The notes beneath the pieces were generated by a model that ran no database searches, was not told where the DNA came from, and saw only the letters and a program-made list of their open reading frames with translations. DNA of 64,000 bases, from assembly GCA_026991575.1 (NCBI GenBank), contig JALXBF010000179.1:1-64000 (forward strand). The letters are read 5' to 3'. How positions within the stretch are numbered: position 1 is the first letter of the stretch; every line of letters begins with the position of its first letter. Positions 1-64,000 of the stretch are shown here, piece after piece. Origin of the DNA: Planctomycetota bacterium (GTDB taxonomy: Bacteria; Planctomycetota; Planctomycetia; JALXBF01). A program made the position numbers and the translations under genes.

Positions 1-261
1 CGGCTAGCCTGGTTCGAACAGCCCATGAACCCGCGTCAGCCCTGGCGACGCCATGACATCAGTCGTCGCCGCCGCGGCATGTTTGACATGTTCATCCCAG
101 CGGATCTCAACGGCGACGGTCTCGTCGACTTTCTCACGACGCGAGGAAACAGTGGCACATATGACGGCGTCATCTGGCTGGAACAACGCCGCAGCCGCAT
201 GCCCGGACCGGCGTTCCTGCGAGCGCGTCCGGTGGACAGCGCCGAGGTGCCCCTGCCCTAG
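1..261 (+). CDS. C-terminal end of an FG-GAP/VCBS repeat protein (partial)
   Basis: The reading frame is open from the first base of the window and stops at 259-261, so only the last 86 residues are visible. The stretch DLNGDGLVDFLTTRG is a Ca-binding DxNxDGxxD loop of the kind found in FG-GAP/VCBS beta-propeller blades, and it is followed by a short blade-like strand ending in VIWLEQ. Proteins of this family are usually secreted, and in planctomycetes they are often very large. The Arg-rich last 25 residues do not look like another blade. The family assignment rests on this single blade, so substrate and role cannot be given. Confidence 0.6.
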   Translation, partial: RLAWFEQPMNPRQPWRRHDISRRRRGMFDMFIPADLNGDGLVDFLTTRGNSGTYDGVIWLEQRRSRMPGPAFLRARPVDSAEVPLP

Positions 262-333
262 AAGCCAGCGCTGTCAGGCAGCTCCAAGGTAGCGATAGCG
301 ACCTCATCAAGAGAAACGCAGGAGGAATGCCCG

Positions 334-1962
334 GTGGCAAAATTGTTGCGTGGACTGCTCGGCCTGGTCGCCTGCGGTTGGCTGCTGCCCAGCGTTGTCC
401 AGGGCTTCGACCTGGATCAACTCCCACGCATGAAAGAGCGATATCAGTTCTGGCGTCGCGGCCAGTACGCGGTACTGGTAAGCAAGGCGGCATTCGGTAA
501 GGGCGCGGGCACCGTGCCGACTTACGTGCGCGTTTCCATGTACCTGGCCACATCTCGCTCGTACGACCGAGTCTTTTACCTGCACGCGCGCACACCGCTG
601 GAAGTCCAAGACAGCGGCCGCGCCGTGCGGCTCAGCTGGTGCGATTCCCGTACGAACACGCGCGAACGGCTGCGACTAACAGCGGCTGGGGTCACCTACG
701 AGCTAGAACGCCGCTGGCCCGAAGGAGGTTCCGGAACCCTCTGCCAGGTGATGCTCGACCCAATCCGCTTCGACGGCGCAACCGCGTACGAAGTACGTGA
801 TCAGCGGGTCAGACGGTACAGGCTATGGCCGGACCAGGTGGCCCTCCGCCCGGTGACGGTGACTCGTTCCGAGCTATCCGGCATTGTCGGCGGTCCCCCG
901 CGAGGGGGAGCACCAACGCTAGTTGTGACGTCCGAGGATGGGCTCACGGTGATATGGGAAACAGTGCTGCGCCACCAGGGCATTAAGCGGCTGCTCTCGC
1001 CCGCAGTTGCGCTCCTGGGTATCGGGCCCGGCTCGGCAGCCTACCGGCTGTATAACGCGGCACCGGAAGTTGAGCCGGGAGGCTGGGTTGAATTGGCCAT
1101 GCGGATCCGGTTCCGGGTGACCGAGGAGTACCCCCGGCAGCCGGTCCGAGCGACGAAACTTCAGCTCTTTGATTCGCACGTCCACGTCGCCGTTGACACT
1201 GATGTGCGCGATTCGGTGCTCATGGCACGGAAGCACGGGTTCCGCTATGGCCTCTTGGCGATCCTCTTCGATGAGGGGCCGTACCGGCGACGCTTCGAGG
1301 GAAACGATCCGGTGCTCGCCCTGGCGAGGCGCTACCCGGACGTGTTTGTGCCGTTCGGGCTGATCCAGCTGAATGAACACGGCTATCCGGGTTTTCGCCG
1401 TCGTGGACCCGACGGACCGTCTGACATTCGACAATTGTGGCGCGCCGGTTTTCGTGGACTGAAGACGTTGGAGAAGTGGAGTGAGGTGTGCGTCGATTCT
1501 CCTCGCTTTGACGCGCTCTACCGCGAGGCTGAGCGATTGGGTATGCCGATCGTTTTCCACACGAACCCCGAGGGCACCGGATCGAGCTGCACCCGCGTGG
1601 CCAACGTAGCACGCAAGTTTCCTCGGCTTAACGTTATCATGGCGCACCTCCACGACGAGGAGCAGTTTTGGAAGATCGTTCCACAGCTTGAGCTACTGCC
1701 AAACTTGTACATCCAGCACATGCATCTAGATCACTGTCGCCTGGCAACGGGCGAGACGGCTCTTGAGGTGCTGGTCGAAAGGGGATTAGCCAACAAGATT
1801 GTGTTCGGCAGCGACATGCAGGTGGACCATTCGGTGGCGTTGGCCCAGATGTATCAGTTCCGCCGTCGGTTGCGCGAGCTCGGGGTCGATGAACCGACCG
1901 TCCAGAACATCCTATGGCGGACAATGGCCAGGATCGTTCCCGGAAACCCCGCCGGACCGTGA
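334..1962 (+). CDS. Secreted amidohydrolase-family protein with an unknown N-terminal domain
   Basis: 542 residues. The GTG start at 334 is preceded by GGAGGA at 321-326, and the first 24 residues form a signal peptide (hydrophobic GLLGLVACGWLLPSVV). Residues about 276-540 match the amidohydrolase-2 TIM-barrel family: HVH at 282-284 (metal ligands), the FHTNPEG strand with His409, the MAHLHD strand (His438, His440) and FGSD with Asp494. Metal-dependent hydrolysis or decarboxylation is therefore likely; the substrate is unknown. Residues 30-275 are rich in predicted beta strands and I do not recognise them; they resemble a beta-sandwich accessory or carbohydrate-binding domain. The gene stands alone, with a hairpin directly after the stop. 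The barrel call is secure, the N-terminal half is not. Confidence 0.8.
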   Translation: MAKLLRGLLGLVACGWLLPSVVQGFDLDQLPRMKERYQFWRRGQYAVLVSKAAFGKGAGTVPTYVRVSMYLATSRSYDRVFYLHARTPLEVQDSGRAVRLSWCDSRTNTRERLRLTAAGVTYELERRWPEGGSGTLCQVMLDPIRFDGATAYEVRDQRVRRYRLWPDQVALRPVTVTRSELSGIVGGPPRGGAPTLVVTSEDGLTVIWETVLRHQGIKRLLSPAVALLGIGPGSAAYRLYNAAPEVEPGGWVELAMRIRFRVTEEYPRQPVRATKLQLFDSHVHVAVDTDVRDSVLMARKHGFRYGLLAILFDEGPYRRRFEGNDPVLALARRYPDVFVPFGLIQLNEHGYPGFRRRGPDGPSDIRQLWRAGFRGLKTLEKWSEVCVDSPRFDALYREAERLGMPIVFHTNPEGTGSSCTRVANVARKFPRLNVIMAHLHDEEQFWKIVPQLELLPNLYIQHMHLDHCRLATGETALEVLVERGLANKIVFGSDMQVDHSVALAQMYQFRRRLRELGVDEPTVQNILWRTMARIVPGNPAGP

Positions 1963-1988
1963 GCGCGGTAGTGCGGATGCTGCCGCGC
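1963..1988 (+). terminator. Hairpin after the amidohydrolase gene
   Basis: GCGCGGTAG (1963-1971) pairs with CTGCCGCGC (1980-1988), a 9-bp stem with one G-U pair and an 8-base loop, starting at the base after the TGA stop. No T-run follows, so termination is inferred from position and stem strength. Confidence 0.4.
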
Positions 1989-3009
1989 TGCCGAAACTTC
2001 GGCGTAACGGTGCCATGCGGCGCGGCGTACTGTTCCGGCCCCGGCTGACGCGGGGGACACCCTGCGCGACAACTGGCAAGCAGCTTGGTGGAGCTGGGGC
2101 TTTGTCTGACCTGGGCTCCCGGCGGGAGCCACAGACACTTGAGTCCTTGCTGCCAGTGACGCGAGGGCCAGCGCCTATGCGGCCATCGATGGCGAAGTGA
2201 AGACCGGGCAAGAGTCGCTGCTACCCTGCCTTTCCGAGCATACTGGACGGCCCACTCCGCTGCGGCCAACCGGCACTGCGACGGTCGCCGGGCTGCCGGA
2301 AATGCGTGCCCGTCGCCGGAGGGTGTCCGTTCGTAGGCCGGGGGTGGGCCAGTATGCGTCGGGTTGGACTGCAGCGATTGCTGCCGGCCGGGGCCGGGCA
2401 CGGCGCACCACAGACGGCGCTGTCGCCGAAACACGCCCGAATCCCGGTTCGCACCGGCAACAGGACCGTGACAACGACGTGTGTGCAATACATCCACGTC
2501 TGGCGCCTAAGGCGGACCAGAACCCCCGGGTTCAGCGCCGTCCAGAGCAAGAGGGGAACCGTGCACACCAACTGCAAAGACCGTTATGACCCCTCGTCCA
2601 ACGTACCCTGTCCTCGCAAGGCTGACGCACCTGGACCGGGGTACCGAGGCTGTGGTGAGGGGTTCCATTAGGGATGAGGTGATGGCAGACTGTCTGGGAC
2701 TGAGGAGTGCAGGACCGAGGACGGCGGAGAAATGCCATGGCCTGGATGGTGAGAATTCACCTGAACGGGTATTTGTCAAGGGCGTCGAACCCACGGCGGC
2801 ACCGGCTCCGGCAGAGATCCGCGTGCGCTACCTGGCTGGCGAAGCACCAGGACGATCGCGATGGTGACAACGGAGACGGTTTACAAGTGGTCCAGGCGGC
2901 GGACAGGGCAGGTACGGTGGTACATATGCAGCGGCAAGCCGGATGCTGAGCTCCATGCGAAAGCGATTCGGAAGCACTGCTCGACGAGAACCAGTTACAC
3001 CTGGATGCT
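1989..3009. other. About 1 kb with no convincing gene
   Basis: All six frames are short or have random-looking Arg/Pro/Ser/Cys-rich composition. No motif, signal peptide or well-placed ribosome-binding site was found. The right-hand part, from about 2861, has protein-like stretches in two different frames and may be the remains of a small gene (see the next entry). Confidence 0.4.
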
Positions 3010-3192
3010 TTGCTTCGGGAGGACCAGGTGCACATTCGGGATCTGGTGTCAGCACAGGACATGGCACTACCAAACGGCCTCACCCTGTCCTTACTCCGAA
3101 GTGCCCTTGGTTTCGAGGAAAGCATTGACTTGATCCGCTTACGACTCTTGTCCGACCGAGCCATCTGCTTGAACTGCTCCGGACGGCCTTGA
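3010..3192 (+). CDS. Possible small ORF or frameshifted gene remnant
   Basis: A TTG-started frame of 60 residues ending in a TGA. The frame stays open back to 2950 and reads like real protein: helix-rich, acidic and basic residues balanced, for example ALLREDQVHIRDLVSAQD, with two Cys near the end (CLNC). Immediately upstream, frame 2 (about 2861-2975) also reads like protein (VRWYICSGKPDAELHAKAIR). A single indel near 2960-2975 would join the two into a roughly 110-residue product. There is no recognisable domain and no good ribosome-binding site. It may equally be chance. Confidence 0.2.
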   Translation: MLREDQVHIRDLVSAQDMALPNGLTLSLLRSALGFEESIDLIRLRLLSDRAICLNCSGRP

Positions 3193-3285
3193 TCCCACGA
3201 CTTGGTGTGCGTCAGCTATGGGGCTTCCTGCACGTTCAGAAACGGACTACGGCATTGCCAGTCGTACGAGACGGCAAGTCACAAC

Positions 3286-5250
3286 CTATGGACCTTCCAG
3301 GAGAATGAGCTCTCCGGACGTCAGGCCCACGACGATCAGCTTTCCGTCTGCTGCGATCTGTGCTGCTGTTACGTAGGGCTTGCCCGCGGACCAAAAGGCG
3401 GTTACTGGCCGGTTATCATAGCCGACGGCAAACTCGGTGCCAGCGCCTGCGGCAGCCGCGACGGTACCGTCACGCAGGGTACGCGCAGCAAGCAGCCGAG
3501 CTCGGTACCCCATTGCTATGTCACTGCGATGGAACTGGATCTCGATGTCCGTTGCGTTGTTTCCGTTGTCGTCGTCTGTCAGGCGGCTGCAGAGCAAGGT
3601 GCGAGCATCGTACATTGCTGTGGCGTCGAACGCAGTCAGGTACCAAGGGGGAGCAGCCACCAGATCGCGGCCGCCCTGTTCGGTCCCGTAGCACGTCACA
3701 CGGCCGCTCTTGTAGCGGTACCAGTGGATGCGGCCTCGGGCGTCAAGTGCGGCAAAGCTTTCTGGGCTTGCCGCGGCGAGCTGCACCACAGGAACCGTTC
3801 CCAGCGCGTGGCTAGCGATGCGGCGAAGGACGGGTGATCGGGTCGCATCGTAGTGGAAAAGCCTAACTACCGCTTTCTTCGCATCCTGCTTGTGATATGC
3901 GACTGCAAGCATTGCCGGGCTGCGGCGAAGCCATGCAACCGCCGTGATCTGGGCCCCATGGCAGGGCGGTATGGTGCCAAGCGTGTGAAGGCCGTCCGGC
4001 TGGACGCGCGCGACTTCGATCCCGCAGTCTCCGCGCACATAGGCCACCAGCTCATGTTGGGGATCGTACGACACCAGCGGCAACCGTGGGCAGCGCTCCA
4101 GAAACCGATGGGCCACCACCTTTCCACGCACCCGGTCCCAGACGAGCAACTGGTGCGCGTCGGCGGACAGAATCCGGGAACCGTCCCGCGTCAGCGAAAC
4201 CCAGTGCACGGGCGCACTGTGACCGACCGCTTCCGTTGCAGGTTCGCATGCACGTCGAGCCGTCGCACCCACAGCAAACCAGAGCTCGGCCGGCTGAAGC
4301 GTTGGCACAACATCCACGGTGACCGGACGGATCAGGCAGCGATGCACAACGGGGAGAGCCCTCAGGACCGGAGGGGCGCCCAGCTTCAGGTACGCCAGGC
4401 CATCCCGGCCCGAGCGGCCACGTAGCGCCAGCACGACACCTTCGGCCTTGACGCGCAGCACCCTGGCTGGAGCCGGAAGTGGCGTCCGGTGGACCACCCC
4501 TTCGGCCAGGTCGAGTACGTACGCGTGCGACCCCGCTAGGGACACTGCATGACCGGACAACAGCGCATAGTCGTCGCCGGTTGGCAACTTGTCCACGCGT
4601 ATCCACTGGTCCCCTGTCCACGCCTCGATCTGGCCGCCACTCGTGACGATTGCCGGCTGCCCGCGTACAAAGCCCACCGCTGAGACCGTGTGCGGCGTCC
4701 GTAGCACGCGGGCACCGGCTCTGCCGAGCTCGATTGATAGGAGGATCCCAGCTGGCGTCCACGCAACCACGTGCCGACCGTCCGCCTGGACGTCGCGAAC
4801 CGGCAACGCCGAAAGCTTCTGGGCCTTCCCTTTGTCCAGACGCAACTCCCAAAGTCCCGTGTCGGCTCCCACGATCAGGTGGCACTGGTTGTCGCAGAAT
4901 AAGAAGCTACTCACGTCGCCTGGGCCGATAGTCGCCTGTGTGACCAGTCTTCGACTGGCACGACGCCAGACGAGAACGTGCCCCCCAGTGTCGACGACTG
5001 CCACTAGATCACGCGTGACACAAAGGGCCTGAATGGGTGCGTAACCGCGAAACGCAGAACCTCCCAGCAGGGCGCGCTTCTCCAAGTGCACGGATCGCGG
5101 TGAGGCGGGCTGGTCTGCGTGCGGGGTGAACAAAGCCATCACGAGCAGCACACAACCGGCAAAGCAGCCGGACAGGCCTATCCGTTCCAGACCAGGGCGT
5201 AGAACCTGACGCCGGCACAGAAGTAGCGGACTACCTGTTGTTCGCTTCAT
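3286..5250 (-). CDS. Secreted or membrane-anchored WD40-like beta-propeller protein
   Basis: 654 residues, ATG start. The N-terminus has a basic stretch and a hydrophobic segment (GCFAGCVLLVMALF, about residues 29-42), giving a signal peptide or anchor. The rest is a series of blade-like repeats with WD40/quinoprotein features: LVAVVDTGGHVLVWRR, a VHWVSLTRDGSRILSADAHQLLVWDRV blade near residue 350, and similar units to the C-terminus. No catalytic motif is visible, so a binding or scaffold role is likely. The start lies inside the end of the upstream propeller gene (20-base overlap, 5231-5250), which points to translational coupling. Partner and function are unknown. Confidence 0.65.
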   Translation of the reverse strand: MKRTTGSPLLLCRRQVLRPGLERIGLSGCFAGCVLLVMALFTPHADQPASPRSVHLEKRALLGGSAFRGYAPIQALCVTRDLVAVVDTGGHVLVWRRASRRLVTQATIGPGDVSSFLFCDNQCHLIVGADTGLWELRLDKGKAQKLSALPVRDVQADGRHVVAWTPAGILLSIELGRAGARVLRTPHTVSAVGFVRGQPAIVTSGGQIEAWTGDQWIRVDKLPTGDDYALLSGHAVSLAGSHAYVLDLAEGVVHRTPLPAPARVLRVKAEGVVLALRGRSGRDGLAYLKLGAPPVLRALPVVHRCLIRPVTVDVVPTLQPAELWFAVGATARRACEPATEAVGHSAPVHWVSLTRDGSRILSADAHQLLVWDRVRGKVVAHRFLERCPRLPLVSYDPQHELVAYVRGDCGIEVARVQPDGLHTLGTIPPCHGAQITAVAWLRRSPAMLAVAYHKQDAKKAVVRLFHYDATRSPVLRRIASHALGTVPVVQLAAASPESFAALDARGRIHWYRYKSGRVTCYGTEQGGRDLVAAPPWYLTAFDATAMYDARTLLCSRLTDDDNGNNATDIEIQFHRSDIAMGYRARLLAARTLRDGTVAAAAGAGTEFAVGYDNRPVTAFWSAGKPYVTAAQIAADGKLIVVGLTSGELILLEGP

Positions 5251-7939
5251 AAGGTTTCACCGCCACCCATTTCGGCTCGTAGGTGTCCGGTCGCACCGGC
5301 AGGTCGCCTTCCAGTGCATAAACTGACCAGTTCACGGCGTCCGCTAGCCCGCGGTAATACGCGCCCTTTCGGGGGTCGATGCGCTCTGCGGCCCAGGGAG
5401 ACCACAGAAACACAGTGCCCTCATGCGCACCAAACGCAGCCACCAGCCTACCGAGCATTCCCGCGCCGCAGTCCGGAAGGGCCGCGCGGCTGAGTACGAC
5501 CTTGGGGTCTTCATCGGGATCACTCTGCAACATAGGGCCTACGATGTGAATCTCAACCGGCCGTCCGAACCGCCTCATGGCGTTGGCCATTGCCTGGAGC
5601 GGCAGGATCGTGTCAACCGGGAAGGTCAGTGTCGTATGAGCGGTCGAACTTCGTAAGTAGTTCAAAGTATTTCTTACCGCTACAGGTAGCGATACTGACG
5701 AGGCAAGACGGTCATAGCTCGACGCTGCGTACAGTACCCAGCGAACCTTGCGCTTCGGCTCTACCGGAGGGCGACGTGGCCTATCAACCGGGCCGTGCCG
5801 ATCGCAATTGAATGTTCGCGTCTCAATCGTCCCGTCTGCCAACCCCCTGGCAATGCAGCGGTTTGACACGAACTGGGCCGGGCCGGCTTGAGAATTGCGA
5901 TCTGCCCACGCGTGGCAGCGTTCCGCGTCAGCAATTCCATATACATCGTATACCCAACCGCCTCGTTCCATGCGGGTCGACCAGACCAAGTGGCGACGGT
6001 CAGGAGAGATGTCAACTGCGGAGAGCGAAACGGGGCTCGTCCGGAAGCCGCCGTAAGCGATGGGCATGCGGCTCGCAGTGTCCCACACCTCGAAGTGAGC
6101 CGAATCCATAGCCAGCCCCGATCCCTTGGTACCGAGTGCCACCATCTTGCCGCACGCGTCCAGCCAAGTAGCCCATCCCATCGAAGGGATCTCCCAGATG
6201 GGGCTGTCCTTCCCGATGCGGGCAACGCTGACAACGGCGTCGTCGATGTGACCACCCAAGAACGCTACCGTATCCTTGTCGACCAGAGCGGTCATGTACA
6301 AGGCAAGGATTTGGTGCTCGCGGAAACCTGTCACTGAGAACGTCCCACGGGTTGGCCCTGCTTGTGGGTCGAGAGGCTTCCAAGTGCCCCATAGGCGGAA
6401 GCGCGACCCAGGATCACGCTGGAAAACCAGGGCCTGCCTATCGTGAACCGGGACCTCACGGTACAGGCGGTCCTGTAAACCTTGCGCCGTAGCCGGCCGC
6501 TGAGTCACCTGCCCTGTACGCAGGTCTATCCGGTATAGGACACGGCGAGTTCCACACCAGACCGCACCAGCGGGATGGTCGACGCCCCACCAACGTACGC
6601 CAAGGAGGCTCCGGATCAGACACCCGTCCGATCGACTCCAAACGCGGACGAGGCCTCGCTCTGCTGTTACCAGGCATGCCTGCGAGGCTGCCACGGCCAG
6701 GGGAATGCCAAAGTGTGCGCTGGGTCCGACCAATTCTCCCGTGCGCGGGGACAACAGCGCAACCCCTCGCTCGGTCCGGGCGACCACGCAGTCAGGCCCA
6801 ACCCCTACTAACCCATCAACCTCAGGCACATCGACTTGCCACAGCATGGCGCCCGAATCCCGATCGATTGCGGCGACGGTGCTCAAGTCGCGCACCTCGT
6901 ACAACAACAGAGGACTAGTGGTGACGCGGTCCAGCCACACAGCAAGCCTTCCGCCTAGACGGAGTTCCGACTCGCGGGATTCCGGTCCAGGAAGCGTTCT
7001 AGCCCAGTCGAGGTGCCAGTTGCCGGCATGAACGCTCCACTGTTGCCAGCTCTGGCCATCGTAGAAGACGAGACTCGTCCCTTCGGCTTCGATCGCCCCG
7101 CATAGAGCCTCGGTCGGGTATTCCCAAACGGTTTCCCGTTTTCCCGTGTCTAGGTTGCACGACAGTAGCTGCGTCCGGCGACCGGCTACAAGCACGATAG
7201 CCGTAGCTGGGCCGCGCCAGCGTGCATCCAGCACGCGGCCGCGCACCTGGAACGCGCGCAAGTCGATCTGACCAGAGGGGGCAACGGTGACGTGAACCAC
7301 TGAATGGGAGGCTTCTTTCGCACCCGGTTGCGCGCACCAGTAAAACAGCACCGCCCCATCCCGTGCCGGCCGCGTCTCCAGCCGGTGCCGCAGGTCACCG
7401 ACACATCTGGGCTGAGGAATAGAAGCGAGTGCCCGTACCGGCACCTGGCGCTCGGCACCGGTGCCGAGTTCAACGCTGACGACCCTGGCAGTCGGTGCTC
7501 CTCGGCGGCGCAACAGCAGCCACAGGCGGCCCGCCCCCGTGATCGATCGGCATAAGGCAACGTCGATGTCATCAGCACTCCACTCTTGTTCCTCTTCGGT
7601 AAGCTGAAGCGATACCGAGAAAGCGGATCTGGCGCCCCTGCGCGGGTGCAGCAAGCTTGCCACCCGCTGTGCCCGCACGACCACTCGGTCCGTTGCTTCA
7701 GGGAGCGCTTGCACAAGCACCAGGCGGTCACCTTCCAGCCACGCACCCAAGACGTGGCCAGCGGGCGTTGCCGCTTCGCCGTAGCGCCGAACAGACGGCA
7801 ACTCGTCTGCCCCGAGGGCGGAAAACGGCCCGCTGAGCAGCAAGGCTCCGGTCAGGGACACCAGTGCCCAGCAGACAAGCGCCAAGCCTGCGCTTGGCCT
7901 ACCGCTTGTGCTCTGATTTCTTGGGCGACTCCGGCACAT
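5231..7939 (-). CDS. Secreted quinoprotein-like beta-propeller protein with a distinct C-terminal domain
   Basis: 902 residues from the ATG at 7939, which gives a clean signal peptide (LALVCWALVSLTGALLLSG, then a probable cut near ALGA). The frame stays open 50 codons further upstream, but that part is basic and unlike coding sequence. Most of the protein is repeated beta strands of the PQQ/WD40 propeller type (GAMLWQVDVPEVDGLVGVG; TGQVTQRPAT; SAVDISPDRRHLVWS). The last ~170 residues, from KVRWVLYAASSYDRL, alternate strands and helices (PVEIHIVGPML; GTVFLWSPW) like a Rossmann or von Willebrand A-type fold, without a clear metal site. The start overlaps the end of the RHS gene and the end overlaps the next propeller gene, so the three form a tight set. 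Confidence 0.65.
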   Translation of the reverse strand: MCRSRPRNQSTSGRPSAGLALVCWALVSLTGALLLSGPFSALGADELPSVRRYGEAATPAGHVLGAWLEGDRLVLVQALPEATDRVVVRAQRVASLLHPRRGARSAFSVSLQLTEEEQEWSADDIDVALCRSITGAGRLWLLLRRRGAPTARVVSVELGTGAERQVPVRALASIPQPRCVGDLRHRLETRPARDGAVLFYWCAQPGAKEASHSVVHVTVAPSGQIDLRAFQVRGRVLDARWRGPATAIVLVAGRRTQLLSCNLDTGKRETVWEYPTEALCGAIEAEGTSLVFYDGQSWQQWSVHAGNWHLDWARTLPGPESRESELRLGGRLAVWLDRVTTSPLLLYEVRDLSTVAAIDRDSGAMLWQVDVPEVDGLVGVGPDCVVARTERGVALLSPRTGELVGPSAHFGIPLAVAASQACLVTAERGLVRVWSRSDGCLIRSLLGVRWWGVDHPAGAVWCGTRRVLYRIDLRTGQVTQRPATAQGLQDRLYREVPVHDRQALVFQRDPGSRFRLWGTWKPLDPQAGPTRGTFSVTGFREHQILALYMTALVDKDTVAFLGGHIDDAVVSVARIGKDSPIWEIPSMGWATWLDACGKMVALGTKGSGLAMDSAHFEVWDTASRMPIAYGGFRTSPVSLSAVDISPDRRHLVWSTRMERGGWVYDVYGIADAERCHAWADRNSQAGPAQFVSNRCIARGLADGTIETRTFNCDRHGPVDRPRRPPVEPKRKVRWVLYAASSYDRLASSVSLPVAVRNTLNYLRSSTAHTTLTFPVDTILPLQAMANAMRRFGRPVEIHIVGPMLQSDPDEDPKVVLSRAALPDCGAGMLGRLVAAFGAHEGTVFLWSPWAAERIDPRKGAYYRGLADAVNWSVYALEGDLPVRPDTYEPKWVAVKPYEANNR

Positions 7940-10900
7940 AGATGACCCATGACGACGGAGGTGGTGTAACGTTGCCATTGGTATCGTAACGGATGGGAAC
8001 TGGGGGGAGCATAAACAACCCATCCGGTACGGTTGGCGATTCCTTGACAATAGTCGTCGTTTCTTCCGACAGCGCAACCGTGCAGACACAGTCTGCCCTC
8101 CTTCTTGCCATGGCGATCAATAAGCTTTTCGAAGGCTAGCGGACTAGCCCTTCTGCGTCCAACCTCTTGCTTGGGTGGCGGGTTTGATGCTCGCGTCCGG
8201 TCACTGTGAGCGATAACGTGAGTCTCGTCAGCTTTGCCACCGAGTGTGTCCAGTTGACCCTGCAGTTTCGGGCTGGGCGCGTGTGTGCCGGTCAACTTGC
8301 CGATGTGTGTCACTCTTACCTTCACGATCTTCGATGGCGGATCGTCCTCTTTCTTGGCATTTTCCGCGATTTCTGCGGCCAGTCGTTCGGCCGCGGCTGA
8401 AAACTCCACGCCCGTTGCCAGGCCCGGGCCACCCCGACCAGAGGGGTCGTAGACAATCAGCACACGGCGCAGCTCGTTCTCGCCTTCTGGTGCCCCAGCA
8501 GACAGGCCCAACCGGTCGACGAGCGTAACAGGGCGGTGGCCCGCATAACGGTACGAGCTGCTGTCGGTCGCTAGGCCGATGGGATCGGCACTGGCGAAAC
8601 TTCCTGTCGCTGGGGCCTGGTACCGAGCGACCATCGCCCACAGTTTGCCTGAACCGCTTCTGTCTCTGCCAGTGAATCCGAACCGCCAGGCGCTGCTCCA
8701 CCCGCCGACCGGTAGGCCGAAGCTTTCGTAGGCGACGCTGGCGAGGATGGTCCCCGACGAATCCACCCAACCCCGGATGCTGCCGACGTAGTCGGTGAGG
8801 TCGAAGGTGATTTCGCCGAGGGCGTCTTCTCGGGCAAGGAGGGAGTCAACGGCGGCGGCGTAGAGGCGGCGCTCGGTGAGCTGCGCGGTGATGCCGTCCG
8901 AAGTGTCCGGGTCCGTGAAGTCGGCAATCGGGTTGGCCGCGAAGATCGCGCTTGAGTAGATGCCATCCACATACGGGGCTAGGCCGCCCTGGGCGATCTG
9001 CTCGGCCGTCGGCGGCTGGGCCAGGTCATGCAGCACAAACGTGAACCGCTCCGGCTCAGGGCCGGTCGGGCCGTCCGGGTCCTCGTAGAACGCGATCCGG
9101 CGGTTGAACGCGTCGTAGACGTACGTCTCACTCCACAGCACATTCCCCTGGCCGTCCTTGTGCACCACGGCCGTCAGCCGGTTGCGGTAGTCCCACGTGT
9201 ACTCCGTCACCTCGCCGGTCAGCGTGTTCGTCTTGCGAATCAGGTTGCCTTCGTTGTCGTACTCGTAGTCGTTGGTTCCATCCGACAGCAGCCGATTGTC
9301 CGCACCGGTCACATAGCCGGTGCCGTGCAGGTGAGACTCCGTTCGATTGCCATTGGGCGTGTAGCGGTAGTACTCGACCAGGTTCCCCTGGCCATCCCAC
9401 ACGTCCGTCAACTGACCCTGCGGGTCGTACGCATACGTGCGCGTCCCTTCCGGACCGCTGTACGCCACGATCTGACCGGCCGCATCCCAGGTGTACGCGA
9501 AGTCCGCCAGCGGCGTCGCATTGCCCTGCGAATCCACGTAGTCATGGTCAATCAGCGTCACCCGCGAGGCGGCGTCATAGCTGTAGTTGGTGACGATCTG
9601 GGGATCCTGACCCCACCCACCACCGGAGCCGGGCTCAAAGCGGATCATCCGCACCAGCCGGCTGGCCGCATCGTAGGCGAACTGCACGGTTGCCTTCGGC
9701 GTGCCGCTGACGACCAACTCCGCCTGCGTCATCCGCGACAGCTTGTCATACTGGTACCGCCACTCGGTGCCGTAGTTGTCGGTGAGGCGGATGCGGTTGC
9801 CCGCATCGTCGTAGGTGTTGGCAAGCTGGATGACCGGGTAGGTCGAGGGGCTACCGGTGTTGTCCAGACTGATGATGCGGCCCGCGTCGCCGTAGGCAAG
9901 CGTGTAGGTCTGGTTCGGGTCGGAGACGCCAATCAACTGGTTGGCGGCATCCCAGGTGTAGCTGATCTGAAAGATGATCTGGCCCTGGCCGTCGAGCCAC
10001 TTCTCTGCGGTGCGGCGGCCGTCGAGGTCGTAGTCGAACTCACGCCGCCGTCCGTTGCGGTCGACGACGGCCGTCAGTTGACCAGCGGCATCGTGCTCGA
10101 GGAAGCGGCTCAGCCCCAGCGCGTTGATCTCTTCGATGACCCGATCCACGGCATCCAACCGCCACTGGGTCGTGTTCCCATCGGCATCGGTCAGCGAGAT
10201 GAGATTGCCTTCCTCATCATAGCCGAAAGTGATCTCCGGGTTGTTGCTCGGGTCACTGTCGCCATCGGGCAGGATTATGGCCGTCCGCCAGTCGCGGGCG
10301 TTGTAGCGGTACCGCGTCGTGCGGCCCAAGGGATCAGTGACCGCGGCGACCATGCCGGTGAGGGTGTAGCTGATGGTGGTCTGATTGCCGAGCGGATCTC
10401 GGGTGGCGATCACTCGGTTGCGTGCATCGTAGTCCCATTCGGAGCGGTTCCCCAGCGGATCGATCGCCGCGATCCGGTTGCCCACCAAGTCATACTCCCA
10501 CTTCCAGCGATTGCCTTCTGCGTCGACCAGCTCGATGAGCCGATCGAGGTTGTCGTACTGATAGTCGGTCTGGCTGGTTTCCAGGCCTGCCAGGGGGTCG
10601 GTGCGCCGGACGAGCCGATCGACGGCATCCCAGCTGAAGGTGGTCTTGGCGCCGGTTGGATCGGTGATGGCGATGACCCGGCCGCGAGCGTCGCGTTCGT
10701 AGCTGGTGGTGCGGCCCAGCGGGTCGGTGACCGACAGGAGCCGCTGCTCGGCGTCGTAGGCGTAGCTGGTGACAAAGCCCATTGGGGTGGTGACGGTGAC
10801 CAGCGTTCCGAGGGCATCGTAGCCGTAGCTGGTCTGGCGGCCCAGCGGATTGATGCTTGCGATGACTTCGTCGGCTGCGTTGTAGAGCGTCTGCCAGATG

Positions 10901-10980
10901 GAGTTGTTCGTGGGGTCGGTGTCCTCATCGGGATCGATCACCTTCACCGGCCGGTGCAGCACGTCGTACTCATAGCGCAC
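7852..10980 (-). CDS. RHS/YD-repeat protein, apparently 5'-truncated and 3'-frameshifted, with a caspase/CHAT-like tip
   Basis: 1042 residues. More than 20 YD repeats (pattern YxYDxxGrl) cover residues 1-700, followed by the RHS core signature FASADPIGLATDSSSYRYAG and VDRLGL near residue 830. The variable tip, about 838-1000, opens with a beta strand (RRVLIVYDP) and contains THVIAHSD (His925) and CLHGCAVG (Cys969), the His/Cys layout of CHAT/caspase-type proteases. The start is a GTG without a ribosome-binding site, and RHS-like sequence begins only about 25 codons upstream, next to a repeat element. The usual secretion and shell N-terminus is therefore missing. At a C6 run (plus-strand G6, 8002-8007) the protein-like frame moves: removing one C would end the protein at 7899 with a natural-looking tail. 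It may be a silent cassette or pseudogene. Confidence 0.8.
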   Translation of the reverse strand: MRYEYDVLHRPVKVIDPDEDTDPTNNSIWQTLYNAADEVIASINPLGRQTSYGYDALGTLVTVTTPMGFVTSYAYDAEQRLLSVTDPLGRTTSYERDARGRVIAITDPTGAKTTFSWDAVDRLVRRTDPLAGLETSQTDYQYDNLDRLIELVDAEGNRWKWEYDLVGNRIAAIDPLGNRSEWDYDARNRVIATRDPLGNQTTISYTLTGMVAAVTDPLGRTTRYRYNARDWRTAIILPDGDSDPSNNPEITFGYDEEGNLISLTDADGNTTQWRLDAVDRVIEEINALGLSRFLEHDAAGQLTAVVDRNGRRREFDYDLDGRRTAEKWLDGQGQIIFQISYTWDAANQLIGVSDPNQTYTLAYGDAGRIISLDNTGSPSTYPVIQLANTYDDAGNRIRLTDNYGTEWRYQYDKLSRMTQAELVVSGTPKATVQFAYDAASRLVRMIRFEPGSGGGWGQDPQIVTNYSYDAASRVTLIDHDYVDSQGNATPLADFAYTWDAAGQIVAYSGPEGTRTYAYDPQGQLTDVWDGQGNLVEYYRYTPNGNRTESHLHGTGYVTGADNRLLSDGTNDYEYDNEGNLIRKTNTLTGEVTEYTWDYRNRLTAVVHKDGQGNVLWSETYVYDAFNRRIAFYEDPDGPTGPEPERFTFVLHDLAQPPTAEQIAQGGLAPYVDGIYSSAIFAANPIADFTDPDTSDGITAQLTERRLYAAAVDSLLAREDALGEITFDLTDYVGSIRGWVDSSGTILASVAYESFGLPVGGWSSAWRFGFTGRDRSGSGKLWAMVARYQAPATGSFASADPIGLATDSSSYRYAGHRPVTLVDRLGLSAGAPEGENELRRVLIVYDPSGRGGPGLATGVEFSAAAERLAAEIAENAKKEDDPPSKIVKVRVTHIGKLTGTHAPSPKLQGQLDTLGGKADETHVIAHSDRTRASNPPPKQEVGRRRASPLAFEKLIDRHGKKEGRLCLHGCAVGRNDDYCQGIANRTGWVVYAPPSSHPLRYQWQRYTTSVVMGHLCAGVAQEIRAQAVGQAQAWRLSAGHWCP

Positions 10981-11049
10981 CGTGTCGCCGAAGGTAACTG
11001 GGCGCTTGCGAGGGGGCGGAAGAGCAGTAATGCTGGCCGGGAGATGGGC

Positions 11050-11424
11050 GAATCGAGCCAGGAGGGTGCTTCAATGGGCGGCAGGGGGCCTTTGTGCCCC
11101 CCTGCCGCTGTGTTGATGGGTAGCGGGGGCGGTACGGGTCTTGTTTGCTTTTCCCGTAGTGGAAATGCCCCGGACGCCGCGGACGCTGTCCGCGGCGTCG
11201 GCGAGGTGGCATCGCGCTCCCTCCGGGACGACAGCGCAATCTCTCTGCGCACAGCGCCCGCCCAAGGGAATCGGACCACCCGGGCCGCGGGCGGGATCGA
11301 CCCGCCCGCGGCCCGAAAGGGAAAAAAGTTCTTTGGAGATCTGCCCGCGCTATCCATCAACGTTGCGGGCGGGGGGGCATGAAGGCCCCCGCCCGCCCAT
11401 TGAAGCAGGCTGCTGGGTTGATTC
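11050..11424. repeat. Inverted-repeat element, copy 1 (arms A and B)
   Basis: Arm A (plus, 11050-11130) and arm B (minus, 11341-11424) are similar and face each other tail to tail. Each arm has a lead-in GAATC..CCAG..AG..TGCTTCAATGGG, a G-rich/C-rich hairpin (GGCAGGGGGC with GCCCCCCTGCC in A) and a tail resembling GTTGATnGATAGCGnGGGC. Each arm is followed by a strong second hairpin: 11173-11183 with 11189-11199 (11 bp perfect) after A, and 11281-11295 with 11301-11315 (15 bp perfect, loop ATCGA) after B. From the TGCTTCAATGGG of A to that of B is 341 bp. No protein is encoded. This is compatible with a MITE-like or structured-RNA element next to the cut-off 5' end of the RHS gene. Confidence 0.6.
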
Positions 11425-12221
11425 GGCAGTTCCGGACGCAGCATCCGGGCCACTCGTTGTCGTCGAGCACCATGGTGTGCACGGCCTACCGTCCGCCGGT
11501 CGCCACACGCGCAGATCGTGCCCCGCGCCGCAACCACACGGCCCGCGACCCCGTCTGCACCGGTCGCTGCCGTACCCATCTCCTCGCCTCACCGCTGGCG
11601 GTGCCCGCCAACCCGCCCCGCGAGGGAAACTTTTCTAGTTGAAACGGCAGTAGGATCCCTCGGCCGTCGCGCTCACGGCTGGGCAAGGTCGATCGGATCG
11701 ACCGCTACCAACACCTCCGCCGCCTGCTGTTCCACTACCCGGCGCCTGTACCGCCCAATCACGGGGGCAACGCCCACACGCCCGTTGCGCCGACCGCGCC
11801 ATGGCCACAATAGCCTCGATGCCCTCCTCTGCATGTTCACCAGCTCCCGTCCCCTCCCCGCCCTTGCAGCACGCTGCGCTCGGGTCAGATGAGCACTCCT
11901 GGTCGGGGCAAACCGGACGATCAGGTTGGTTGCTCGCGCGGCGTGGCCACTGCCCCAAACTACCGATGCCACCCCCGCTGCGAGGTGCAGAGTGGTTCGC
12001 GAGGAGCCACCGAAGAGCGCCGATGCGCACGGTTCTGCTCCCTGCTACGGCGCGCTTTAGCTCATGGTGGTGTCCGTCGTGCAAGCCGCGTGTGGCGATG
12101 GACTTCACGCGGGTGCGCTTCAGTTCTTGCGCCCACTCTGCCGGTAGGTTGCTCGCTCTATGTGCTGGCGAGACGGCCCTGGGCGTGTCGCCGTGTCAGC
12201 GTTGCAGTTCGCAGACCGGGG
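11425..12221. other. About 800 bp with no convincing gene between the two repeat elements
   Basis: High-GC sequence. The frame with a protein-like look is 11643-11813 plus (HLRRLLFHYPAPVPPNHGG), which lacks a start codon and could be the end of a decayed gene. The opposite strand has a 157-residue open frame (11635-12108) of Gly/Ser/Arg-rich composition without motifs. I do not call either a gene. Confidence 0.35.
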
Positions 12222-12550
12222 GACTGATTGAGCGGACCGGCTGGTTCAACGGGCGGGCGGAGGGGGGAGCTTTACGCTCCTCATCCGCAACGTTGATTGA
12301 ATAGCGGGGCAGATCCAGAGAACTCCTTTTTCGCGCCATGCTGCTGGCCAGTCCGGCCCGCGGCACAGCCCTGGAACGCTGCCCTTCCGCCGCAGTCCAC
12401 GCCCGTGGCGGCAGCGCAAGAGAAGAAAACTCAAGGGATATCGCCGGCGCTAAACGGGATTTCACCGACTGTACGCGGTCCTGCCGGGGGCGAAAAGTAG
12501 GTTCCTCCTCGGTCGCTGTCGCGGAAGGATTCGTGCGAGAGGATAGCGAG

Positions 12551-12580
12551 GAGGAACCGTTATGGGAGGAACCGTTATGG
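12551..12580 (+). repeat. 15-bp tandem duplication carrying ribosome-binding site and start codon
   Basis: GAGGAACCGTTATGG occurs twice back to back (12551-12565 and 12566-12580). Each copy holds a GAGGA ribosome-binding site and an ATG, at 12562 and 12577. Because 15 is a multiple of three, both starts are in frame with the transposase and differ only by the five residues MGGTV. Confidence 0.9.
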
Positions 12581-13683
12581 ATCGAAGAACGCGGCAGAGA
12601 AGCCTACAACGGCGTTGGTGTTCGCTTTCGCGTGGTGTGCGGGATCGCCTGAAGCGGGCGCGCCACTACAGCACCGACGCTACGCTGCGGTTGCGGATCC
12701 GTGCGGTGCTCCATTGTATGGGCGGGCTAAGTTGCCGGGAAGCGGCGCGGCGGCTGAGGTGTAGCGACCGCTTTGTCCGGCTGGCGACGCAGCGTTTTAT
12801 CGAAAAAGGTCCGGAGGCATTCTGCGACGGTCGTCGTGGCCGGGGTAGGGCGAAGCGCTTGACGGCGCAGTTGGCCGGGCTGCTGCGGGAGGCAGCGAGG
12901 CGTGGTCCGAAGGCGTTTGGTTATGACTGGAACTACTGGACGGTGAAGCGGTTTGTTCGGCTGGTGGCGGATCGTTTGGGGGTTCGGTTGGCGGTAGCGA
13001 CGATGTGGCGTTACCTGCGTCGGCTGGGTATTCGTCGGGTGCGAGCGAAGCCGTATGTGGTGACACCGTGGCCTAAGGAGCGGGCGTTGCGTCGGTTATG
13101 GTACATCTGCCGGCAGCTGCGGCGGGTGGGGCCGGACGAGGTGGTGGTGTTTGCGGATGAGAGCGAGGTGCACTTGAATCCGAAGATAGGCTACGACTGG
13201 TGTATGCGTGGTCATCGTCGTCGGATTCGGACGCCAGGCACCGATGTGCGTGTCTATGGGGCGTTGGCGCTAGAGCACGGTACTCGGCGGTTGGTCGCGG
13301 TGTGGGGGCGGCGGAAGGATAGCGCTCTGTTTCGGTCGTTGCTGGCGCGACTGGATCGGGTCTACGCGAACAAGCGTAGGATCCACGTTGTGCTGGACAA
13401 CGCTGCGATCCACAAGTCGAAGGCTGTGGGTGAGTACCTCCAGCAAAAAGGCGATCGGTTCAAGCTATGGTTCCTTCCTCCCTTCTGTCCTGATGCGAAT
13501 CCGGTCGAACTCGAGTGGCAGGCTTTTCATGCGGCAGTGACGGTCTTGCACAGCCGTGTCGACATCGACACTCTGATCGCCGACGCCAGCCGTTACCTTG
13601 CCAATCGCTCCCGATCCAACACACTACGTCACCGCGATCATCCGTGGGACTGGAAACCTACCGCCTCGCGTCTGCCCGCGTAA
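12562..13683 (+). CDS. IS630-family transposase
   Basis: 373 residues (or 368 from the second start at 12577). An N-terminal helix-turn-helix (about residues 53-72, GLSCREAARRLRCSDRFVRL) and a winged-helix region precede a complete DDE catalytic domain: Asp199 in VVFADESEVHLNP, Asp279 in VVLDNAAIH, and Glu316 in NPVELEW, spaced 36 residues after the second Asp as expected for IS630/Tc1-type enzymes. It cuts and pastes its own DNA at TA sites. Length and motifs look intact, so the element may be active. It sits between inverted repeat arms C and D. Confidence 0.92.
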   Translation: MGGTVMDRRTRQRSLQRRWCSLSRGVRDRLKRARHYSTDATLRLRIRAVLHCMGGLSCREAARRLRCSDRFVRLATQRFIEKGPEAFCDGRRGRGRAKRLTAQLAGLLREAARRGPKAFGYDWNYWTVKRFVRLVADRLGVRLAVATMWRYLRRLGIRRVRAKPYVVTPWPKERALRRLWYICRQLRRVGPDEVVVFADESEVHLNPKIGYDWCMRGHRRRIRTPGTDVRVYGALALEHGTRRLVAVWGRRKDSALFRSLLARLDRVYANKRRIHVVLDNAAIHKSKAVGEYLQQKGDRFKLWFLPPFCPDANPVELEWQAFHAAVTVLHSRVDIDTLIADASRYLANRSRSNTLRHRDHPWDWKPTASRLPA

Positions 13684-13913
13684 CCTATATGAAAAACCGT
13701 TTAGTCAATAGTCAATCAACCCCCGGCCTGGGGGGCACAAACCCCCCGGGCCCGTTCGAAGCAGGCGGCACAATCCCTCCGCCTCCAGCTTCGCACGCCA
13801 CCAACACCGCGCGGGGTATCAAGTTATCCGGTCGCACGGTACGACGCCGTACCACTGCCTCGCATACCTGGTGTGCTGCAAGGGCTGAAACGCACCCACT
13901 TCAGGCGGTTCAC

Positions 13914-13941
13914 TTGACAGCCTCAAGCCATGGGCTAGAGT
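13914..13941 (+). promoter_or_regulatory. Sigma-70-type promoter for the tandem-repeat protein
   Basis: A perfect -35 TTGACA at 13914-13919 and a -10 TAGAGT at 13936-13941 (four of six matches to TATAAT) with 16 bases between. It lies about 110 bp ahead of the ATG at 14050 in the 366-bp gene-free stretch 13684-14049, which otherwise holds only the end of IS630 and repeat arm D. Confidence 0.5.
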
Positions 13942-14049
13942 TACGTGGATTTGGGGTTGTTCCGTAACACGGTCCGGCCGAATGCGGGGCAAATCCAACA
14001 CGTCCTTGGTCTAGTGCGTCTCGTAGTGTCTCAAGAACGGGGGGTTGTG

Positions 14050-14823
14050 ATGTACGTATCCAGCATCTCTCGGCCGGCATGGCTGCCTGCACAGCGAATG
14101 CGGCAGCAGGCCGCTGCGCCGAGCGGTAATCTCGCAGATCCCGCAAGTGTACCGTTTCCCGGGCGACAGGGGGTCATTCCTACACCGACGGCGCGGGCGC
14201 GAGCTAGCTCAACCGAGCTGGTCGGTTACATTCCGACGCCCAGCGCGCATGGGACTCCGGACGGTCCGGTGGATCCAAGCAAGGTCGCGTCTCCTGAGCG
14301 ACAGGGGGTCATTCCTACGCCGGCGGCACGGGCGCGAGCTAACTCAACCGAGCTGGTCGGTTACATTCCGACGCCCAGCGCGCATGGGACTCCGGATGGT
14401 CCGGTGGATCCAAGCAAGGTCGCGTCTCCCGAGCGTCAGGGGGTGATTCCTACGCCGGCGGCACGGGCGCGAGCTAACTCAACCGAGCTGGTCGGTTTTA
14501 TCCCGACGCCCACCGCGCATGGAACTCCGGATGGTCCGGTGGATCCAAGCAAGGTCGCGTCTCCCGAGCGACAGGGGGTCATTCCTACGCCGACGGCACG
14601 GGCACGAGCCGACTCAACTGAACTGGCAAGCGCTGCTACTACGGCAGCAGAGCGCCGTGGCGGTCCTGTGGATCCACCAAGCCCGGCTACCGGTTCGGGA
14701 GCATCCATGGCGTTTACCAGCATGCCTGACCCCGATCGGACCGGTGGCTTGCAGCCTGGTCCTCAGCCTAAGCCGTACGGCTTCCACGCGGCCGCCAGCA
14801 GCCGCGTTAACTTCCTTGCCTGA
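14050..14823 (+). CDS. Protein built of 45-residue Pro/Ala/Ser-rich tandem repeats, function unknown
   Basis: 257 residues from the ATG at 14050, which follows a GGGGGG run (ACGGGGGGTTGTG). The frame is open back to 13945, but that lies next to the -10 element. Residues about 39-192 consist of three full 45-residue units and a partial fourth: RQGVIPTP.ARARA.STELVG[YF]IPTP.AHGTPDGPVDPSKVASPE. Each unit contains IPTP twice. There is no signal peptide, membrane segment or Cys. The low-complexity Pro/Ala/Thr composition suggests an extended, unstructured chain, and the TP sites could suit phosphorylation or binding, but that is inference. A strong terminator follows. I do not recognise the family. 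Confidence 0.7.
   Translation: MYVSSISRPAWLPAQRMRQQAAAPSGNLADPASVPFPGRQGVIPTPTARARASSTELVGYIPTPSAHGTPDGPVDPSKVASPERQGVIPTPAARARANSTELVGYIPTPSAHGTPDGPVDPSKVASPERQGVIPTPAARARANSTELVGFIPTPTAHGTPDGPVDPSKVASPERQGVIPTPTARARADSTELASAATTAAERRGGPVDPPSPATGSGASMAFTSMPDPDRTGGLQPGPQPKPYGFHAAASSRVNFLA
14164..14625 (+). repeat. 135-bp in-frame tandem repeat (3.4 copies)
   Basis: Units start at 14164, 14299, 14434 and 14569, exactly 135 bp apart; the fourth ends after STEL at about 14625. The units are nearly identical in DNA, including synonymous positions (for example CAGGGGGTCATTCCTAC), which indicates recent duplication or gene conversion. Confidence 0.95.
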
Positions 14824-14853
14824 ATGTCCTGTTGCAGATCTCGAGGGGGGGAA

Positions 14854-14891
14854 TGTTCGGTCGGCGTCCTCAGCCGGATGCCGACCGAACA
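14854..14891 (+). terminator. Strong terminator hairpin after the repeat protein
   Basis: TGTTCGGTCGGC (14854-14865) pairs perfectly with GCCGACCGAACA (14880-14891): a 12-bp stem and a 14-base loop followed by CTTCTT, 30 bp after the stop codon. The rest of the 318-bp gap to the next gene shows only a promoter-like site. Confidence 0.7.
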
Positions 14892-15041
14892 CTTCTTGCG
14901 ACGCTCCCACCTGGCCCTGTGCCCAGCTACCGCGACACGCGAGCCGGTGCCGACGTCGGTACGCATGGATGGTCCGGTCTAGCGGCATCGGCTACACGTC
15001 CGCCAACGCGCCAGCGGGGGGATCAGACAGTAGTGTGTTCA

Positions 15042-15051
15042 TTGCTAGAAT
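15042..15051 (+). promoter_or_regulatory. Extended -10 promoter candidate for the isochorismatase-like gene
   Basis: TTGCTAGAAT carries an extended -10 (TGn then TAGAAT, five of six matches to TATAAT). There is no good -35 at the expected distance, which extended -10 promoters tolerate. It is about 90 bp ahead of the start at 15142. Confidence 0.35.
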
Positions 15052-15141
15052 GCTGCTCAAGCAAGCTCGCGCACTCGTCCGAGCGCAGTTACTCGGTCGT
15101 TCGGCCAGCTTGAGTAGCAGCAGGCCGGTGAGGAGATCGTG

Positions 15142-16257
15142 ATGTTCGGAGCAGTATCTCCCTGCGTTGGAAAGGCGATGAGATTGGCGGTGCTGTTCTG
15201 CCACGCCTTTCTGGGTCCGAAGTGGCTCTATGCGGGGGCCCCTGGGGGCGACGGGATCGTTTACGAGAACCGCCTCCGCCCGCTGCGCAACGCCAGGCCC
15301 CTGCTTGCGAACTGGCCGGAGTTCGTGCTGCCGATCCACGAACGCGTCCATTACGAGGCTCCGCCGTTGGTCCGTGACGAGAACGCTACGTTACAGCTGC
15401 GTACCTGGCGCTACTCGTATCATTGCCGTGGCATCGTGGAAATGGATGCTCAGCTCGCAGGCAGACACACTGCAGTGGTCGTTGTGCATCCCTGGGGAAT
15501 CGAAGACGGTCAGGGATGGCGCGAGCCCGAACCTGCCGGTGTGGCTTTCTTCTGCACGCCCGCAAAGAACCGGATCTACCACGAGCATGTCCGGCGAGTT
15601 CTTCGGCCGTTTCTGGATCGGATCCGGCCGCACGTTGCGCTGGTTGTCTACAGCCTGCCGGGCGGGCCGGATCGTATCAGAACGAGCTTGTACCGTACCA
15701 CCTTGGGCCGTCCTACTAGGGAGCAACGGGAACAGGCAACCGAAGCGCTGCGGAACACGCTGGCAGCCTTCCGCTACCGCGCCGGCAACATTCCGCAACG
15801 AATTGTCGTCGATCCGCGGCAGCCGACTGCCGCTTACTTCCGTTTGTTTCCTGGCTTATCAGCGAACGAACACTACAACGGCTCAGGATTCTGGCAACTG
15901 CCGGTACCGCTGAACAGATACGTCGGTGCCCAGTCCGACGATGTTGTTTTCTTCGATGGTCAGGGATATCCGGAACTGAGGCGTTTTCTGAAGGAGCATG
16001 GCGTGCGTCACGTGCTGCTGGCCGGCTACGCGACGGATATGTGCGTTTGCACGACGGCAGCCGGCTACGAGAACCTGATCAACGATTTCAACGTCTTCCT
16101 TGTGGGCGATGCCACGCTGGCGACGTTTCCGGCGCAGCGCAGTCCGGCAGCGGCCACGACGGCCGCGGTAGCACGAGCTTCGCTGAAGCTGTTCGTGACC
16201 GAGGTCGCGGCCGTGCGGATCAGCCACGTTACTACACGTCGACAATGGGGACAGTAG
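15142..16257 (+). CDS. Isochorismatase-fold cysteine hydrolase, secreted
   Basis: 371 residues. The ATG at 15142 has AGGAG six bases upstream (15131-15135). The first 25 residues contain a hydrophobic stretch (MRLAVLFCHAFLG), a likely signal peptide. The C-terminal part carries the family hallmark GYATDMCVCTTAAGYE with candidate nucleophile Cys301, followed by the strand FNVFLVGDA. The usual catalytic Asp of the first strand (xxxDMQ) appears to be His in AVVVVHPWG, which is unusual. Relatives cleave amides, ureas or vinyl ethers; the substrate here is unknown. The next gene begins 23 bp downstream on the same strand, so the two are probably co-expressed. Confidence 0.7.
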   Translation: MFGAVSPCVGKAMRLAVLFCHAFLGPKWLYAGAPGGDGIVYENRLRPLRNARPLLANWPEFVLPIHERVHYEAPPLVRDENATLQLRTWRYSYHCRGIVEMDAQLAGRHTAVVVVHPWGIEDGQGWREPEPAGVAFFCTPAKNRIYHEHVRRVLRPFLDRIRPHVALVVYSLPGGPDRIRTSLYRTTLGRPTREQREQATEALRNTLAAFRYRAGNIPQRIVVDPRQPTAAYFRLFPGLSANEHYNGSGFWQLPVPLNRYVGAQSDDVVFFDGQGYPELRRFLKEHGVRHVLLAGYATDMCVCTTAAGYENLINDFNVFLVGDATLATFPAQRSPAAATTAAVARASLKLFVTEVAAVRISHVTTRRQWGQ

Positions 16258-16280
16258 TGGGCAGGACGGATACGGACTTT

Positions 16281-17279
16281 ATGGCGGACGATCACAAGCA
16301 CGGTGCCTTCGACTCGCGTTGTGCCTCAGGTGGTTCAGAAGGCCAGGGGGAGCGAGCTGTGGCGGTCTTCGATCAGGCACTGATAGCCATCACATTGGAC
16401 CTTGAGATGGTCCGGCACTACCCGAAGCGGGGCATGCTGGAGTGGGATTATGAGAAGGGTAACGTGGATGCGGCGACGAAGCGGTACGCCGTACGAGCGG
16501 CTGAGGTCGTGGCCAGTCAAGGCGGCGTGATTCATTACTTCCTTGTCGGCCGGGCACTGGAGCAGGCGGATGTCCGCTGGCTGCAACACATCCACTCGCT
16601 CGGACATCCCATTGGCAACCACACATACGACCATGTTTACTTGCTTGCACAGAGCGGGCCGGAACTGCAGTACCGTTTCCGGCGGTGTCCCTGGCTGGTA
16701 GAGGGCCGAACGGTCCTGGAGCTGATCGAGGAGAACGTGCGATGGACGAGCCGGGCATTCCAACACCGGCTCGGCTTTCCTCCGGCAGGATTCCGCGCAC
16801 CGGGAGGGTACAGCAGCGGTCTGCGCGGCCGCGGCGACCTCCAGCGCCTCCTGCAGTACTCGGGGTTCGACTGGGTAAGCACTGTCTATCCCCGGCACAT
16901 GACGAGTCGGCCGGGGACCCGCCCCGACAAGCAGATCGTGGCGGACATCCTTCGTGCCCAGCAGCCCGCACAGCCGTTCCACTATCCGAGTGGACTCGTC
17001 GAGCTTCCCATGTGCCCGGTTAGCGACGTGGCAGCGTTTCGTGGTCAGCGGTGGCGGCTATCGTGGATGCTGGAGGTGCTGGAGAAGATAGTGGAGCAAG
17101 CGCTGGAGAAGAAAATGGCCTTCGTATTCTTGGGCCATCCCGCTGTTCTGCTAGTGGAAGACCCCGATCTTGAGATTCTGACCCGCCTGTGCCGGTGGAT
17201 CGAGCGAGAGCCGGAGCGGGCCAGACTTGTGACGCTCGACGAATTGGCACGGCGTTACCGGTGCGCTCTGGCGAGCTGA
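16281..17279 (+). CDS. Polysaccharide deacetylase (NodB-homology) family protein
   Basis: 332 residues from the ATG at 16281. An in-frame ATG at 16245 would overlap the previous gene by 13 bp, and the frame is open further back inside that gene. NodB motifs are visible: TLDLE with Asp40 (motif 1), HPIGNHTYDH with His114 and His118 as metal ligands (motif 2), RAPGGY with Arg172 (motif 3), and a late VFLGHPA strand (His ligand of motif 5). Such enzymes remove N- or O-acetyl groups from cell-wall or exported polysaccharides. There is no obvious signal peptide. The pairing with a hydrolase upstream suggests a shared substrate, but nothing proves it. Confidence 0.8.
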   Translation: MADDHKHGAFDSRCASGGSEGQGERAVAVFDQALIAITLDLEMVRHYPKRGMLEWDYEKGNVDAATKRYAVRAAEVVASQGGVIHYFLVGRALEQADVRWLQHIHSLGHPIGNHTYDHVYLLAQSGPELQYRFRRCPWLVEGRTVLELIEENVRWTSRAFQHRLGFPPAGFRAPGGYSSGLRGRGDLQRLLQYSGFDWVSTVYPRHMTSRPGTRPDKQIVADILRAQQPAQPFHYPSGLVELPMCPVSDVAAFRGQRWRLSWMLEVLEKIVEQALEKKMAFVFLGHPAVLLVEDPDLEILTRLCRWIEREPERARLVTLDELARRYRCALAS

Positions 17280-17603
17280 CAGCGCCGGCACGGAACGAGT
17301 CACCCGTCCTGAGACGCCCCGCCCCCGCCGGAATTCGCATCACAGGCCGGTGTGAATTGCAGCCCCCGGAAGACGGTTGCGGCGGAATAGTTGCCGATCG
17401 CGAGGGGCTGCAGCGTCCAGCGGCCCGAAAGAGCTTGCTCTGACACGTGCTACATGCCACCGTCGACCAATGAGAACGCTTCGCTACGGCGTGACACCTG
17501 TGATGAACAGGGCTAGCGACCGGCCTGGCTACGTGCCGCGATTCCCTTCCCGGGCACCGGGGCCCGTCGCCGTCAGCACGAGCGCCACCGTTGGCACTGG
17601 CGA
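17280..17603. other. Gap between convergent genes, nothing recognised
   Basis: 324 bp between the ends of the deacetylase and a DUF1501 gene. GTCGCC (17566-17571) can pair with GGCGAC (17599-17604), but the loop is long. No ORF of note and no clear terminator was seen. Confidence 0.3.
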
Positions 17604-19070
17604 CTAGGTAATAATGTCCATCACGGGGGAGACCGGCCGATCAACGCCCGTGAGCCTCATGTCCAGGCCCTGGAACCGGTACGTCAGCCGCTTGTGGTCG
17701 ATGCCCAGGCAGTAGAGGATCGTAGCGTTCAGATCGTGTATGTGAACCGGGTTTTCCACAATGTTGTAGGCGAAGTCGTCTGTTTCGCCGTAGACGATAC
17801 CGGGTTTGATCCCGCCACCGGCCATCCAGATCGTAAAGCAGCGAGGATGATGATCTCGACCGTAATTCTCTCTGGTTAGCTTGCCCTGGCAGTAAATCGT
17901 GCGGCCAAACTCACCTCCCCACACAACCAGCGTTTCGTCCAACAGGCCTCGCTGCTTCAGATCTGTAATCAGCGCCCAGCAGGGCTGGTCGACATCGCGA
18001 CACTGGTTCGGCAGGTCACGCGCGATGTTGCCGTGCTGATCCCACCCGCGGTGGAAGATCTGCACGAAGCGCACACCGCGTTCCATCATGCGCCGGGCCA
18101 ACAGCGCGCACCGGGCGAACGTGCCCGGTTTGTAAACGTCCGGGCCGTACATGTCGAGGATGTACTTCGGCTCATCCGAGATATCCAGCAGCTCTGGTAC
18201 TGAGCTTTGCATGCGGAAGGCCATCTCGTACTGGGCGATGCGCGTGAGGGTCTCTGGATCGCCGATCTCGCGGTAGGTCTGCTGATTGATGCGTTCGATT
18301 GCTTCAAGCGTTCGGCGGCGAACCGCGGGGCTGACGCCATCGGGATTCGAGAGGAACAGGACCGGGTCGCCGGTTCGCCGCAGTGCGACGCCGGCATGGC
18401 GAGTAGGGAGGAAGCCGGATCCCCACAGGCGGTTGAACAGCGCCTGGGCCTCTTTGCGGCCGGTCCACGTGGGGGTCATGACGATGAAGGTTGGCAAGTT
18501 GTCGTTTTCGCTACCCAAGCCGTAGCTGATCCACGCACCAAGACTTGGTCGGCCTGGCAGCTGGTGGCCGGTGCAGATGTAGGTGATTGCCGGGTCGTGG
18601 TTGATCGCTTCCGTGTGTAAGGTTTTGATGATGCAGATGTCGTCAACCATTCGCTGATGGTAGGGCAGCAGCTCGGAAATCCACGCGCCGCTCTGACCGC
18701 ATTGTTTAAACTTGAACTTAGACGGTGCGATTGGCAGTCGCTTTTGACCGGAAGTCATCGTGGTGAGCCGCTGGCCCATCCGCACTGATTCAGGCAGGTC
18801 CTTGTCGAACCAGTCTTTGAGGTTGGGTTTGTAGTCGAACAGATCCATATGCGCTGGTCCGCCGGCCATGAACAGGTAGATCGCCCGTTTGGCCTTCGGG
18901 GCAAAATGTGGCGAGCCGAGAATCCCTCGGCCCACATCGGTGCGAGACGCAGCGTTGGCTTCCGCGCGCTGCAGCAGCGAAGCCAGTGCGGCTGTTCCCA
19001 ACCCCATCGCCATGCGGCCAAAGAAGTGCCGCCGAGTTAGGGCCAGCATGTGCTCGCGAATCGGATCCAT
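17604..19070 (-). CDS. DUF1501 protein with Tat signal
   Basis: 488 residues. A twin-arginine signal ([22 protein letters not shown], about residues 12-33) is followed by the [20 protein letters not shown] strand typical of DUF1501, an alkaline-phosphatase-superfamily group abundant in planctomycetes. Later hallmarks are [36 protein letters not shown] and GRDHHP, which carry Asp and His residues that could bind metals. The biochemical activity is not established. It starts 15 bp after the DUF1549/DUF1553 gene, the usual planctomycete pairing, and probably shares its transcript. An alternative ATG at 19049 would still keep the Tat motif. Confidence 0.88.
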
Positions 19071-19085
19071 GGCTTCGCCCCCAGG

Positions 19086-22000
19086 CTAGTTCTTCGTCAC
19101 CACTTCGTCCAGGTTCAGGATCGTATTGGCAACCATCGTCCAGGTTGCCAGCTCGATCGGGTCAAACGAGGGATCGGGCGGATACTCGCCAATGGCGATC
19201 AGTTTCCGCGCTTCGTCAGGGTGTGCAGCGTAGATCTCGTGCAGGTCCCTGGCTAGATCGATGAGCTCAGCCAGCCGGGTTGCGTCGGGCCAGCGGGCTG
19301 TGCACAACCGGTACATGAACCGAACTCGCTCTTCGGCGGTCGCGCCAGCCTCTCGAAGAGCGCGTTCGGCCAGGCCCCGGGCACACTCCACATATTGAGG
19401 ATCGTTCCAGAGGGCCAGCGCCTGTAGCGGCGTGTTCGTGCGCTCGCGTCGCACACACGTCGACTCGCGCGATGGCGCGTCAAAGATGCTGAGCTGAGGT
19501 GGCGGCGCCGTCCGCTTGATGAACGTGTATACCGTCCGGCGATGCACCTTGTCGTGTCCGGAATCCTTCTTGAATCGGACCGTGTTTGATCCGCTGTAAC
19601 CTACCGCAAACCAGAGTCCATCCGGCTGCGGCGGCTTGACGCTCGGGCCCCCCATCTTCAGGCAGAGCAGGCCGCTGACCGCCAGTGCCTGATCGCGTAG
19701 CATTTCCGCGTCCAGCCGGAAGCGAGGCCCACGTGCTAGTAGCCGGTTTTCTGGATCACGCCGGTACAGCTCCGGCGTGATTCGCGAACTCTGTCGGTAG
19801 GTCGCACTCGTTACGATCAGCCTCATGAACCGCTTCACATCCCACCCGTGATCTTGGAAATCCACGGCTAGCCAGTCCAAGAGCTCGGGGTGGCTAGGCA
19901 GCTCGCCCTGCACGCCAAAGTCCTCCGCCGTCTTGACCAGCCCGACGCCGAAGACCTGTTGCCAGAAGCGGTTCACCGTCACACGCGCCGTCAGCGGGTG
20001 ATCGCGATCCACCAACCACATGGCGAAGCCGAGCCGGTTCTTGGGCATGTCCGGCTTCATGGGCGGCAGGATCGCGGGCGTTGCCCGGTCGACGCGGTCA
20101 CGCGGTTTGTCGTACTCGCCGCGGTACAAAATGAAGGCTGGCTTGGGCTGCTTCCGCTCACGGAAGATCAGCGTGGTGGCGATCTGTCGATCCAGGTCGG
20201 TGCGGGCTTTGCGCAGAGCGGCCAGCTGCTGGCGCACCTCGACCAACTCGGGCAGCTGACAGACTTTGTTGCGGAAGTGGTCCCGTAGCCGGGCTTTCTG
20301 TTCATCGGTCCGTTTCTCGGCGGGCACCTTCAGAATCTCGGCCAACTCGGGCGGCACCGACGCTGCCTGGTCAAGCACCTTGAAGTAGTAACCGCTCCCT
20401 CCTCCGTAGTTGATGATCTTGATCAGCAAGTGGTTGTCTCCTTTTTCCAGCGACAGCTCCACCGTGTCCTGGTCCGGAGCTACGCCGCGGTGGACGTTCT
20501 TCTGAAAGACCAACTTGCCGTTCAAATACACCTTGATCGCATCGTCGCTTCCCAGCGATACCTTTACCTTCCGCGGTTCCGCTGCAACGATCTTGCGATA
20601 CAGGAAGTTGGCGGCTTCGTTCCCAGGCAGGTCGGTGTGCACTTTCCCGTCAGCCCAGTCCGGTCGGTGCTGCCACTTCAGTTCACCCGCGGCGGTCTTA
20701 AACGTTTGCGACAGGTCGATCGGCTTGCCTTCCGGCCCGTGCTTCCGACTCCACAGGTAGCGTTTCACCGAGCCGAACGGTCCGACCCAGTACCAGTCGC
20801 CCAGAGCCAGTTCCGCCCGCTCCTTCGCCAGCTCTGCCAGCACGGCAGCCTCCCATTCGCGCTGGGCCTGGTCGACCGCCGGCCACGGCTCACGCAACTT
20901 CTGCTCCAACGCCTCGATCTGCCGCTCTAACGCTGCCATCCTCCGGCGCTGCTCACGGGTCGGGACCTTGATCACCGGCGGCGGGTCCTTGCGGTTGCCA
21001 TCCATGGGGCTGCCGTCCAGACTGTTGAAGAACGCAAACATAGAGTAGAAGTCTTTCATCGTGAACGGGTCGTACTTGTGGTCGTGGCAGCGAGCACAGT
21101 CGAAGGTCAGTCCCATGAACACGGTGGCTGTCGTGACGACCCGATCCACCACGTTCCGCACGTACACCTCTTCGACGATCGAGCCACCCTCGTTGGTAGT
21201 GACATGGGCTCGATTGAAGCCGGTGGCAACCAGCTGGTCCAGCGTCGGGTTCGGCAGCAGGTCGCCCGCAAGCTGCCAAATGATGAACTGGTCGTACGGC
21301 AGGTTCTGGTTGAATGCTTTGATCACCCAGTCCCGATACGGCCACATCTCCCGGTAATTGTCCAGGTGCAAGCCGTGTGTGTCGCCGTAGCGCGCGGCAT
21401 CCAACCAGAACCGAGCCATATGCTCGCCGTACCGGGGCGAGGCGAGCAATCGGTCTACGAGCCGCTCATACGCATCGGGCCGATCGTCCCGCAGGAATGC
21501 GTCGACCTCTGCAGGTGTCGGAGGTAAGCCGGTCAGGTCAAACGTGACGCGGCGAATCAGCGTCTCCTTGTCGGCCTCTGGCGATGGACTGAGCCCCTCG
21601 CGTTCGAGCCGGGCCAAGATGAAACGGTCGATCGGGTTTCGGCACCAGCTGCGGTCACCTACCTGGGGGACCGTCGGCTTAACCGGAGTTTGATAGGCCC
21701 AATGTTCCTGCCACGGCGCCCCCTGCTCGATCCAGCGTCTCAGTACCTCGATATCCTGTTCCGTCAGCTGCTGCTCGGCCGACGGTGGTGGCATGCGATA
21801 GTCGGGCTGCTTGCTGGTGATGCGCACGAACAGCTCGCTCTCTTGCGGCTTCCCGGGCACGACGACAAGCCGGCCGGAGTTCGTCTTGCGTTTCAAACCG
21901 TCAGCGACATCCAGTCGGAGATTTGCCTTGCGTGACGCGGCGTCCGGGCCGTGGCACTGGAAGCAGTGCGTGGCCAGGATCGGGCGGACATCGCGGATGA

Positions 22001-22103
22001 AGTCGACTGGGGCCGGCTGTGCCCACGCCGGCACCGATAGTACAAGGCTGAAAAGCAAAAAGCTGATCAGGAAAACCCCAAGGTTCCGGACCACGGTGGG
22101 CAT
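19086..22103 (-). CDS. PSCyt1-DUF1549-DUF1553 protein with one CxxCH haem site
   Basis: 1005 residues. The ATG at 22103 follows GGAGGAAAAACCG; a 20-residue upstream extension is open but lacks a site. A signal peptide ends near AWAQ (residue 29). The planctomycete cytochrome C domain follows, with CFQCH at 47-51 and MPPP as possible axial-Met region. Then come DUF1549 ([12 protein letters not shown] to [11 protein letters not shown]), a PA14/CBM-like insert (WYWVGPF to [13 protein letters not shown]), and DUF1553 ([20 protein letters not shown]). Role unknown; such proteins are thought to act outside the cytoplasm, with frequent links to polysaccharide breakdown loci. It is the first gene of a two-gene unit with the DUF1501 gene, divergent from a second such unit. 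Confidence 0.9.
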
Positions 22104-22195
22104 CGGTTTTTCCTCCGGCTCGCCGTGCAGCTGAGGCCCGGCCGCCGCGGCAGGCACCGCCACAGGGCTTCGGGGATCTTCGGCGAGTCGCTCGG

Positions 22196-22225
22196 TTGCA
22201 TGGTGGGCCGAGTCATCGTTATATT
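22196..22225 (+). promoter_or_regulatory. Divergent promoter region between the two DUF1549 units
   Basis: On the plus strand TTGCAT (22196-22201) and TATATT (22220-22225) are 18 bases apart. On the minus strand TATAAC (22223-22218) overlaps the same site. CGTTA-TAT-TAACG (22217-22229) forms a short inverted repeat over both -10s. A shared control point for both units is plausible. Confidence 0.35.
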
Positions 22226-22330
22226 AACGCCGGTTGATCCATGCAGCAACTTGCCCGCCGGTGGCGCGGGCGACCGTGGTACCTGCTCGCGACGCCGGTG
22301 CACGAAGCGTCGACCGGAAAGGAGCCACTG

Positions 22331-24715
22331 ATGACTGCCCGTTCCAAGGTTGCCAGAATGGGCGTTGTTCTGATCGCAGCGGCTACGGCTGTTGTCGCCT
22401 GCCTGCAACAGCGCGGGCGGGCCGACAAGACGGCCGACAACCGCTGGGCGGTCCGGGCCGATGCGCTGTGGGCGTTTCGCCCTGTTCGTTCCCCCGTGCC
22501 CCCGCCAGTGGTCGGAGCGGCCAGCCCAATCGACGCATTCATCGATGCCAGACTCGCCGAGAAGAAGCTCCGGCCAGCTCCCCAAGCCGATCGCCGCACG
22601 CTGATCCGTCGGATTTACTTTGACCTACTTGGTATCCCGCCGACTGCTGCGGAGGTCGAGCGGTTTCTCCAGGACGATCGCCCGGACGCATGGAGCCGGC
22701 TGGTCGACCGGCTGCTGGCCAGCCCGCGCTACGGCGAACAGTGGGGCAGGCACTGGCTGGATGTGGTCCGCTACGCCGACACAGCCGGCTTTTCGAATGA
22801 CTTTGAGCGTCCGAACGCCTGGCGGTACCGCGACTACGTCATTCGATCGTTGAACCGGGACAAACCGTTTAATCGGTTCTTGATCGAGCAGGTTGCCGGT
22901 GATGAGCTTGACGGCAGGGATCCAGAGCTGCTCGTCGCCACCGGGTTCCTACGCATGGGGCCGTGGGAGCACACGGGGATGAGCGTTAAGGCGGTCACGC
23001 GGCAGCTGTTCCTGGACGACGTGACCCATTCGTTCGGCGTTACGTTCCTAGGACTGACACTTCGCTGCGCGCGCTGCCACGATCACAAGTTCGATCCGAT
23101 TCCCATGGCCGATTACTACGCGATTCAGGCTTGCTTCGCCACGACGCAGTTAGCCGAGCGGCCGGCCCCGTTCGTGCGCGGTGAAACCACGACGCGGTTC
23201 GCGGCGGAGCGCGAGCGTATCCGCAGGAAACTTCGCTGGATCGAGCAGGAGCTTCAGAAACTGCGCGAGGTAAACCGCCGTGCGGTGGCCGAGTTCCTAA
23301 AGCAGCACGGCTACCAGCGGCTGCAGGACGTGCCGCTGGAGCAACGGCCCACAACGCTCTACGGGCTCAGTGCGAAACAACGTGGCCTGCAGCGGATGTT
23401 CAGCAAGTGGCGCGTCTACTATCGTCGTGCCCTCCGCCGCTACGAACCTCTTGCCCTGTCGGTCTTCAACGGCCCCGACAACGATTATCGCTCCGACCGC
23501 CTGGACAACCGGATGACCAAGCCGTCGCCGGGACAGCAGCCGCCCGTGACTCACATTTTGCCCGGCGGCGACCTGGCCCATCCGGCTGCTCCAGTGCAAC
23601 CGGGGGTGCTCTCGGCGGTGACTGAGCACGCCCCGGATTCGGCTCCTGCTTACCCGTTCCCCACCGGATGGACCGGTCGACGGCTGGCGCTGGCTCGCTG
23701 GGCAGCCGACGACAACAACCCCTTGACCCCGCGGGTCATCGCGAACCGCGTGTGGCAGTACCACTTCGGGAATCTCGGTCTGGTGCGTACGCCGAACAAC
23801 TTCGGCGCGATGGGGGATCGGCCGTCGCATCCGTTGCTGCTGGACTTTCTGGCCCGCTACCTGATTGAGCACGGCTGGTCGCTGAAGCGGCTGCATCGGT
23901 TGATCCTTTGTTCGGACGTATACCGCCGGGCATCCGAGCATCCGAACATGGCTGCCGTCCGCTCGGCGGATCCGCAGAACCGACTCTTCGCGTACTTCCC
24001 GCCCCGAAGGCTGGAGGCAGAAGAGCTGCGTGACGCCATGCTTTTCGCCTCCGGTGAGCTGAACCTTACCATGGGCGGGCCGGGGGCGTTGGAGGAGATC
24101 GATTGGGATGTTGCCCTGCAGCCGCGCCACATCATGGGCACGGTTGCCCCTGCGTATCAGCCTGACCCGAGGCGGGCAGACCGACACCGTCGGTCGATCT
24201 ATCTGTTCCGCATCCGCACGCTGCGCGACCCATTCATGGAAGTTTTCAACCAACCGGACCCGGCCAAATCGTGCCCGCGGCGGGACGAGTCGACAGTCGC
24301 CACGCAGGTGTTTGCTCTGTTCAATAGCCGCTGGAGCCTGGCACGGAGCGTAGCCATGGCGCGGCGCATCGCTCGTGCTGCCGACACAGATCGGCAACGA
24401 ATCCAGCTTGCGTTTCGCCTGGCCTTCCAGCGTGACCCGATACCGGAAGAGTTGCTGCTGTGCGGTGAGTTCCTCGATCGAGCACGCCGTTACCTGTCGG
24501 AGTCGGCACCGGTACGCTGGTGGCTGCCGAAGGTCGTCGAACGACACATGATTGAGGAGGTAGCGGGCGTCGAGTACAGTTGGACCGAAACGCTCGACCG
24601 GATGGCGAACTACGAGCCCGATCCGGCCCCGGCCGATGTGCCGTTGGACGTACGGGCATTGGCTGAGCTGTGCCATGCCTTGCTTAACAGTAACGAGTTC
24701 GTGTACGTGTACTGA
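22331..24715 (+). CDS. DUF1549-DUF1553 protein without a cytochrome domain
   Basis: 794 residues. The ATG at 22331 has AAGGAG eight bases ahead; the frame is open to 22241. The signal sequence is GVVLIAAATAVVACLQQ, with a possible lipobox-like AVVAC. The DUF1549 part runs from SPIDAFIDARLAEKKL to [15 protein letters not shown]; the DUF1553 part includes NRVWQYHFGNLGLVRTPNNFG and ends with CHALLNSNEFVYVY. Unlike its divergent neighbour it lacks the N-terminal PSCyt1 haem domain and the PA14-like insert. It is followed 114 bp later by its DUF1501 partner. Biochemical function is unknown. Confidence 0.9.
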   Translation: MTARSKVARMGVVLIAAATAVVACLQQRGRADKTADNRWAVRADALWAFRPVRSPVPPPVVGAASPIDAFIDARLAEKKLRPAPQADRRTLIRRIYFDLLGIPPTAAEVERFLQDDRPDAWSRLVDRLLASPRYGEQWGRHWLDVVRYADTAGFSNDFERPNAWRYRDYVIRSLNRDKPFNRFLIEQVAGDELDGRDPELLVATGFLRMGPWEHTGMSVKAVTRQLFLDDVTHSFGVTFLGLTLRCARCHDHKFDPIPMADYYAIQACFATTQLAERPAPFVRGETTTRFAAERERIRRKLRWIEQELQKLREVNRRAVAEFLKQHGYQRLQDVPLEQRPTTLYGLSAKQRGLQRMFSKWRVYYRRALRRYEPLALSVFNGPDNDYRSDRLDNRMTKPSPGQQPPVTHILPGGDLAHPAAPVQPGVLSAVTEHAPDSAPAYPFPTGWTGRRLALARWAADDNNPLTPRVIANRVWQYHFGNLGLVRTPNNFGAMGDRPSHPLLLDFLARYLIEHGWSLKRLHRLILCSDVYRRASEHPNMAAVRSADPQNRLFAYFPPRRLEAEELRDAMLFASGELNLTMGGPGALEEIDWDVALQPRHIMGTVAPAYQPDPRRADRHRRSIYLFRIRTLRDPFMEVFNQPDPAKSCPRRDESTVATQVFALFNSRWSLARSVAMARRIARAADTDRQRIQLAFRLAFQRDPIPEELLLCGEFLDRARRYLSESAPVRWWLPKVVERHMIEEVAGVEYSWTETLDRMANYEPDPAPADVPLDVRALAELCHALLNSNEFVYVY

Positions 24716-24829
24716 GCGAGCTGGCACGGTGGTCCGGGTCAAAAAGCCGCGCGACCAGGATGGCGGACGTTGTGTCGGCGGCCGATGGGACACCAGAGTT
24801 GGTGGTTGACGGTATACGAGGCGGGAACC

Positions 24830-26263
24830 ATGACTGATCGGCTTTCGCGCGAGACCGTGGCCGCGTTCTGGACAATGAAACGCCGGGAGTTCCTTTACGG
24901 CCTGGGCATGACACTGGGTACGGCCGTCTTCAACGCGCTAGTCCAGGCGGAGGAACGATCGGCACGAAGTCCACTTGCACCCAGGCCAGGTCATCACCGC
25001 AGCCGTGCCCGCGCGTGCATCTTCCTGTTCATGGAAGGGGGGCCAAGCCACATCGACACCTTCGATCCAAAACCCGCCCTGGAGCGGCTGCACTTGAAGC
25101 GATTTGTCCGCCGCGACAAGTTCGCTTCGGCCATGGCCAGCGGAACCCGCTACTTCGTCCGCAGCCCGTTCCGGTTCCGCCGTGTGGGCGAGGCCGGTAT
25201 CCCGATGTGCGAGCACTGGGTGCATCTGGCGGAGGTCGCCGACGAGCTGTGCATCTACCACGGTTTGCAAGCAGAATCGATCAACCATCCAACCGCCTGC
25301 TATCACATGAACACCGGGAACCGCTTCGGTGGCGATCCGGCCATCGGCGCGTGGGTCGCCTACGGTCTTGGGACGTTGAATCAGAACCTGCCCGCGTTCG
25401 TGGTGTTGCCGGAGGTCAACTACCCGCAGGGCGGTGCGGCGAACTGGTCCAACGGATTCCTGCCTGCCTATTACCAGGGCACCCCGTTCCGTGCCGAAGG
25501 AGCGCCGGTGTTGAACGTGACCCCGCCACCAGGGGTCATGCGCCACCATCAGCGTGAGAAGCTCGACCTACTTCGACAGCTCAATGAGTTCCACCGGCGT
25601 CGCCACCCGAGTCACGACGAACTGGTTGCCCGATTAGAAACGTACGAGTTGGCATTCCGCATGCAGATGGAAGTGCCGGCGATTGTGGACCTGTCCGGTG
25701 AGGACGAGAAGACGCTGGAGATGTATGGCATTGGCCAGCGGGAAACGGACAGCTTCGGTCGCCGCTGCCTGCTGGCGCGCAGGCTAGTTGAGCGCGGTGT
25801 CCGGTTCGTACAGATCTACTCGTCCGGCTGGGACTCGCACGATCGGATCGCGGCGGGCCACGCATCGCGGATCCGGGCGGTCGATCGGCCGATCGCCGCA
25901 CTCATTAAGGATCTCAAGCGGCGCGGCTTGCTCGAGGAGACGCTGGTGGTCTGGGCCGGTGAGTTCGGGCGGTCGCCGGACAATGGCATTCGCGGCGGCG
26001 GTCTTGCCTATGGTCGCGACCACAACGCGGACGCCATGGTAGTGTGGCTGGCCGGAGGCGGAGTGGCTGCCGGAAAGATCGTCGGGGCCACGGATGAACT
26101 GGGTGCGAAAGCCGTCGAGGTCGTACACCCTATCAAAGACTTCCACGTAACGCTTCTGCACCTGCTCGGTCTGGATGATTCCAAGCTGCGCTACTTCCAC
26201 GAAGGTCGCTTCAAGCAGCTCAGCCAGACGGGTGGCCAGGTGATTAGCGAGTTGCTGGCCTGA
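24830..26263 (+). CDS. DUF1501 protein, partner of the upstream DUF1549 gene
   Basis: 477 residues from the ATG at 24830; upstream in-frame starts lack a ribosome-binding site. The Tat signal (KRREFLYGLGMTLGTAVFNAL) begins near residue 17. Family landmarks are CIFLFMEGGPSHIDTFDPKP, HGLQAESINHPTACYHMNTG, VRFVQIYSSGWDSH, LVVWAGEFGRSPD and a His-rich GRDHNADAM. The architecture equals that of the DUF1501 protein at 17604-19070. Conserved Asp/His residues suggest a metal site of the alkaline-phosphatase superfamily type. Probably exported and acting with the DUF1549 protein. Confidence 0.88.
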   Translation: MTDRLSRETVAAFWTMKRREFLYGLGMTLGTAVFNALVQAEERSARSPLAPRPGHHRSRARACIFLFMEGGPSHIDTFDPKPALERLHLKRFVRRDKFASAMASGTRYFVRSPFRFRRVGEAGIPMCEHWVHLAEVADELCIYHGLQAESINHPTACYHMNTGNRFGGDPAIGAWVAYGLGTLNQNLPAFVVLPEVNYPQGGAANWSNGFLPAYYQGTPFRAEGAPVLNVTPPPGVMRHHQREKLDLLRQLNEFHRRRHPSHDELVARLETYELAFRMQMEVPAIVDLSGEDEKTLEMYGIGQRETDSFGRRCLLARRLVERGVRFVQIYSSGWDSHDRIAAGHASRIRAVDRPIAALIKDLKRRGLLEETLVVWAGEFGRSPDNGIRGGGLAYGRDHNADAMVVWLAGGGVAAGKIVGATDELGAKAVEVVHPIKDFHVTLLHLLGLDDSKLRYFHEGRFKQLSQTGGQVISELLA

Positions 26264-26273
26264 TCGCCGGCAC

Positions 26274-26318
26274 GACGGCCCGAGGCGCGGCACCTTGCTC
26301 GCGGTGCCGTGGGCCGTC
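26274..26318 (+). terminator. Hairpin after the DUF1501 gene
   Basis: GACGGCCC (26274-26281) pairs perfectly with GGGCCGTC (26311-26318), and GGCACC (26289-26294) with GGTGCC (26303-26308) inside it. The hairpin starts 11 bp after the stop codon and has no T-run. The rest of 26319-26516 shows no gene. Confidence 0.45.
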
Positions 26319-26516
26319 TGGTGCGCCTCCTGTGTGGCGGTGCAATGTTTCCCCTCCCCCGCGTGGGCTCCGGCGCCTGCGAGGAACTAAGCCGCTCGCC
26401 ACGACGCCGTGCTGTCGCGACCGGGGGCCCCCTGTGCGCCTGAGCACGCCGTGACCTATCATGAACGCCGGGGGTGCGCGCTCCTTGAGTAACCAGCAGG
26501 AAGGAGAACGAGCACG

Positions 26517-27374
26517 ATGGCAATCATCGACGCGCACGTACACCTTTGGCACCAGGACGCTTCCCGGTACCCGAACAAGCCGTGGGTGATGGGTGAGCTG
26601 CCCGACATCGACGGCACGGCCGAGCGGCTGATTGCGGCCATGGATGATGCCGGTGTGGCCTGGGCGCTGAACGTGCAGGTGCCATGGTACGGTGAAGACA
26701 ACCGGTACCACCGCGACGTGCTAAAGCAGTATCCAAGACGGTTCGCACTGCTGTCGGTTCTTGACGATCTGGAGTCGGCGGACGCGGTTGAACGGCTCGA
26801 GCGCCAGGTCAGGGAAGAGCATTCCGTCGGTTTCCGGATCCATTTCTGCGAGCCCGGCAGACGTGAGCAGGCGCTGCAGGGGGTGTTTGACCCGCTGCTG
26901 GCCAAGTCCGCTGAGCTAGGGACCGTGGTGCAGTTGCTGTCATGGATGGAAGACCTGCCCGCGATCCGCCGGATGGTGGAGGCATTTCCCGAGACTGTGT
27001 TCGTGATCGATCACCTCTGCCACGCCGACGTCACCGAATCGCCGCCCTTCCCGTCGGCAGCCCCGCTGTTTGAACTGGGCCGCTTCGAGAACGTCTACAT
27101 GAAGGTCTCGCTTCTGTGCGACCTTTCCGCGCTCGACTATCCGTACCCGGATGTGCAAGCGTTCGTGCAGGAGTTGCTCAAGCATTGGCCGGCGCGGCGA
27201 TTGATGTGGGGGTCGAACTTTCCGCTGATCCCCGAGGTGCGTACCGAGCAGCCGGTGGACTACAGGCGCTCGTTGGAGTTGGTTCGCTCCGACTGGCCCT
27301 GGCTCTCCGATGAAGACAAGGAGTGGATCCTGGGCCGAACGGCCCACGAACTCTTCGGCCATGCTGTCCGCTGA
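26517..27374 (+). CDS. Amidohydrolase-2 family metal-dependent hydrolase
   Basis: 285 residues, cytoplasmic (no signal). The ATG follows AAGGAG (GGAAGGAGAACGAGCACG). The TIM-barrel starts immediately with IIDAHVHLW (His7 and His9 as metal ligands); VFVIDHLCH and LMWGSNFPLI supply later barrel strands, where the usual catalytic Asp of the family is Asn in GSNFP. Length is standard for the group, which includes lactone hydrolases and decarboxylases of sugar or aromatic catabolism. It follows the DUF1549-DUF1501 unit but is separated by a hairpin, so it is probably transcribed alone. Confidence 0.82.
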   Translation: MAIIDAHVHLWHQDASRYPNKPWVMGELPDIDGTAERLIAAMDDAGVAWALNVQVPWYGEDNRYHRDVLKQYPRRFALLSVLDDLESADAVERLERQVREEHSVGFRIHFCEPGRREQALQGVFDPLLAKSAELGTVVQLLSWMEDLPAIRRMVEAFPETVFVIDHLCHADVTESPPFPSAAPLFELGRFENVYMKVSLLCDLSALDYPYPDVQAFVQELLKHWPARRLMWGSNFPLIPEVRTEQPVDYRRSLELVRSDWPWLSDEDKEWILGRTAHELFGHAVR

Positions 27375-27545
27375 GAAGGCCGCGAGAAGTCAGGTCGCAT
27401 AACCCCCGCGTGCCGCCATGTGACGGCCGACAGGCCGGTACCCGGGGAGCGGTGGCGCAGTCGGCAGCCAGGCCCGGCCGATCAAGCCGGTGAACGAAAC
27501 TCCGGTCTGCCCGCCGGCCGCTGGAGGCGGGGACGAAAGAGGGGC

Positions 27546-29174
27546 TCAGCCTTGCTGAGCAAGCGTTTCGGCAATCCAGCGCTGGGGAATCGACCCGAAG
27601 CTGAGAAGCCACCGGTGGAACTTGCGAAGAGCGCCCTCAGGGTGGCGGCGGCGGTATTGCTCGCGGAGGGCCAGCGTCTGGTGTTTGCCCAGCATGTAGC
27701 TCATCGGCGTGCCAGGACTCTGGGTGTACCACGTCAGTTCGGTGCGCGCCCTCAAGTGCGAGAAGCCAAGGCGATCCACCAGCAGCTGAATCGCATCGGT
27801 TACCGTCATCCGACCGGTCTGAACGCTGGTGTCGATCAGCACACGATAGGCACGCCACAGCTGCGCGTGCAGGTATTCGAGCTCCATGAGCGGGTCCTCG
27901 AACAGACCTAGCTCCTGGACAAGCTGTTCGCAGTACAGCGTCCAGCCTTCGATGAAAACAATGTGATGCGCTAGCCGTCGAATCATGCTCTGAACCTGGT
28001 TTGCCCAGCACAACTGCACGTGGTGACCCGGATAAGCCTCGTGTACGCAGGTGGCTTCCAGGCCAAAGTGCTGCCCGACGTTCACGCGGTATTCGTCGGG
28101 ATCGAGAGCCGGATCGGGCACGCTGACGTAGAAGATACCGAGTTGAGGTTGCTCAAATGGCCCGGGAGCTGAGTACGCGGCCGTTGGGATGAACGGCTTC
28201 AGGAACGCCGGTGTCTCAATCACGTCGCAGCGCTCGTTCGGCGGCAGATCAACGACCCCCTTCTCCTCCAATACGCCGCGCAGCCAGGCTGTCACGCGGC
28301 GATACTCGGCAACCAAATCGTGCTGCTGGCGTGCGAAGCGCTCGCGCGCATCGGCGAGCTGCTGCTGCCATGAGCGGGACGGATCGATACGTGCCGCGGC
28401 TGTTTCAAGCAGCTCCTCCCAGTAGGCAATCTGCTGTTCAGCAAAGCGTTCCAGGTCGGCCGTCGTCCACGACAGACCATGGCCCAGCCTGACAATCTGC
28501 AGCAGGTTGCTTTCCCCAATGGCCGGGTTTTCCACTAACGGTCCGTCTGCCAACCGGCCGAGCCAGTCCATGTAGCCGCGCACGGCGTCCCGCGCGCGCT
28601 CCACCGCCCTAGCCGCCGCGCTCTGTAACCGAGGATGCGCCTCGGTGACGGTGTCTGCGGCGCTCTGCAGAAGTTCGTGCGCGCCGTTAGCCGCCGTCAT
28701 GGCCGCCTCGACCCACAGCCTGGCAGGCTCGCCGATGCGGCTGCGGCCCGCTTCCAGGTATAACGGAACGCGTTCCAAGCGGGCCACAATGGCCTCGGCG
28801 ACGTCGGAATCCTTCAGATCACGCCGCATCAGCAGGTGAAAGATGGCGGCTACCGCCTCTTCAAGCGGCTCAGCCGGATTCCGACGCCACAGCTCGAGCG
28901 ATCCCAACCATAGTTCCTCCAGTTTCAAGTGGGCCTCGAACGTCTGATAGTCAAGCCATGCGTCGGAGCCGGGACCTGGACGGGGAACTTGTTCCAGCCG
29001 GCGAAGCGTCGCACGCGCGAAATCCAGTTGCTCGCCGTAGAGGTCCTCGTCCGGGACTTCCAGCATGGCGTCATACTCGCACAGCCCCACGCGCGACCCT
29101 CGGCTGGGCCAGCGCTGCCACGTCGTGCGGTAATACGCATCCGCCAGATGAAGTAGTGTGTCGTTATCGCTCAT
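27546..29174 (-). CDS. DUF885 family putative metallopeptidase
   Basis: 542 residues from the ATG at 29174; the frame stays open another 124 codons, but that stretch overlaps fliK's upstream region and has random composition. The DUF885 signature CVHEAYPGHHVQL contains an HExxxGHH-type zinc-site motif, followed by FIEGWTLYCEQL and the C-terminal YMLGKHQTLALREQY. Other family members have carboxypeptidase-like activity. There is no signal peptide, so it is probably cytoplasmic. It faces the amidohydrolase gene (convergent) and is divergent from fliK. A GCTCAGC/GCTGAGC palindrome overlaps its stop (27544-27560). Confidence 0.85.
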   Translation of the reverse strand: MSDNDTLLHLADAYYRTTWQRWPSRGSRVGLCEYDAMLEVPDEDLYGEQLDFARATLRRLEQVPRPGPGSDAWLDYQTFEAHLKLEELWLGSLELWRRNPAEPLEEAVAAIFHLLMRRDLKDSDVAEAIVARLERVPLYLEAGRSRIGEPARLWVEAAMTAANGAHELLQSAADTVTEAHPRLQSAAARAVERARDAVRGYMDWLGRLADGPLVENPAIGESNLLQIVRLGHGLSWTTADLERFAEQQIAYWEELLETAAARIDPSRSWQQQLADARERFARQQHDLVAEYRRVTAWLRGVLEEKGVVDLPPNERCDVIETPAFLKPFIPTAAYSAPGPFEQPQLGIFYVSVPDPALDPDEYRVNVGQHFGLEATCVHEAYPGHHVQLCWANQVQSMIRRLAHHIVFIEGWTLYCEQLVQELGLFEDPLMELEYLHAQLWRAYRVLIDTSVQTGRMTVTDAIQLLVDRLGFSHLRARTELTWYTQSPGTPMSYMLGKHQTLALREQYRRRHPEGALRKFHRWLLSFGSIPQRWIAETLAQQG

Positions 29175-29220
29175 GCGATCGTCACCATATCGAGTGCGTT
29201 GGGCTGCGGTCACCGCTGCG

Positions 29221-29250
29221 TGTTGCCTAATGCTAGCATGGTTGGCAACA
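29221..29250. promoter_or_regulatory. Interrupted palindrome between DUF885 and fliK
   Basis: TGTTGCC (29221-29227) and GGCAACA (29244-29250) bracket a perfect 10-base palindrome, ATGCTAGCAT (29230-29239). The latter contains an extended -10-like TGCTAGCAT. The site lies midway between divergent starts at 29174 and 29377 and could be an operator for either gene. Confidence 0.35.
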
Positions 29251-29376
29251 TCCGCAAAACCGGCAGCCTCGGCGCACCCGTGCCGCATCCCTGGGACAAA
29301 CCTCCGATGCGCGGCCCGCTGCTCGTCGATAGCTGCCGTAGAACCAGCCGAATCCTCGGGAACGGAACCGACACGG

Positions 29377-31542
29377 ATGCAGGTCACTTCACGCGCAGAC
29401 ATCGCAGCGGTACACGGTACACGATCGAACCACGGCACCGGTCTACAGGCAAGCAGCGGGGTGAGCGGGTTCGCCGCCTTGCTCGCTGCAGTGCTATCTG
29501 CCTCCGGTAGCCCAGGGGCTTCAGGACATTCGGGCATCCGGTTCACTGCACCAGAAGCAGCCCAGGCGCTACTCGGTCTGACGACCGAGCGGCAGACCGC
29601 GTTGCCGGCTGGTGCTGCTGCTGCTGATGCCGCTGCGGATGGCAGCCCTGAGGCTCATGCCACAGAGCACGCAGGCGGAGCAGCTGGTGCTTCGGCCGCG
29701 ATGGCCCCGGATCGCCTCGTGTCCGTTCGCTCAAGTTCCCCTCCCGAACAAGAGGGTGACCAGATTCAGCGAAGCGTCGCCGCGGTTGTCCCGGGGCCCA
29801 CGCTGCCCGTGCTGGAGACGTTGCCCGGCGGTTTCGTAGAGTCGGTTGCCGTCGACGCTGCCCTCAGTCAAGAGGCGACGGTGGCCGTAGCGGTGCCCGG
29901 TGCGCGGAACGCGCAGCCCTCTGCTGGGCCGCGGGTAGCCATGTCCGCAACGTCTGTCGGGGATCTTCCCGAGCCGGCGCCTGCGGCCACTGGCCGGAAT
30001 GGTCCCATGGGGGGGAGTCAATTGCCATTTGCTCCTCCTGGGACGAGGACGACGGGCAGCCCGGCACCACCCACTGTGCCAGTAGGACCGCCAGACTTTT
30101 CCCGCCCGGATTATGAGCAGCCCAGCCTTGGCCGCTCGGCTCTGGAGTCACCGCGATCAGCTCGTCTGATCGGTCTTCGCCCGAAGCCAGTCCTCGCGTC
30201 CGCGAACGCGTCCGACTCTTCGGTCGGTTCGGCGGACCCGGTGTTGACAGGCGGGGCTGCCAACGGCGTCGTCAGGGCGGAGCCTGAGCCAGGTGCCGGT
30301 GCGGTTCGAGCCGCAGGAGTGCACGCGCAACCCGATGCGGATCAGCACCGGCTGATGAGCCCCGGACCAGCGAGGTGGTCCACCGACGACGTGGTCCGCA
30401 AGTGGGCCGAGCCTGGATCACCCTCGATTGCCCGGGTGGGCGAAGCAACCGGCGAAGAACGTCTGGGCATGTCTGAGGCAAGCCGGAACAGTGGCCCACC
30501 GTCTCGCACAGCAACGGCCACGATCACCATTCCCCTGCCGGAACGCATCGCGGTTCAGGCTGGCAGCCTCCCACCAGATGGCCAGCATCCGGTCCACAGC
30601 GCTGCCTGGTCGAACCGAACGGCTCAAGACAGCACTGGGGGAAGCGTTGGAGCCGTGGATGCTGATTTGGTTGCCGCCACGCAGAAGCCCGGTCAAGACC
30701 AGTCCTTGCGGCCGGGTACGGATCGTGCCCGGGGGCACATCGTCGCGCTTGCAGGAGGACCTGAGCAGCGAAGCCTGGAGGCGGGAGCGGACCGCCTGCA
30801 TCGCCGTGGCGTGGGCGAAGCGATCCCCGGCAGGGCTTGTCCAGGCCCCGGGGGCCTGGGGAACCACGCAGACGTTGCCGTGGCAGTTGATGTGCGGCCG
30901 CCCATGGTGCGGGCACCACAGGGCCGAACGCACGGCAGGCCGCAAGCTCAGTTGGGTGCCGTGGATCGGGCGTCCACCGTAGTCGTGCGCCCGGCGATTG
31001 ACTTCTCGGTGCGTTCGTCAGAATCGGTTGAAGCGGCTGTGGTTGAGGTCCCGATACAACCCATGGCGGAGGGTGCTGTCGTTGGCGAGCGTGTGGGGGC
31101 GACGGCCAGCACGCTCTCCGGGGCTGTGATCACGGTGCAGGTGCTGGAGGGACTGAGTTACGCGATCCGATCGGGCGGGCAGCGCGTTCGGATCCGGCTA
31201 CACCCCCCTGAACTGGGCACGGTTGATCTGGAGGTGCGGCAGCGCCAGGAGGCCGTCTCGGCGCGTCTTGTCGTCGAGCGGGGCGAGGTGGCAGAGGTGC
31301 TTCGGGCCGCCGCGCCGCAGCTCCAAGAGATGCTCGAGTCGCGCGGTCTGTCGTTGGCCCGCTTTGAGGTAGCGGTCCGAAGCGACGCTCAGGATGGCCG
31401 CAGCCACGATGGTGGCCACCGCGACCCGCAGCAAGGGACTCACACGGCGCGGGCCGTCAGACAGGGAAGCCAGGCGGGCGCGACGAACTACGGCGACTCA
31501 GGCGGCGTGGGACCGCACAGCAGGCTGGATGTGCGGGTTTGA
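29377..31542 (+). CDS. fliK: Flagellar hook-length control protein
   Basis: 721 residues from the ATG at 29377; the longer frame from 29158 overlaps the DUF885 gene. The first ~560 residues are Ala/Gly/Pro/Ser-rich and poorly ordered, as usual for the ruler part of FliK. The C-terminal Flg_hook domain is clear: ITVQVLEGLSYAIRSGGQ, then RVRIRLHPPELGTVDLEV and ARLVVERGEVAEVLRAAAPQ. FliK measures the growing hook and switches export specificity through FlhB. The length is greater than in enteric bacteria (about 400 residues). flgD and flgE follow on the same strand, which fits a hook operon. Confidence 0.85.
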   Translation: MQVTSRADIAAVHGTRSNHGTGLQASSGVSGFAALLAAVLSASGSPGASGHSGIRFTAPEAAQALLGLTTERQTALPAGAAAADAAADGSPEAHATEHAGGAAGASAAMAPDRLVSVRSSSPPEQEGDQIQRSVAAVVPGPTLPVLETLPGGFVESVAVDAALSQEATVAVAVPGARNAQPSAGPRVAMSATSVGDLPEPAPAATGRNGPMGGSQLPFAPPGTRTTGSPAPPTVPVGPPDFSRPDYEQPSLGRSALESPRSARLIGLRPKPVLASANASDSSVGSADPVLTGGAANGVVRAEPEPGAGAVRAAGVHAQPDADQHRLMSPGPARWSTDDVVRKWAEPGSPSIARVGEATGEERLGMSEASRNSGPPSRTATATITIPLPERIAVQAGSLPPDGQHPVHSAAWSNRTAQDSTGGSVGAVDADLVAATQKPGQDQSLRPGTDRARGHIVALAGGPEQRSLEAGADRLHRRGVGEAIPGRACPGPGGLGNHADVAVAVDVRPPMVRAPQGRTHGRPQAQLGAVDRASTVVVRPAIDFSVRSSESVEAAVVEVPIQPMAEGAVVGERVGATASTLSGAVITVQVLEGLSYAIRSGGQRVRIRLHPPELGTVDLEVRQRQEAVSARLVVERGEVAEVLRAAAPQLQEMLESRGLSLARFEVAVRSDAQDGRSHDGGHRDPQQGTHTARAVRQGSQAGATNYGDSGGVGPHSRLDVRV

Positions 31543-31597
31543 GCACTCCCGCCACCGCGCCACCTGTGTGGCCCGCCGTCCGGAAGGAGGTCGCAGG

Positions 31598-31963
31598 ATG
31601 AGTGACACGGCGGGAATCAGCAGCAGTGTTGCCCGTGATCAGTTTCTGCAGCTGCTGGTCACGCAGATGCGCCACCAGAACCCGCTGGATCCGATGGACA
31701 ACACCGAGTTCGTGGCGCAGCTGGCCCAGCTGTCGAGCCTCGAGCAATTGGAGAACCTAAACGGCAAGTTCGAGCAAGTGTTACTGCTGCAGGAGCTTGG
31801 TAGCGGTGCAAACCTAATTGGTCGGTATGTTACCTACTTTGAGCCCAACCAAGGCCTACGCGGCGAGGGCTGGGTGGAAAGCATTCGCAACACGCCTCAA
31901 GGACTGCAGCTGGTCGTGAACGGCAATCCCGTTCCGATCCAGTCTGTACAGCAGGTGATGTGA
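31598..31963 (+). CDS. flgD: Flagellar hook assembly (cap) protein, short form
   Basis: 121 residues from the ATG at 31598, with AAGGAGG about 10 bases upstream; the frame is open further back over the end of fliK. The N-terminal FlgD signature is intact: DQFLQLLVTQMRHQNPLDPM, DNTEFVAQLAQLSSLEQLEN. After it come only about 55 residues (ANLIGRYVTYF to VQQVM), so the Ig-like and Tudor-like domains of long FlgD proteins are missing or reduced. The protein forms a scaffold at the hook tip during hook polymerisation. It lies between fliK and flgE. Confidence 0.88.
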   Translation: MSDTAGISSSVARDQFLQLLVTQMRHQNPLDPMDNTEFVAQLAQLSSLEQLENLNGKFEQVLLLQELGSGANLIGRYVTYFEPNQGLRGEGWVESIRNTPQGLQLVVNGNPVPIQSVQQVM

Positions 31964-32042
31964 TCCCTCCTGAAAAGCCACGGACCAGGACGCACTCTTC
32001 GACACGGCACGCCCTTGACGTGTCTGCGCACGGAGGTAAACG

Positions 32043-33695
32043 ATGTCGGTTGCTCTGAATACCGGCGTATCGGGCCTACGAGCCCACCAGCGCATGTTGG
32101 ACGTGATCGCCAACAACCTGGCCAACGTCAACACGGTTGCGTTCAAGAGCCAGCGAACGCTGTTCGGTGACCTGCTTTACGACACGCTGCGCGAGGCGAC
32201 CGGGGCCGGTGACAACGTCTCCTCGACAAACCCACTCCAGCTCGGCCTGGGCGTGAAGGTCACGGCAATCGACCCGGACTTTGGCCAAGGGAACCTGGAA
32301 GCCACCGGACGTCCCTTCGACCTGGCGATCCGAGGCGATGGCTTCTTCGTGGTGTTCACCAATACCGATACGCTGTTTACACGGGCCGGTGCCTTCGGGC
32401 TCGATACGAACAACTACCTGATCGATCCATCGACTGGTTACTATGTCCGGCGGACCGGTACGGTCGGCGAGGCTGAAGGATTCCAGGTGCCTGGGGACAA
32501 CAGGATCAAGATTCCCTTTGGGGAGCTGATCCCCGGAAAGGCAACGAAAGAAATCACCTTTCAGGGCAACCTGTCGGCGGACGCCACCGGGCCGATGGCG
32601 GAGGTGATCGCGACCTCCGCGCCGCTGACCGTTGGTGGCGTGCCGGCTACCGGTACGACGTTGCTCAACGATCTGGATACCAACCTGGTCGACTACGCCT
32701 CGGGTGATTCGCTAATCATCACCGGCACCGACTTCGACGGTAGCGCGGTGAACACTACCCTTGCCGTTGATGCAACCACAACTGTTCAGGATCTGCTCGA
32801 TGCGATCAACGCCGCCTTCTCGGGCGCGACTGCTACGCTCGATGCACAGGGCAATATCGTCTTGACGGCGAACAGCACGGGCGAGACCTCGTTGGATTTG
32901 CAAATCCAGGACGATCCCGGTAACACCGGCAGCACGAGCTGGTATGAGCATGCGTTCGAGGTGGTCACCGACGGTAAGGATGGCGATACGGTGACCACAT
33001 CGATCAAGGTGTACGACAGCCTGGGCAAGGCACACACTTTGACGTTCACGTTCGAAAAGGTCTCCGACAACGTCTGGGACCTGACGGTTACGGGCGACCC
33101 GAGTGAGGTGACGATCCTGGACGGCAGCGTCAAAGGCATCACCTTCAACGACGACGGGTCGTTCGAGACCGTGACCGGCACAGGTGTGGACGATGCGAAC
33201 ATCGCCGTGCAGTTCGCGGGCCTATCAACGCCGCAGACGATCGACCTGGATTTCGGGCAGACCGGCACCTATGTGGGGCTAACCCACCTGGGGGGTGGCT
33301 CTACGGCGGCGGCCACTCGGCAGGATGGTTACGGTCCCGGCAGTCTGGTCAACGTCTCGGTGAATGCCGACGGAACGATCAAGGGAATCTTCAGTAACGG
33401 CCAGATCATCTCGCTGGCTCAGCTTGAGCTGGCCACGTTCGGCAATCCGGCTGGTCTCAAGCGTGTTGGCGACAACTACTATCAGATCACGGCCAACTCC
33501 GGCGAGCCGTACCTGGGGACGCCGACCACGGGCGGTCGCGGATCGATCGAACGTGGTGTGCTGGAAAGCTCCAACGTTGACATTGCCGAGCAGTTCACAC
33601 AGATGATCCTGGCCCAACGAGGGTTCCAGGTAAACGCTCGTACGATCACCGTGACCAACGAGGTGCTGCAGGAAGTCACGAACCTGATCCGGTAA
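32043..33695 (+). CDS. flgE: Flagellar hook protein
   Basis: 550 residues. The ATG follows GGAGGTAAACG. The N-terminal rod/hook signature LNTGVSGLRAHQRMLDVIANNLANVNT is split by nothing and is followed by FDLAIRGDGFFVV. The C-terminus has GVLESSNVDIAEQFTQMI and QVNARTITVTNEVLQEV, which form the coiled coil of the tube core. Residues about 243-290 (TVQDLLDAINAAFSG, GNIVLTANSTGETS) look like a flagellin/FliD-type IN motif within the exposed domain, a feature of larger hooks. Third gene of the fliK-flgD-flgE set; it converges with the long minus-strand flagellar array. Confidence 0.92.
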   Translation: MSVALNTGVSGLRAHQRMLDVIANNLANVNTVAFKSQRTLFGDLLYDTLREATGAGDNVSSTNPLQLGLGVKVTAIDPDFGQGNLEATGRPFDLAIRGDGFFVVFTNTDTLFTRAGAFGLDTNNYLIDPSTGYYVRRTGTVGEAEGFQVPGDNRIKIPFGELIPGKATKEITFQGNLSADATGPMAEVIATSAPLTVGGVPATGTTLLNDLDTNLVDYASGDSLIITGTDFDGSAVNTTLAVDATTTVQDLLDAINAAFSGATATLDAQGNIVLTANSTGETSLDLQIQDDPGNTGSTSWYEHAFEVVTDGKDGDTVTTSIKVYDSLGKAHTLTFTFEKVSDNVWDLTVTGDPSEVTILDGSVKGITFNDDGSFETVTGTGVDDANIAVQFAGLSTPQTIDLDFGQTGTYVGLTHLGGGSTAAATRQDGYGPGSLVNVSVNADGTIKGIFSNGQIISLAQLELATFGNPAGLKRVGDNYYQITANSGEPYLGTPTTGGRGSIERGVLESSNVDIAEQFTQMILAQRGFQVNARTITVTNEVLQEVTNLIR

Positions 33696-33699
33696 GCCT

Positions 33700-33724
33700 A
33701 CCGGATGATGCCTTCTTCTCCGGT
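33700..33724. terminator. Weak hairpin between convergent flgE and the flagellar array
   Basis: ACCGGA (33700-33705) pairs with TCCGGT (33719-33724) across a 13-base loop in the only 31 bp between the two converging genes. It could act in both directions, but the stem is short. Confidence 0.25.
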
Positions 33725-33726
33725 CG

Positions 33727-34464
33727 CTACGGCGCAGGGGCCATCCCCGCGCCGTTTTCGTGCGCGGCGGGCCCCGGTAAGATCGTAGCCGACTTGGGAC
33801 TCTGGTCGGCAACCGTGGCTGCCGGCTCACTGGCGAGAGCCGCGGCGAGTTCGTGGGCGACGTAGCGCAGGAACTCGCGGGGAGCTTCGATGACCGCTCG
33901 GTGCCGGAGTCTGACGAAGCCGTGACTAAGCTCGCGACGGCGAAAAGCTTCGTACCGGTCGGCCACGCGCGCTTCGTTCAGGTCCCACGTCCCGCGTAGC
34001 TCCCAGAGCACGTCCGCTAGACCGCCCGTGTACGCCCGGACGACGAGCACGATCCTTGGAGGGGGGTATGGGCGGTAGTCCAGCACGCGCACGGCCAGAA
34101 CGATATCGGCACGAGCTTTCTCTGCCAGTGCAGCCAGGACAGCAGGGTCCTCGGTTAGCCCCCCACCGGATGCTGCCGAGTCGTCCGGTGCGGGAGCCAG
34201 GACGAGGTAGCCGTGCTTTGCCAGCGCCAGCCTTAGCGACTCCTGCAGCAGCGCGAGGTGATTCGGTTCGACATCACGACCAACCGGGGGGAGCAGCAGA
34301 ACGCGCCGGTAGGCGACTGGATCGAGCGGCTGCGCCGCTTCCACGACATAGGTCGGCGGCGGTAACGCCCTGGAGAACAGCACGCAGCCGACCAGCATGG
34401 TGACGCTGGCAAAAGCCACGGCGACCAGCCGGCTAACCGAACAGCACGTCTGTTTGCGTTCCAT
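33727..34464 (-). CDS. Lipoprotein of unknown function at the end of the flagellar array
   Basis: 245 residues. The N-terminus has a lipoprotein signal with lipobox LVGC (Cys near residue 27). The body contains strand-helix-strand elements such as YRRVLLLPPVGRD, LRLALAKHGYLVLAPAP and KARADIVLAVRVLDYRP, a pattern similar to periplasmic lipoproteins that adopt a TolB-N/GNA1162-like fold, but the match is loose. It ends with a flexible Ala/Pro tail. It starts 19 bp after another lipoprotein gene and is the last gene of the minus-strand run. A flagellar or envelope role is inferred only from position. Confidence 0.6.
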   Translation of the reverse strand: MERKQTCCSVSRLVAVAFASVTMLVGCVLFSRALPPPTYVVEAAQPLDPVAYRRVLLLPPVGRDVEPNHLALLQESLRLALAKHGYLVLAPAPDDSAASGGGLTEDPAVLAALAEKARADIVLAVRVLDYRPYPPPRIVLVVRAYTGGLADVLWELRGTWDLNEARVADRYEAFRRRELSHGFVRLRHRAVIEAPREFLRYVAHELAAALASEPAATVADQSPKSATILPGPAAHENGAGMAPAP

Positions 34465-34483
34465 GACAACCCCCCTGCCCCCT

Positions 34484-35062
34484 CTAGCGCAGGATGATTA
34501 GCTGGCCGGAGCTGTCCGAGGGCCGGGCCGTTGTTGGCGCCTGTTCGTCCCCGCGTGCGGAACGGTACGCGGGTTGTTCCTGCCGGGGTTGGGTAGGCGT
34601 TGAACCTGGTGAGGAGGGTTGCTGCGGTTCGGGTTGAGCCTGTTGCATGCTCTGGATCCACATCGACAGGGCCGTGTCCAGCTGCTGGAGCACTTTGCGG
34701 TCTTCCTCAAGGTACCGCTCGTACCGTGCGATGGTCATTTTCTCGAGCCGATCCAGTTGGGCAGTCAATCCCATGAGCTGCTGCTGCAGGTGGGCAACTT
34801 GCTGTTGCAACTCCCCGATCTGCCGGGCCTGCTCGGCGTCCCGATCCGCAAGCGCATCGAGCCGCGCCTCCAACGAGACAAGACGGTCTGCCCGCTCGGG
34901 AGTCGGCTCTGCCGGTGAGGTTTCCCCGGGTTCTTCATCCACGACGTGGACTTCCTTGGTTTCCTCTACTACGCGGACCACACGGTACGGCACGACCGCG
35001 CAGCCGGTGGCAAGTGGTACCAGGGCAAGCACAGCCATCAGTATCGCAGACTTGGAGACCAT
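34484..35062 (-). CDS. Coiled-coil lipoprotein of unknown function
   Basis: 192 residues. Signal peptide with lipobox LATGC (Cys at about residue 21). Residues 58-130 form a long heptad-rich coiled coil (RADRLVSLEARLDALADRD, IGELQQQVAHLQQQL), then a Pro/Gln/Ser-rich tail. Such lipoproteins can bridge the outer membrane and a periplasmic partner. It sits between a small Cys-containing ORF and another lipoprotein gene. No family was recognised. Confidence 0.6.
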   Translation of the reverse strand: MVSKSAILMAVLALVPLATGCAVVPYRVVRVVEETKEVHVVDEEPGETSPAEPTPERADRLVSLEARLDALADRDAEQARQIGELQQQVAHLQQQLMGLTAQLDRLEKMTIARYERYLEEDRKVLQQLDTALSMWIQSMQQAQPEPQQPSSPGSTPTQPRQEQPAYRSARGDEQAPTTARPSDSSGQLIILR

Positions 35063-35090
35063 CCCTCCTCTCCCCTGGAGCAGTCTCTCG

Positions 35091-35453
35091 TTACCCCTGT
35101 TCTCCGTCGTTCTCGGTTGGTCGGGCCGATGCTTGCTGGCCCTGCTGCGTTGTTTCCTGGGGGCCGGTTGTTAACCAGACCAGAGTTGCCTTCCCGCACG
35201 AGCAGCGGAGCTCAAGCAACGCCCGCTCGGATCCTACCGTCACCAGCCGTACGGAGACGCCGGCATCTGCGACGGGCCGGTGATCAATCTCAGGGGCGGT
35301 CTCAGACGGCTGCGGTGGCCGGTTCGGTTCGCTGCGCCGCTCTTGCGTGCTTTCGTCAGCGTTGGTTGCCGTGTCACGCTGACTGCGCGGGCCAACAATG
35401 GCCTTCTGCTTGCTCGTGCGGACCTTTGTCCCCGGCAGTATCGCTCGGCTCAT
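35091..35453 (-). CDS. Small hypothetical protein with a CSCGK motif
   Basis: 120 residues. The first ~65 residues are polar and low-complexity (Arg/Pro/Ser/Glu-rich). Then a compact strand pair, GVSVRLVTVGSERALLELRC, leads into LRCSCGKATLVWL, which resembles half of a zinc ribbon, and a flexible tail follows. It lies 14 bp downstream of the next small ORF and shares its direction and spacing with the flagellar array. No function can be given. Confidence 0.45.
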   Translation of the reverse strand: MSRAILPGTKVRTSKQKAIVGPRSQRDTATNADESTQERRSEPNRPPQPSETAPEIDHRPVADAGVSVRLVTVGSERALLELRCSCGKATLVWLTTGPQETTQQGQQASARPTENDGEQG

Positions 35454-35467
35454 GGGACACTCACGTG

Positions 35468-35683
35468 CTACGCCTCCAGGTCGATGACCCGCCCGATCGG
35501 GCGATCATCGTGACCCTGATCGGTTGCTGGATCATCGGCCCTCTCTTGCTCGTCCTGCTCCCGATCGGTGTCGCTAGCCGGCTCCTGGTCCTGCGAGCGT
35601 TTCTTCCGCTTGGTTCGTGGATTCTGCATTAGCCACCAGGACCGGTCCGACGCCGGTCCGACACCACGCGGGTCGCTGACCAT
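35468..35683 (-). CDS. Very small hydrophilic hypothetical protein
   Basis: 71 residues. The start at 35683 is supported by GGGAGG with 8 bases spacing; a second ATG at 35629 has no site. The protein is charged (KRKKRSQDQEPASDTDREQ) and ends with a more ordered GRVIDLEA. The gene begins 5 bp after the stop of the preceding ORF, suggesting co-translation. No family recognised. Confidence 0.45.
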   Translation of the reverse strand: MVSDPRGVGPASDRSWWLMQNPRTKRKKRSQDQEPASDTDREQDEQERADDPATDQGHDDRPIGRVIDLEA

Positions 35684-35688
35684 GATGT

Positions 35689-36006
35689 TTACCTCCCGGC
35701 ATTACCGCTTCCGGGATCGGCCCGCGTTGGTTGCGATTGCTCTGAGGTGAGTAGCTCTTCGGGCCCGTTCTGCTCAGCGTCACCGCAGGCACGCCCCTGT
35801 TCGGCGGCGCGTGCCAGCCACTGCAGCCACCGGTTCGCTGCCAGCGCGACGCCGCAGAAGACCACGGCGCTGACCAGGCTCCGACCGAGGATTCGTTCCG
35901 GTGGCAGCCACCGCACCGTACCGATTAGCACGGAAATAGCAAAGCCCAATATGGCGGCCAGCATCGGAATCGGGATGCCTGCCGAACGCCTCGTGCGCGT
36001 TTGCAC
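35689..36006 (-). CDS. Small membrane protein downstream of flhA
   Basis: 105 residues from a GTG with GGGGAG upstream. Two hydrophobic segments, MLAAILGFAISVLIGTVRWL (about residues 15-34) and LVSAVVFCGVALAANRWL (about 44-61), point to an inner-membrane hairpin with a polar tail (GDAEQNGPEELLTSEQ). It follows flhA by 30 bp, so a role near the export gate is possible but unproven. Confidence 0.5.
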   Translation of the reverse strand: MQTRTRRSAGIPIPMLAAILGFAISVLIGTVRWLPPERILGRSLVSAVVFCGVALAANRWLQWLARAAEQGRACGDAEQNGPEELLTSEQSQPTRADPGSGNAGR

Positions 36007-36036
36007 TGCCGACCATCTCCCCTGGTCTGCTCACGA

Positions 36037-38193
36037 CTACGCCGCTTCTGCCTGGTTTCCACCCTGTTGCTGCAGCAGCCGTTCGATCTCGACCGGTAGG
36101 TCACCAGCGACAGCCTGGATGCCCAGCTGTTCTGGCGTGATGACCGCAACCGTGTCCAGGCGCAGCTCGCGCGGGATCTCCGAGTAGGCGATCACAGCGA
36201 GGTCCGGCAAGGCCCGCACCAGGAGACTCCGTAGCGGTCGCCTCAGTTGCTTCTCAACCGCCACGGCCACCTCCTGGTCGGCAGCCACTGCCTTTCGGAG
36301 CTCGTCGGCAAGCCGCTCAATGAGCCGTTGCATGAGCGATGGCTCAAGCACGAGTTGGCGGCCGCGGAGTGATTGCTTGAAATGCAGCTCTACGCGCGGG
36401 TCGAACACGATGGCACGCACCCGACCATCCGCAGTACGAAACCGTTCGCAGATCGTACGGCCCAGATCCACGCGTACTCGTTCCACGAGCTCCACGGGAT
36501 CCTTGATATTCGGAGCATGCACGGCAAGGCTTTCCAGGATGCGAGTCAGGTTGGTGATCGGCACCTGTTCCTCGAGCAAGCCTGCCAAGACTTGCTGGAC
36601 GGTGGACAGCGTGACCAGGTTGGGAATCAGCTCTTCGACTAGCGTCGGTGAGGCTTCTTTGACCTTATCCACGAGCCGCTTGACATCCTCGCGGCTGAGC
36701 AGCTCATGCGCGTGCCGCCGGACGACTTCACCCAGGTGGGTGACGAGGACGGTGGCCGGGTCGACCACCGTGTATCCGAGCATCTCGGCACGCTGCGCTT
36801 CGGAGGGGGCAATCCAGTAAGCGGGCAGTCCGAAGGCGGGTTCGCGCGTCGCCCGTCCATCAAGCTTGCCTTGAACCGAGCCGGTCTCGATTGCCAGCAT
36901 CTCGTCCGGGTACAGCTCGTACCGGGCCTCTTCGTACCCGTTGATCAGAATGCGGTACTGGTTCGGCGCCAGCTCAAGGTTGTCGCGGATGCGGACCGGT
37001 GGCACGAGGATGCCGTGCTTGCGTGCCATGTCACGACGCAGGCCCGCGATGCGTTCAAGCAAGCCCGTGCCTCGCCGCGGGTCGACCAGCGGGATGAGCC
37101 GGGCGCCGATTTCGACTGCTGCGCGATCGTGCTGCAGGAGCTCTTCCAGCTTGACCTCCTGGGGTCTTGCAGCCACTGGTTCTCGCTTCTGCTGAGCCTC
37201 GGCCTGCTTGGCTGCTTCGGCCCGTCGCTGAGTCAAGCGCCAGCCGGCCCAGCCTAGCCCACCGGCCAAGAGGAAAAACGGAACCTTGGGCAGGCCTGGC
37301 GTAAGGGCGATCGCACCCAGTAGCCCTGCCCCGGTAAGAAGCGCGCGGGGCTTGAGAAAGACCTGCTCGGCCAGCTCCTCTGCCACGCTCACCGAAGTGC
37401 TGGCCTTCGTGATCAGCATGCCTGCCGCCGTTGCCGTGATCAACGCAGGAATCTGCGACACGAGGCCATCGCCGACGGTCAGCACCGAATAGGTGCGGAT
37501 CGCTTCCAGGAAGCTCAGACCGTCACCCAGCCCGATGACCATGCCACCGATCAGGTTGACGGCGGTGATGATGAGCCCGGCAATCGCGTCGCCACGGACG
37601 AACTTGCTGGCACCGTCCATGGCACCGTAGAACTCTGCTTCCCGCATCACCAGATGGCGACGACGGCGTGCTTCGTTTTCATCAATCAACCCGGCGTTCA
37701 ATTCGGCATCGATTGCCATCTGCTTACCGGGCAGAGCGTCCAGCGTGAATCGGGCGGCGACTTCGGAAATACGCCCCGCTCCACGGGTGATCACGACGAA
37801 TTGAATGACCACCAGGATGAGAAACACCACCAGACCGACGATCAGATTCCCGCCAACGACGAAGTTGCCGAACGTGTACACGATCCGTCCTGCGTCCCCT
37901 TGGAGCAGGATCTGCCTGGTGGTGGCGACGTTGAGCGACAGGCGGATCAACGTCAGCAGTAGAAGGACGGAGGGAAACACCGAGAATTCCAACGGCTGGC
38001 GGGCCGACAGCGTTACCAGAAGCACCATCAGGGTCAAGGAGATGTTCGTGGCCAGGAGGGCGTCGATGAGCATGGGGGGCAGTGGGATGAGCAGGACGAT
38101 GAGCACGGCAAGCATCGCGGCCGACAGCAGCAGCTCGCTGCGCTGCGCGAACGGCAAGTTGCTATCGGTCAACGAAGGCTGCTTGCTCACCAT
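36037..38193 (-). CDS. flhA: Flagellar biosynthesis protein FlhA
   Basis: 718 residues, slightly longer than typical (about 690). The N-terminal half has the multiple membrane segments and the conserved motifs LLTLIRLSLNVATTRQILL, VVFLILVVIQFVVITRGAGRISEVAARFTLDALPGKQMAIDAE (quoted in parts) and the FHIPEP region (ALPGKQMAID, DENEARRRR). The C-terminal cytoplasmic domain (about residues 370-700) includes RDNLELAPNQYRILING and ends in EIPRELRLDTVAVI. FlhA forms the nonameric ring that receives substrates at the export gate. It follows flhB by 121 bp. Confidence 0.95.
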   Translation of the reverse strand: MVSKQPSLTDSNLPFAQRSELLLSAAMLAVLIVLLIPLPPMLIDALLATNISLTLMVLLVTLSARQPLEFSVFPSVLLLLTLIRLSLNVATTRQILLQGDAGRIVYTFGNFVVGGNLIVGLVVFLILVVIQFVVITRGAGRISEVAARFTLDALPGKQMAIDAELNAGLIDENEARRRRHLVMREAEFYGAMDGASKFVRGDAIAGLIITAVNLIGGMVIGLGDGLSFLEAIRTYSVLTVGDGLVSQIPALITATAAGMLITKASTSVSVAEELAEQVFLKPRALLTGAGLLGAIALTPGLPKVPFFLLAGGLGWAGWRLTQRRAEAAKQAEAQQKREPVAARPQEVKLEELLQHDRAAVEIGARLIPLVDPRRGTGLLERIAGLRRDMARKHGILVPPVRIRDNLELAPNQYRILINGYEEARYELYPDEMLAIETGSVQGKLDGRATREPAFGLPAYWIAPSEAQRAEMLGYTVVDPATVLVTHLGEVVRRHAHELLSREDVKRLVDKVKEASPTLVEELIPNLVTLSTVQQVLAGLLEEQVPITNLTRILESLAVHAPNIKDPVELVERVRVDLGRTICERFRTADGRVRAIVFDPRVELHFKQSLRGRQLVLEPSLMQRLIERLADELRKAVAADQEVAVAVEKQLRRPLRSLLVRALPDLAVIAYSEIPRELRLDTVAVITPEQLGIQAVAGDLPVEIERLLQQQGGNQAEAA

Positions 38194-38314
38194 CCTTTCT
38201 CGGTCCCCTGAACCCCCTGCCCGCCGATACCATGCCTGGCGGAGCTAGCGTTCAGCCGAGGCGATCGGTCCGATTGGCATTGCGGACAGTGCTTCCGTGG
38301 CACGCCCGGCCACG

Positions 38315-39382
38315 TCAGGCCGATCTCCGGAAATGCCTGCGCATCTTGTACACGAACGCCAGCACCTCGGCAACCGCAAAATAAAACGCCACCGGGATCT
38401 CTTGTCCCACGGGAACGCTTCGGTAAAGCGCCCGTGCCAGCGACGGCCGCTGCACCACCGGTACGCCGGCTTCCCGCGCCTTCTGGATGATACGCTCGGC
38501 CAGCCGCTCGGCCCCCTTGGCCACCACAACCGGGGCGGGCATCAGGCCGCGCTCGTACTTCAGCGCCACGGCCACATGCGTCGGGTTCGTGATCACGACA
38601 CTCGCCGTTGGTACATCCTCTAGCATGCGCCGCCGGGCGTACTCACGCTGCAAGCTTCGGATGCGAGCACGCACCATCGGATCGCCTTCCTCGCGCTTCA
38701 ACTCCTCCTTCAACTCCTGGCGTGTCATGCGCAGCTCTTGCTCGTACCGCCACCGCTGATAGCCGTAGTCCGCAAGGGCAAGCACCAGTAGGGCGGCCGC
38801 AGCAGCCGCCAGGCATCGAATAGCCAGGCCCCAGGCTTCCTGAACCACCGACGCTGCAGGGGCACCAGCCAACCCGTACAGCGAAGGCGCTCGTTGCCAG
38901 ACGATCCAGCACACCACCGCCAGCACAACGGCCGCCTTGAGCACGGCGAGCACGGTCCGGAGCCACCAGCCGTCGACCATGCGACGCCAGCCCCGGGCTA
39001 GGCTAAGCCGATCGATCCGTGGCGTCAGCAGCGGGTAGGCCACATAGAAGCCGACCTGGAGCGCATCGCCCAAGAGGGCCAGAACCAAGAACACAAGCCA
39101 CAGGGTTACGGTGGCGCCAGCCGCGGCCGTAACGATGTGGCGCAGCGCATCTAGCCAACCGACCACATGCGGATGAGCTGCGGCGTCAGCGGCCCGTTGC
39201 AACGACCAGACCAACCCCTGTCCCAGTGCCGGGCCAAGCCATGCTAGGGCGGCAGTGCCCACCAGAAGAACGAGCGACGAGGTCAGATCACGACTCCGCG
39301 CGACCTGACCTTGTCGCCGCGCCTCACGCCGCCGTCGCGGGGTTGGCGCTTCGGTCTTGGCCTGAGCGTCGCCGGGCGGCAC
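38315..39382 (-). CDS. flhB: Flagellar biosynthesis protein FlhB
   Basis: 355 residues. The GTG start follows AGGAGGTGAGC. N-terminal KTEAPTPRRRREARRQGQVA and RSRDLT are family hallmarks, four membrane segments cover about 34-200, and the cytoplasmic domain carries the autocleavage site NPTH at 266-269 (PTASVVITNPTHVAVALKY). FlhB cleaves itself there and with FliK switches export from hook to filament proteins. The C-terminus is basic (YKMRRHFRRSA). It begins 30 bp after fliR. Confidence 0.95.
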   Translation of the reverse strand: MPPGDAQAKTEAPTPRRRREARRQGQVARSRDLTSSLVLLVGTAALAWLGPALGQGLVWSLQRAADAAAHPHVVGWLDALRHIVTAAAGATVTLWLVFLVLALLGDALQVGFYVAYPLLTPRIDRLSLARGWRRMVDGWWLRTVLAVLKAAVVLAVVCWIVWQRAPSLYGLAGAPAASVVQEAWGLAIRCLAAAAAALLVLALADYGYQRWRYEQELRMTRQELKEELKREEGDPMVRARIRSLQREYARRRMLEDVPTASVVITNPTHVAVALKYERGLMPAPVVVAKGAERLAERIIQKAREAGVPVVQRPSLARALYRSVPVGQEIPVAFYFAVAEVLAFVYKMRRHFRRSA

Positions 39383-39412
39383 GCTTCAGCTCACCTCCTG
39401 GCACCGACCAAA

Positions 39413-40165
39413 CTACCGAAACAGCGCGTATGCCCAGCGCATCCAGTCCGCTGCCACGAGCGTAAGCGCGTGGCACACGATGGGCAGGAAAAGCAGCAAA
39501 GCAACCAACCCCCCGACAATCTGAGTATTCAGCCCAATCGAAAAGTACTGGAATCCTGGTGCCGCCTTGCTCAGGAGCGACACTCCAAGCACAATCAGGA
39601 ACCCGACCACCACCAGTGGACCGACGACACCGACGCCGGCCGCGTAGCTCTTCTGCAAGGCAGCAACGTAGGCAGACGCGTCCGACGGAGCAGGCACGCC
39701 ATAGGGCCAGAGGCGGACCACGTCGTCCAGCAACAGCAGCCATGCGTGGTGTACGTCCAGGCCAAAGTAGATCGCCAACGCGATGAGCTGGAAGAGCTGG
39801 GCAAGGAGCGTGGTCGGAGAACTGGTTGCCGGGTCGGCAAGCTGACCGAGCGACAGTCCCATTTGACGGCCGAGGAAGTCACCGGCGAACTGAGCCGGAA
39901 GCAGGAACAGGAATGCCACATAACCCGCTGCGACCCCGATGATCACTTCACGCACTGTGAGAATGACGATCATTCCGAGAGAGGGGTACTCCGGGATAAC
40001 CGCTCCAGCCAGCTCTTCTGCGTCTGGCCACCAGCACAGACTCAGCGCGACGACCATGCCAAGCCGCACGAGCCGCGACGGTGCTGCATAACGCCATGGA
40101 CCGGCCGTGACGAACGCAGCAACCCGCGCCAGAACCAGCGCGTACGCGAGGGCAACGGAGGTCAT
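39413..40165 (-). CDS. fliR: Flagellar biosynthesis protein FliR
   Basis: 250 residues with about six hydrophobic segments. Motifs typical of FliR include VREVIIGVAAGYVAFLFLLP and FAGDFLGRQMGLSLGQLADP, then a late QYFSIGLNTQIVGGLVALLLF. It forms the export gate core with FliP and FliQ. The ATG overlaps the fliQ stop by 4 bases (40162-40165), so the two are translationally coupled. Confidence 0.93.
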   Translation of the reverse strand: MTSVALAYALVLARVAAFVTAGPWRYAAPSRLVRLGMVVALSLCWWPDAEELAGAVIPEYPSLGMIVILTVREVIIGVAAGYVAFLFLLPAQFAGDFLGRQMGLSLGQLADPATSSPTTLLAQLFQLIALAIYFGLDVHHAWLLLLDDVVRLWPYGVPAPSDASAYVAALQKSYAAGVGVVGPLVVVGFLIVLGVSLLSKAAPGFQYFSIGLNTQIVGGLVALLLFLPIVCHALTLVAADWMRWAYALFR

Positions 40166-40431
40166 CGAACAACCTCTGGCAATGCGCTAAGTATCCTGGC
40201 CGCGTAGTGCACCGCAACACGCAGTAGCCAGGGCATCGTAATCGCCAGCACCAGGCCCACGCAGACCAGCCGGGGTACGAAGTTGAGCGTCTGCTCCTGA
40301 ATGCTGGTTAGCGTCTGTAGCACGCTGATAACCAGTCCGACCACAAGACTGGCAAGCAGTGCCGGTCCGGCCAGCACCAGGGCAATCCACAGCATCTGGC
40401 GGCCCAGCATGACAACCTCGCTCGGACTCAT
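40162..40431 (-). CDS. fliQ: Flagellar biosynthesis protein FliQ
   Basis: 89 residues, the family length. The ATG at 40431 follows GGGAGGAGGAACCG; the frame is open to 40536 but without a site. Two membrane hairpin helices (MLWIALVLAGPALLASLVVG; LVCVGLVLAITMPWLLRV) flank the conserved LQTLTSIQEQTLNFVPRL. Part of the FliPQR gate. It is 62 bp after fliP and overlaps fliR by 4 bases. Confidence 0.94.
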   Translation of the reverse strand: MSPSEVVMLGRQMLWIALVLAGPALLASLVVGLVISVLQTLTSIQEQTLNFVPRLVCVGLVLAITMPWLLRVAVHYAARILSALPEVVR

Positions 40432-40493
40432 CGGTTCCTCCTCCCGCCCCGCCTGTGCGCACCGACTTGGGCTGCCGTTTGACCTGGGACCAA

Positions 40494-41174
40494 TCAACCG
40501 AAGCTGAGCGCCAGCGAACGTGCTACGAGGTACCATCCGTCAGCCAGCACGAAGAGCAAGATCTTGAACGGCGTTGAGACGATGACCGGCGGCAGCATCA
40601 GCATGCCCAGGGACATGAGCACGCTGGAGACGACCAGGTCCACTACCAGGAAGGGCAGGTAGATCAGGAAGCCCATCAGGAACGCGGTCTTCAACTCACT
40701 GATCACGAAGGCGGGAATCAAGACGCGCATGGGCGTGTCCATCGGCTCGTGTGGTGGTTCGATGTCGGCGATTTGCACGAACAGGGCAATGTCGCGTTTC
40801 CGGGTCTGGCGGAGCATGAACTGCTTTAGCGGAACGCTGCCGCGTTCGATTGCCGTGCGGGCATCAATCTCGCCCTGCAGGTAGGGTCCGAGAGCGTCGG
40901 TGGCAATTCGATCAAAGACGGGAGCCATCACGAACCAGGTCAGGAACAGGGCAAAGCCGATGACGACCGGGGTAGGCGGGATCTCCTGGGTGGTGAGGGC
41001 GCGGCGCACGAAGGAAAGCACGATCACCGTTCGGGTGAAGGAGGTGACCATGACCAGGGCAAGTGACAGGAACGCAAGCGCGCCCAGAAAGAGCCCCAGC
41101 TCTAACGGCGAGCGGAGGTTTTCAAAGGGGCCGCCGTCACTGACCCGGTTCAGGATGTCAATCAAGTCCGTCAT
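40494..41174 (-). CDS. fliP: Flagellar biosynthesis protein FliP
   Basis: 226 residues. Conserved FliP stretches are FLSLALVMVTSFTRTVIVLS, the FALFLTWFVMAPVF segment, FMLRQTRKRDIALF, RVLIPAFVISELKTAFLMG and SLGMLMLPPVIVSTPFKILL. Unlike enteric FliP it has no cleavable signal peptide; the chain begins 25 residues ahead of the first membrane segment. It pentamerises in the export gate. The start overlaps fliO by 4 bases. Confidence 0.95.
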   Translation of the reverse strand: MTDLIDILNRVSDGGPFENLRSPLELGLFLGALAFLSLALVMVTSFTRTVIVLSFVRRALTTQEIPPTPVVIGFALFLTWFVMAPVFDRIATDALGPYLQGEIDARTAIERGSVPLKQFMLRQTRKRDIALFVQIADIEPPHEPMDTPMRVLIPAFVISELKTAFLMGFLIYLPFLVVDLVVSSVLMSLGMLMLPPVIVSTPFKILLFVLADGWYLVARSLALSFG

Positions 41175-41638
41175 GACCTGTAGCCCGACTCCGCCCCCTG
41201 CGCGGTCGTAGTCCCGTGCTCATGCCCCTGCCCGTCGGCTTGTTGCCAACCTTCGTCACCGAACGGAACCGGCAGCACGGCAACGTGCTGGATGCCGTTC
41301 TGGTCCAGTGCTACGAGGACGTCGTTTCCGCCGGCCCGGATCATGAGCAGCCATGCGCGTGGCCCCAGTCTCATGCGCGCCTGCAGGCTGAGCAGCTCAG
41401 AGTCACTGGTAGCCTGTGCCGGAACAGGCTTCAGGAACAGGCGGAGTGCGAAAATGGAAGCCACGGCCAGGGCAAGCACGACGCCGGTTGCGACGAGCGT
41501 GCGGGCGACCATTTCACCCAGGTCCGGCGGCTGGCCCCACTGGTCGATTGTCGCCGGCTGAGGTGCTGACTTGGTCGGGGCCGGCTGAGCATCCGGCTGA
41601 AGTTGTGCGATCATGCAGACCAGCACCAAGGTGGGCAT
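41171..41638 (-). CDS. fliO: FliO-like export gate assembly protein
   Basis: 155 residues. A short hydrophobic N-terminus, a polar linker (DAQPAPTKSAPQPATIDQW) and one membrane segment (LVATGVVLALAVASIFALRLFL, about residues 48-69), then a cytoplasmic domain with LLSLQARMRLGPRAWLLMIRAG and DVLVALDQNGIQHVAVLP, the FliO pattern. FliO helps assemble the FliP ring. The assignment also rests on its place between fliN and fliP. Confidence 0.8.
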   Translation of the reverse strand: MPTLVLVCMIAQLQPDAQPAPTKSAPQPATIDQWGQPPDLGEMVARTLVATGVVLALAVASIFALRLFLKPVPAQATSDSELLSLQARMRLGPRAWLLMIRAGGNDVLVALDQNGIQHVAVLPVPFGDEGWQQADGQGHEHGTTTAQGAESGYRS

Positions 41639-41652
41639 CGGTGTGCTCCCCG

Positions 41653-42006
41653 CTACGCCCCGCTTGTTGTTGAGCGTCGCTTCGGGTCAATGATCTCGGT
41701 TACCCGAATCGCGAACCGGTCGTCGATCACGACGACTTCGCCCCGTGCGATCGGCACGCCCTGAGCGACCAGGTCAACCGGCTCAGAGATATTGCGGTGC
41801 AGCTCCACCACGGCGCCCGGTCCTAGCTTGGCCACCTCGGCCAGCGGCAGCCGGCGCCGTCCCAGCTCCACCGCCACAGTGACGGTCACGTCTAGCAATG
41901 GATCGATGCCGATGCCCTGCCCTTCCGTGGCCGGCCCTTCGCCGGAAGCCTGTTCGAACTCGGGTGCCTGTGCTTCGACCTGCGGTGTGTCCTGTTCGTT
42001 GCTCAT
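41653..42006 (-). CDS. fliN: Flagellar switch protein FliN
   Basis: 117 residues. A disordered acidic N-terminus (residues 1-33) leads into a complete SpoA domain: IDPLLDVTVTVAVELGRRRL, VAKLGPGAVVELHRNISEPV, GVPIARGEVVVIDDRFAIRV. FliN stacks at the base of the C ring and takes part in switching and in docking of FliH. The ATG has GGGGA seven bases upstream. An unusual 718-bp gap separates it from fliM. Confidence 0.93.
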   Translation of the reverse strand: MSNEQDTPQVEAQAPEFEQASGEGPATEGQGIGIDPLLDVTVTVAVELGRRRLPLAEVAKLGPGAVVELHRNISEPVDLVAQGVPIARGEVVVIDDRFAIRVTEIIDPKRRSTTSGA

Positions 42007-42724
42007 CGGCTTGTCCCCACGTGCGCACGACTGACCGGCACTTCCTCCAGGCCGGTTCGGGTTAGCTGATTGGCCGATAGATGTCTAGGCCACCGCGAGC
42101 CGGACGGGCCAATTCCCGCTTGCCGAAGCGATGCCGTGACGGGTCGCTGCGCGGCAGTGCGGAGCTGGTCGGTGGACTGCCCACCTGCGGGTCGGATCGA
42201 ACAAATGCTGTCGTCAGAGCTCCGACGCATGGGTGGCGTCGGGGGGCATACCGCAGCACACAAGGCCGAAAGACCCCCACATGGCCGCATTCGTGGCATT
42301 CTGCTCCCTTTGCCCAGCGGCACGGTTGTTGGCGTCGCGTCCAACGCGCGTCTGTGACCACCGGCCGCGAGCCATCGGAGCGTGTCGCACGCCTCCCAGG
42401 TCACGGTGCTCGTCCGGATGGACGTCGGACAACGCGTTAGGTCGCGTGGTTCGGTACGGGTTGGCCCCGGTGGTTTTGCCGCCGACGGGCCAGGCCCGAC
42501 CGCGGGTTGGGCGATGGGGACAAGCCTGTGGTGGGCCGCCGCCGTTATCCAGTCAGGCTTGCTGGCGGAGGACGTAAAGTGCGACCGCTGACAACAGCTG
42601 CGCAAGCCATCGCGTGACCCTGCCCTGATGTGCCGGCGTCAGCCCGCCGGGACCGGCACCAAGTTGGTGGTGTTCGCCAGCTCTCGCCACCTTTCTGTGA
42701 CCGGCACTAGAGCTGAACTGCGCC
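42007..42724. other. 718-bp gap between fliM and fliN with possible decayed coding sequence
   Basis: No gene can be called. On the minus strand three different frames have protein-like stretches: VARAGEHHQ to ALYVLRQQA (42690-42553, GTG start, hydrophobic end), GRDANNRAAGQREQNATNAA (stop at 42214), and SDPSRHRFGKRELARPARGG to IYRPIS (stop at 42062). They may be a frameshifted gene or chance in GC-rich DNA. Elsewhere in this array gaps are 0-170 bp. Confidence 0.35.
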
Positions 42725-43564
42725 CTACTCTTCGATGCGGCTGGTGATCTGTACGGCCTGACGCAGGCCAATCCGGACCGGACGTCCCTCGAACATGCGG
42801 CGGTCGTTAATAGCGACAGGAAGGTGTCCTTCGACCGAGGTGCTCAGCAGCAGCACGTCGCCTCGCCGTAAGGACCGGAGTTCTGCCACAGAAAGCTCCG
42901 TCTCGCCGAGCCACACGGTCATTTCTAGCGGGATGGCCGTGATGTCGGGATGCTGCAGCCGTGAGGGGGTTGCCGCGCCGTGCCGCACCATCCGGTCCAC
43001 GATCCAGCGCAGCGGCAGGAGCCAGCGCCAGTGCCCCTCGCCCGCATCGGTGGTCATCTTCCAGGAGAACTGGACGAGCGGATCGAATGGCGCATACGCG
43101 CGGCGGAGTTCTGTGCCGGGCTGAGCGTGACCGAGACGCAGCTCCGGCACTTCCTTGGACGGCCATGTCTCGGCGATCGCTTCCACAAACTCGTGGCAAA
43201 GAACCTCGAACAGTGCGGTCTCGATCGGTGTCAGTTCAGCGGCTTCCGGGAGCTGGTCCATCACATCGCCGAGCATGCCCGCTACCAGGAGCGTGACGAT
43301 TGGGACGTGGGCGTAGGCTATGCCGACGCCCTTGCCTTCCAGACCGAGCCGCACGCCCACGACTTCGGGACCGGCTGCGCGCGTCAGCTCCGCGGCCGGG
43401 CCCGTCGCGTACGGTTCGGCCTCGAAGGTGACTTGAAACGGCAACTGCGCTCCCCACCGACGGGCCACCGCCGCGCCTAGGTCGGCTAGCCAGCGGTTCA
43501 GTTTTTCCTTGGCTTCGCTCGGGAACAGGTCCGGGTGAACGAAGTCGAAGCGTGGTGCCGTCAT
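42725..43564 (-). CDS. fliM: Flagellar switch protein FliM, short form
   Basis: 279 residues, about 50 shorter than typical FliM. The middle domain (GVGIAYAHVPIVTLLVAGML, ELTPIETALFEVLCHEFVEA) and C-terminal SpoA domain (ITAIPLEMTVWLGETELSVA, RRGDVLLLSTSVEGHLPVAI) are present. The N-terminal CheY-P-binding helix (LSQxEIDALL) is absent from the visible chain, and no in-frame extension supplies it. Switching may therefore use another contact. The ATG overlaps fliL by 4 bases. Confidence 0.82.
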   Translation of the reverse strand: MTAPRFDFVHPDLFPSEAKEKLNRWLADLGAAVARRWGAQLPFQVTFEAEPYATGPAAELTRAAGPEVVGVRLGLEGKGVGIAYAHVPIVTLLVAGMLGDVMDQLPEAAELTPIETALFEVLCHEFVEAIAETWPSKEVPELRLGHAQPGTELRRAYAPFDPLVQFSWKMTTDAGEGHWRWLLPLRWIVDRMVRHGAATPSRLQHPDITAIPLEMTVWLGETELSVAELRSLRRGDVLLLSTSVEGHLPVAINDRRMFEGRPVRIGLRQAVQITSRIEE

Positions 43565-44094
43565 TGAATGTTGAACTCTTCGAAGAGCACGCCCAGGATC
43601 TTTTCCTCGTCACCGACCAGGATCCGATTGAACGCGTCGCGAATCTCGCGACTGAGTCGGTTTAGCGCTGCAGCACCGCGAACTTCTTCGAGTTGCTTGT
43701 CGGAGAGGTAGGCGATGAGCCAGTTCTTCAGCAGCGGTTTCTTCTGCTCGACCAGCTTCGTGATCTCGTCCGCATCCTCGGCCCGGACCTCAAGGCTGAT
43801 GTTCACCCGCATGTAGCGGTTGAGGCGCGGCTCATTCAGGTTGACGACGACGTCTCCGAACGGAACGTAGACCGTTTCGTCTTGTGCGTCGTCTTGCTTG
43901 TCAGCTTTTTCCTTCTCGGCAGCTTGTTCCGCTTGTGCCTGGGTCGTGCTGCCTGCGCCGAACAGGCGCGGCACCATCATGCCGCCAAGCCCGCACACTA
44001 CCCCGACGACCGCCATGATCAGGAAGTCGATCAGGGTCGCGCCCTTCTGGCCACCGGCTTGTTGTTCTGCTGCCTGGTCCGCGCCGTCGGCCAT
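43561..44094 (-). CDS. fliL: Flagellar basal body-associated protein FliL
   Basis: 177 residues. One membrane anchor (TLIDFLIMAVVGVVCGLGGMM, about residues 21-41), a charged linker (EQAAEKEKADKQDDAQDE) and the periplasmic FliL domain: VPFGDVVVNLNEPRLNRYMR, VNISLEVRAEDADEITKLVE, ending with an RNA-like FNRILVGDEEKILGVLFEEFNIQ quoted in part (GVLFEEFNIQ). FliL surrounds and supports the stator. The stop overlaps fliM's start. Confidence 0.9.
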   Translation of the reverse strand: MADGADQAAEQQAGGQKGATLIDFLIMAVVGVVCGLGGMMVPRLFGAGSTTQAQAEQAAEKEKADKQDDAQDETVYVPFGDVVVNLNEPRLNRYMRVNISLEVRAEDADEITKLVEQKKPLLKNWLIAYLSDKQLEEVRGAAALNRLSREIRDAFNRILVGDEEKILGVLFEEFNIQ

Positions 44095-44262
44095 TGTCTT
44101 GCCCCTGCGTGCATCGTCAGCTCAGGAAGCGAGCGGCGAGCCGCTCCTGTTATTGCAATCGGACCGCCCGCCGTGTGTTTTTAGCGATTCCGCGAGAGCA
44201 CAGCAATGGAAGGTGGCCGGCCGCCGGCCGGAGCCGGCGCTGTAAGAAGCGGCCAACCAACG

Positions 44263-44976
44263 TCAGCGCACGAAAAGCAGACGGACGGCGAGGTCATAGG
44301 GGGCGTCGGCCCGCACTCGAGCCAACGTGATCACCTGAGGCAGCTCGCCGCGGTCTCGATGCGCCAACCGGGCGATCTCTTCTTTGATGGCCGCGGCTAT
44401 CCTGGCGCCACGTTCCAACTGCTGCGCGCCTGGCTGTTTGACGCCGACCTCCACGTACACCCGCCGTTCTGCACTGGTTAAGACGGGCAGAAGCTCGACG
44501 ATCCGTTGAATCTGTTCGTCGCTGAGGTGCGGTGGCTCGGACCGTGCCGGGCCGGGCAACGGCACCACCGCAACTCCGATCGTCTCGACCGTCTGGTCGG
44601 ACGACTCGAACTGTCGCCGCAGCTGCTGTAGCATGCGCGTGAGTTGTTCTTGCTCGAAGTCATGGACGTCGCCGGAGACCTCTTGTTCCGCCTCTGCTCC
44701 CCCCTTTTCGCCCTCGCCTGCGCCCACCTGGTAGTGCGGACTGACTGCTTCGAAGTCGGTCGCCTGAGGCGTGCCGCTGAAGAGACCGGCCAAGCCGAAC
44801 GTGTCCAGGGCCCGTACGAACGAGCCGGTTCCCTTCCGAAAACCGGCCTCCTGTGATTGGCTCAACGTGCTGAGCACGATGAACAGCGCCAGCAGGATCG
44901 TCATGGTGGACCCGAAGGCGATCAGGTATGCTTCCTCGCTGCTGGCTCCCGGATCCTGCACCTTCTTCCGGGCCAT
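44263..44976 (-). CDS. MotB-like protein lacking the proton-binding Asp
   Basis: 237 residues from the ATG at 44976, which has GGGGAG eight bases upstream. Its N-terminus parallels the neighbouring MotB: a short basic start (MARKKVQDPG) and one membrane helix (FGSTMTILLALFIVLSTLS). In alignment the essential Asp of MotB falls on Ser23. The periplasmic part ends with an OmpA-like segment (ERRVYVEVGVKQPGAQQLE, RGARIAAAIKEEI, LPQVITLARVRADAPYD). It may be a stator subunit needing a partner, a regulator or a non-motor anchor. It starts 23 bp after motB. Confidence 0.7.
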   Translation of the reverse strand: MARKKVQDPGASSEEAYLIAFGSTMTILLALFIVLSTLSQSQEAGFRKGTGSFVRALDTFGLAGLFSGTPQATDFEAVSPHYQVGAGEGEKGGAEAEQEVSGDVHDFEQEQLTRMLQQLRRQFESSDQTVETIGVAVVPLPGPARSEPPHLSDEQIQRIVELLPVLTSAERRVYVEVGVKQPGAQQLERGARIAAAIKEEIARLAHRDRGELPQVITLARVRADAPYDLAVRLLFVR

Positions 44977-44999
44977 TGTCAGCTCCCCACCATGGGTGC

Positions 45000-45665
45000 C
45001 TAACGTTCCAGAGCCGTGTCCGCTACGATCGCCAGGTAAATCGTCCCCGGCCGGCCCTTCCCCTCCGGATACATGCCCGCAGCGATCCAGCCCCGCCCAG
45101 CCCAACGCTCATGCAGTTCAAGGGCAAGGCGAGAAGCGGCCGGCAGGTCCTGTGCGTCACCGGCCAGGAACTGCAGGTCGTACGGGAAACGGTCGAAGAC
45201 CGTGGCGATGCTGTTGATCAGCAGGCGTCCCTGGGGGGTAAGCTTGCCGTCGGCCGTCACGAGCTGTTCCCGGGGCAGTCGGATGACGATCGCCTGCAGC
45301 GTCTCGTCGCGGACGCCGCGCGCCAGCAACTCGCGTAGCCGGCCAACCGACTCGGTGAGCTCCTCCTGGTACCTGGGAGGGATCCGCGACCCCCCGCGCG
45401 GCGTGCTCGATGCTGCCGTCTCGGTCCGGTCGACGAGAGCGTCGCGGTAGTTGTCGCTGGGGGTGACCAGCTCCTGGAGCAGGCCCAGGCCGGCCAGCGG
45501 GCCGCTGAAGAGCGAGCTCTTGAATTCGCGGAACTCACCAGCACTCTTGCTGGAGAACGTCAGCAGGAGGACGAAGAACGTCATCAGGTTCGTGATCATG
45601 TCGCCGTAGGTCCCCAGCCACGGCGGGGGCCCCTTCGGCTCGACCTTCCGCTCCTTACGGGCCAT
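45000..45665 (-). CDS. motB: Flagellar stator protein MotB
   Basis: 221 residues. The N-terminus has the MotB pattern PPPWLGTYGDMITNLMTFFV with Asp22 as the ion-binding residue, then the plug-like region and LLLTFSSKSAGEFREFKSSL. The OmpA/MotB peptidoglycan-binding domain is reduced (LTPQGRLLINSIATVF, DLQFLAGDAQD, SRLALELHERWAGRG) and its NGHTD-type motif is not conserved. MotB and MotA form the ion channel of the stator. Located 145 bp after motA. Confidence 0.87.
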   Translation of the reverse strand: MARKERKVEPKGPPPWLGTYGDMITNLMTFFVLLLTFSSKSAGEFREFKSSLFSGPLAGLGLLQELVTPSDNYRDALVDRTETAASSTPRGGSRIPPRYQEELTESVGRLRELLARGVRDETLQAIVIRLPREQLVTADGKLTPQGRLLINSIATVFDRFPYDLQFLAGDAQDLPAASRLALELHERWAGRGWIAAGMYPEGKGRPGTIYLAIVADTALER

Positions 45666-45810
45666 GCTGCTACCCTATGATGCAGCATTTCCGATCCATG
45701 GGCTGCGGTAGCGAATCCCACCCGCTACCAAACGGACGGATCCCGGGCGGGGCCAAGCGGGGAGTGTCGGGCCGGCGCGGTCACGCTCACCGAGCCCTGC
45801 GCGCCGGGCT

Positions 45811-46572
45811 CTAGCCCATCGCTTCACGCAGCTTCGGAGCCAGGAACGCCTTCAGCTTCTCTTCGATTAGCCGGGGACTGTGTCCCTGGGTCATCGACAC
45901 CAGCCCTTCGACCATTAGCTCACGGATGAGCACCTCCTCCTTGCTGCGGTTTTCCAGCTTCCCGGCCAATGGCATGGCGAACAGGTTTGCCAGCAGTGCG
46001 CCGTAGAAGGTGGTCAACAGAGCAACGGCCATCGAGCCGCCCAGCTTGGACGGATCGTCCAATGTCCGCAACATCTGGATCAGACCGATTAGCGTACCGA
46101 CGAGTCCGAAAGCCGGTGCAGAAGCGCCGAGCGACTCGAAGATCTTCTTGCCTGTTGTGTGCCGCTCTTGCAGCCAGCTGATTTCGATGTCCAGGATCTC
46201 TCGGAGCACCTCCTGCGGCGTGCCGTCAACCACAAGCTGGACCCCCTTGGCCAAGAACGGGTCCTTGAGCTCCTCGATTTTGCTTTCCAACGCCAGAGGA
46301 CCGTCACGGCGACAGATGGTTGCCAGCTCGACGATCTGCTTGATGACTTCTGAGGGAGACGGAAGCTGGTGCGAGAAGCAATTCTTCGCCACGGCCGCCG
46401 CCCCGATGACTTTCTCGAGCGGGAACGCGATCAGCAGGGCCGAGAACGAACCCCCCACGGTAATCAGCAAGGAGGGCACGTTGAAGAACGCTCCCAGACC
46501 ACCCCCCATCAGGATGGAGCCGAAGACCAGGGCTAAGCCGGCAATGAGACCTAGTAGCGTTGCGATATCCAC
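45811..46572 (-). CDS. motA: Flagellar stator protein MotA
   Basis: 253 residues from a GTG with GGAGGGTGAGCG ahead. Four membrane helices: near the N-terminus LLGLIAGLALVFGSILMGGG and PSLLITVGGSFSALLIAFPL, later APAFGLVGTLIGLIQMLRTL and SMAVALLTTFYGALLANLF. The cytoplasmic loop keeps the torque-generating charges in ICRRDGPLALESKIEEL, and the Pro of SAPAFG aligns with the critical proline of MotA. It starts 46 bp after the motE-like gene. Confidence 0.94.
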   Translation of the reverse strand: MDIATLLGLIAGLALVFGSILMGGGLGAFFNVPSLLITVGGSFSALLIAFPLEKVIGAAAVAKNCFSHQLPSPSEVIKQIVELATICRRDGPLALESKIEELKDPFLAKGVQLVVDGTPQEVLREILDIEISWLQERHTTGKKIFESLGASAPAFGLVGTLIGLIQMLRTLDDPSKLGGSMAVALLTTFYGALLANLFAMPLAGKLENRSKEEVLIRELMVEGLVSMTQGHSPRLIEEKLKAFLAPKLREAMG

Positions 46573-46618
46573 CGCTCACCCTCCGTGCGTCCGGCATCGC
46601 CTGTGCGTGTCCATCACG

Positions 46619-47389
46619 CTATCGGTTCGACTCCTCCGCCATGCCTGTCTGTAGAGGGACGAGGCCTTTCATGCGTTCCGTCAGTTGAGCAGCGAGTGCC
46701 TTGTCTTGCATTTCGGCCAGAACCTTACCTGCGTTGCGTGGGTTCATCCTGGCGAGCACTTGAACGGCCGTCGTCATATTGCCGCTGTTGGCCATGGCTT
46801 CCAGCATGAGCGCGGCGGCATCAGGCGACATGGTGTTGAACATCTCGGCCATTTTCCGCACGTTAGCCGCCTCACTGCTGCTCAGCATGAGCGTCTGCTC
46901 GCGCAGCTGCCGTTCACGCTCAGCCAGCCGTTGCTCGGCTTGCTGGAGCTGAGCCACCTGCTGCTTAAGCAGTTCCAGCTGTTTGCTCACCTGACGGCGC
47001 AGGGAGACGATCGCTTCCCGTTCGGCACGCAGGTCGTCGTAGAGGATCTGCAGACGGGTTTCACGGATCTCCAGTTCTTGTTCGCGTCGCTTGACGTCAG
47101 CTAGCCGAGCCCGCAGCTTTTCGGCCAGCCGAACGATCTCTTCAGCCATGACTGGAGCCGGCGACGCAGCCAGCGTCTGGTCCGAGAGGACAGAATCGAC
47201 CGCGCTGTCCGCCTCATCCGGGGCCGCCGGCGTCGCCTGCTGTTCCTGGGCGGTGAGTGGACTTTGGTCAGCAGGCGGCGCTGCGGCGTCGATGCCAGGA
47301 GCGGCCCCTCCCTGAAAGTAGAGCGAAGCCCCTGCCGAGATGGCAAAGGCCGTCATGCCTGTTCCAAGGATCATGAGAACCCGTTTCAT
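46619..47389 (-). CDS. MotE-like protein (coiled coil plus MgtE-N-like domain)
   Basis: 256 residues. Signal anchor (VLMILGTGMTAFAISAGASL), a Pro/Ala linker, a long coiled coil (about residues 80-165, for example EKLRARLADVKRREQELEIR) and a C-terminal helical repeat domain (MAEMFNTMSPDAAALMLEAM, VQVLARMNPRNAGKVLAEMQ) like the MgtE-N domain of MotE, a chaperone-like motility protein described in rhizobia. Its place between fliJ and motA fits a stator-related role. The start overlaps fliJ by 4 bases. Confidence 0.7.
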   Translation of the reverse strand: MKRVLMILGTGMTAFAISAGASLYFQGGAAPGIDAAAPPADQSPLTAQEQQATPAAPDEADSAVDSVLSDQTLAASPAPVMAEEIVRLAEKLRARLADVKRREQELEIRETRLQILYDDLRAEREAIVSLRRQVSKQLELLKQQVAQLQQAEQRLAERERQLREQTLMLSSSEAANVRKMAEMFNTMSPDAAALMLEAMANSGNMTTAVQVLARMNPRNAGKVLAEMQDKALAAQLTERMKGLVPLQTGMAEESNR

Positions 47390-47862
47390 CGGTCACTGAA
47401 CTCCGGCTTCGACGGCCGCGTCGGCCTGCGGCTACGATAGGAGCGGATCGCGCGGAGCCGCAGCACGGCGTCGTCCAGTTCGTTCGCTTCACGCCACTGC
47501 AGGGCCCGTTGGTAAGCCCGTTCCGCCTGGAGGCGGAGCCTTTCCGCGAGCTTGGCGTCGCGCCATGCCTCGCCATGGCGAGCCTGGGCCTCTGCCAGCT
47601 CGCGGCGGCATTGTGCTTCTTCCTGAAGCAGCACGTCGAGCTGTGCACGCAGCCCGTCGAGATACGCGCGCACCAGCGCGCCACGGATCCCGTCCGGCCG
47701 CCACTCCCTGCCAGCTCGCTCCAACGCCTGGACAGTCTGGGCAATCTGCCGGTGCACGCCAAGAAGCCGGGTCTGGGCAGCAAGCACCGCACCACGGTGT
47801 TGCTGTTCGATAGCCGCTCGGTAGCGGTGCAGACGACGTGTTAGCCTCAGTCGTCGCTTCAT
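47386..47862 (-). CDS. fliJ: FliJ-like export chaperone
   Basis: 158 residues, almost wholly helical and coiled-coil, basic: RRLHRYRAAIEQQHRGAVLA at the start and LAEAQARHGEAWRDAKLAER later, with alternating charges as in FliJ. FliJ inserts like a stalk into the FliI hexamer and promotes export. Sequence conservation in this family is low, so the call rests on size, coiled coil and the position 95 bp after fliI. Confidence 0.72.
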   Translation of the reverse strand: MKRRLRLTRRLHRYRAAIEQQHRGAVLAAQTRLLGVHRQIAQTVQALERAGREWRPDGIRGALVRAYLDGLRAQLDVLLQEEAQCRRELAEAQARHGEAWRDAKLAERLRLQAERAYQRALQWREANELDDAVLRLRAIRSYRSRRPTRPSKPEFSDR

Positions 47863-47957
47863 CGCACACTCGGTTCTTCTCGCAGCGGCCGCCCGGTTCC
47901 GGCTCAGTGCGAGCTGTTCTTAGCTTCGGCAAAGTCGACAGCACCGGTACAGTCGTT

Positions 47958-49298
47958 TCAGCCAGAGGGCTGGAGCCAACGCGCGGCGATGGCCTGCAGG
48001 GCTGCCAGCGTGTTCTCACGACGGGCTGCCTCATCGGGCGGTTGCCTCAGGAACGCGTTCATAGCCGGCAGGAGATCGAGCGCGCGGTCCAGCGTCGGAT
48101 TTGCCCCCCGTCGGTAGCCGCCGATCTGGATGAGTTCTGCCGCGTCGCGGTACACGGCCAGCGCTTCGCGGAACGCCGCCGCCGCCCGTTGCTGCTCTGG
48201 CCCGGCAATCTCGTTGGCCAGGCGGCTCAAGCTCTGGAGCACGTCGATCGCGGGATAGTGGCCGCGTTCGGCAAGGTCACGGCTGAGCACGATGTGACCA
48301 TCCAGAATGGCACGCGTCGCGTCCGCGATCGGGTCGTTGAGGTCGTCGCCTTCAACGAGCACCGTACACAGTGCCGTGATAGCGCCCCGTTCTGCTGAGC
48401 CCAGTCGCTCCAGCAACCCGCTCAGCAGTTGGAATACCGACGGCGTGTAGCCGCGGGCCGTGGGCGGTTCGCCAAGCAGCAGGCCGAGTTCCCGCTGAGC
48501 CATCGCCAGTCGCGTCAGACTGTCCAGGAACAGCACCACGTGTTTTCCTTCGTCGCGGAAGTACTCGGCAATGGCGACTGCCGTGTACGCGGCTCGCACG
48601 CGCAGCAGCGGCGACCGATCCGACGTGGCCACGACAGCGACCACGCGCGCAGCGTTACCTCGGGCCCGCGACGCTTCCAGCGCGGCCTGCACCTCACGGC
48701 CACGCTCGCCGACCAGACACAGCACAACAACATCCGCCGTGCAATGGCGGCTGATCATCGACAGCAACGTTGTCTTGCCGACGCCACTGCCTGCGAAGAT
48801 GCCGACCCGTTGGCCGATGCCCAGCGGAAGAAGGCCATCGATCGCCCGGACCCCGGTGATGAACGGGTCCTTGATGGGTCGGCGGCGCACCGGATCCGGT
48901 GCAGACCGCTGGATCAGCGTCGGACGCACACCTCTGAGCGGGCCCCGGCCGTCGAGCGGTCGTCCAAGACCATCGAGCACGCGTCCGAGTACCCCCGGAC
49001 CAGCAGGCACTTCCAGGGAACAGCCCAGGGACAGAACGATGCCGCCCGGTTCAAACCGGGCGGCATCGTCATAGGTGAGAGCTTGGGACAGCGAGCCGTC
49101 GAAGCCAATCACCTCCCCTCCGTGCCAGCAGCCCTGCTCGTCCCGTACCAGACAGCGCGTGCCGACAGGAGCTCGCAGACGGGTTTCCAACAGGGCGGAA
49201 CGCACCGCATGCAGACGGCCCACAGGCCGTGCCAGTGGCCAGCGCTCGATGATCCGAAGCCACTGCTCTGTCGGGTTCGTGCGATCCCGGTCGCTCAC
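47958..49298 (-). CDS. fliI: Flagellum-specific ATP synthase FliI
   Basis: 446 residues if the GTG at 49298 is used; it overlaps the fliH stop by one base (TAGTG) and has GGAGG close by. A GTG at 49334 would add 12 residues. The F1-type ATPase core is intact: Walker A GSGVGKTT at about 170-177, Walker B region VVLFLDSLTRLAMAQRELG, GEPPTARGYTPSVF, and the arginine-finger region HIVLSRDLAERGHYPAIDV. FliI hexamers energise substrate unloading. Co-encoded with FliH and FliJ. Confidence 0.95.
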   Translation of the reverse strand: MSDRDRTNPTEQWLRIIERWPLARPVGRLHAVRSALLETRLRAPVGTRCLVRDEQGCWHGGEVIGFDGSLSQALTYDDAARFEPGGIVLSLGCSLEVPAGPGVLGRVLDGLGRPLDGRGPLRGVRPTLIQRSAPDPVRRRPIKDPFITGVRAIDGLLPLGIGQRVGIFAGSGVGKTTLLSMISRHCTADVVVLCLVGERGREVQAALEASRARGNAARVVAVVATSDRSPLLRVRAAYTAVAIAEYFRDEGKHVVLFLDSLTRLAMAQRELGLLLGEPPTARGYTPSVFQLLSGLLERLGSAERGAITALCTVLVEGDDLNDPIADATRAILDGHIVLSRDLAERGHYPAIDVLQSLSRLANEIAGPEQQRAAAAFREALAVYRDAAELIQIGGYRRGANPTLDRALDLLPAMNAFLRQPPDEAARRENTLAALQAIAARWLQPSG

Positions 49299-49930
49299 TA
49301 CCCCTCCGCTGATTCGTCCGTAAGTGCGGCCCACAGGGCCTCAACCAGCCAGTCCAGCTCGCGGGACGGCTCCAGCCAGAGGCTGCCCGATTCGGTCTCG
49401 ATCAGGACCGCGCCACGTTCGACGCGATCGTCGGCAACCAGACTGATGTCAGCAGTCACAAGCTCAGTAAGCTCGCGCACGGCCGAGTGACCGTGCAGCG
49501 CCTGATAGACGCTGGGATGCACATGCAGCGTGATGGGGCCAGTGCCGTGGGCGTGGTGGCTTTCGGCCAACACTCGTGCAGCCAGCCTGATGAGGCACTG
49601 AGGATCGTCGCGGAGCGTGCGGTCCAGAAGTCTTCGGGCCAGCTTGTCGGTGAGCACCAGTGCGGCGTGGGCAGCTTGTTGCAGGGACCGCTCCCGTGCC
49701 GCGACCAATTGGTCACGAGCAGCGGTCAGGGCGCGCACGGCCTGCCTAAGGGCGGCGATTTCCGCAAGCAGCGCTTCACGCTCCTGCTGTGCTCGAGCCT
49801 GCAGTTCTTCGCGCAGGGGGGCTAGCCGCTCGGCAACCCTCTGTTCGACCAGCTTCTCCTCGAAATGCGCTGCCAGCTCCACTGCGCCGGGCAGAAAAGG
49901 CAACGCCAATGCACCGGTGGCTTCCGCCAT
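49298..49930 (-). CDS. fliH: Flagellar assembly protein FliH
   Basis: 210 residues. The middle is a long coiled coil (FEEKLVEQRVAERLAPLREE to LLAEIAALRQAVRALTAARD), followed by the FliH/V-ATPase E-like C-terminal domain (ALVLTDKLARRLL, IRLAARVLAESHHAH, LHVHPSVYQALHG, LVADDRVERGAVLIETESG). FliH is the FliI regulator and docks the ATPase to the C ring via FliN. It lies 17 bp after fliG and overlaps fliI by one base. Confidence 0.87.
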   Translation of the reverse strand: MAEATGALALPFLPGAVELAAHFEEKLVEQRVAERLAPLREELQARAQQEREALLAEIAALRQAVRALTAARDQLVAARERSLQQAAHAALVLTDKLARRLLDRTLRDDPQCLIRLAARVLAESHHAHGTGPITLHVHPSVYQALHGHSAVRELTELVTADISLVADDRVERGAVLIETESGSLWLEPSRELDWLVEALWAALTDESAEG

Positions 49931-49947
49931 CTAGCTAGCCCCCCTGA

Positions 49948-50961
49948 TCAGCTATGCGTCAGAACCTCTTCGCCGCGTTCTTCCAGGGAACAGATGGTCT
50001 CCACCAACCGCTCGACGCCAGCAGCAACGGTCTGCTCATCGAACGTTTCTGTCGTAAGGGCTTGCTCGACGACGTTGCGTACCCGCTCGGGCAGGACGCG
50101 GAAAACCCGTGACTTTACCAGGGGGTCAGCGCTGCTAAGCACGGCGGCCAGGGTGCGTGCGTCGAGCTTCTGGATGACGCGCCGCAGCACCCGATCCGGC
50201 ACGTTGACCAGGTCCTCGATGCGATAAACGAGTTTGCGGAGATTTTCAGCCAGTTCGGGGCTGCGTTGTGCGAGCGTTCGCAGCAGACTGACCCGCGCCG
50301 GCGCTGCCATCCGCCGTACGGCCTGTGCCAACCACAGGAACCGTTCGTTCGCCGGACCGTCTGCGGGTGTGCGCTGGGCATGGAGGCGAGCAACCACGGT
50401 GCGGAGGATCTGGGTGACGAGCGTCTGGGGGGCCGGCCTGCGGAGCAGCAGACGCTGGGAGACGGCTGCGGCCAGCTCGGGACTTAGCTCGGCGATGATC
50501 CGCGCCGCGTAACTCGGGTCAAGCAGCTGGAGCACGATGGCAATGGCACCAGGACTTTCGTCCATCAGTACCTTAACGACGTCCCGGGGATCAACTGCCT
50601 GGATTGAGCGGATCAGGCTAGGTAGATCACCGGTTCCCGTGCCGCCGGCCGCGCTGCTTGGTTGGTCGATGCCGACAGCTTGCGCGGGCTCCGGTCGGCC
50701 GTAGGCCGCGCGCGCCTTCAGGGCTGCACCGACGAGGTTCACATGCGGGCCAGCAGGTGGCTCGGCTGCGTGCAGCGCCAACTGGAGCTCGCCCGTCACC
50801 GCTCGCACCAACTCCTGATTCGGCGGCCTCTGTTCCAACGCAGCCAGGCGCTCCCGCAGCTGCTGACCCAGCTCGCCCAGGCGCGCGAGGACCTGTTGCC
50901 GCAGCTCGGGCGAAAGCGCGGCCAGCAGGACGGCGGCCTTTTCCCGTCCAGAGATCGTCAC
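49948..50961 (-). CDS. fliG: Flagellar motor switch protein FliG
   Basis: 337 residues from a GTG that overlaps the fliF stop (GTGA, 4 bases). The N-domain starts GREKAAVLLAALSPELRQQ. The middle domain has VKVLMDESPGAIAIVLQLLD, where the usual EHPQ is replaced by ESPG. The C-domain includes LRKLVYRIEDLVNVPDRVLR and LSSADPLVKSRVFRVLPERV, which carry the charged residues that meet MotA. FliG couples stator force to the MS ring. Confidence 0.9.
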   Translation of the reverse strand: MTISGREKAAVLLAALSPELRQQVLARLGELGQQLRERLAALEQRPPNQELVRAVTGELQLALHAAEPPAGPHVNLVGAALKARAAYGRPEPAQAVGIDQPSSAAGGTGTGDLPSLIRSIQAVDPRDVVKVLMDESPGAIAIVLQLLDPSYAARIIAELSPELAAAVSQRLLLRRPAPQTLVTQILRTVVARLHAQRTPADGPANERFLWLAQAVRRMAAPARVSLLRTLAQRSPELAENLRKLVYRIEDLVNVPDRVLRRVIQKLDARTLAAVLSSADPLVKSRVFRVLPERVRNVVEQALTTETFDEQTVAAGVERLVETICSLEERGEEVLTHS

Positions 50962-52508
50962 GCTACCGCCTCCTCTTCCTCACGCAGCCAACGCTCCAGC
51001 ACTTTCGCCACCGCGTCCGGGTCCCGTTCGATGTTCTCCGCGAGCACGGGCATCGGGTGGGCGGACCTGTCGGGGGCAGTGCCCGCTGCGGCCGTCGCGG
51101 CGGCCTTCTGCTCAGGGGGGCCTGCCGGCGCAGGGGGCAGGAATCGACGCACGACGAGCCAGATCGTCCCGAAGGCCATTAGCGACGCGATGACCAGCGA
51201 CGCGGTGCGTGCCAACGTCATGTAGCGTTCCCACCGCTGTGCGGCGGCAAGCTCCTGTTGCAGTGCCTGCCGCATGCGAGCACTAGCAAGGTCCGCCTCA
51301 GAGACGGTCAACTCATCGCCCCGTGCCTCCTGGATGCCTACCGCTGTGCGGACGACCTTTTCAACGTCCTGCACCGTGATCGCCGGTTGACCGTCTTCCG
51401 TTGCAGGCAGGTCAACCAACACGGCCACGGTGAGGCGTTTGATCTGGCCCGCATGGTTCAGCGTGCGCGAGACCGTTTTGGAGACCAGGTACTCGTTTGT
51501 GATCGTCTCCTCCTGGGAGAGTCCCCCTGGTGCGTTCGTGGCGCCGGCCCCTGCTGCTCCAGGCACGTTGGAAGCGACCCCGGGTACGCCACGCGGCACT
51601 GCTCGTGAGCCACGGGTCTCTTTCTTGTTCGTGATCGATTCCGTGCGCACGACCTTGTTGTCCGGGTCGTACTGCTCGCGTGTCAGCTCCTGCTGCGTAA
51701 GATCCACCTCGGCGCTGACCTTGACGACCGCCCTGCCGGGGCCGAGCAGTTCCGTGAGCATCTCTTCGGCTTTCCGTGCCAGGTACTCTTCCAGGTTGCG
51801 GCGATATTCCAGGAGCGATGCCGACAGAAAGCTTTCCTCGTCACGCGGGCCGGCCAGCACCCGGCCCGTCGTGTCGAGAACGGTCACGTTATTCGGGCTC
51901 AGTCCCTCCACACTTCCGGCAACCAGAGCGGTGATGCCGCGCACTACCCCTGGGCCCAGCGTGGCGCCGGGCCGAAGCTTCAGCACAACGCTAGCCGTGG
52001 GAGGCTTCTGCTCGCGTACGAAGGGCGACGGCTCGGGTCGGGTGATGTGCACGCGGGCTGCCGCGACCGGCTCGAGCTGACTGATCGTCCGCGCCAACTC
52101 CGCTTGCAAAGCCCGCAGGTAGTTGACCTGCTCCATGAACGGCGTCATGCCGAAAGGCGATTCGTCGAAGAGTTCGAATCCCTTGACGCCGCCGTCGGCA
52201 ACCCCCTCGGCAGCCAGTTTTAGCCGCAACTCGTGGACCTTGTCCCCCGGGACGTAGATCGACGTGCCGTCCGCCCCGACCTTGTACCGCACGCCCAGAC
52301 GTTCAAGTGCCTCGGTAACCGCCGCTGCGCTTTGCGGCGTGAGATTACCGAAAAGCAGCCGGTAGTCAGGCTGAGCTGCCCAGTAGAGCACGCCGAACAG
52401 CACTGCAAAGGCCGCTGCCAGGCCACCCACCATCAGCAGACGCCCGGTCAGCGAAAGCCCCTGCCAAACGGTGCGAACCTGCGCCAGAAGTTGCTGCCAC
52501 GTTGTCAT
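50958..52508 (-). CDS. fliF: Flagellar MS-ring protein FliF
   Basis: 516 residues from the ATG at 52508 (GGAGGGCTGGTCGGGC ahead). The first membrane helix is LMVGGLAAAFAVLFGVLYWA (residues about 24-43), followed by the YscJ/FliF ring motif (DYRLLFGNLTPQSAAAVTEA, ARVHITRPEPSPFVREQKPP). The middle ring-building part and a Gly/Ala-rich loop come next, then the second helix (ASLVIASLMAFGTIWLVV) and the FliG-binding tail (ENIERDPDAVAKVLERWLRE). It starts 79 bp after fliE. Confidence 0.95.
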   Translation of the reverse strand: MTTWQQLLAQVRTVWQGLSLTGRLLMVGGLAAAFAVLFGVLYWAAQPDYRLLFGNLTPQSAAAVTEALERLGVRYKVGADGTSIYVPGDKVHELRLKLAAEGVADGGVKGFELFDESPFGMTPFMEQVNYLRALQAELARTISQLEPVAAARVHITRPEPSPFVREQKPPTASVVLKLRPGATLGPGVVRGITALVAGSVEGLSPNNVTVLDTTGRVLAGPRDEESFLSASLLEYRRNLEEYLARKAEEMLTELLGPGRAVVKVSAEVDLTQQELTREQYDPDNKVVRTESITNKKETRGSRAVPRGVPGVASNVPGAAGAGATNAPGGLSQEETITNEYLVSKTVSRTLNHAGQIKRLTVAVLVDLPATEDGQPAITVQDVEKVVRTAVGIQEARGDELTVSEADLASARMRQALQQELAAAQRWERYMTLARTASLVIASLMAFGTIWLVVRRFLPPAPAGPPEQKAAATAAAGTAPDRSAHPMPVLAENIERDPDAVAKVLERWLREEEEAVA

Positions 52509-52587
52509 GCCCGACCAGCCCTCCTTGACCTGCCCCGTGGTCACAACGGCCGGCTATGCACCGGGACGAGTTGCCTGGCGTGCTACA

Positions 52588-52881
52588 CTACACCTGCATG
52601 CGTAGCACTTCGCTGTAGGCCTGGATCAGCCGGTCTCGCACCTCCAGAACCATACGCACTGCCATCTCTGCCTGGGCGACGGCAAGCATGACCGAATGGG
52701 CGCTGTCGACCTCACCCAGCACGAACCGCTCCACCATGGCATCGGCCTGCTCTTCAGCTCGCCTGGCCTGTTGCACGAACTGCTGGAGCACTTGCTCAAA
52801 AGAGTCGCCTGCCGCCTGCCTGACCTTCGAATCGGTCAGCGAGGAGAACGGACCGGATCCCTGAATTGGCTGTAGCGTCAT
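52588..52881 (-). CDS. fliE: Flagellar hook-basal body protein FliE
   Basis: 97 residues, the family length. It begins MTLQPIQGSGPFSSLTDSKV and has the FliE core FEQVLQQFVQQARRAEEQAD, GEVDSAHSVMLAVAQAEMAV and a C-terminal VRDRLIQAYSEVLRMQV. FliE joins the MS ring to the proximal rod. Located 6 bp after flgC. Confidence 0.93.
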   Translation of the reverse strand: MTLQPIQGSGPFSSLTDSKVRQAAGDSFEQVLQQFVQQARRAEEQADAMVERFVLGEVDSAHSVMLAVAQAEMAVRMVLEVRDRLIQAYSEVLRMQV

Positions 52882-52887
52882 CGGTCA

Positions 52888-53331
52888 CTACCCTCTGGCA
52901 ATCTGCAGTGCCTCCTCAACCATCTGGCGAAATGCACGAAGAACCTTTACGTTCGCTTCGTACGACCGACTGGCCGAAATCAGATTCACCATTTCCATGG
53001 GAATGTCGACGTTGGGCATCAGGACATAGCCCTGTGCATCGGCGTCCGGGTGCCCCGGGTTGTACACCCGGCGGAATGGGCGTGGGTCCACCACGATCTC
53101 CTGCACCTCTACGCCAGTCGGTGCAGGCTCGCCGTACCGTGCCAGGGACTCTTCAAGCACCGAGGCAAACACAACGTCGCGCCGCCGATACGGCTCGCCC
53201 GCCTCGGTGCGCGTCGTGTGAGCGTTGGCGATGTTGGCTGCGGCCACCTCCAGCCGCATCCGCTGAGCCGTCATCCCGCTGGCACTGATCTTTGCGGGCA
53301 AGAAGAACGCTGGGTATTGGATCGCAGCCAT
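52888..53331 (-). CDS. flgC: Flagellar basal-body rod protein FlgC
   Basis: 147 residues. Rod motif at the N-terminus (ISASGMTAQRMRLEVAAANI, ANAHTTRTEAGEPYRRRDVV), GYVLMPNVDIPMEMVNLISA and ASRSYEANVKVLRAFRQMVE at the C-terminus. Part of the proximal rod. It starts 21 bp after flgB. Confidence 0.95.
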   Translation of the reverse strand: MAAIQYPAFFLPAKISASGMTAQRMRLEVAAANIANAHTTRTEAGEPYRRRDVVFASVLEESLARYGEPAPTGVEVQEIVVDPRPFRRVYNPGHPDADAQGYVLMPNVDIPMEMVNLISASRSYEANVKVLRAFRQMVEEALQIARG

Positions 53332-53352
53332 AGCGTTACCGCCCTCCGCCTA

Positions 53353-53715
53353 CTAGGCCGGCCCATTGAGCGCCCGACGCATCAAGCCGATGCGGCTGGA
53401 TAGGATCTGGGTTGCCATCCGGTACAGCAACGCGTTTTGGAGCAGCAGGCTGAGTTCTTCGTCGATCTTCACGTTGTTGCCATCGCGGCGGCCCGGGCTT
53501 TCGTCCTCGCGAACCACAATCCGCGCTGACAACCGGTCCGTGCCCGCGGCGCCGTCGAGCAGCCGCTCCAGTGACTGCACGAAGTCGACATCCCGGCGTC
53601 GATAACCGGGCGTATCTGCGTTGGCCACGTTGGCAGCAAGCAGTGTGTGGCGGGCATGCGTCAGATCGAGTAACGCAGCCAGCTGCTCAGTGCGGGGTGG
53701 CAACAAGGGCCTCAT
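53353..53715 (-). CDS. flgB: Flagellar basal-body rod protein FlgB
   Basis: 120 residues. LAALLDLTHARHTLLAANVA and NADTPGYRRRDVDFVQSLER are the FlgB/FlgC rod signature; ELSLLLQNALLYRMATQILS forms the C-terminal helix. The ATG has GGGAG seven bases upstream. First gene of the long minus-strand flagellar array; its promoter should lie in 53716-54000, where I saw no consensus sigma-28 or sigma-54 site. Confidence 0.94.
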   Translation of the reverse strand: MRPLLPPRTEQLAALLDLTHARHTLLAANVANADTPGYRRRDVDFVQSLERLLDGAAGTDRLSARIVVREDESPGRRDGNNVKIDEELSLLLQNALLYRMATQILSSRIGLMRRALNGPA

Positions 53716-54436
53716 GACTCTACTCCCACTATGCAGCGCGTCGCCCTTCCTTCCCTATCGTGCCCGCAGCACACGCAACTTCAGAAAAACCGCTACAACC
53801 GGTCCACTCGCTACCTTGGCAACAAACCGCACCAGTAGGACTGCGGGGCAACGAGCAGCAAGCCACAACAGCGCTGCGGAGTCCTTCCAGGCGGCCATCC
53901 ACCTCCGCGTAACCCACCGTCGTCCTTCACCACAGCGGCTGCAGGGCCTGCGAAGGTGGCTGCCACACGCTGAGCCGGTCCCCGGCAGGCCCGGCTGGCG
54001 CGGGCTGCTAGCGGAACCGCGGCCGGCCTGGATGTGCTATGCCGCCCGGCGCCCCGACAACCCCTTCACCCTCGCAACGACGGGCCACGCGGCCAGCAGA
54101 TCCGGATAGAGTTGCCGCGCTTTGCGGCCCCGCTGGCAGTGCCCGTTCGGGTCGGCCAGCGCGCCGGTCTTGTGGTCATGGTGGTCGCTGTCGTGAGACT
54201 TCCCGCATGCCTGTCGGGCCCGGGTGTCGCGCGGGGGGCGGTCCCCACCCGCCATTGACTCCCTCAGGTGTGCAGAAAAGGCATGGGCTACGGTGAGTTC
54301 GCCGTGTGTACAGACTTTTCGGTTTGGATCGGCTAAAGGTAACGTGCCGGTTGTGTCGAGAATGCTGAAAACTGGCGGTACCGGTCGGTCGGTGTCGCAC
54401 GTCAGCCAGGCCTGCTGAACGGGGGAGGGACTCCCG
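53716..54436. other. 721-bp region between divergent flgB and the outer-membrane protein gene
   Basis: It should hold the promoters of both flanking units, but no consensus site was convincing. Apart from the low-confidence small ORF at 54037-54255, the frames are random in composition. Confidence 0.35.
54037..54255 (-). CDS. Possible small His-rich ORF
   Basis: 72 residues from an ATG at 54255 preceded by GAGGGAGTCA, a good ribosome-binding site. The sequence is polar with a His/Asp cluster (KSHDSDHHDHKTGALADPNG) that could bind metal, then RKARQLYPDLLAAWPVVARV. No domain, no membrane segment. The site supports it; the lack of relatives known to me does not. Confidence 0.3.
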   Translation of the reverse strand: MAGGDRPPRDTRARQACGKSHDSDHHDHKTGALADPNGHCQRGRKARQLYPDLLAAWPVVARVKGLSGRRAA

Positions 54437-55603
54437 ATGGTTCGCCGAATGCTACTGGTTGCACTTCTGGTCACAACGGGCAACGATCTCCTGTACGGCC
54501 AGCAGTCGCCCACTGCGGTGACCAGTCCTGACGGTGTTGGTCGTGCCCGGGCGATTTCCGCTCTTGTCGGCTTCGACCGCCGGGCCCAGGGGGAAGCTGT
54601 GCAAGCGATGGCACAGCAGCAGCAGCCGGGCGCGGACGCCGGAGTCCAGCAGGCAGCTGCGACACTGGGCCACGAGATCAGTTGCGGAAAGTGCGGGAAC
54701 GCTGTAGAAGAGTGCGTGTGCATTGATTCGGTAAGCATCTACATCGATTGGCTGTACCTGCAGCCGCGAGGTACAGACCTCGGATATGCCTATCCGACCG
54801 ACGGTGCCTTTGAGCCACCACTGGGACCGACCAGCCAGATCGACTACGACTATGAGCCGGAAGGCTTCCGTGTGGGTGGCTTTGCGGGCCTGGGGGACGG
54901 CAAACACACCATCGGCGTCACCTACACCCGCTTCCAGGCTGGCACCAACAGCTCAGCTTTCGCTCCGCCGGGCATGACGTTGCAGACGTTGCTCCTGGCT
55001 TCGCCGAGTCCGCTGACGGCCGATGCTGCGACGTCGGGCTTTGCCATTGCGCACTCGGAAGTAGACGTCAATCTGTTCGACATCGACCTGCGGCACTACT
55101 TCTGCATGGGCTTTGACGGCCCAGGGAAAGAGTTGTACGGATTCATCGGCACGCGGATCAGCACATTGGATCAGATGTTTAACGTCACCTACGACCGCGA
55201 CCTGGTGCACACGGCCCAGGACCTGAGGGGGGCTGGTATTCGCGGTGGCGTTGGCGGATCGACGACCATCCATGGGGTGAAGCTGTTTGGTTCGGCCGGC
55301 GTTTCGGTGCTGTCTACGGAAATCGAGACCATGTATCGGCAGACCAACAACTTGGATGGCGTCGTCGTCGACTACCGTCAGGACATCGATCGGATCGTTC
55401 CCGTGCTTGATCTGGAACTCGGCGTCGGTTTTGACCTTGGCAAGCACTGCTCGATCAGCGTCGGGTACTTGTACAGCATCTGGTTCAACGTCGTGACGCC
55501 GGAGCAGACAATCGAAGCGGTGCAAGCAGGGGACTTCACCGGGGACGTCGAAGACAACCTGACCTTCGACGGGTTCTTCACGCGGTTTGAGGCAAGCTGG
55601 TAA
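54437..55603 (+). CDS. Lpg1974-family outer-membrane beta-barrel protein
   Basis: 388 residues. The ATG follows GGGGGAGGGACTCCCG. A signal peptide (LLVALLVTTGNDLLYG) precedes a Gln/Ala-rich linker and a small Cys cluster (CGKCGNAVEECVC, about residues 83-95). The rest is amphipathic strands: VSIYIDWLYLQPRGTDLGYA, FRVGGFAGLGDGKHTIGVTY, VNLFDIDLRHYFCMGF, and the closing strand FFTRFEASW ending in an aromatic residue, typical of barrels. The pattern matches the planctomycete relatives of the Legionella pore-forming protein. It ends at a strong terminator. Confidence 0.78.
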   Translation: MVRRMLLVALLVTTGNDLLYGQQSPTAVTSPDGVGRARAISALVGFDRRAQGEAVQAMAQQQQPGADAGVQQAAATLGHEISCGKCGNAVEECVCIDSVSIYIDWLYLQPRGTDLGYAYPTDGAFEPPLGPTSQIDYDYEPEGFRVGGFAGLGDGKHTIGVTYTRFQAGTNSSAFAPPGMTLQTLLLASPSPLTADAATSGFAIAHSEVDVNLFDIDLRHYFCMGFDGPGKELYGFIGTRISTLDQMFNVTYDRDLVHTAQDLRGAGIRGGVGGSTTIHGVKLFGSAGVSVLSTEIETMYRQTNNLDGVVVDYRQDIDRIVPVLDLELGVGFDLGKHCSISVGYLYSIWFNVVTPEQTIEAVQAGDFTGDVEDNLTFDGFFTRFEASW

Positions 55604-55645
55604 ACGAGGGACGGTCAAGCTACCACGGGTCGCGTACCTCCGCGC

Positions 55646-55678
55646 TTGCCGCCGCAGCCCGATGGGTTGTGGCGGCAA
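55646..55678. terminator. Strong bidirectional terminator
   Basis: TTGCCGCCGCAGCCC (55646-55660) pairs with GGGTTGTGGCGGCAA (55664-55678) along 15 bp with three G-U pairs and a 3-base loop; CGCG flanks can extend it. CTTTTC follows on the plus strand. It lies between convergent genes ending at 55603 and 55707. Confidence 0.7.
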
Positions 55679-55706
55679 CGCGGCTTTTCGGCGTGCAGCT
55701 GTTCCG

Positions 55707-58619
55707 TTAGCGACGCAGGTACTCGATCAGGTCGCGCACTTCCTGCTCCGACAGATCATCCAGCAGGCCTTCGGGCATAACCGATACGGGCCGGACCTGG
55801 TGTTCTTCGATCTCGTCCTTGGCGATGATGACCCGCCTGCCTTCTTCCATCTCGAGCACTAGTCGGTCCGCGGTTTCCTCAACGAGCTTCCCCGTGACCA
55901 CCTGCCCGGCTTTTGTCAGGACCGCATGCTGGAAGTAGGGCAGGCCGACGACTCTGTTGGGATCGATGATGTTGATTAGCAGGTACTGGACCGACCGGTC
56001 GGCACCGGTGAGGTCCGGGCCAACCTTTTGTCCTTCGCCGCGGAACGTATGGCATCCGGCACATTTCTTCTGGAACACCTTCTTGCCGCGCTCGCGGTCA
56101 CCGCGCCCGTTCCGCAGACGCACGATCCAGTAATCGATCTGGCGGGCAATCTCCTCGGGCGTGCGTTGCCGGACAGTACCCCACAGCTTTGCCAGGCGTC
56201 GCTTGAGCGTGTTGTCGCCCAGTCGGTTGATCCGTTCGGCCACGTTTGCCGTAATCCAATCGCGTTGCACCGTGCCGTCGGCCAGCCCGTCGAGCAGGAC
56301 GTGGGCCCAGGCGGCCCGGCTGGCCAAGGTAAGCAACGCGGCCTGACGGTCTTCGGCCGGCAGTGCGTTGAGCCGCTCAACGAGCCGGCGCGCGGCGGCG
56401 ACGTCCGCGACCCGCCCAAGCCAGAAGAGGGCCTCACGTCGCACGGGACCTGGCGTGCCGGGGTTGGTGGTTAGCTGCAGCAGGGCGTCCACGGCCTCCC
56501 GACCGGCTGCCGTTGCATAGAGGCGAACCGCCTTCCGGCGCCGCTCGACCGGGGTGTTCTCGGAGCTCAGCACACGGCGCAGTTCGGCAAGCGTAGCCTG
56601 GTCCCCGAAGCTGGCGCCCACCTGGAGGGCAAGCCACATCAGCTCACGGTCCCCGCTACGACGTGCCCGATGCAAGAGGTCCTTCCAAGCGTCCGGTGTT
56701 GGGTGCTTCTCCCCTTCCAGTGCGGCTGCCAATCCACGCAGCGCCGCGGCGAAGACAGGCCGATCGGTCTGTGTTGCCGCGAAGTGCACCGCGCGCCGGA
56801 TCGCTTCGGCCGTGCCCAAGTCCGCAACCCGGCGCACGATCCGCTCCAGCAGATGACGGCGCACCAGTTCGCTCTCGCGCGCCGCCTGCTCGGCCCACTG
56901 CAGGTAACTCCTTGGCCTCTCGGCAACACGCGGCTCCATGGCAAACCAGATCATGAGCGGGAGGTTCGGGTCGTCGGCATCGTGGCTGTTCAGGGCAAGT
57001 TCCCTGACGGCGCGGTCCACCCACTCACCTGCTGTGACCTTCTGACAGGCAGACGCCAGAGCGAGCCGCACGTGGCAGCTGGGGTCGTGGGCGAGGCCAC
57101 GCGGATCGATCCTGGTGAGGTCGACGCGGTCCGAACCTGCGGCAGCGTCGACGGCCAGGCGAATCGCCCAGGCCCGTACCCACTCGTGCTTCGATTGCAA
57201 GGCACGGGTCAGATCCTCCTGACCGAATGCTCCGATGTTGAATAACGCCCACAGCGAGCGGAGCGCGTGCAGCTCACCGGTGGCCGGATCGGCGATTCGG
57301 TGCCGCAGTAGTGCAGCAACCGACCGGTCTCGGCGTTCGGCCAGGATACGCAGCGCGGTGCGGTACCACCACGGATTGTCTGACTTCAGCAACTCGACCA
57401 GCTCTGCAGTGGGCCGATCACTAAGAGGCCGGAATGGTCTGGGGCGGTCGGCGGAGGGGGGCACGAGCTTGTACACACGTCCGCGCTTCTTGTCCCACAG
57501 TTCCGGGGGGGTTTGGTGACAGGGCCACTGGTCATGCCAGTCGATGACGTACAGGGCGCCATCGGGGCCCACCTGGATGTTTACCGGTCGCACATTCCGG
57601 TCGCCCGAGGCGAGGAAATCGGGGGCATGCCGGGCCACGAAGCCGGAGCCCCGTGGGCGGAGCACGTCCCGTTTGATGGAGCAGCCGTGGATGGACCCGA
57701 AGATGACGCTACCGCGGAGTGTTTCCGGCCACAGCGGCCCCTCCAGGACGACGCAGCCGGCGTGTGCCCAGCCACTTTCTTCGTGATGAAGATGGTTACT
57801 GATCTCGCGGAGCTGGCCGTAGTCGTATGGGTTCCGGTTCTGGCCCGCCTGCCGGATGTAGCGGCCTCCAGGGATCATGTAGAACAGGTGAGGGATCACG
57901 CAGGCGGTTAGAAACATGCGCCCTCGGCTGTCGAAGTCGATGCCCCACGGGTTTGAGGTTCCCTCTGCGAAGAGTTCGAACTTCTTCAACCTCGGGTGGT
58001 ACCGCCACACGGCCGCGTCCAGGTAGATGCCAGCGACCTCGCTGCGGGTGAACACACCGTGCAGACCGTAGAGCCAGCCATCCGGGCCCCAGGTAAACGT
58101 GTTCAGTAGTTCGTGGGTGTCGTGCCGGCCCCAGCCAGTCAGGAGTACCTCTCGTGTGTCAGCACGGTCATCGCCGTCGGTGTCACGCAGGAAAAGCAGG
58201 TTCGGGGCAACACCCACGAACACACCGCCATACCCCACGGCCAGACCGGTTGCCAGGTCGAATCCCTCGGCAAAGACCGTGACCTTATCCGCCCGGTGAT
58301 CACCATCGGTGTCCTCAAAGATCTTGATGCGGTCACGCGGCTTCTTGCCGGGGGGTGCACCAAGGGGGTATTCGAAGCATTCCAGCACCCAGAGCCGACC
58401 CCGGTCATCAAACGACATGGCGATGGGATTGGCCAAGTCCGGCTCGCCGGCGAAAAGGTATGCCTTGAAGCCATCAGGCAATCGAAACCGCTCCGGCGTC
58501 TCATCGGGCGGCAGGTAGGGCTGTCCCGAAGGGCGGCGCAAGTGGATCTGGCCAGAGGCGCTGTGGCACGTGATCGCCAACACCACAGCCGTCAAACAGG
58601 ACGAAACGAATCGCTGCAT
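55707..58619 (-). CDS. PVC-type propeller/HEAT/cytochrome c protein
   Basis: 970 residues from the ATG at 58619, with GAGG upstream; the frame stays open into the HAD gene. Signal peptide (FVSSCLTAVVLAITCHSASG). Residues about 30-400 form a PVC-type dehydrogenase-like beta-propeller (FKAYLFAGEPDLANPIAMSF, DRGRLWVLECFEYP, with DTDGDHRADKVTVF Ca-type loops). A helical HEAT-like repeat region follows (about 450-820), and a C-terminal cytochrome c domain has CAGCH near residue 853 and ends EQEVRDLIEYLRR. Thought to act in periplasmic electron transfer or sugar oxidation, but the substrate is unknown. It follows the HAD gene by 40 bp. Confidence 0.87.
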   Translation of the reverse strand: MQRFVSSCLTAVVLAITCHSASGQIHLRRPSGQPYLPPDETPERFRLPDGFKAYLFAGEPDLANPIAMSFDDRGRLWVLECFEYPLGAPPGKKPRDRIKIFEDTDGDHRADKVTVFAEGFDLATGLAVGYGGVFVGVAPNLLFLRDTDGDDRADTREVLLTGWGRHDTHELLNTFTWGPDGWLYGLHGVFTRSEVAGIYLDAAVWRYHPRLKKFELFAEGTSNPWGIDFDSRGRMFLTACVIPHLFYMIPGGRYIRQAGQNRNPYDYGQLREISNHLHHEESGWAHAGCVVLEGPLWPETLRGSVIFGSIHGCSIKRDVLRPRGSGFVARHAPDFLASGDRNVRPVNIQVGPDGALYVIDWHDQWPCHQTPPELWDKKRGRVYKLVPPSADRPRPFRPLSDRPTAELVELLKSDNPWWYRTALRILAERRDRSVAALLRHRIADPATGELHALRSLWALFNIGAFGQEDLTRALQSKHEWVRAWAIRLAVDAAAGSDRVDLTRIDPRGLAHDPSCHVRLALASACQKVTAGEWVDRAVRELALNSHDADDPNLPLMIWFAMEPRVAERPRSYLQWAEQAARESELVRRHLLERIVRRVADLGTAEAIRRAVHFAATQTDRPVFAAALRGLAAALEGEKHPTPDAWKDLLHRARRSGDRELMWLALQVGASFGDQATLAELRRVLSSENTPVERRRKAVRLYATAAGREAVDALLQLTTNPGTPGPVRREALFWLGRVADVAAARRLVERLNALPAEDRQAALLTLASRAAWAHVLLDGLADGTVQRDWITANVAERINRLGDNTLKRRLAKLWGTVRQRTPEEIARQIDYWIVRLRNGRGDRERGKKVFQKKCAGCHTFRGEGQKVGPDLTGADRSVQYLLINIIDPNRVVGLPYFQHAVLTKAGQVVTGKLVEETADRLVLEMEEGRRVIIAKDEIEEHQVRPVSVMPEGLLDDLSEQEVRDLIEYLRR

Positions 58620-58659
58620 CGTGTGCCTAACCTCAAGTAGTGGTTTCACTCGGCGATTC

Positions 58660-59352
58660 TCATGGTTTCGGCGGGGGCAAAAGCTGTTCCAGCTCGGCGA
58701 GCGTTTCAAGCACCGCATGCGGCTTTTCCTTTGCCAGTTCGTTCGCTTGGGCCCACCCGGTGAGTACAGCAACGGGAACCGCCCCGATGGCCCGGGCACA
58801 GCGCAGGTCGTGGACCGTGTCCCCGATCACGAAGCACCGCTGTGGATCGGGCTCGCAGGACAGGAAGCGGCGAACGGCTTCGAGGGCATCGCGCGCGACC
58901 ATACGCCGGTCCACGAAACGGTCGCCGAAGCCGCCGCACGGAAAGTAGCGCGCCAGCCCGAAGTGAGCCAGCTTCGTGTACGCTCCCCTGCGGATGTTCC
59001 CGGTAAGCAGCGCAAGGACGGTGTCGGGCCGGTTGCGGAGCGATTCCAGGACTTCCGGAACGTGGGGCAGGACACGCCCCTCGGGGCGTTCGGCCAATGT
59101 CTCCGGTAGCGCCTCGCAGTAGAACTGGAAAAAGACCTCGACCGTGTCCGGGTCCGGGCTGATCCCCGCGGTGCGTAACAGATCATGAGCGATGGCGCGG
59201 TCCGTGCGGCCGGCAAAATCGACGGCCTCCCCGGGGCTTGCCCCGGGACTGAGTCGGCTTAGCGCACGCAGCATCGCAGCCCGGCCTGCGCCAGCCGTGT
59301 CAATGAGCGTGCCATCGATGTCGAAGAACACAACCGTTGGCGGTTTCACCAC
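58660..59352 (-). CDS. HAD-superfamily phosphatase
   Basis: 230 residues from tandem GTG codons at 59352/59349. Motif I FFDIDGTLID has the nucleophile Asp11 and acid/base Asp13. The cap is helical (AGRAAMLRALSRL, FFQFYCEALPETL), and VLALLTGNI supplies motif II. Motif IV is CFVIGDTVHDLRCARAIGA. The order matches phosphoglycolate-phosphatase-like enzymes; the substrate is not determined. A cytoplasmic enzyme between two secreted redox-type proteins, 12 bp after the upstream gene. Confidence 0.85.
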   Translation of the reverse strand: MVKPPTVVFFDIDGTLIDTAGAGRAAMLRALSRLSPGASPGEAVDFAGRTDRAIAHDLLRTAGISPDPDTVEVFFQFYCEALPETLAERPEGRVLPHVPEVLESLRNRPDTVLALLTGNIRRGAYTKLAHFGLARYFPCGGFGDRFVDRRMVARDALEAVRRFLSCEPDPQRCFVIGDTVHDLRCARAIGAVPVAVLTGWAQANELAKEKPHAVLETLAELEQLLPPPKP

Positions 59353-59364
59353 CGTCCGCAGCTC

Positions 59365-61443
59365 CTATGGCCGCGCCGCAGCGGTGTCGGCCGTGGGCAA
59401 GCGGTTCAGCGTGTAGAAGCCCTCTGGGTGCAGCAGCGGGTTACCCTCGGCAGAGCGGACACCGGCGGCAGTCAGTTGGTAGACGCGACCGGTACGCAGC
59501 TGGTCGCGGGGCACATGCAGCCGCACACGCAACCCGCTCGCGTCCACCTCCGCCCGCGTGATCGACACAGGGCGGCGGTCGATTTCCGGTGAGCCGTACG
59601 TACTCCAGTAATGGTATGTGTAGCTTTCCAGCGAGTACGATTCGACGCTTGCAGCTGTGCGGCGGTCAACCGGTAGCGTGAACGTCAGTTCGAACCCGTA
59701 CGGCTTGACCCGGAAGTGCTTGATTTCGAACGGCACCCTACCCGTGAACACCACCCGCTGTAGTCCGTAGGGCTTGCCGCCAACCGATCCCCAACCACGA
59801 TCCGTCTCGCCCACGTACAGCGTTCCGTCCGGAGCAAACGCTAGCCGATTAACGCCGCACTGGAAACCGGACCGGAACGCAAAACACGCCCCCTGGTACC
59901 GGCCCCCGACCCGTTCCAGATCCACCCGCATGATCAGCGACTTTGTCTGCTCGCCCACAAAGCACTGTCCCGCAAAAGGGCCGAACTTACCGCCCGTTAC
60001 GTCCCAGACCGGTTCGCTTGCTGATTGACTCAACTGAGCATACGGGAACCAGACTGCAGGCGGGGTCACATGTAGGGACGGGTCCAGTGCATCGTACCGC
60101 TGGCCCTTCTGCGGGATGCGGTCCTCGCGCCATCGGGGATGCCAGCGCAGGCTGGCCACATGCCCGTAGAACTCCCCCCGGCGCACCTCAACCAACTTGC
60201 AGGCCGCCACCCACTCGCCCTGGTTGTCGCAGTAGAACACCGTGCCGTCCGGTGCCACGGCGATCGTGTTCGGCGACCGCAGCCCGGAGGCCCATGGGAT
60301 GAAGCGTCCGTCGGGGGTGATCCGTACGCACCAGCCACGCCAGGGAGCCTTCGCCTGGTGCCCCCACTGGAAGCCAACATTCAACGCCACAAAGAACGAG
60401 CCGTCCGGCGCACGCGCCGGGCCAAAGGCAAACTCGTGGTAGTCGCCCGACAGTCCCCAGGCATCCGAGATCGTGATGAACTCATCGGCCCGATCGTCCC
60501 CGTCTGTGTCCCGGACGAGCGTCAGCTCCGGCCGCTGGCAAACGTACAGGTCGTTGCCGACAAGAGTCATGCCCAGCGGCTCATGCAGGCCGCTGGCAAA
60601 TAACCGGAAACGGACCCGCGACAGGTCATCCGCGTCGGGGTTCTCCACCAGCCAGATCTCCCCCCGGCGCGTGCATACCAGGAGCTTGCCGTCGGGGCGA
60701 ACCACCAGGCCGCCCACCTCAAGCACGATGTCTTCCGGCACTGGTATCGTGTAGATGCGGTAGTAGAGCGACTCCGGATCCGACGGGAAGTCCTCCTCGA
60801 GCCGCCGCTGCAGTTCCGCCTCCAACCGGGCCGGTAACCGCAGCGCGAAGTAGAACCCCATCGGGCCACCGTGGTTGCAGATTTTGACCAACAGGTGGTT
60901 GACTCCCTTCTTCAGCGGTAACTGAACCTCGTCCTGATCCGGTGCCACCGCACGCTCCACATCCCGGGCAAGCACCTTGTAACCGTTCACCCAGACCGTG
61001 ATCGTGTCGTCACTGCCGAAGGTGGCGGTTACCAGAGCGCGGCGGGGGCTGACGAGCCGGCGGTACAGGTAAACGCAGGAGTTTTCGACGTTGGGATAGA
61101 GCTGAAGGTTGTTGACTTGGTTATCCAGTACGCGCACGGCCTTGCGCCACCGCACCTCCTGGCCTGCCCGTCCCCTGTAAGTTCGTTTCAGATCAGGGGG
61201 CCAGTCACGCTCAGGGGGATACTCCGTGCGGAATCCGGTGCCGGCCACGTTGTCAAACGGCCCCAGAAAGTACCAGGGCCCGACCGCCCGCGGCAGGCCG
61301 GTGGCCGCCAGGGTTGCTTCGATCGTCTCTTGCCGGGTTGCCTTCCGCACGTAGTGCAGCTGCCTCTGCGCCAGGGCCTCAGGCGGATAGCCGGCAGCGC
61401 ACAGCCAGACGAGGAGAAACCCGTAACCCGTCAAACGTTTCAT
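59365..61443 (-). CDS. Secreted PA14-like plus sorbosone-dehydrogenase-type propeller protein
   Basis: 692 residues. Signal peptide (GYGFLLVWLCAAGYPPEALA). Residues about 50-205 form a PA14/CBM-like module (VGPWYFLGPFDNVAGTGF, ATFGSDDTITVWVNGYKVL, GVNHLLVKICNHGGPMGFYF) close in sequence to the insert of the DUF1549 protein at 19086-22103. Residues about 235-580 form a six-blade propeller (VVRPDGKLLVCTRRGEIW, LGMTLVGNDLYVCQRPELTL, DTDGDDRADEF, IAVAPDGTVFYCDNQGEW). The start overlaps the pentahaem gene's stop by 4 bases, so the two are coupled. Confidence 0.8.
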   Translation of the reverse strand: MKRLTGYGFLLVWLCAAGYPPEALAQRQLHYVRKATRQETIEATLAATGLPRAVGPWYFLGPFDNVAGTGFRTEYPPERDWPPDLKRTYRGRAGQEVRWRKAVRVLDNQVNNLQLYPNVENSCVYLYRRLVSPRRALVTATFGSDDTITVWVNGYKVLARDVERAVAPDQDEVQLPLKKGVNHLLVKICNHGGPMGFYFALRLPARLEAELQRRLEEDFPSDPESLYYRIYTIPVPEDIVLEVGGLVVRPDGKLLVCTRRGEIWLVENPDADDLSRVRFRLFASGLHEPLGMTLVGNDLYVCQRPELTLVRDTDGDDRADEFITISDAWGLSGDYHEFAFGPARAPDGSFFVALNVGFQWGHQAKAPWRGWCVRITPDGRFIPWASGLRSPNTIAVAPDGTVFYCDNQGEWVAACKLVEVRRGEFYGHVASLRWHPRWREDRIPQKGQRYDALDPSLHVTPPAVWFPYAQLSQSASEPVWDVTGGKFGPFAGQCFVGEQTKSLIMRVDLERVGGRYQGACFAFRSGFQCGVNRLAFAPDGTLYVGETDRGWGSVGGKPYGLQRVVFTGRVPFEIKHFRVKPYGFELTFTLPVDRRTAASVESYSLESYTYHYWSTYGSPEIDRRPVSITRAEVDASGLRVRLHVPRDQLRTGRVYQLTAAGVRSAEGNPLLHPEGFYTLNRLPTADTAAARP

Positions 61444-64000
61444 TGGCCTTTCTCTCGCGGGGCAGCGTCTGCCGCTGAGGCTGTCGCTGCAATGAGCCGT
61501 TTGATGCTCTGCGGCTCATCCGTGTACGGTGCCCAATAGCCAACCGTTACTTTCGCCGGCCGCTGTGGGCCCAGCTCGAGGGCGCATTCGGCCAACCAGC
61601 GCTCCGTGCCGCGGCGGGTGTGCAGCTTCGCTCCCTGTAGCACCACGAGCACGGTTCCCGTAGGGCTCTGCAAAAGCGCAGCGACGGCGTCATCTGGTCC
61701 GGTTGCCCCGGTTCCATCACTGCGAATCAGACGCGGTTGCTCGGTCGTTTCGCCGAGCAACCACCATAGTGTGCCCACCCTGCGAGCCTGCGCTCGCAGC
61801 GCGACTACCAGTCCGGGGCCCGCGGCGTCCTGCACGCCACGCGGCGTCTGCTCTAGTTGCACCCGAGTGCCGTCATAGGCGTCGAACTCAACGAGGAACG
61901 TCGGCTGTCCGGCCTGATCCAGTCGGTAACCTCGGAACCAGACGCGCCGCGGCTCCGGTGGCAGGCTCGTCGGCGGCAACGGATCAGCAAAGCACGGGTC
62001 AGCGCGCAGGCGTGCCCAGTCCGGGGGACGGGCATCGGTTACGAAGTACCAGGGGAACTGCGCAACGTGCTGCCAGAACCGCGAACCGACCGGGATCGCC
62101 GGATTGCCACCCCGATTGGCCCACACCGGTGTCGCGTCCAGGAACCCTCCGGACCAGGCGTATGCCAAGCGGCCACGGGCAGCGTCGAACGCGTAGGAGA
62201 CCTGGCTCGGGAATCCGACGGCGATTGCGCGTGTGCTGGTTTCCGGCATGAACGTGCGCAGCAAGTACGGCCGATCCTTCACCTCGATCACCAACCCCTG
62301 CGGCGGCAGCAGACCTTCGGGCAACGGTGCTCGGTTGCCGAGCGATAGGTAGGCCCAGATCGCATCCAGCTGCTTTCTGCCGTCGCCGCCCAGCACAGTG
62401 CGAATCTGGGTAGTGTCGTTGGGGAAGATGGTTGGCATACGGGTTCCAGGTATGATGCGTTGCGCGTCCCGCAGCCAGCGTACGAACCACGGGTAGCGTA
62501 TCCGCTGCGTCACCGTGCTCAGCTCTGGTCCTCTGGTCCCCTCGCCGTACCGCCCGAGCATGTCATGGCAGCTGATGCATCCGTAGCCTCCCTTCCCGAC
62601 CAGAAATCGGCCTGCCTCAATGCGCTCGGGGCTTGGCGTCAGCTTCGGATCGCCGGTTTCGCCCGGTGCGACACCGTCGAAGGCCGCCAGCCAGCGGGCC
62701 AGCCGACCGACGGCCTGCCGGCCAAAGTCCGGCATGCGCAGTGGCATCCATGGCCGCACCCTACGGTGCTGCAGGAGTACAGCGGTCAGCCACTCCGTGC
62801 GCAGTTTCTCGCCGGTAGCCGTCAGTGGCGGTGGCGTAACCGCCTCGGCATGATCTGCCCCGAATCGCTGCCGCAGCCGATCGACGAACTCCGGCGCCAG
62901 GCCACCGTTGCCATGCCATTCGTGGCAGCGAACGCAGCCGTAGAAACGAAGCAGCTGGGGCACTCGGTGCGTGGGGGCCTCCGCGGGGGGAGTCTCTGGC
63001 AGAGTGCGCGTCAGGAACGCCACCAGAGCATCGCGCTCCGTCGGGTCCAACCGGTAGCGCGCGATGCGACGACCGCGTCCGGCGATGCACCCCCGGGCCG
63101 TCAGTTGCTGTGCGGAGACTGCGCCGAGCCGCGGGGCGGCCATTCGGTTCCGTAGCGGCCTGCCCTGTTCGCTCAACCGATGGCAGGCCAGGCAGCCGAC
63201 GACCTGGATCAGTTCTCGGCCGGCGGCGATAAGAGCGGCACGTGGATCGCGCTCGGCTGCTACTTGCTGTGTGATGTCGGGAGAACCACCTAGCGCGCGT
63301 ACGGCCTCGGCAAGCTCCTGGGGGGAGGCGCTCGGCAGGTCGGGATGCAGATCGCCCTCGTCGAACTCGTCGCTGCAGACGTAATGCGCCAACGCGAGGG
63401 CCTCGTCCTCGGACAGTTTCACCCGCGGCATTCGGCCGGATGGATGGTATCGGAGCGGATCGAGCAAGAATCGCGCGATCGACCGCGGGCTGGCCTTCGC
63501 CGCCATGTAGGTCAAGCGGTACAGAGGCGGACGCCGGCCGGCTGCGCGGTGGCAGACGGCGCAGCCGACGAGCTCAAAGAGCTGGCGGCCCGCATCGACC
63601 AATTGCTTGCGGCGCTCTTCGGAGACAGCCTTCGGCTTAGGCAGCTTTTCCTTGAGCGAGCTCAAGTATGCCACGAGAGCAGCTCGCGCCAGCTCGCCGG
63701 TGCGGTCCTGCGGTAGCAGAGCAGGCATCCATGTGTCGGGCCGCAGCTTCTGTGGTTCCTTCAACCATGCGCTCAGCCAATCGGCCTTGAGCCGGCTACC
63801 GATGCCCGACAGGTCGGGGGCCCCGATCGGTTCGGCTGCGGCAAACAGGCGGTCAGCGTCCTGCTGGCCGTGGCATGCGGCACACTGCAGGGCCCGGGCG
63901 ATACCCCGACCGCGTTCGATGAGCTGCCAACGGGCCAGCACCTTGCCTTCCTGCTCCGGCCGGTGACGCAGCACGCGTGACGGAAGCGGCTCCGGCAGGA
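61440..64000 (-). CDS. Multi-haem CxxCH protein (partial, 5' end outside the window)
   Basis: The frame is open to the window edge, so the true start is missing; GTG at 63974 is only internal. Five CxxCH sites are visible (counting from 63974): CAACH 31-35, CAVCH 138-142, CLACH 261-265, CVRCH 347-351 and CISCH 466-470, each in a cytochrome c-like unit with Pro/Met-rich segments (RMPRVKL, RMPTIFP). The last ~330 residues are beta-rich without haem (TRAIAVGFPSQVSYAFDAAR, FWQHVAQFPWYF). A secreted electron carrier or oxidase subunit is likely. It overlaps the propeller gene by 4 bases. Confidence 0.82.
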   Translation of the reverse strand, partial: LPEPLPSRVLRHRPEQEGKVLARWQLIERGRGIARALQCAACHGQQDADRLFAAAEPIGAPDLSGIGSRLKADWLSAWLKEPQKLRPDTWMPALLPQDRTGELARAALVAYLSSLKEKLPKPKAVSEERRKQLVDAGRQLFELVGCAVCHRAAGRRPPLYRLTYMAAKASPRSIARFLLDPLRYHPSGRMPRVKLSEDEALALAHYVCSDEFDEGDLHPDLPSASPQELAEAVRALGGSPDITQQVAAERDPRAALIAAGRELIQVVGCLACHRLSEQGRPLRNRMAAPRLGAVSAQQLTARGCIAGRGRRIARYRLDPTERDALVAFLTRTLPETPPAEAPTHRVPQLLRFYGCVRCHEWHGNGGLAPEFVDRLRQRFGADHAEAVTPPPLTATGEKLRTEWLTAVLLQHRRVRPWMPLRMPDFGRQAVGRLARWLAAFDGVAPGETGDPKLTPSPERIEAGRFLVGKGGYGCISCHDMLGRYGEGTRGPELSTVTQRIRYPWFVRWLRDAQRIIPGTRMPTIFPNDTTQIRTVLGGDGRKQLDAIWAYLSLGNRAPLPEGLLPPQGLVIEVKDRPYLLRTFMPETSTRAIAVGFPSQVSYAFDAARGRLAYAWSGGFLDATPVWANRGGNPAIPVGSRFWQHVAQFPWYFVTDARPPDWARLRADPCFADPLPPTSLPPEPRRVWFRGYRLDQAGQPTFLVEFDAYDGTRVQLEQTPRGVQDAAGPGLVVALRAQARRVGTLWWLLGETTEQPRLIRSDGTGATGPDDAVAALLQSPTGTVLVVLQGAKLHTRRGTERWLAECALELGPQRPAKVTVGYWAPYTDEPQSIKRLIAATASAADAAPREKGQ

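What the first reader, a model, noticed from the sequence alone, without database searches (positions are those of the whole stretch)
11050..13780. Two copies of a ~335-bp tail-to-tail inverted-repeat element, the second split by IS630
Seen: arms A (11050-11130, plus) and B (11341-11424, minus), and arms C (12225-12322, plus) and D (13709-13775, minus), share a lead-in, a G/C hairpin and a GTTGATnGATAGCG-type tail. A-B spans 341 bp; C-D spans 1522 bp, or 332 bp without the IS. A second strong hairpin follows arms A and B. Inference: a non-autonomous mobile or structured-RNA element, duplicated locally, with IS630 inserted in one copy. I know no named family like it.
Basis: partly seen in the sequence, partly recalled or inferred. 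Interest (0 to 1): 0.7.

Follow-up and report, generated by a model that had tools for sequence, protein, structure and literature searches.

The report
Repeated hairpin pairs hosting group-II introns
The two elements belong to a family of about 80 hairpin arms scattered through one planctomycete genome; the arms are the places where that genome's group II introns (self-copying RNA elements) have landed, and shortened introns also carry such arms inside them.

Summary
The A-B element is one of about 40 related stretches in its own genome. A covariance model of one arm finds 88 places at E<=0.01 (about 84 once palindrome double counts are removed). It finds none in 148 other genomes of the class. 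No match of weight turned up in 293 other genomes of the phylum, 84,980 species genomes, IMG/VR, plasmids or phages. The IS630 in C-D is confirmed: 12453-13701, flanked by TA; joined flanks restore a family arm.

The new result is what the arms do. The genome holds about 20 class C group II intron 5' ends but one intact intron reverse transcriptase. Introns begin exactly at the 3' foot of arm-type hairpins (...CCCG|GTGCG) and, in five copies, end against the arm's tail (GTTGATGG or a diverged form). Unoccupied arms such as A and B are the empty sites. In a second intron lineage the arms sit inside domain I, so an intron lying in an arm carries a further arm. In the window, 10980-11026, outside arm A, is a relic of intron nt 61-108.

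Group IIC introns targeting hairpins is known. A lineage-specific palindromic family that is both landing pad and passenger is a new variant. How the family itself spreads is not settled.

The parts
7855..10979 (-). RHS gene fragment, truncated at its 5' side; the same RHS/intron-relic junction recurs beside other copies of the element
   Evidence: PF05593 RHS_repeat; copies ending at the same point in L046, L047, L048, L049, L050, L051, L057
10980..11026 (+). Relic of group IIC intron domain I (intron nt 61-108), directly outside arm A
   Evidence: 84% identity to nt 61-108 of the intact intron in L042
11027..11077 (+). Lead-in of arm A (..GGGAGATGGGCGAATCGAGCC..TGCTTCAATGG)
   Evidence: Shared by most arms
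11078..11108 (+). Arm A hairpin; empty class C intron site at 11107^11108, the point where introns sit in L042 and L043
   Evidence: Fold; intron copies resume the element at element position 68 = 11108
11112..11130 (+). Conserved tail of arm A, GTTGATGGGTAGCG..
11173..11199 (.). Inner hairpin 2 (GACGCCGCGGAC-GCT-GTCCGCGGCGTC)
   Evidence: z -3.3; recurs in the family
11281..11315 (.). Inner hairpin 3 (CGGGCCGCGGGCGGG-ATCGA-CCCGCCCGCGGCCCG)
   Evidence: z -7.0; the most conserved inner part
11341..11425 (-). Arm B (tail, hairpin, lead-in on the minus strand); empty intron site at 11366^11365, the point where introns sit in L041 (5' junction) and L052 (3' junction)
11425..11618 (.). Outer flank of arm B, repeated beside other copies
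   Evidence: Coverage by about 7 loci, ends at 11618
12110..12224 (.). Outer flank of arm C, shared with L046, L062, L064
12225..12322 (+). Arm C (right-type arm of the second element)
   Evidence: Covariance-model hit 12214-12317, E 4e-8; fold z -2.2
12453..13701 (+). IS630-type insertion (transposase ORF 12562-13683), flanked by TA 12451-12452 and TA 13702-13703
13704..13775 (-). Arm D (left-type arm of the second element); joined with the sequence left of the IS it restores tail, T-rich stretch and an inner hairpin
   Evidence: L064 carries an intron in a similar arm
13776..13898 (.). Outer flank of arm D, shared with L057 and L064

Best explanation
The elements are members of a lineage-specific family of two-armed palindromic repeats ('R'). 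Each arm is lead-in + G/C hairpin + GTTGATGGRTAGCGC tail, and two arms face each other tail to tail with two further hairpins between. In this genome the arms act as landing pads for class C (IIC) group II introns: the intron RNA with its reverse transcriptase recognises the hairpin and reverse-splices in at its 3' foot (mechanism by analogy to known IIC introns). One intron lineage, mostly without its own protein gene, carries R sequence inside domain I, so an intron sitting in an R arm brings a further empty arm with it. Only one intact intron reverse transcriptase of this family is present and would have to work in trans. Recombination between the many R copies then joined different flanks to the arms (RHS fragments, intron halves, other repeats). 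Shown from sequence: the family, the hairpin, precise intron/arm junctions, arms inside introns, IS630 in C-D. Inferred: that insertion was by retrohoming, that R-carrying introns moved after acquiring R, and the role of recombination. Unknown: what first spread R and whether R serves the host.
For: Family and stem. Intron identity: Rfam RF00029 hits, four over cut-off; intact intron L042:31-2000 with RVT_1 + GIIM protein and no endonuclease domain found, closest solved relative GsI-IIC RT. It is the only full-length copy in the genome. Junctions: in L041, L046, L054, L102, L124, L129 the 5' exon is an arm ending ...CCCG|GTGCG; 3' exons are CTCTGTTGATGG (L042, L043), GTCTGTTGATGGGTAGC (L062), CAAGGCTGATGGATAGCG (L052), GGAGGTGGATTGAATAGCG (L057). 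8 of 19 intron 5' flanks score >10 bits with the arm profile, against 11 of 4000 random 70-mers, a background that includes the window's own arms. L062 (C27) has arm-type sequence on both sides and R inside domain I. Arms inside introns: maps, where most of 20 intron 5' ends run from nt ~108 into an R lead-in and four continue as normal domain I. C170 and C70/C146 intron starts are 98.6-99.3% identical over 148-159 nt, while the upstream similarity of C170 to the other two is confined to the arm. Window: relic of intron nt 61-108 at 10980-11026.
Against: L042, the intact intron, has an R tail as 3' exon but a different hairpin as 5' exon. Several 3' ends (C93, C173, C143, C157, C65) lie outside R arms, so R is not the only target. 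R-carrying introns lack much of domain I (nt ~110-380) and may be dead, so their spread by retrohoming is doubtful; recombination at arms could copy the same junctions. The conserved GTTGATGG tail is 3' exon, which IIC introns barely read, so its conservation needs another cause or simply recency. The assembly is a fragmented MAG and many copies end at contig ends.
Confidence: 0.68

Rival explanations
1. R is an independent non-autonomous transposable element (MITE-like, long terminal inverted repeats) mobilised by some transposase; the introns merely exploit it.
For: Two-armed architecture recurs as a unit; R lies within intron domain I in several copies, and in L049 the intron resumes at nt ~95 after R, overlapping the ~108 end on the other side, which looks like a duplicated target.
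Against: No constant element ends: outer similarity fades between -10 and -86 depending on the partner. No autonomous element with these ends found. No Y1 transposase in the genome.
Confidence: 0.2
2. R arms are intrinsic transcription terminators or stabilisers of the host, and IIC introns used them as ordinary terminators.
For: IIC introns are known to insert after terminator hairpins (PMC4424553); R has strong hairpins and T-rich stretches.
Against: No T run follows the stems; a terminator scan of 10900-14000 finds none. In the window the elements lie between a minus-strand RHS fragment and a plus-strand ORF, not at gene ends.
Confidence: 0.1
3. R is a REP/REPIN-like family made by a RAYT (TnpA_REP).
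For: Short palindromes in inverted pairs, dispersed, one genome only.
Against: No Y1_Tnp match in a 97.8% complete genome, while the same search finds it in E. coli; arms of ~100 nt are far longer than REP (21-65 bases, PMC1525189).
Confidence: 0.03
4. R is a decayed integron/attC cassette array.
For: attC palindromes are the other known IIC intron target (PMC7923331).
Against: No integron integrase over cut-off; introns sit at the stem foot CCCG|, not at TTGT|T; arms come in inverted pairs, not as single sites between cassettes.
Confidence: 0.02

Closest known systems
Class C (IIC) group II introns, e.g. GsI-IIC and other terminator-targeting introns
   Same: Reverse transcriptase with maturase domain and no endonuclease domain found; 5' GTGCG, D5/D6 matching RF00029; insertion right after a hairpin.
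   Different: The hairpins belong to one lineage-specific repeat family rather than to assorted terminators, and an ORF-less lineage carries those hairpins inside domain I.
Twintrons / nested intron arrays (Thermosynechococcus elongatus TeI introns, PMC2882425; Methanosarcina acetivorans, PMC4424553)
   Same: Introns inside intron-derived sequence, ORF-less copies driven in trans by few proteins.
   Different: What lies inside domain I is the landing pad, not (as seen so far) a complete second intron.
REP sequences as targets of specialised IS (IS1397, ISPsy8, ISPpu9/10; PMC1525189)
   Same: A dispersed palindromic family used as target by a mobile element, with reconstitution of the palindrome when the flanks are joined.
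   Different: Here the user is a retroelement, arms are ~100 nt in tail-to-tail pairs, and no RAYT is present.
IS630/Tc1-mariner family
   Same: The insert in C-D: DDE_3 transposase and TA at both ends.
   Different: Only an intruder in one copy; not part of the family.

Membership tests
Class C (IIC) group II introns (for the inserts in the arms) | Reverse transcriptase + maturase protein without endonuclease domain | tested here: met
   L042 ORF: PF00078 and PF08388 only; best solved relatives are IIC RTs
Class C (IIC) group II introns (for the inserts in the arms) | Domain V/VI at the 3' end | tested here: met
   RF00029, four copies over cut-off
Class C (IIC) group II introns (for the inserts in the arms) | Insertion just 3' of a hairpin | tested here: met
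   Nearly all complete 5' ends follow a hairpin, usually ending at or within a few nt of the junction
Class C (IIC) group II introns (for the inserts in the arms) | IBS1/EBS1 and IBS3/EBS3 pairing; self-splicing | not tested
   No reliable domain I model made; needs bench test
REP/REPIN (RAYT-made) | RAYT (Y1 HUH transposase) in the genome | tested here: not met
   no PF01797 match
MITE / transposon with terminal inverted repeats | Constant ends and fixed target duplication | tested here: inconclusive
   No constant end found; possible ~14-nt overlap in L049
Integron attC sites | Integron integrase in the genome | tested here: not met
   none over the curated cut-off (a diverged integrase is not excluded)
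Intrinsic terminators | T run directly after the stem | tested here: not met
Known structured RNA (Rfam) | Covariance-model match | tested here: not met
   only RF00029 in neighbouring introns
IS630 (insert in C-D) | DDE_3 transposase, TA target duplication | tested here: met

The most novel reading that the evidence does not exclude
Self-renewing landing pad: an ORF-less IIC intron lineage carries its own target hairpin in sense orientation inside domain I, so each insertion into an arm uses one site and delivers a new one, driving nested growth from a single reverse transcriptase gene acting in trans.
Probability: 0.3. Interest if true: 0.7.

Novelty: new variant of a known kind. Interest (0 to 1): 0.5.

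Why it matters
IIC introns are known to pick hairpins, but their targets are usually unrelated terminators or attC sites. Here a whole repeat family serves as target, with many empty and occupied arms in one genome, and the repeat is also found inside the introns. That makes it testable whether a retroelement can multiply its own target sites, and offers a natural set of target variants for learning what a IIC intron reads. It also warns that many contig breaks in this genome are caused by one nested repeat system.

Tried and rejected
REP/RAYT origin (no Y1 transposase). Integron/attC. Intrinsic terminators. Rfam RNA families. tRNA/tmRNA. Presence elsewhere: 39 class relatives by BLAST gave only short G/C-hairpin matches (checked); the tail pattern in 84,980 genomes gave 9 single hits whose similarity stops at the motif; IMG/VR none; plasmids and phages none; 148 class genomes by covariance model and 293 phylum genomes by BLAST none. 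Comparing exon with intron divergence to time the insertions was inconclusive. RNAalifold on the raw alignment found only 6 pairs, so a named structure was counted instead.

Full report
1. The observation. A and B match as inverted repeats well beyond the G/C runs, and all four arms fold better than shuffled sequence. BLAST of 11041-11430 in the window's own genome (4.96 Mb, 191 contigs, 97.8% complete) gives about 40 stretches at 66-98% identity, many at contig ends. A profile built from the window's arms finds them mostly as plus/minus pairs about 300 bp apart. A covariance model from 48 arms finds 88 places at E<=0.01, four of them palindromic double counts.

2. Anatomy. An arm is: lead-in GGGGATGGGCGAATCAACCCGGCAGCTTGCTTCAATGGGC, hairpin GCGGGAGGGGGGC-TTTAT-GCCCCCCTCCCGC, and tail NNNGTTGATGGRTAGCGC. 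The stem is paired in 90.7% of cells and shows real exchanges at two stem positions. 'Left' arms (A, D) lead inward to hairpin 2, 'right' arms (B, C) to hairpin 3. Outside the lead-in the flanks fall into several types shared by subsets of copies, so the family is mosaic.

3. Introns in the arms. Copies L043 and L052 contain group II intron domain V next to the element, and Rfam RF00029 gives ten matches in the genome, four over cut-off. L042 holds an intact intron of 1970 nt with a reverse transcriptase/maturase ORF. Its nearest solved relatives are IIC enzymes, and no other full-length copy exists. Searching the genome with the intron's first 110 and last 150 nt gives 20 and 22 matches. Most complete 5' ends directly follow a hairpin, and the majority of those hairpins carry an R lead-in (CTGCTTCAA..GGGC). 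8 of 19 score over 10 bits with the arm profile, against 11 of 4000 random 70-mers that include the window's own arms. Five 3' ends (L042, L043, L052, L057, L062) abut an arm tail, GTTGATGG or a diverged form of it. L041 (5' junction) and L052 (3' junction) independently place the site in arm B at 11366^11365; L042 and L043 place it in arm A at 11107^11108. In the window both sites are empty.

4. Arms in the introns. Mapping the intact intron and the element onto all loci shows R inside intron remnants. L057 and L064 read intron 1-110, R left arm to hairpin 3, then intron ~380-590 and 1815-1970. L032, L034 and L035 are 410-465 bp minis: intron 1-110, R right arm with hairpin 3, intron 3' end. 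L049 reads RHS, intron relic, whole R, then intron from nt ~95. Of 20 intron 5' matches, four continue as normal domain I (C19, C122, C48, C140), while most of the rest run into an R lead-in at nt ~108. C27 (L062) is an R-carrying intron lying between arm-type 5' hairpin and arm tail, i.e. R inside an intron inside R. In the window the 47 bp outside arm A (10980-11026) are intron nt 61-108, fused to an RHS fragment. That fusion is shared by at least seven other copies.

5. C-D and IS630. The IS lies between TA dinucleotides (12451-12452, 13702-13703). Joining the flanks restores the D arm's tail, T-rich stretch and an inner hairpin as in L064. C and D belong to a subfamily also seen in L046, L062, L064 and L057. 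L046 has an A-B-like element followed by a C-type element, as the window does, so the pair is an old arrangement rather than a fresh local duplication.

6. Mechanism. Established knowledge: IIC introns lack an endonuclease and insert after intrinsic terminators or at attC palindromes (PMC4424553, PMC7923331), and ORF-less introns can be driven in trans (PMC2882425). Given exact junctions at a conserved hairpin foot, the most likely process is IIC retrohoming into R arms, with one reverse transcriptase gene left. That R-carrying introns themselves moved is suggested by C170 versus C70/C146: 98.6-99.3% identical starts, with upstream similarity to C170 only in the arm. Recombination between arms could give the same picture, and these introns lack much of domain I. 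How R first spread is open. A transposon with fixed ends is not supported and RAYT or integron origins fail their tests.

7. Distribution and novelty. Nothing comparable was found outside this genome, though no genome of the same family, order or genus was among those returned, so 'lineage-specific' means relative to the class. Repeats as targets are known for IS in REP sequences (PMC1525189) and nested introns are known; a repeat that is both target and passenger of IIC introns I did not find in the papers searched, a limited open-access sample.

Noticed in passing
window 13945-14823 (+): ORF with at least four near-identical ~45-residue repeats (..RQGVIPTPTARARASSTELVGYIPTPSAHGTPDGPVDPSKVASPE..), no Pfam match.
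   Followed up: no
window 7855-10979 and L046, L048, L049, L051, L057, L093, L096, L098: Several RHS fragments, 93-95% identical in long stretches, truncated at different points; a block of related RHS pieces shares one junction with the intron relic and the element.
   Followed up: partly
L032, L034, L035, L049: YhgA/Rpn-type (PF04754) genes repeated beside element copies, with shared flanks.
   Followed up: partly
L032, L034, L035 (mini introns): Their exons together form a compact palindrome (lead-in, hairpin, reversed lead-in) instead of hairpin plus GTTGATGG; a third type of 3' exon (CCCGCTCAGGCACGCCGGATCC) recurs at C143, C157, C173.
   Followed up: partly
G000:C96:33459-34649: A second reverse transcriptase, 33% identical to the intron protein, in a 682-codon open frame; intron context not examined.
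   Followed up: no
L036, L037, L056, L060, L063: An about 0.5-1 kb repeated stretch without Pfam match flanks the right arm in several copies.
   Followed up: partly
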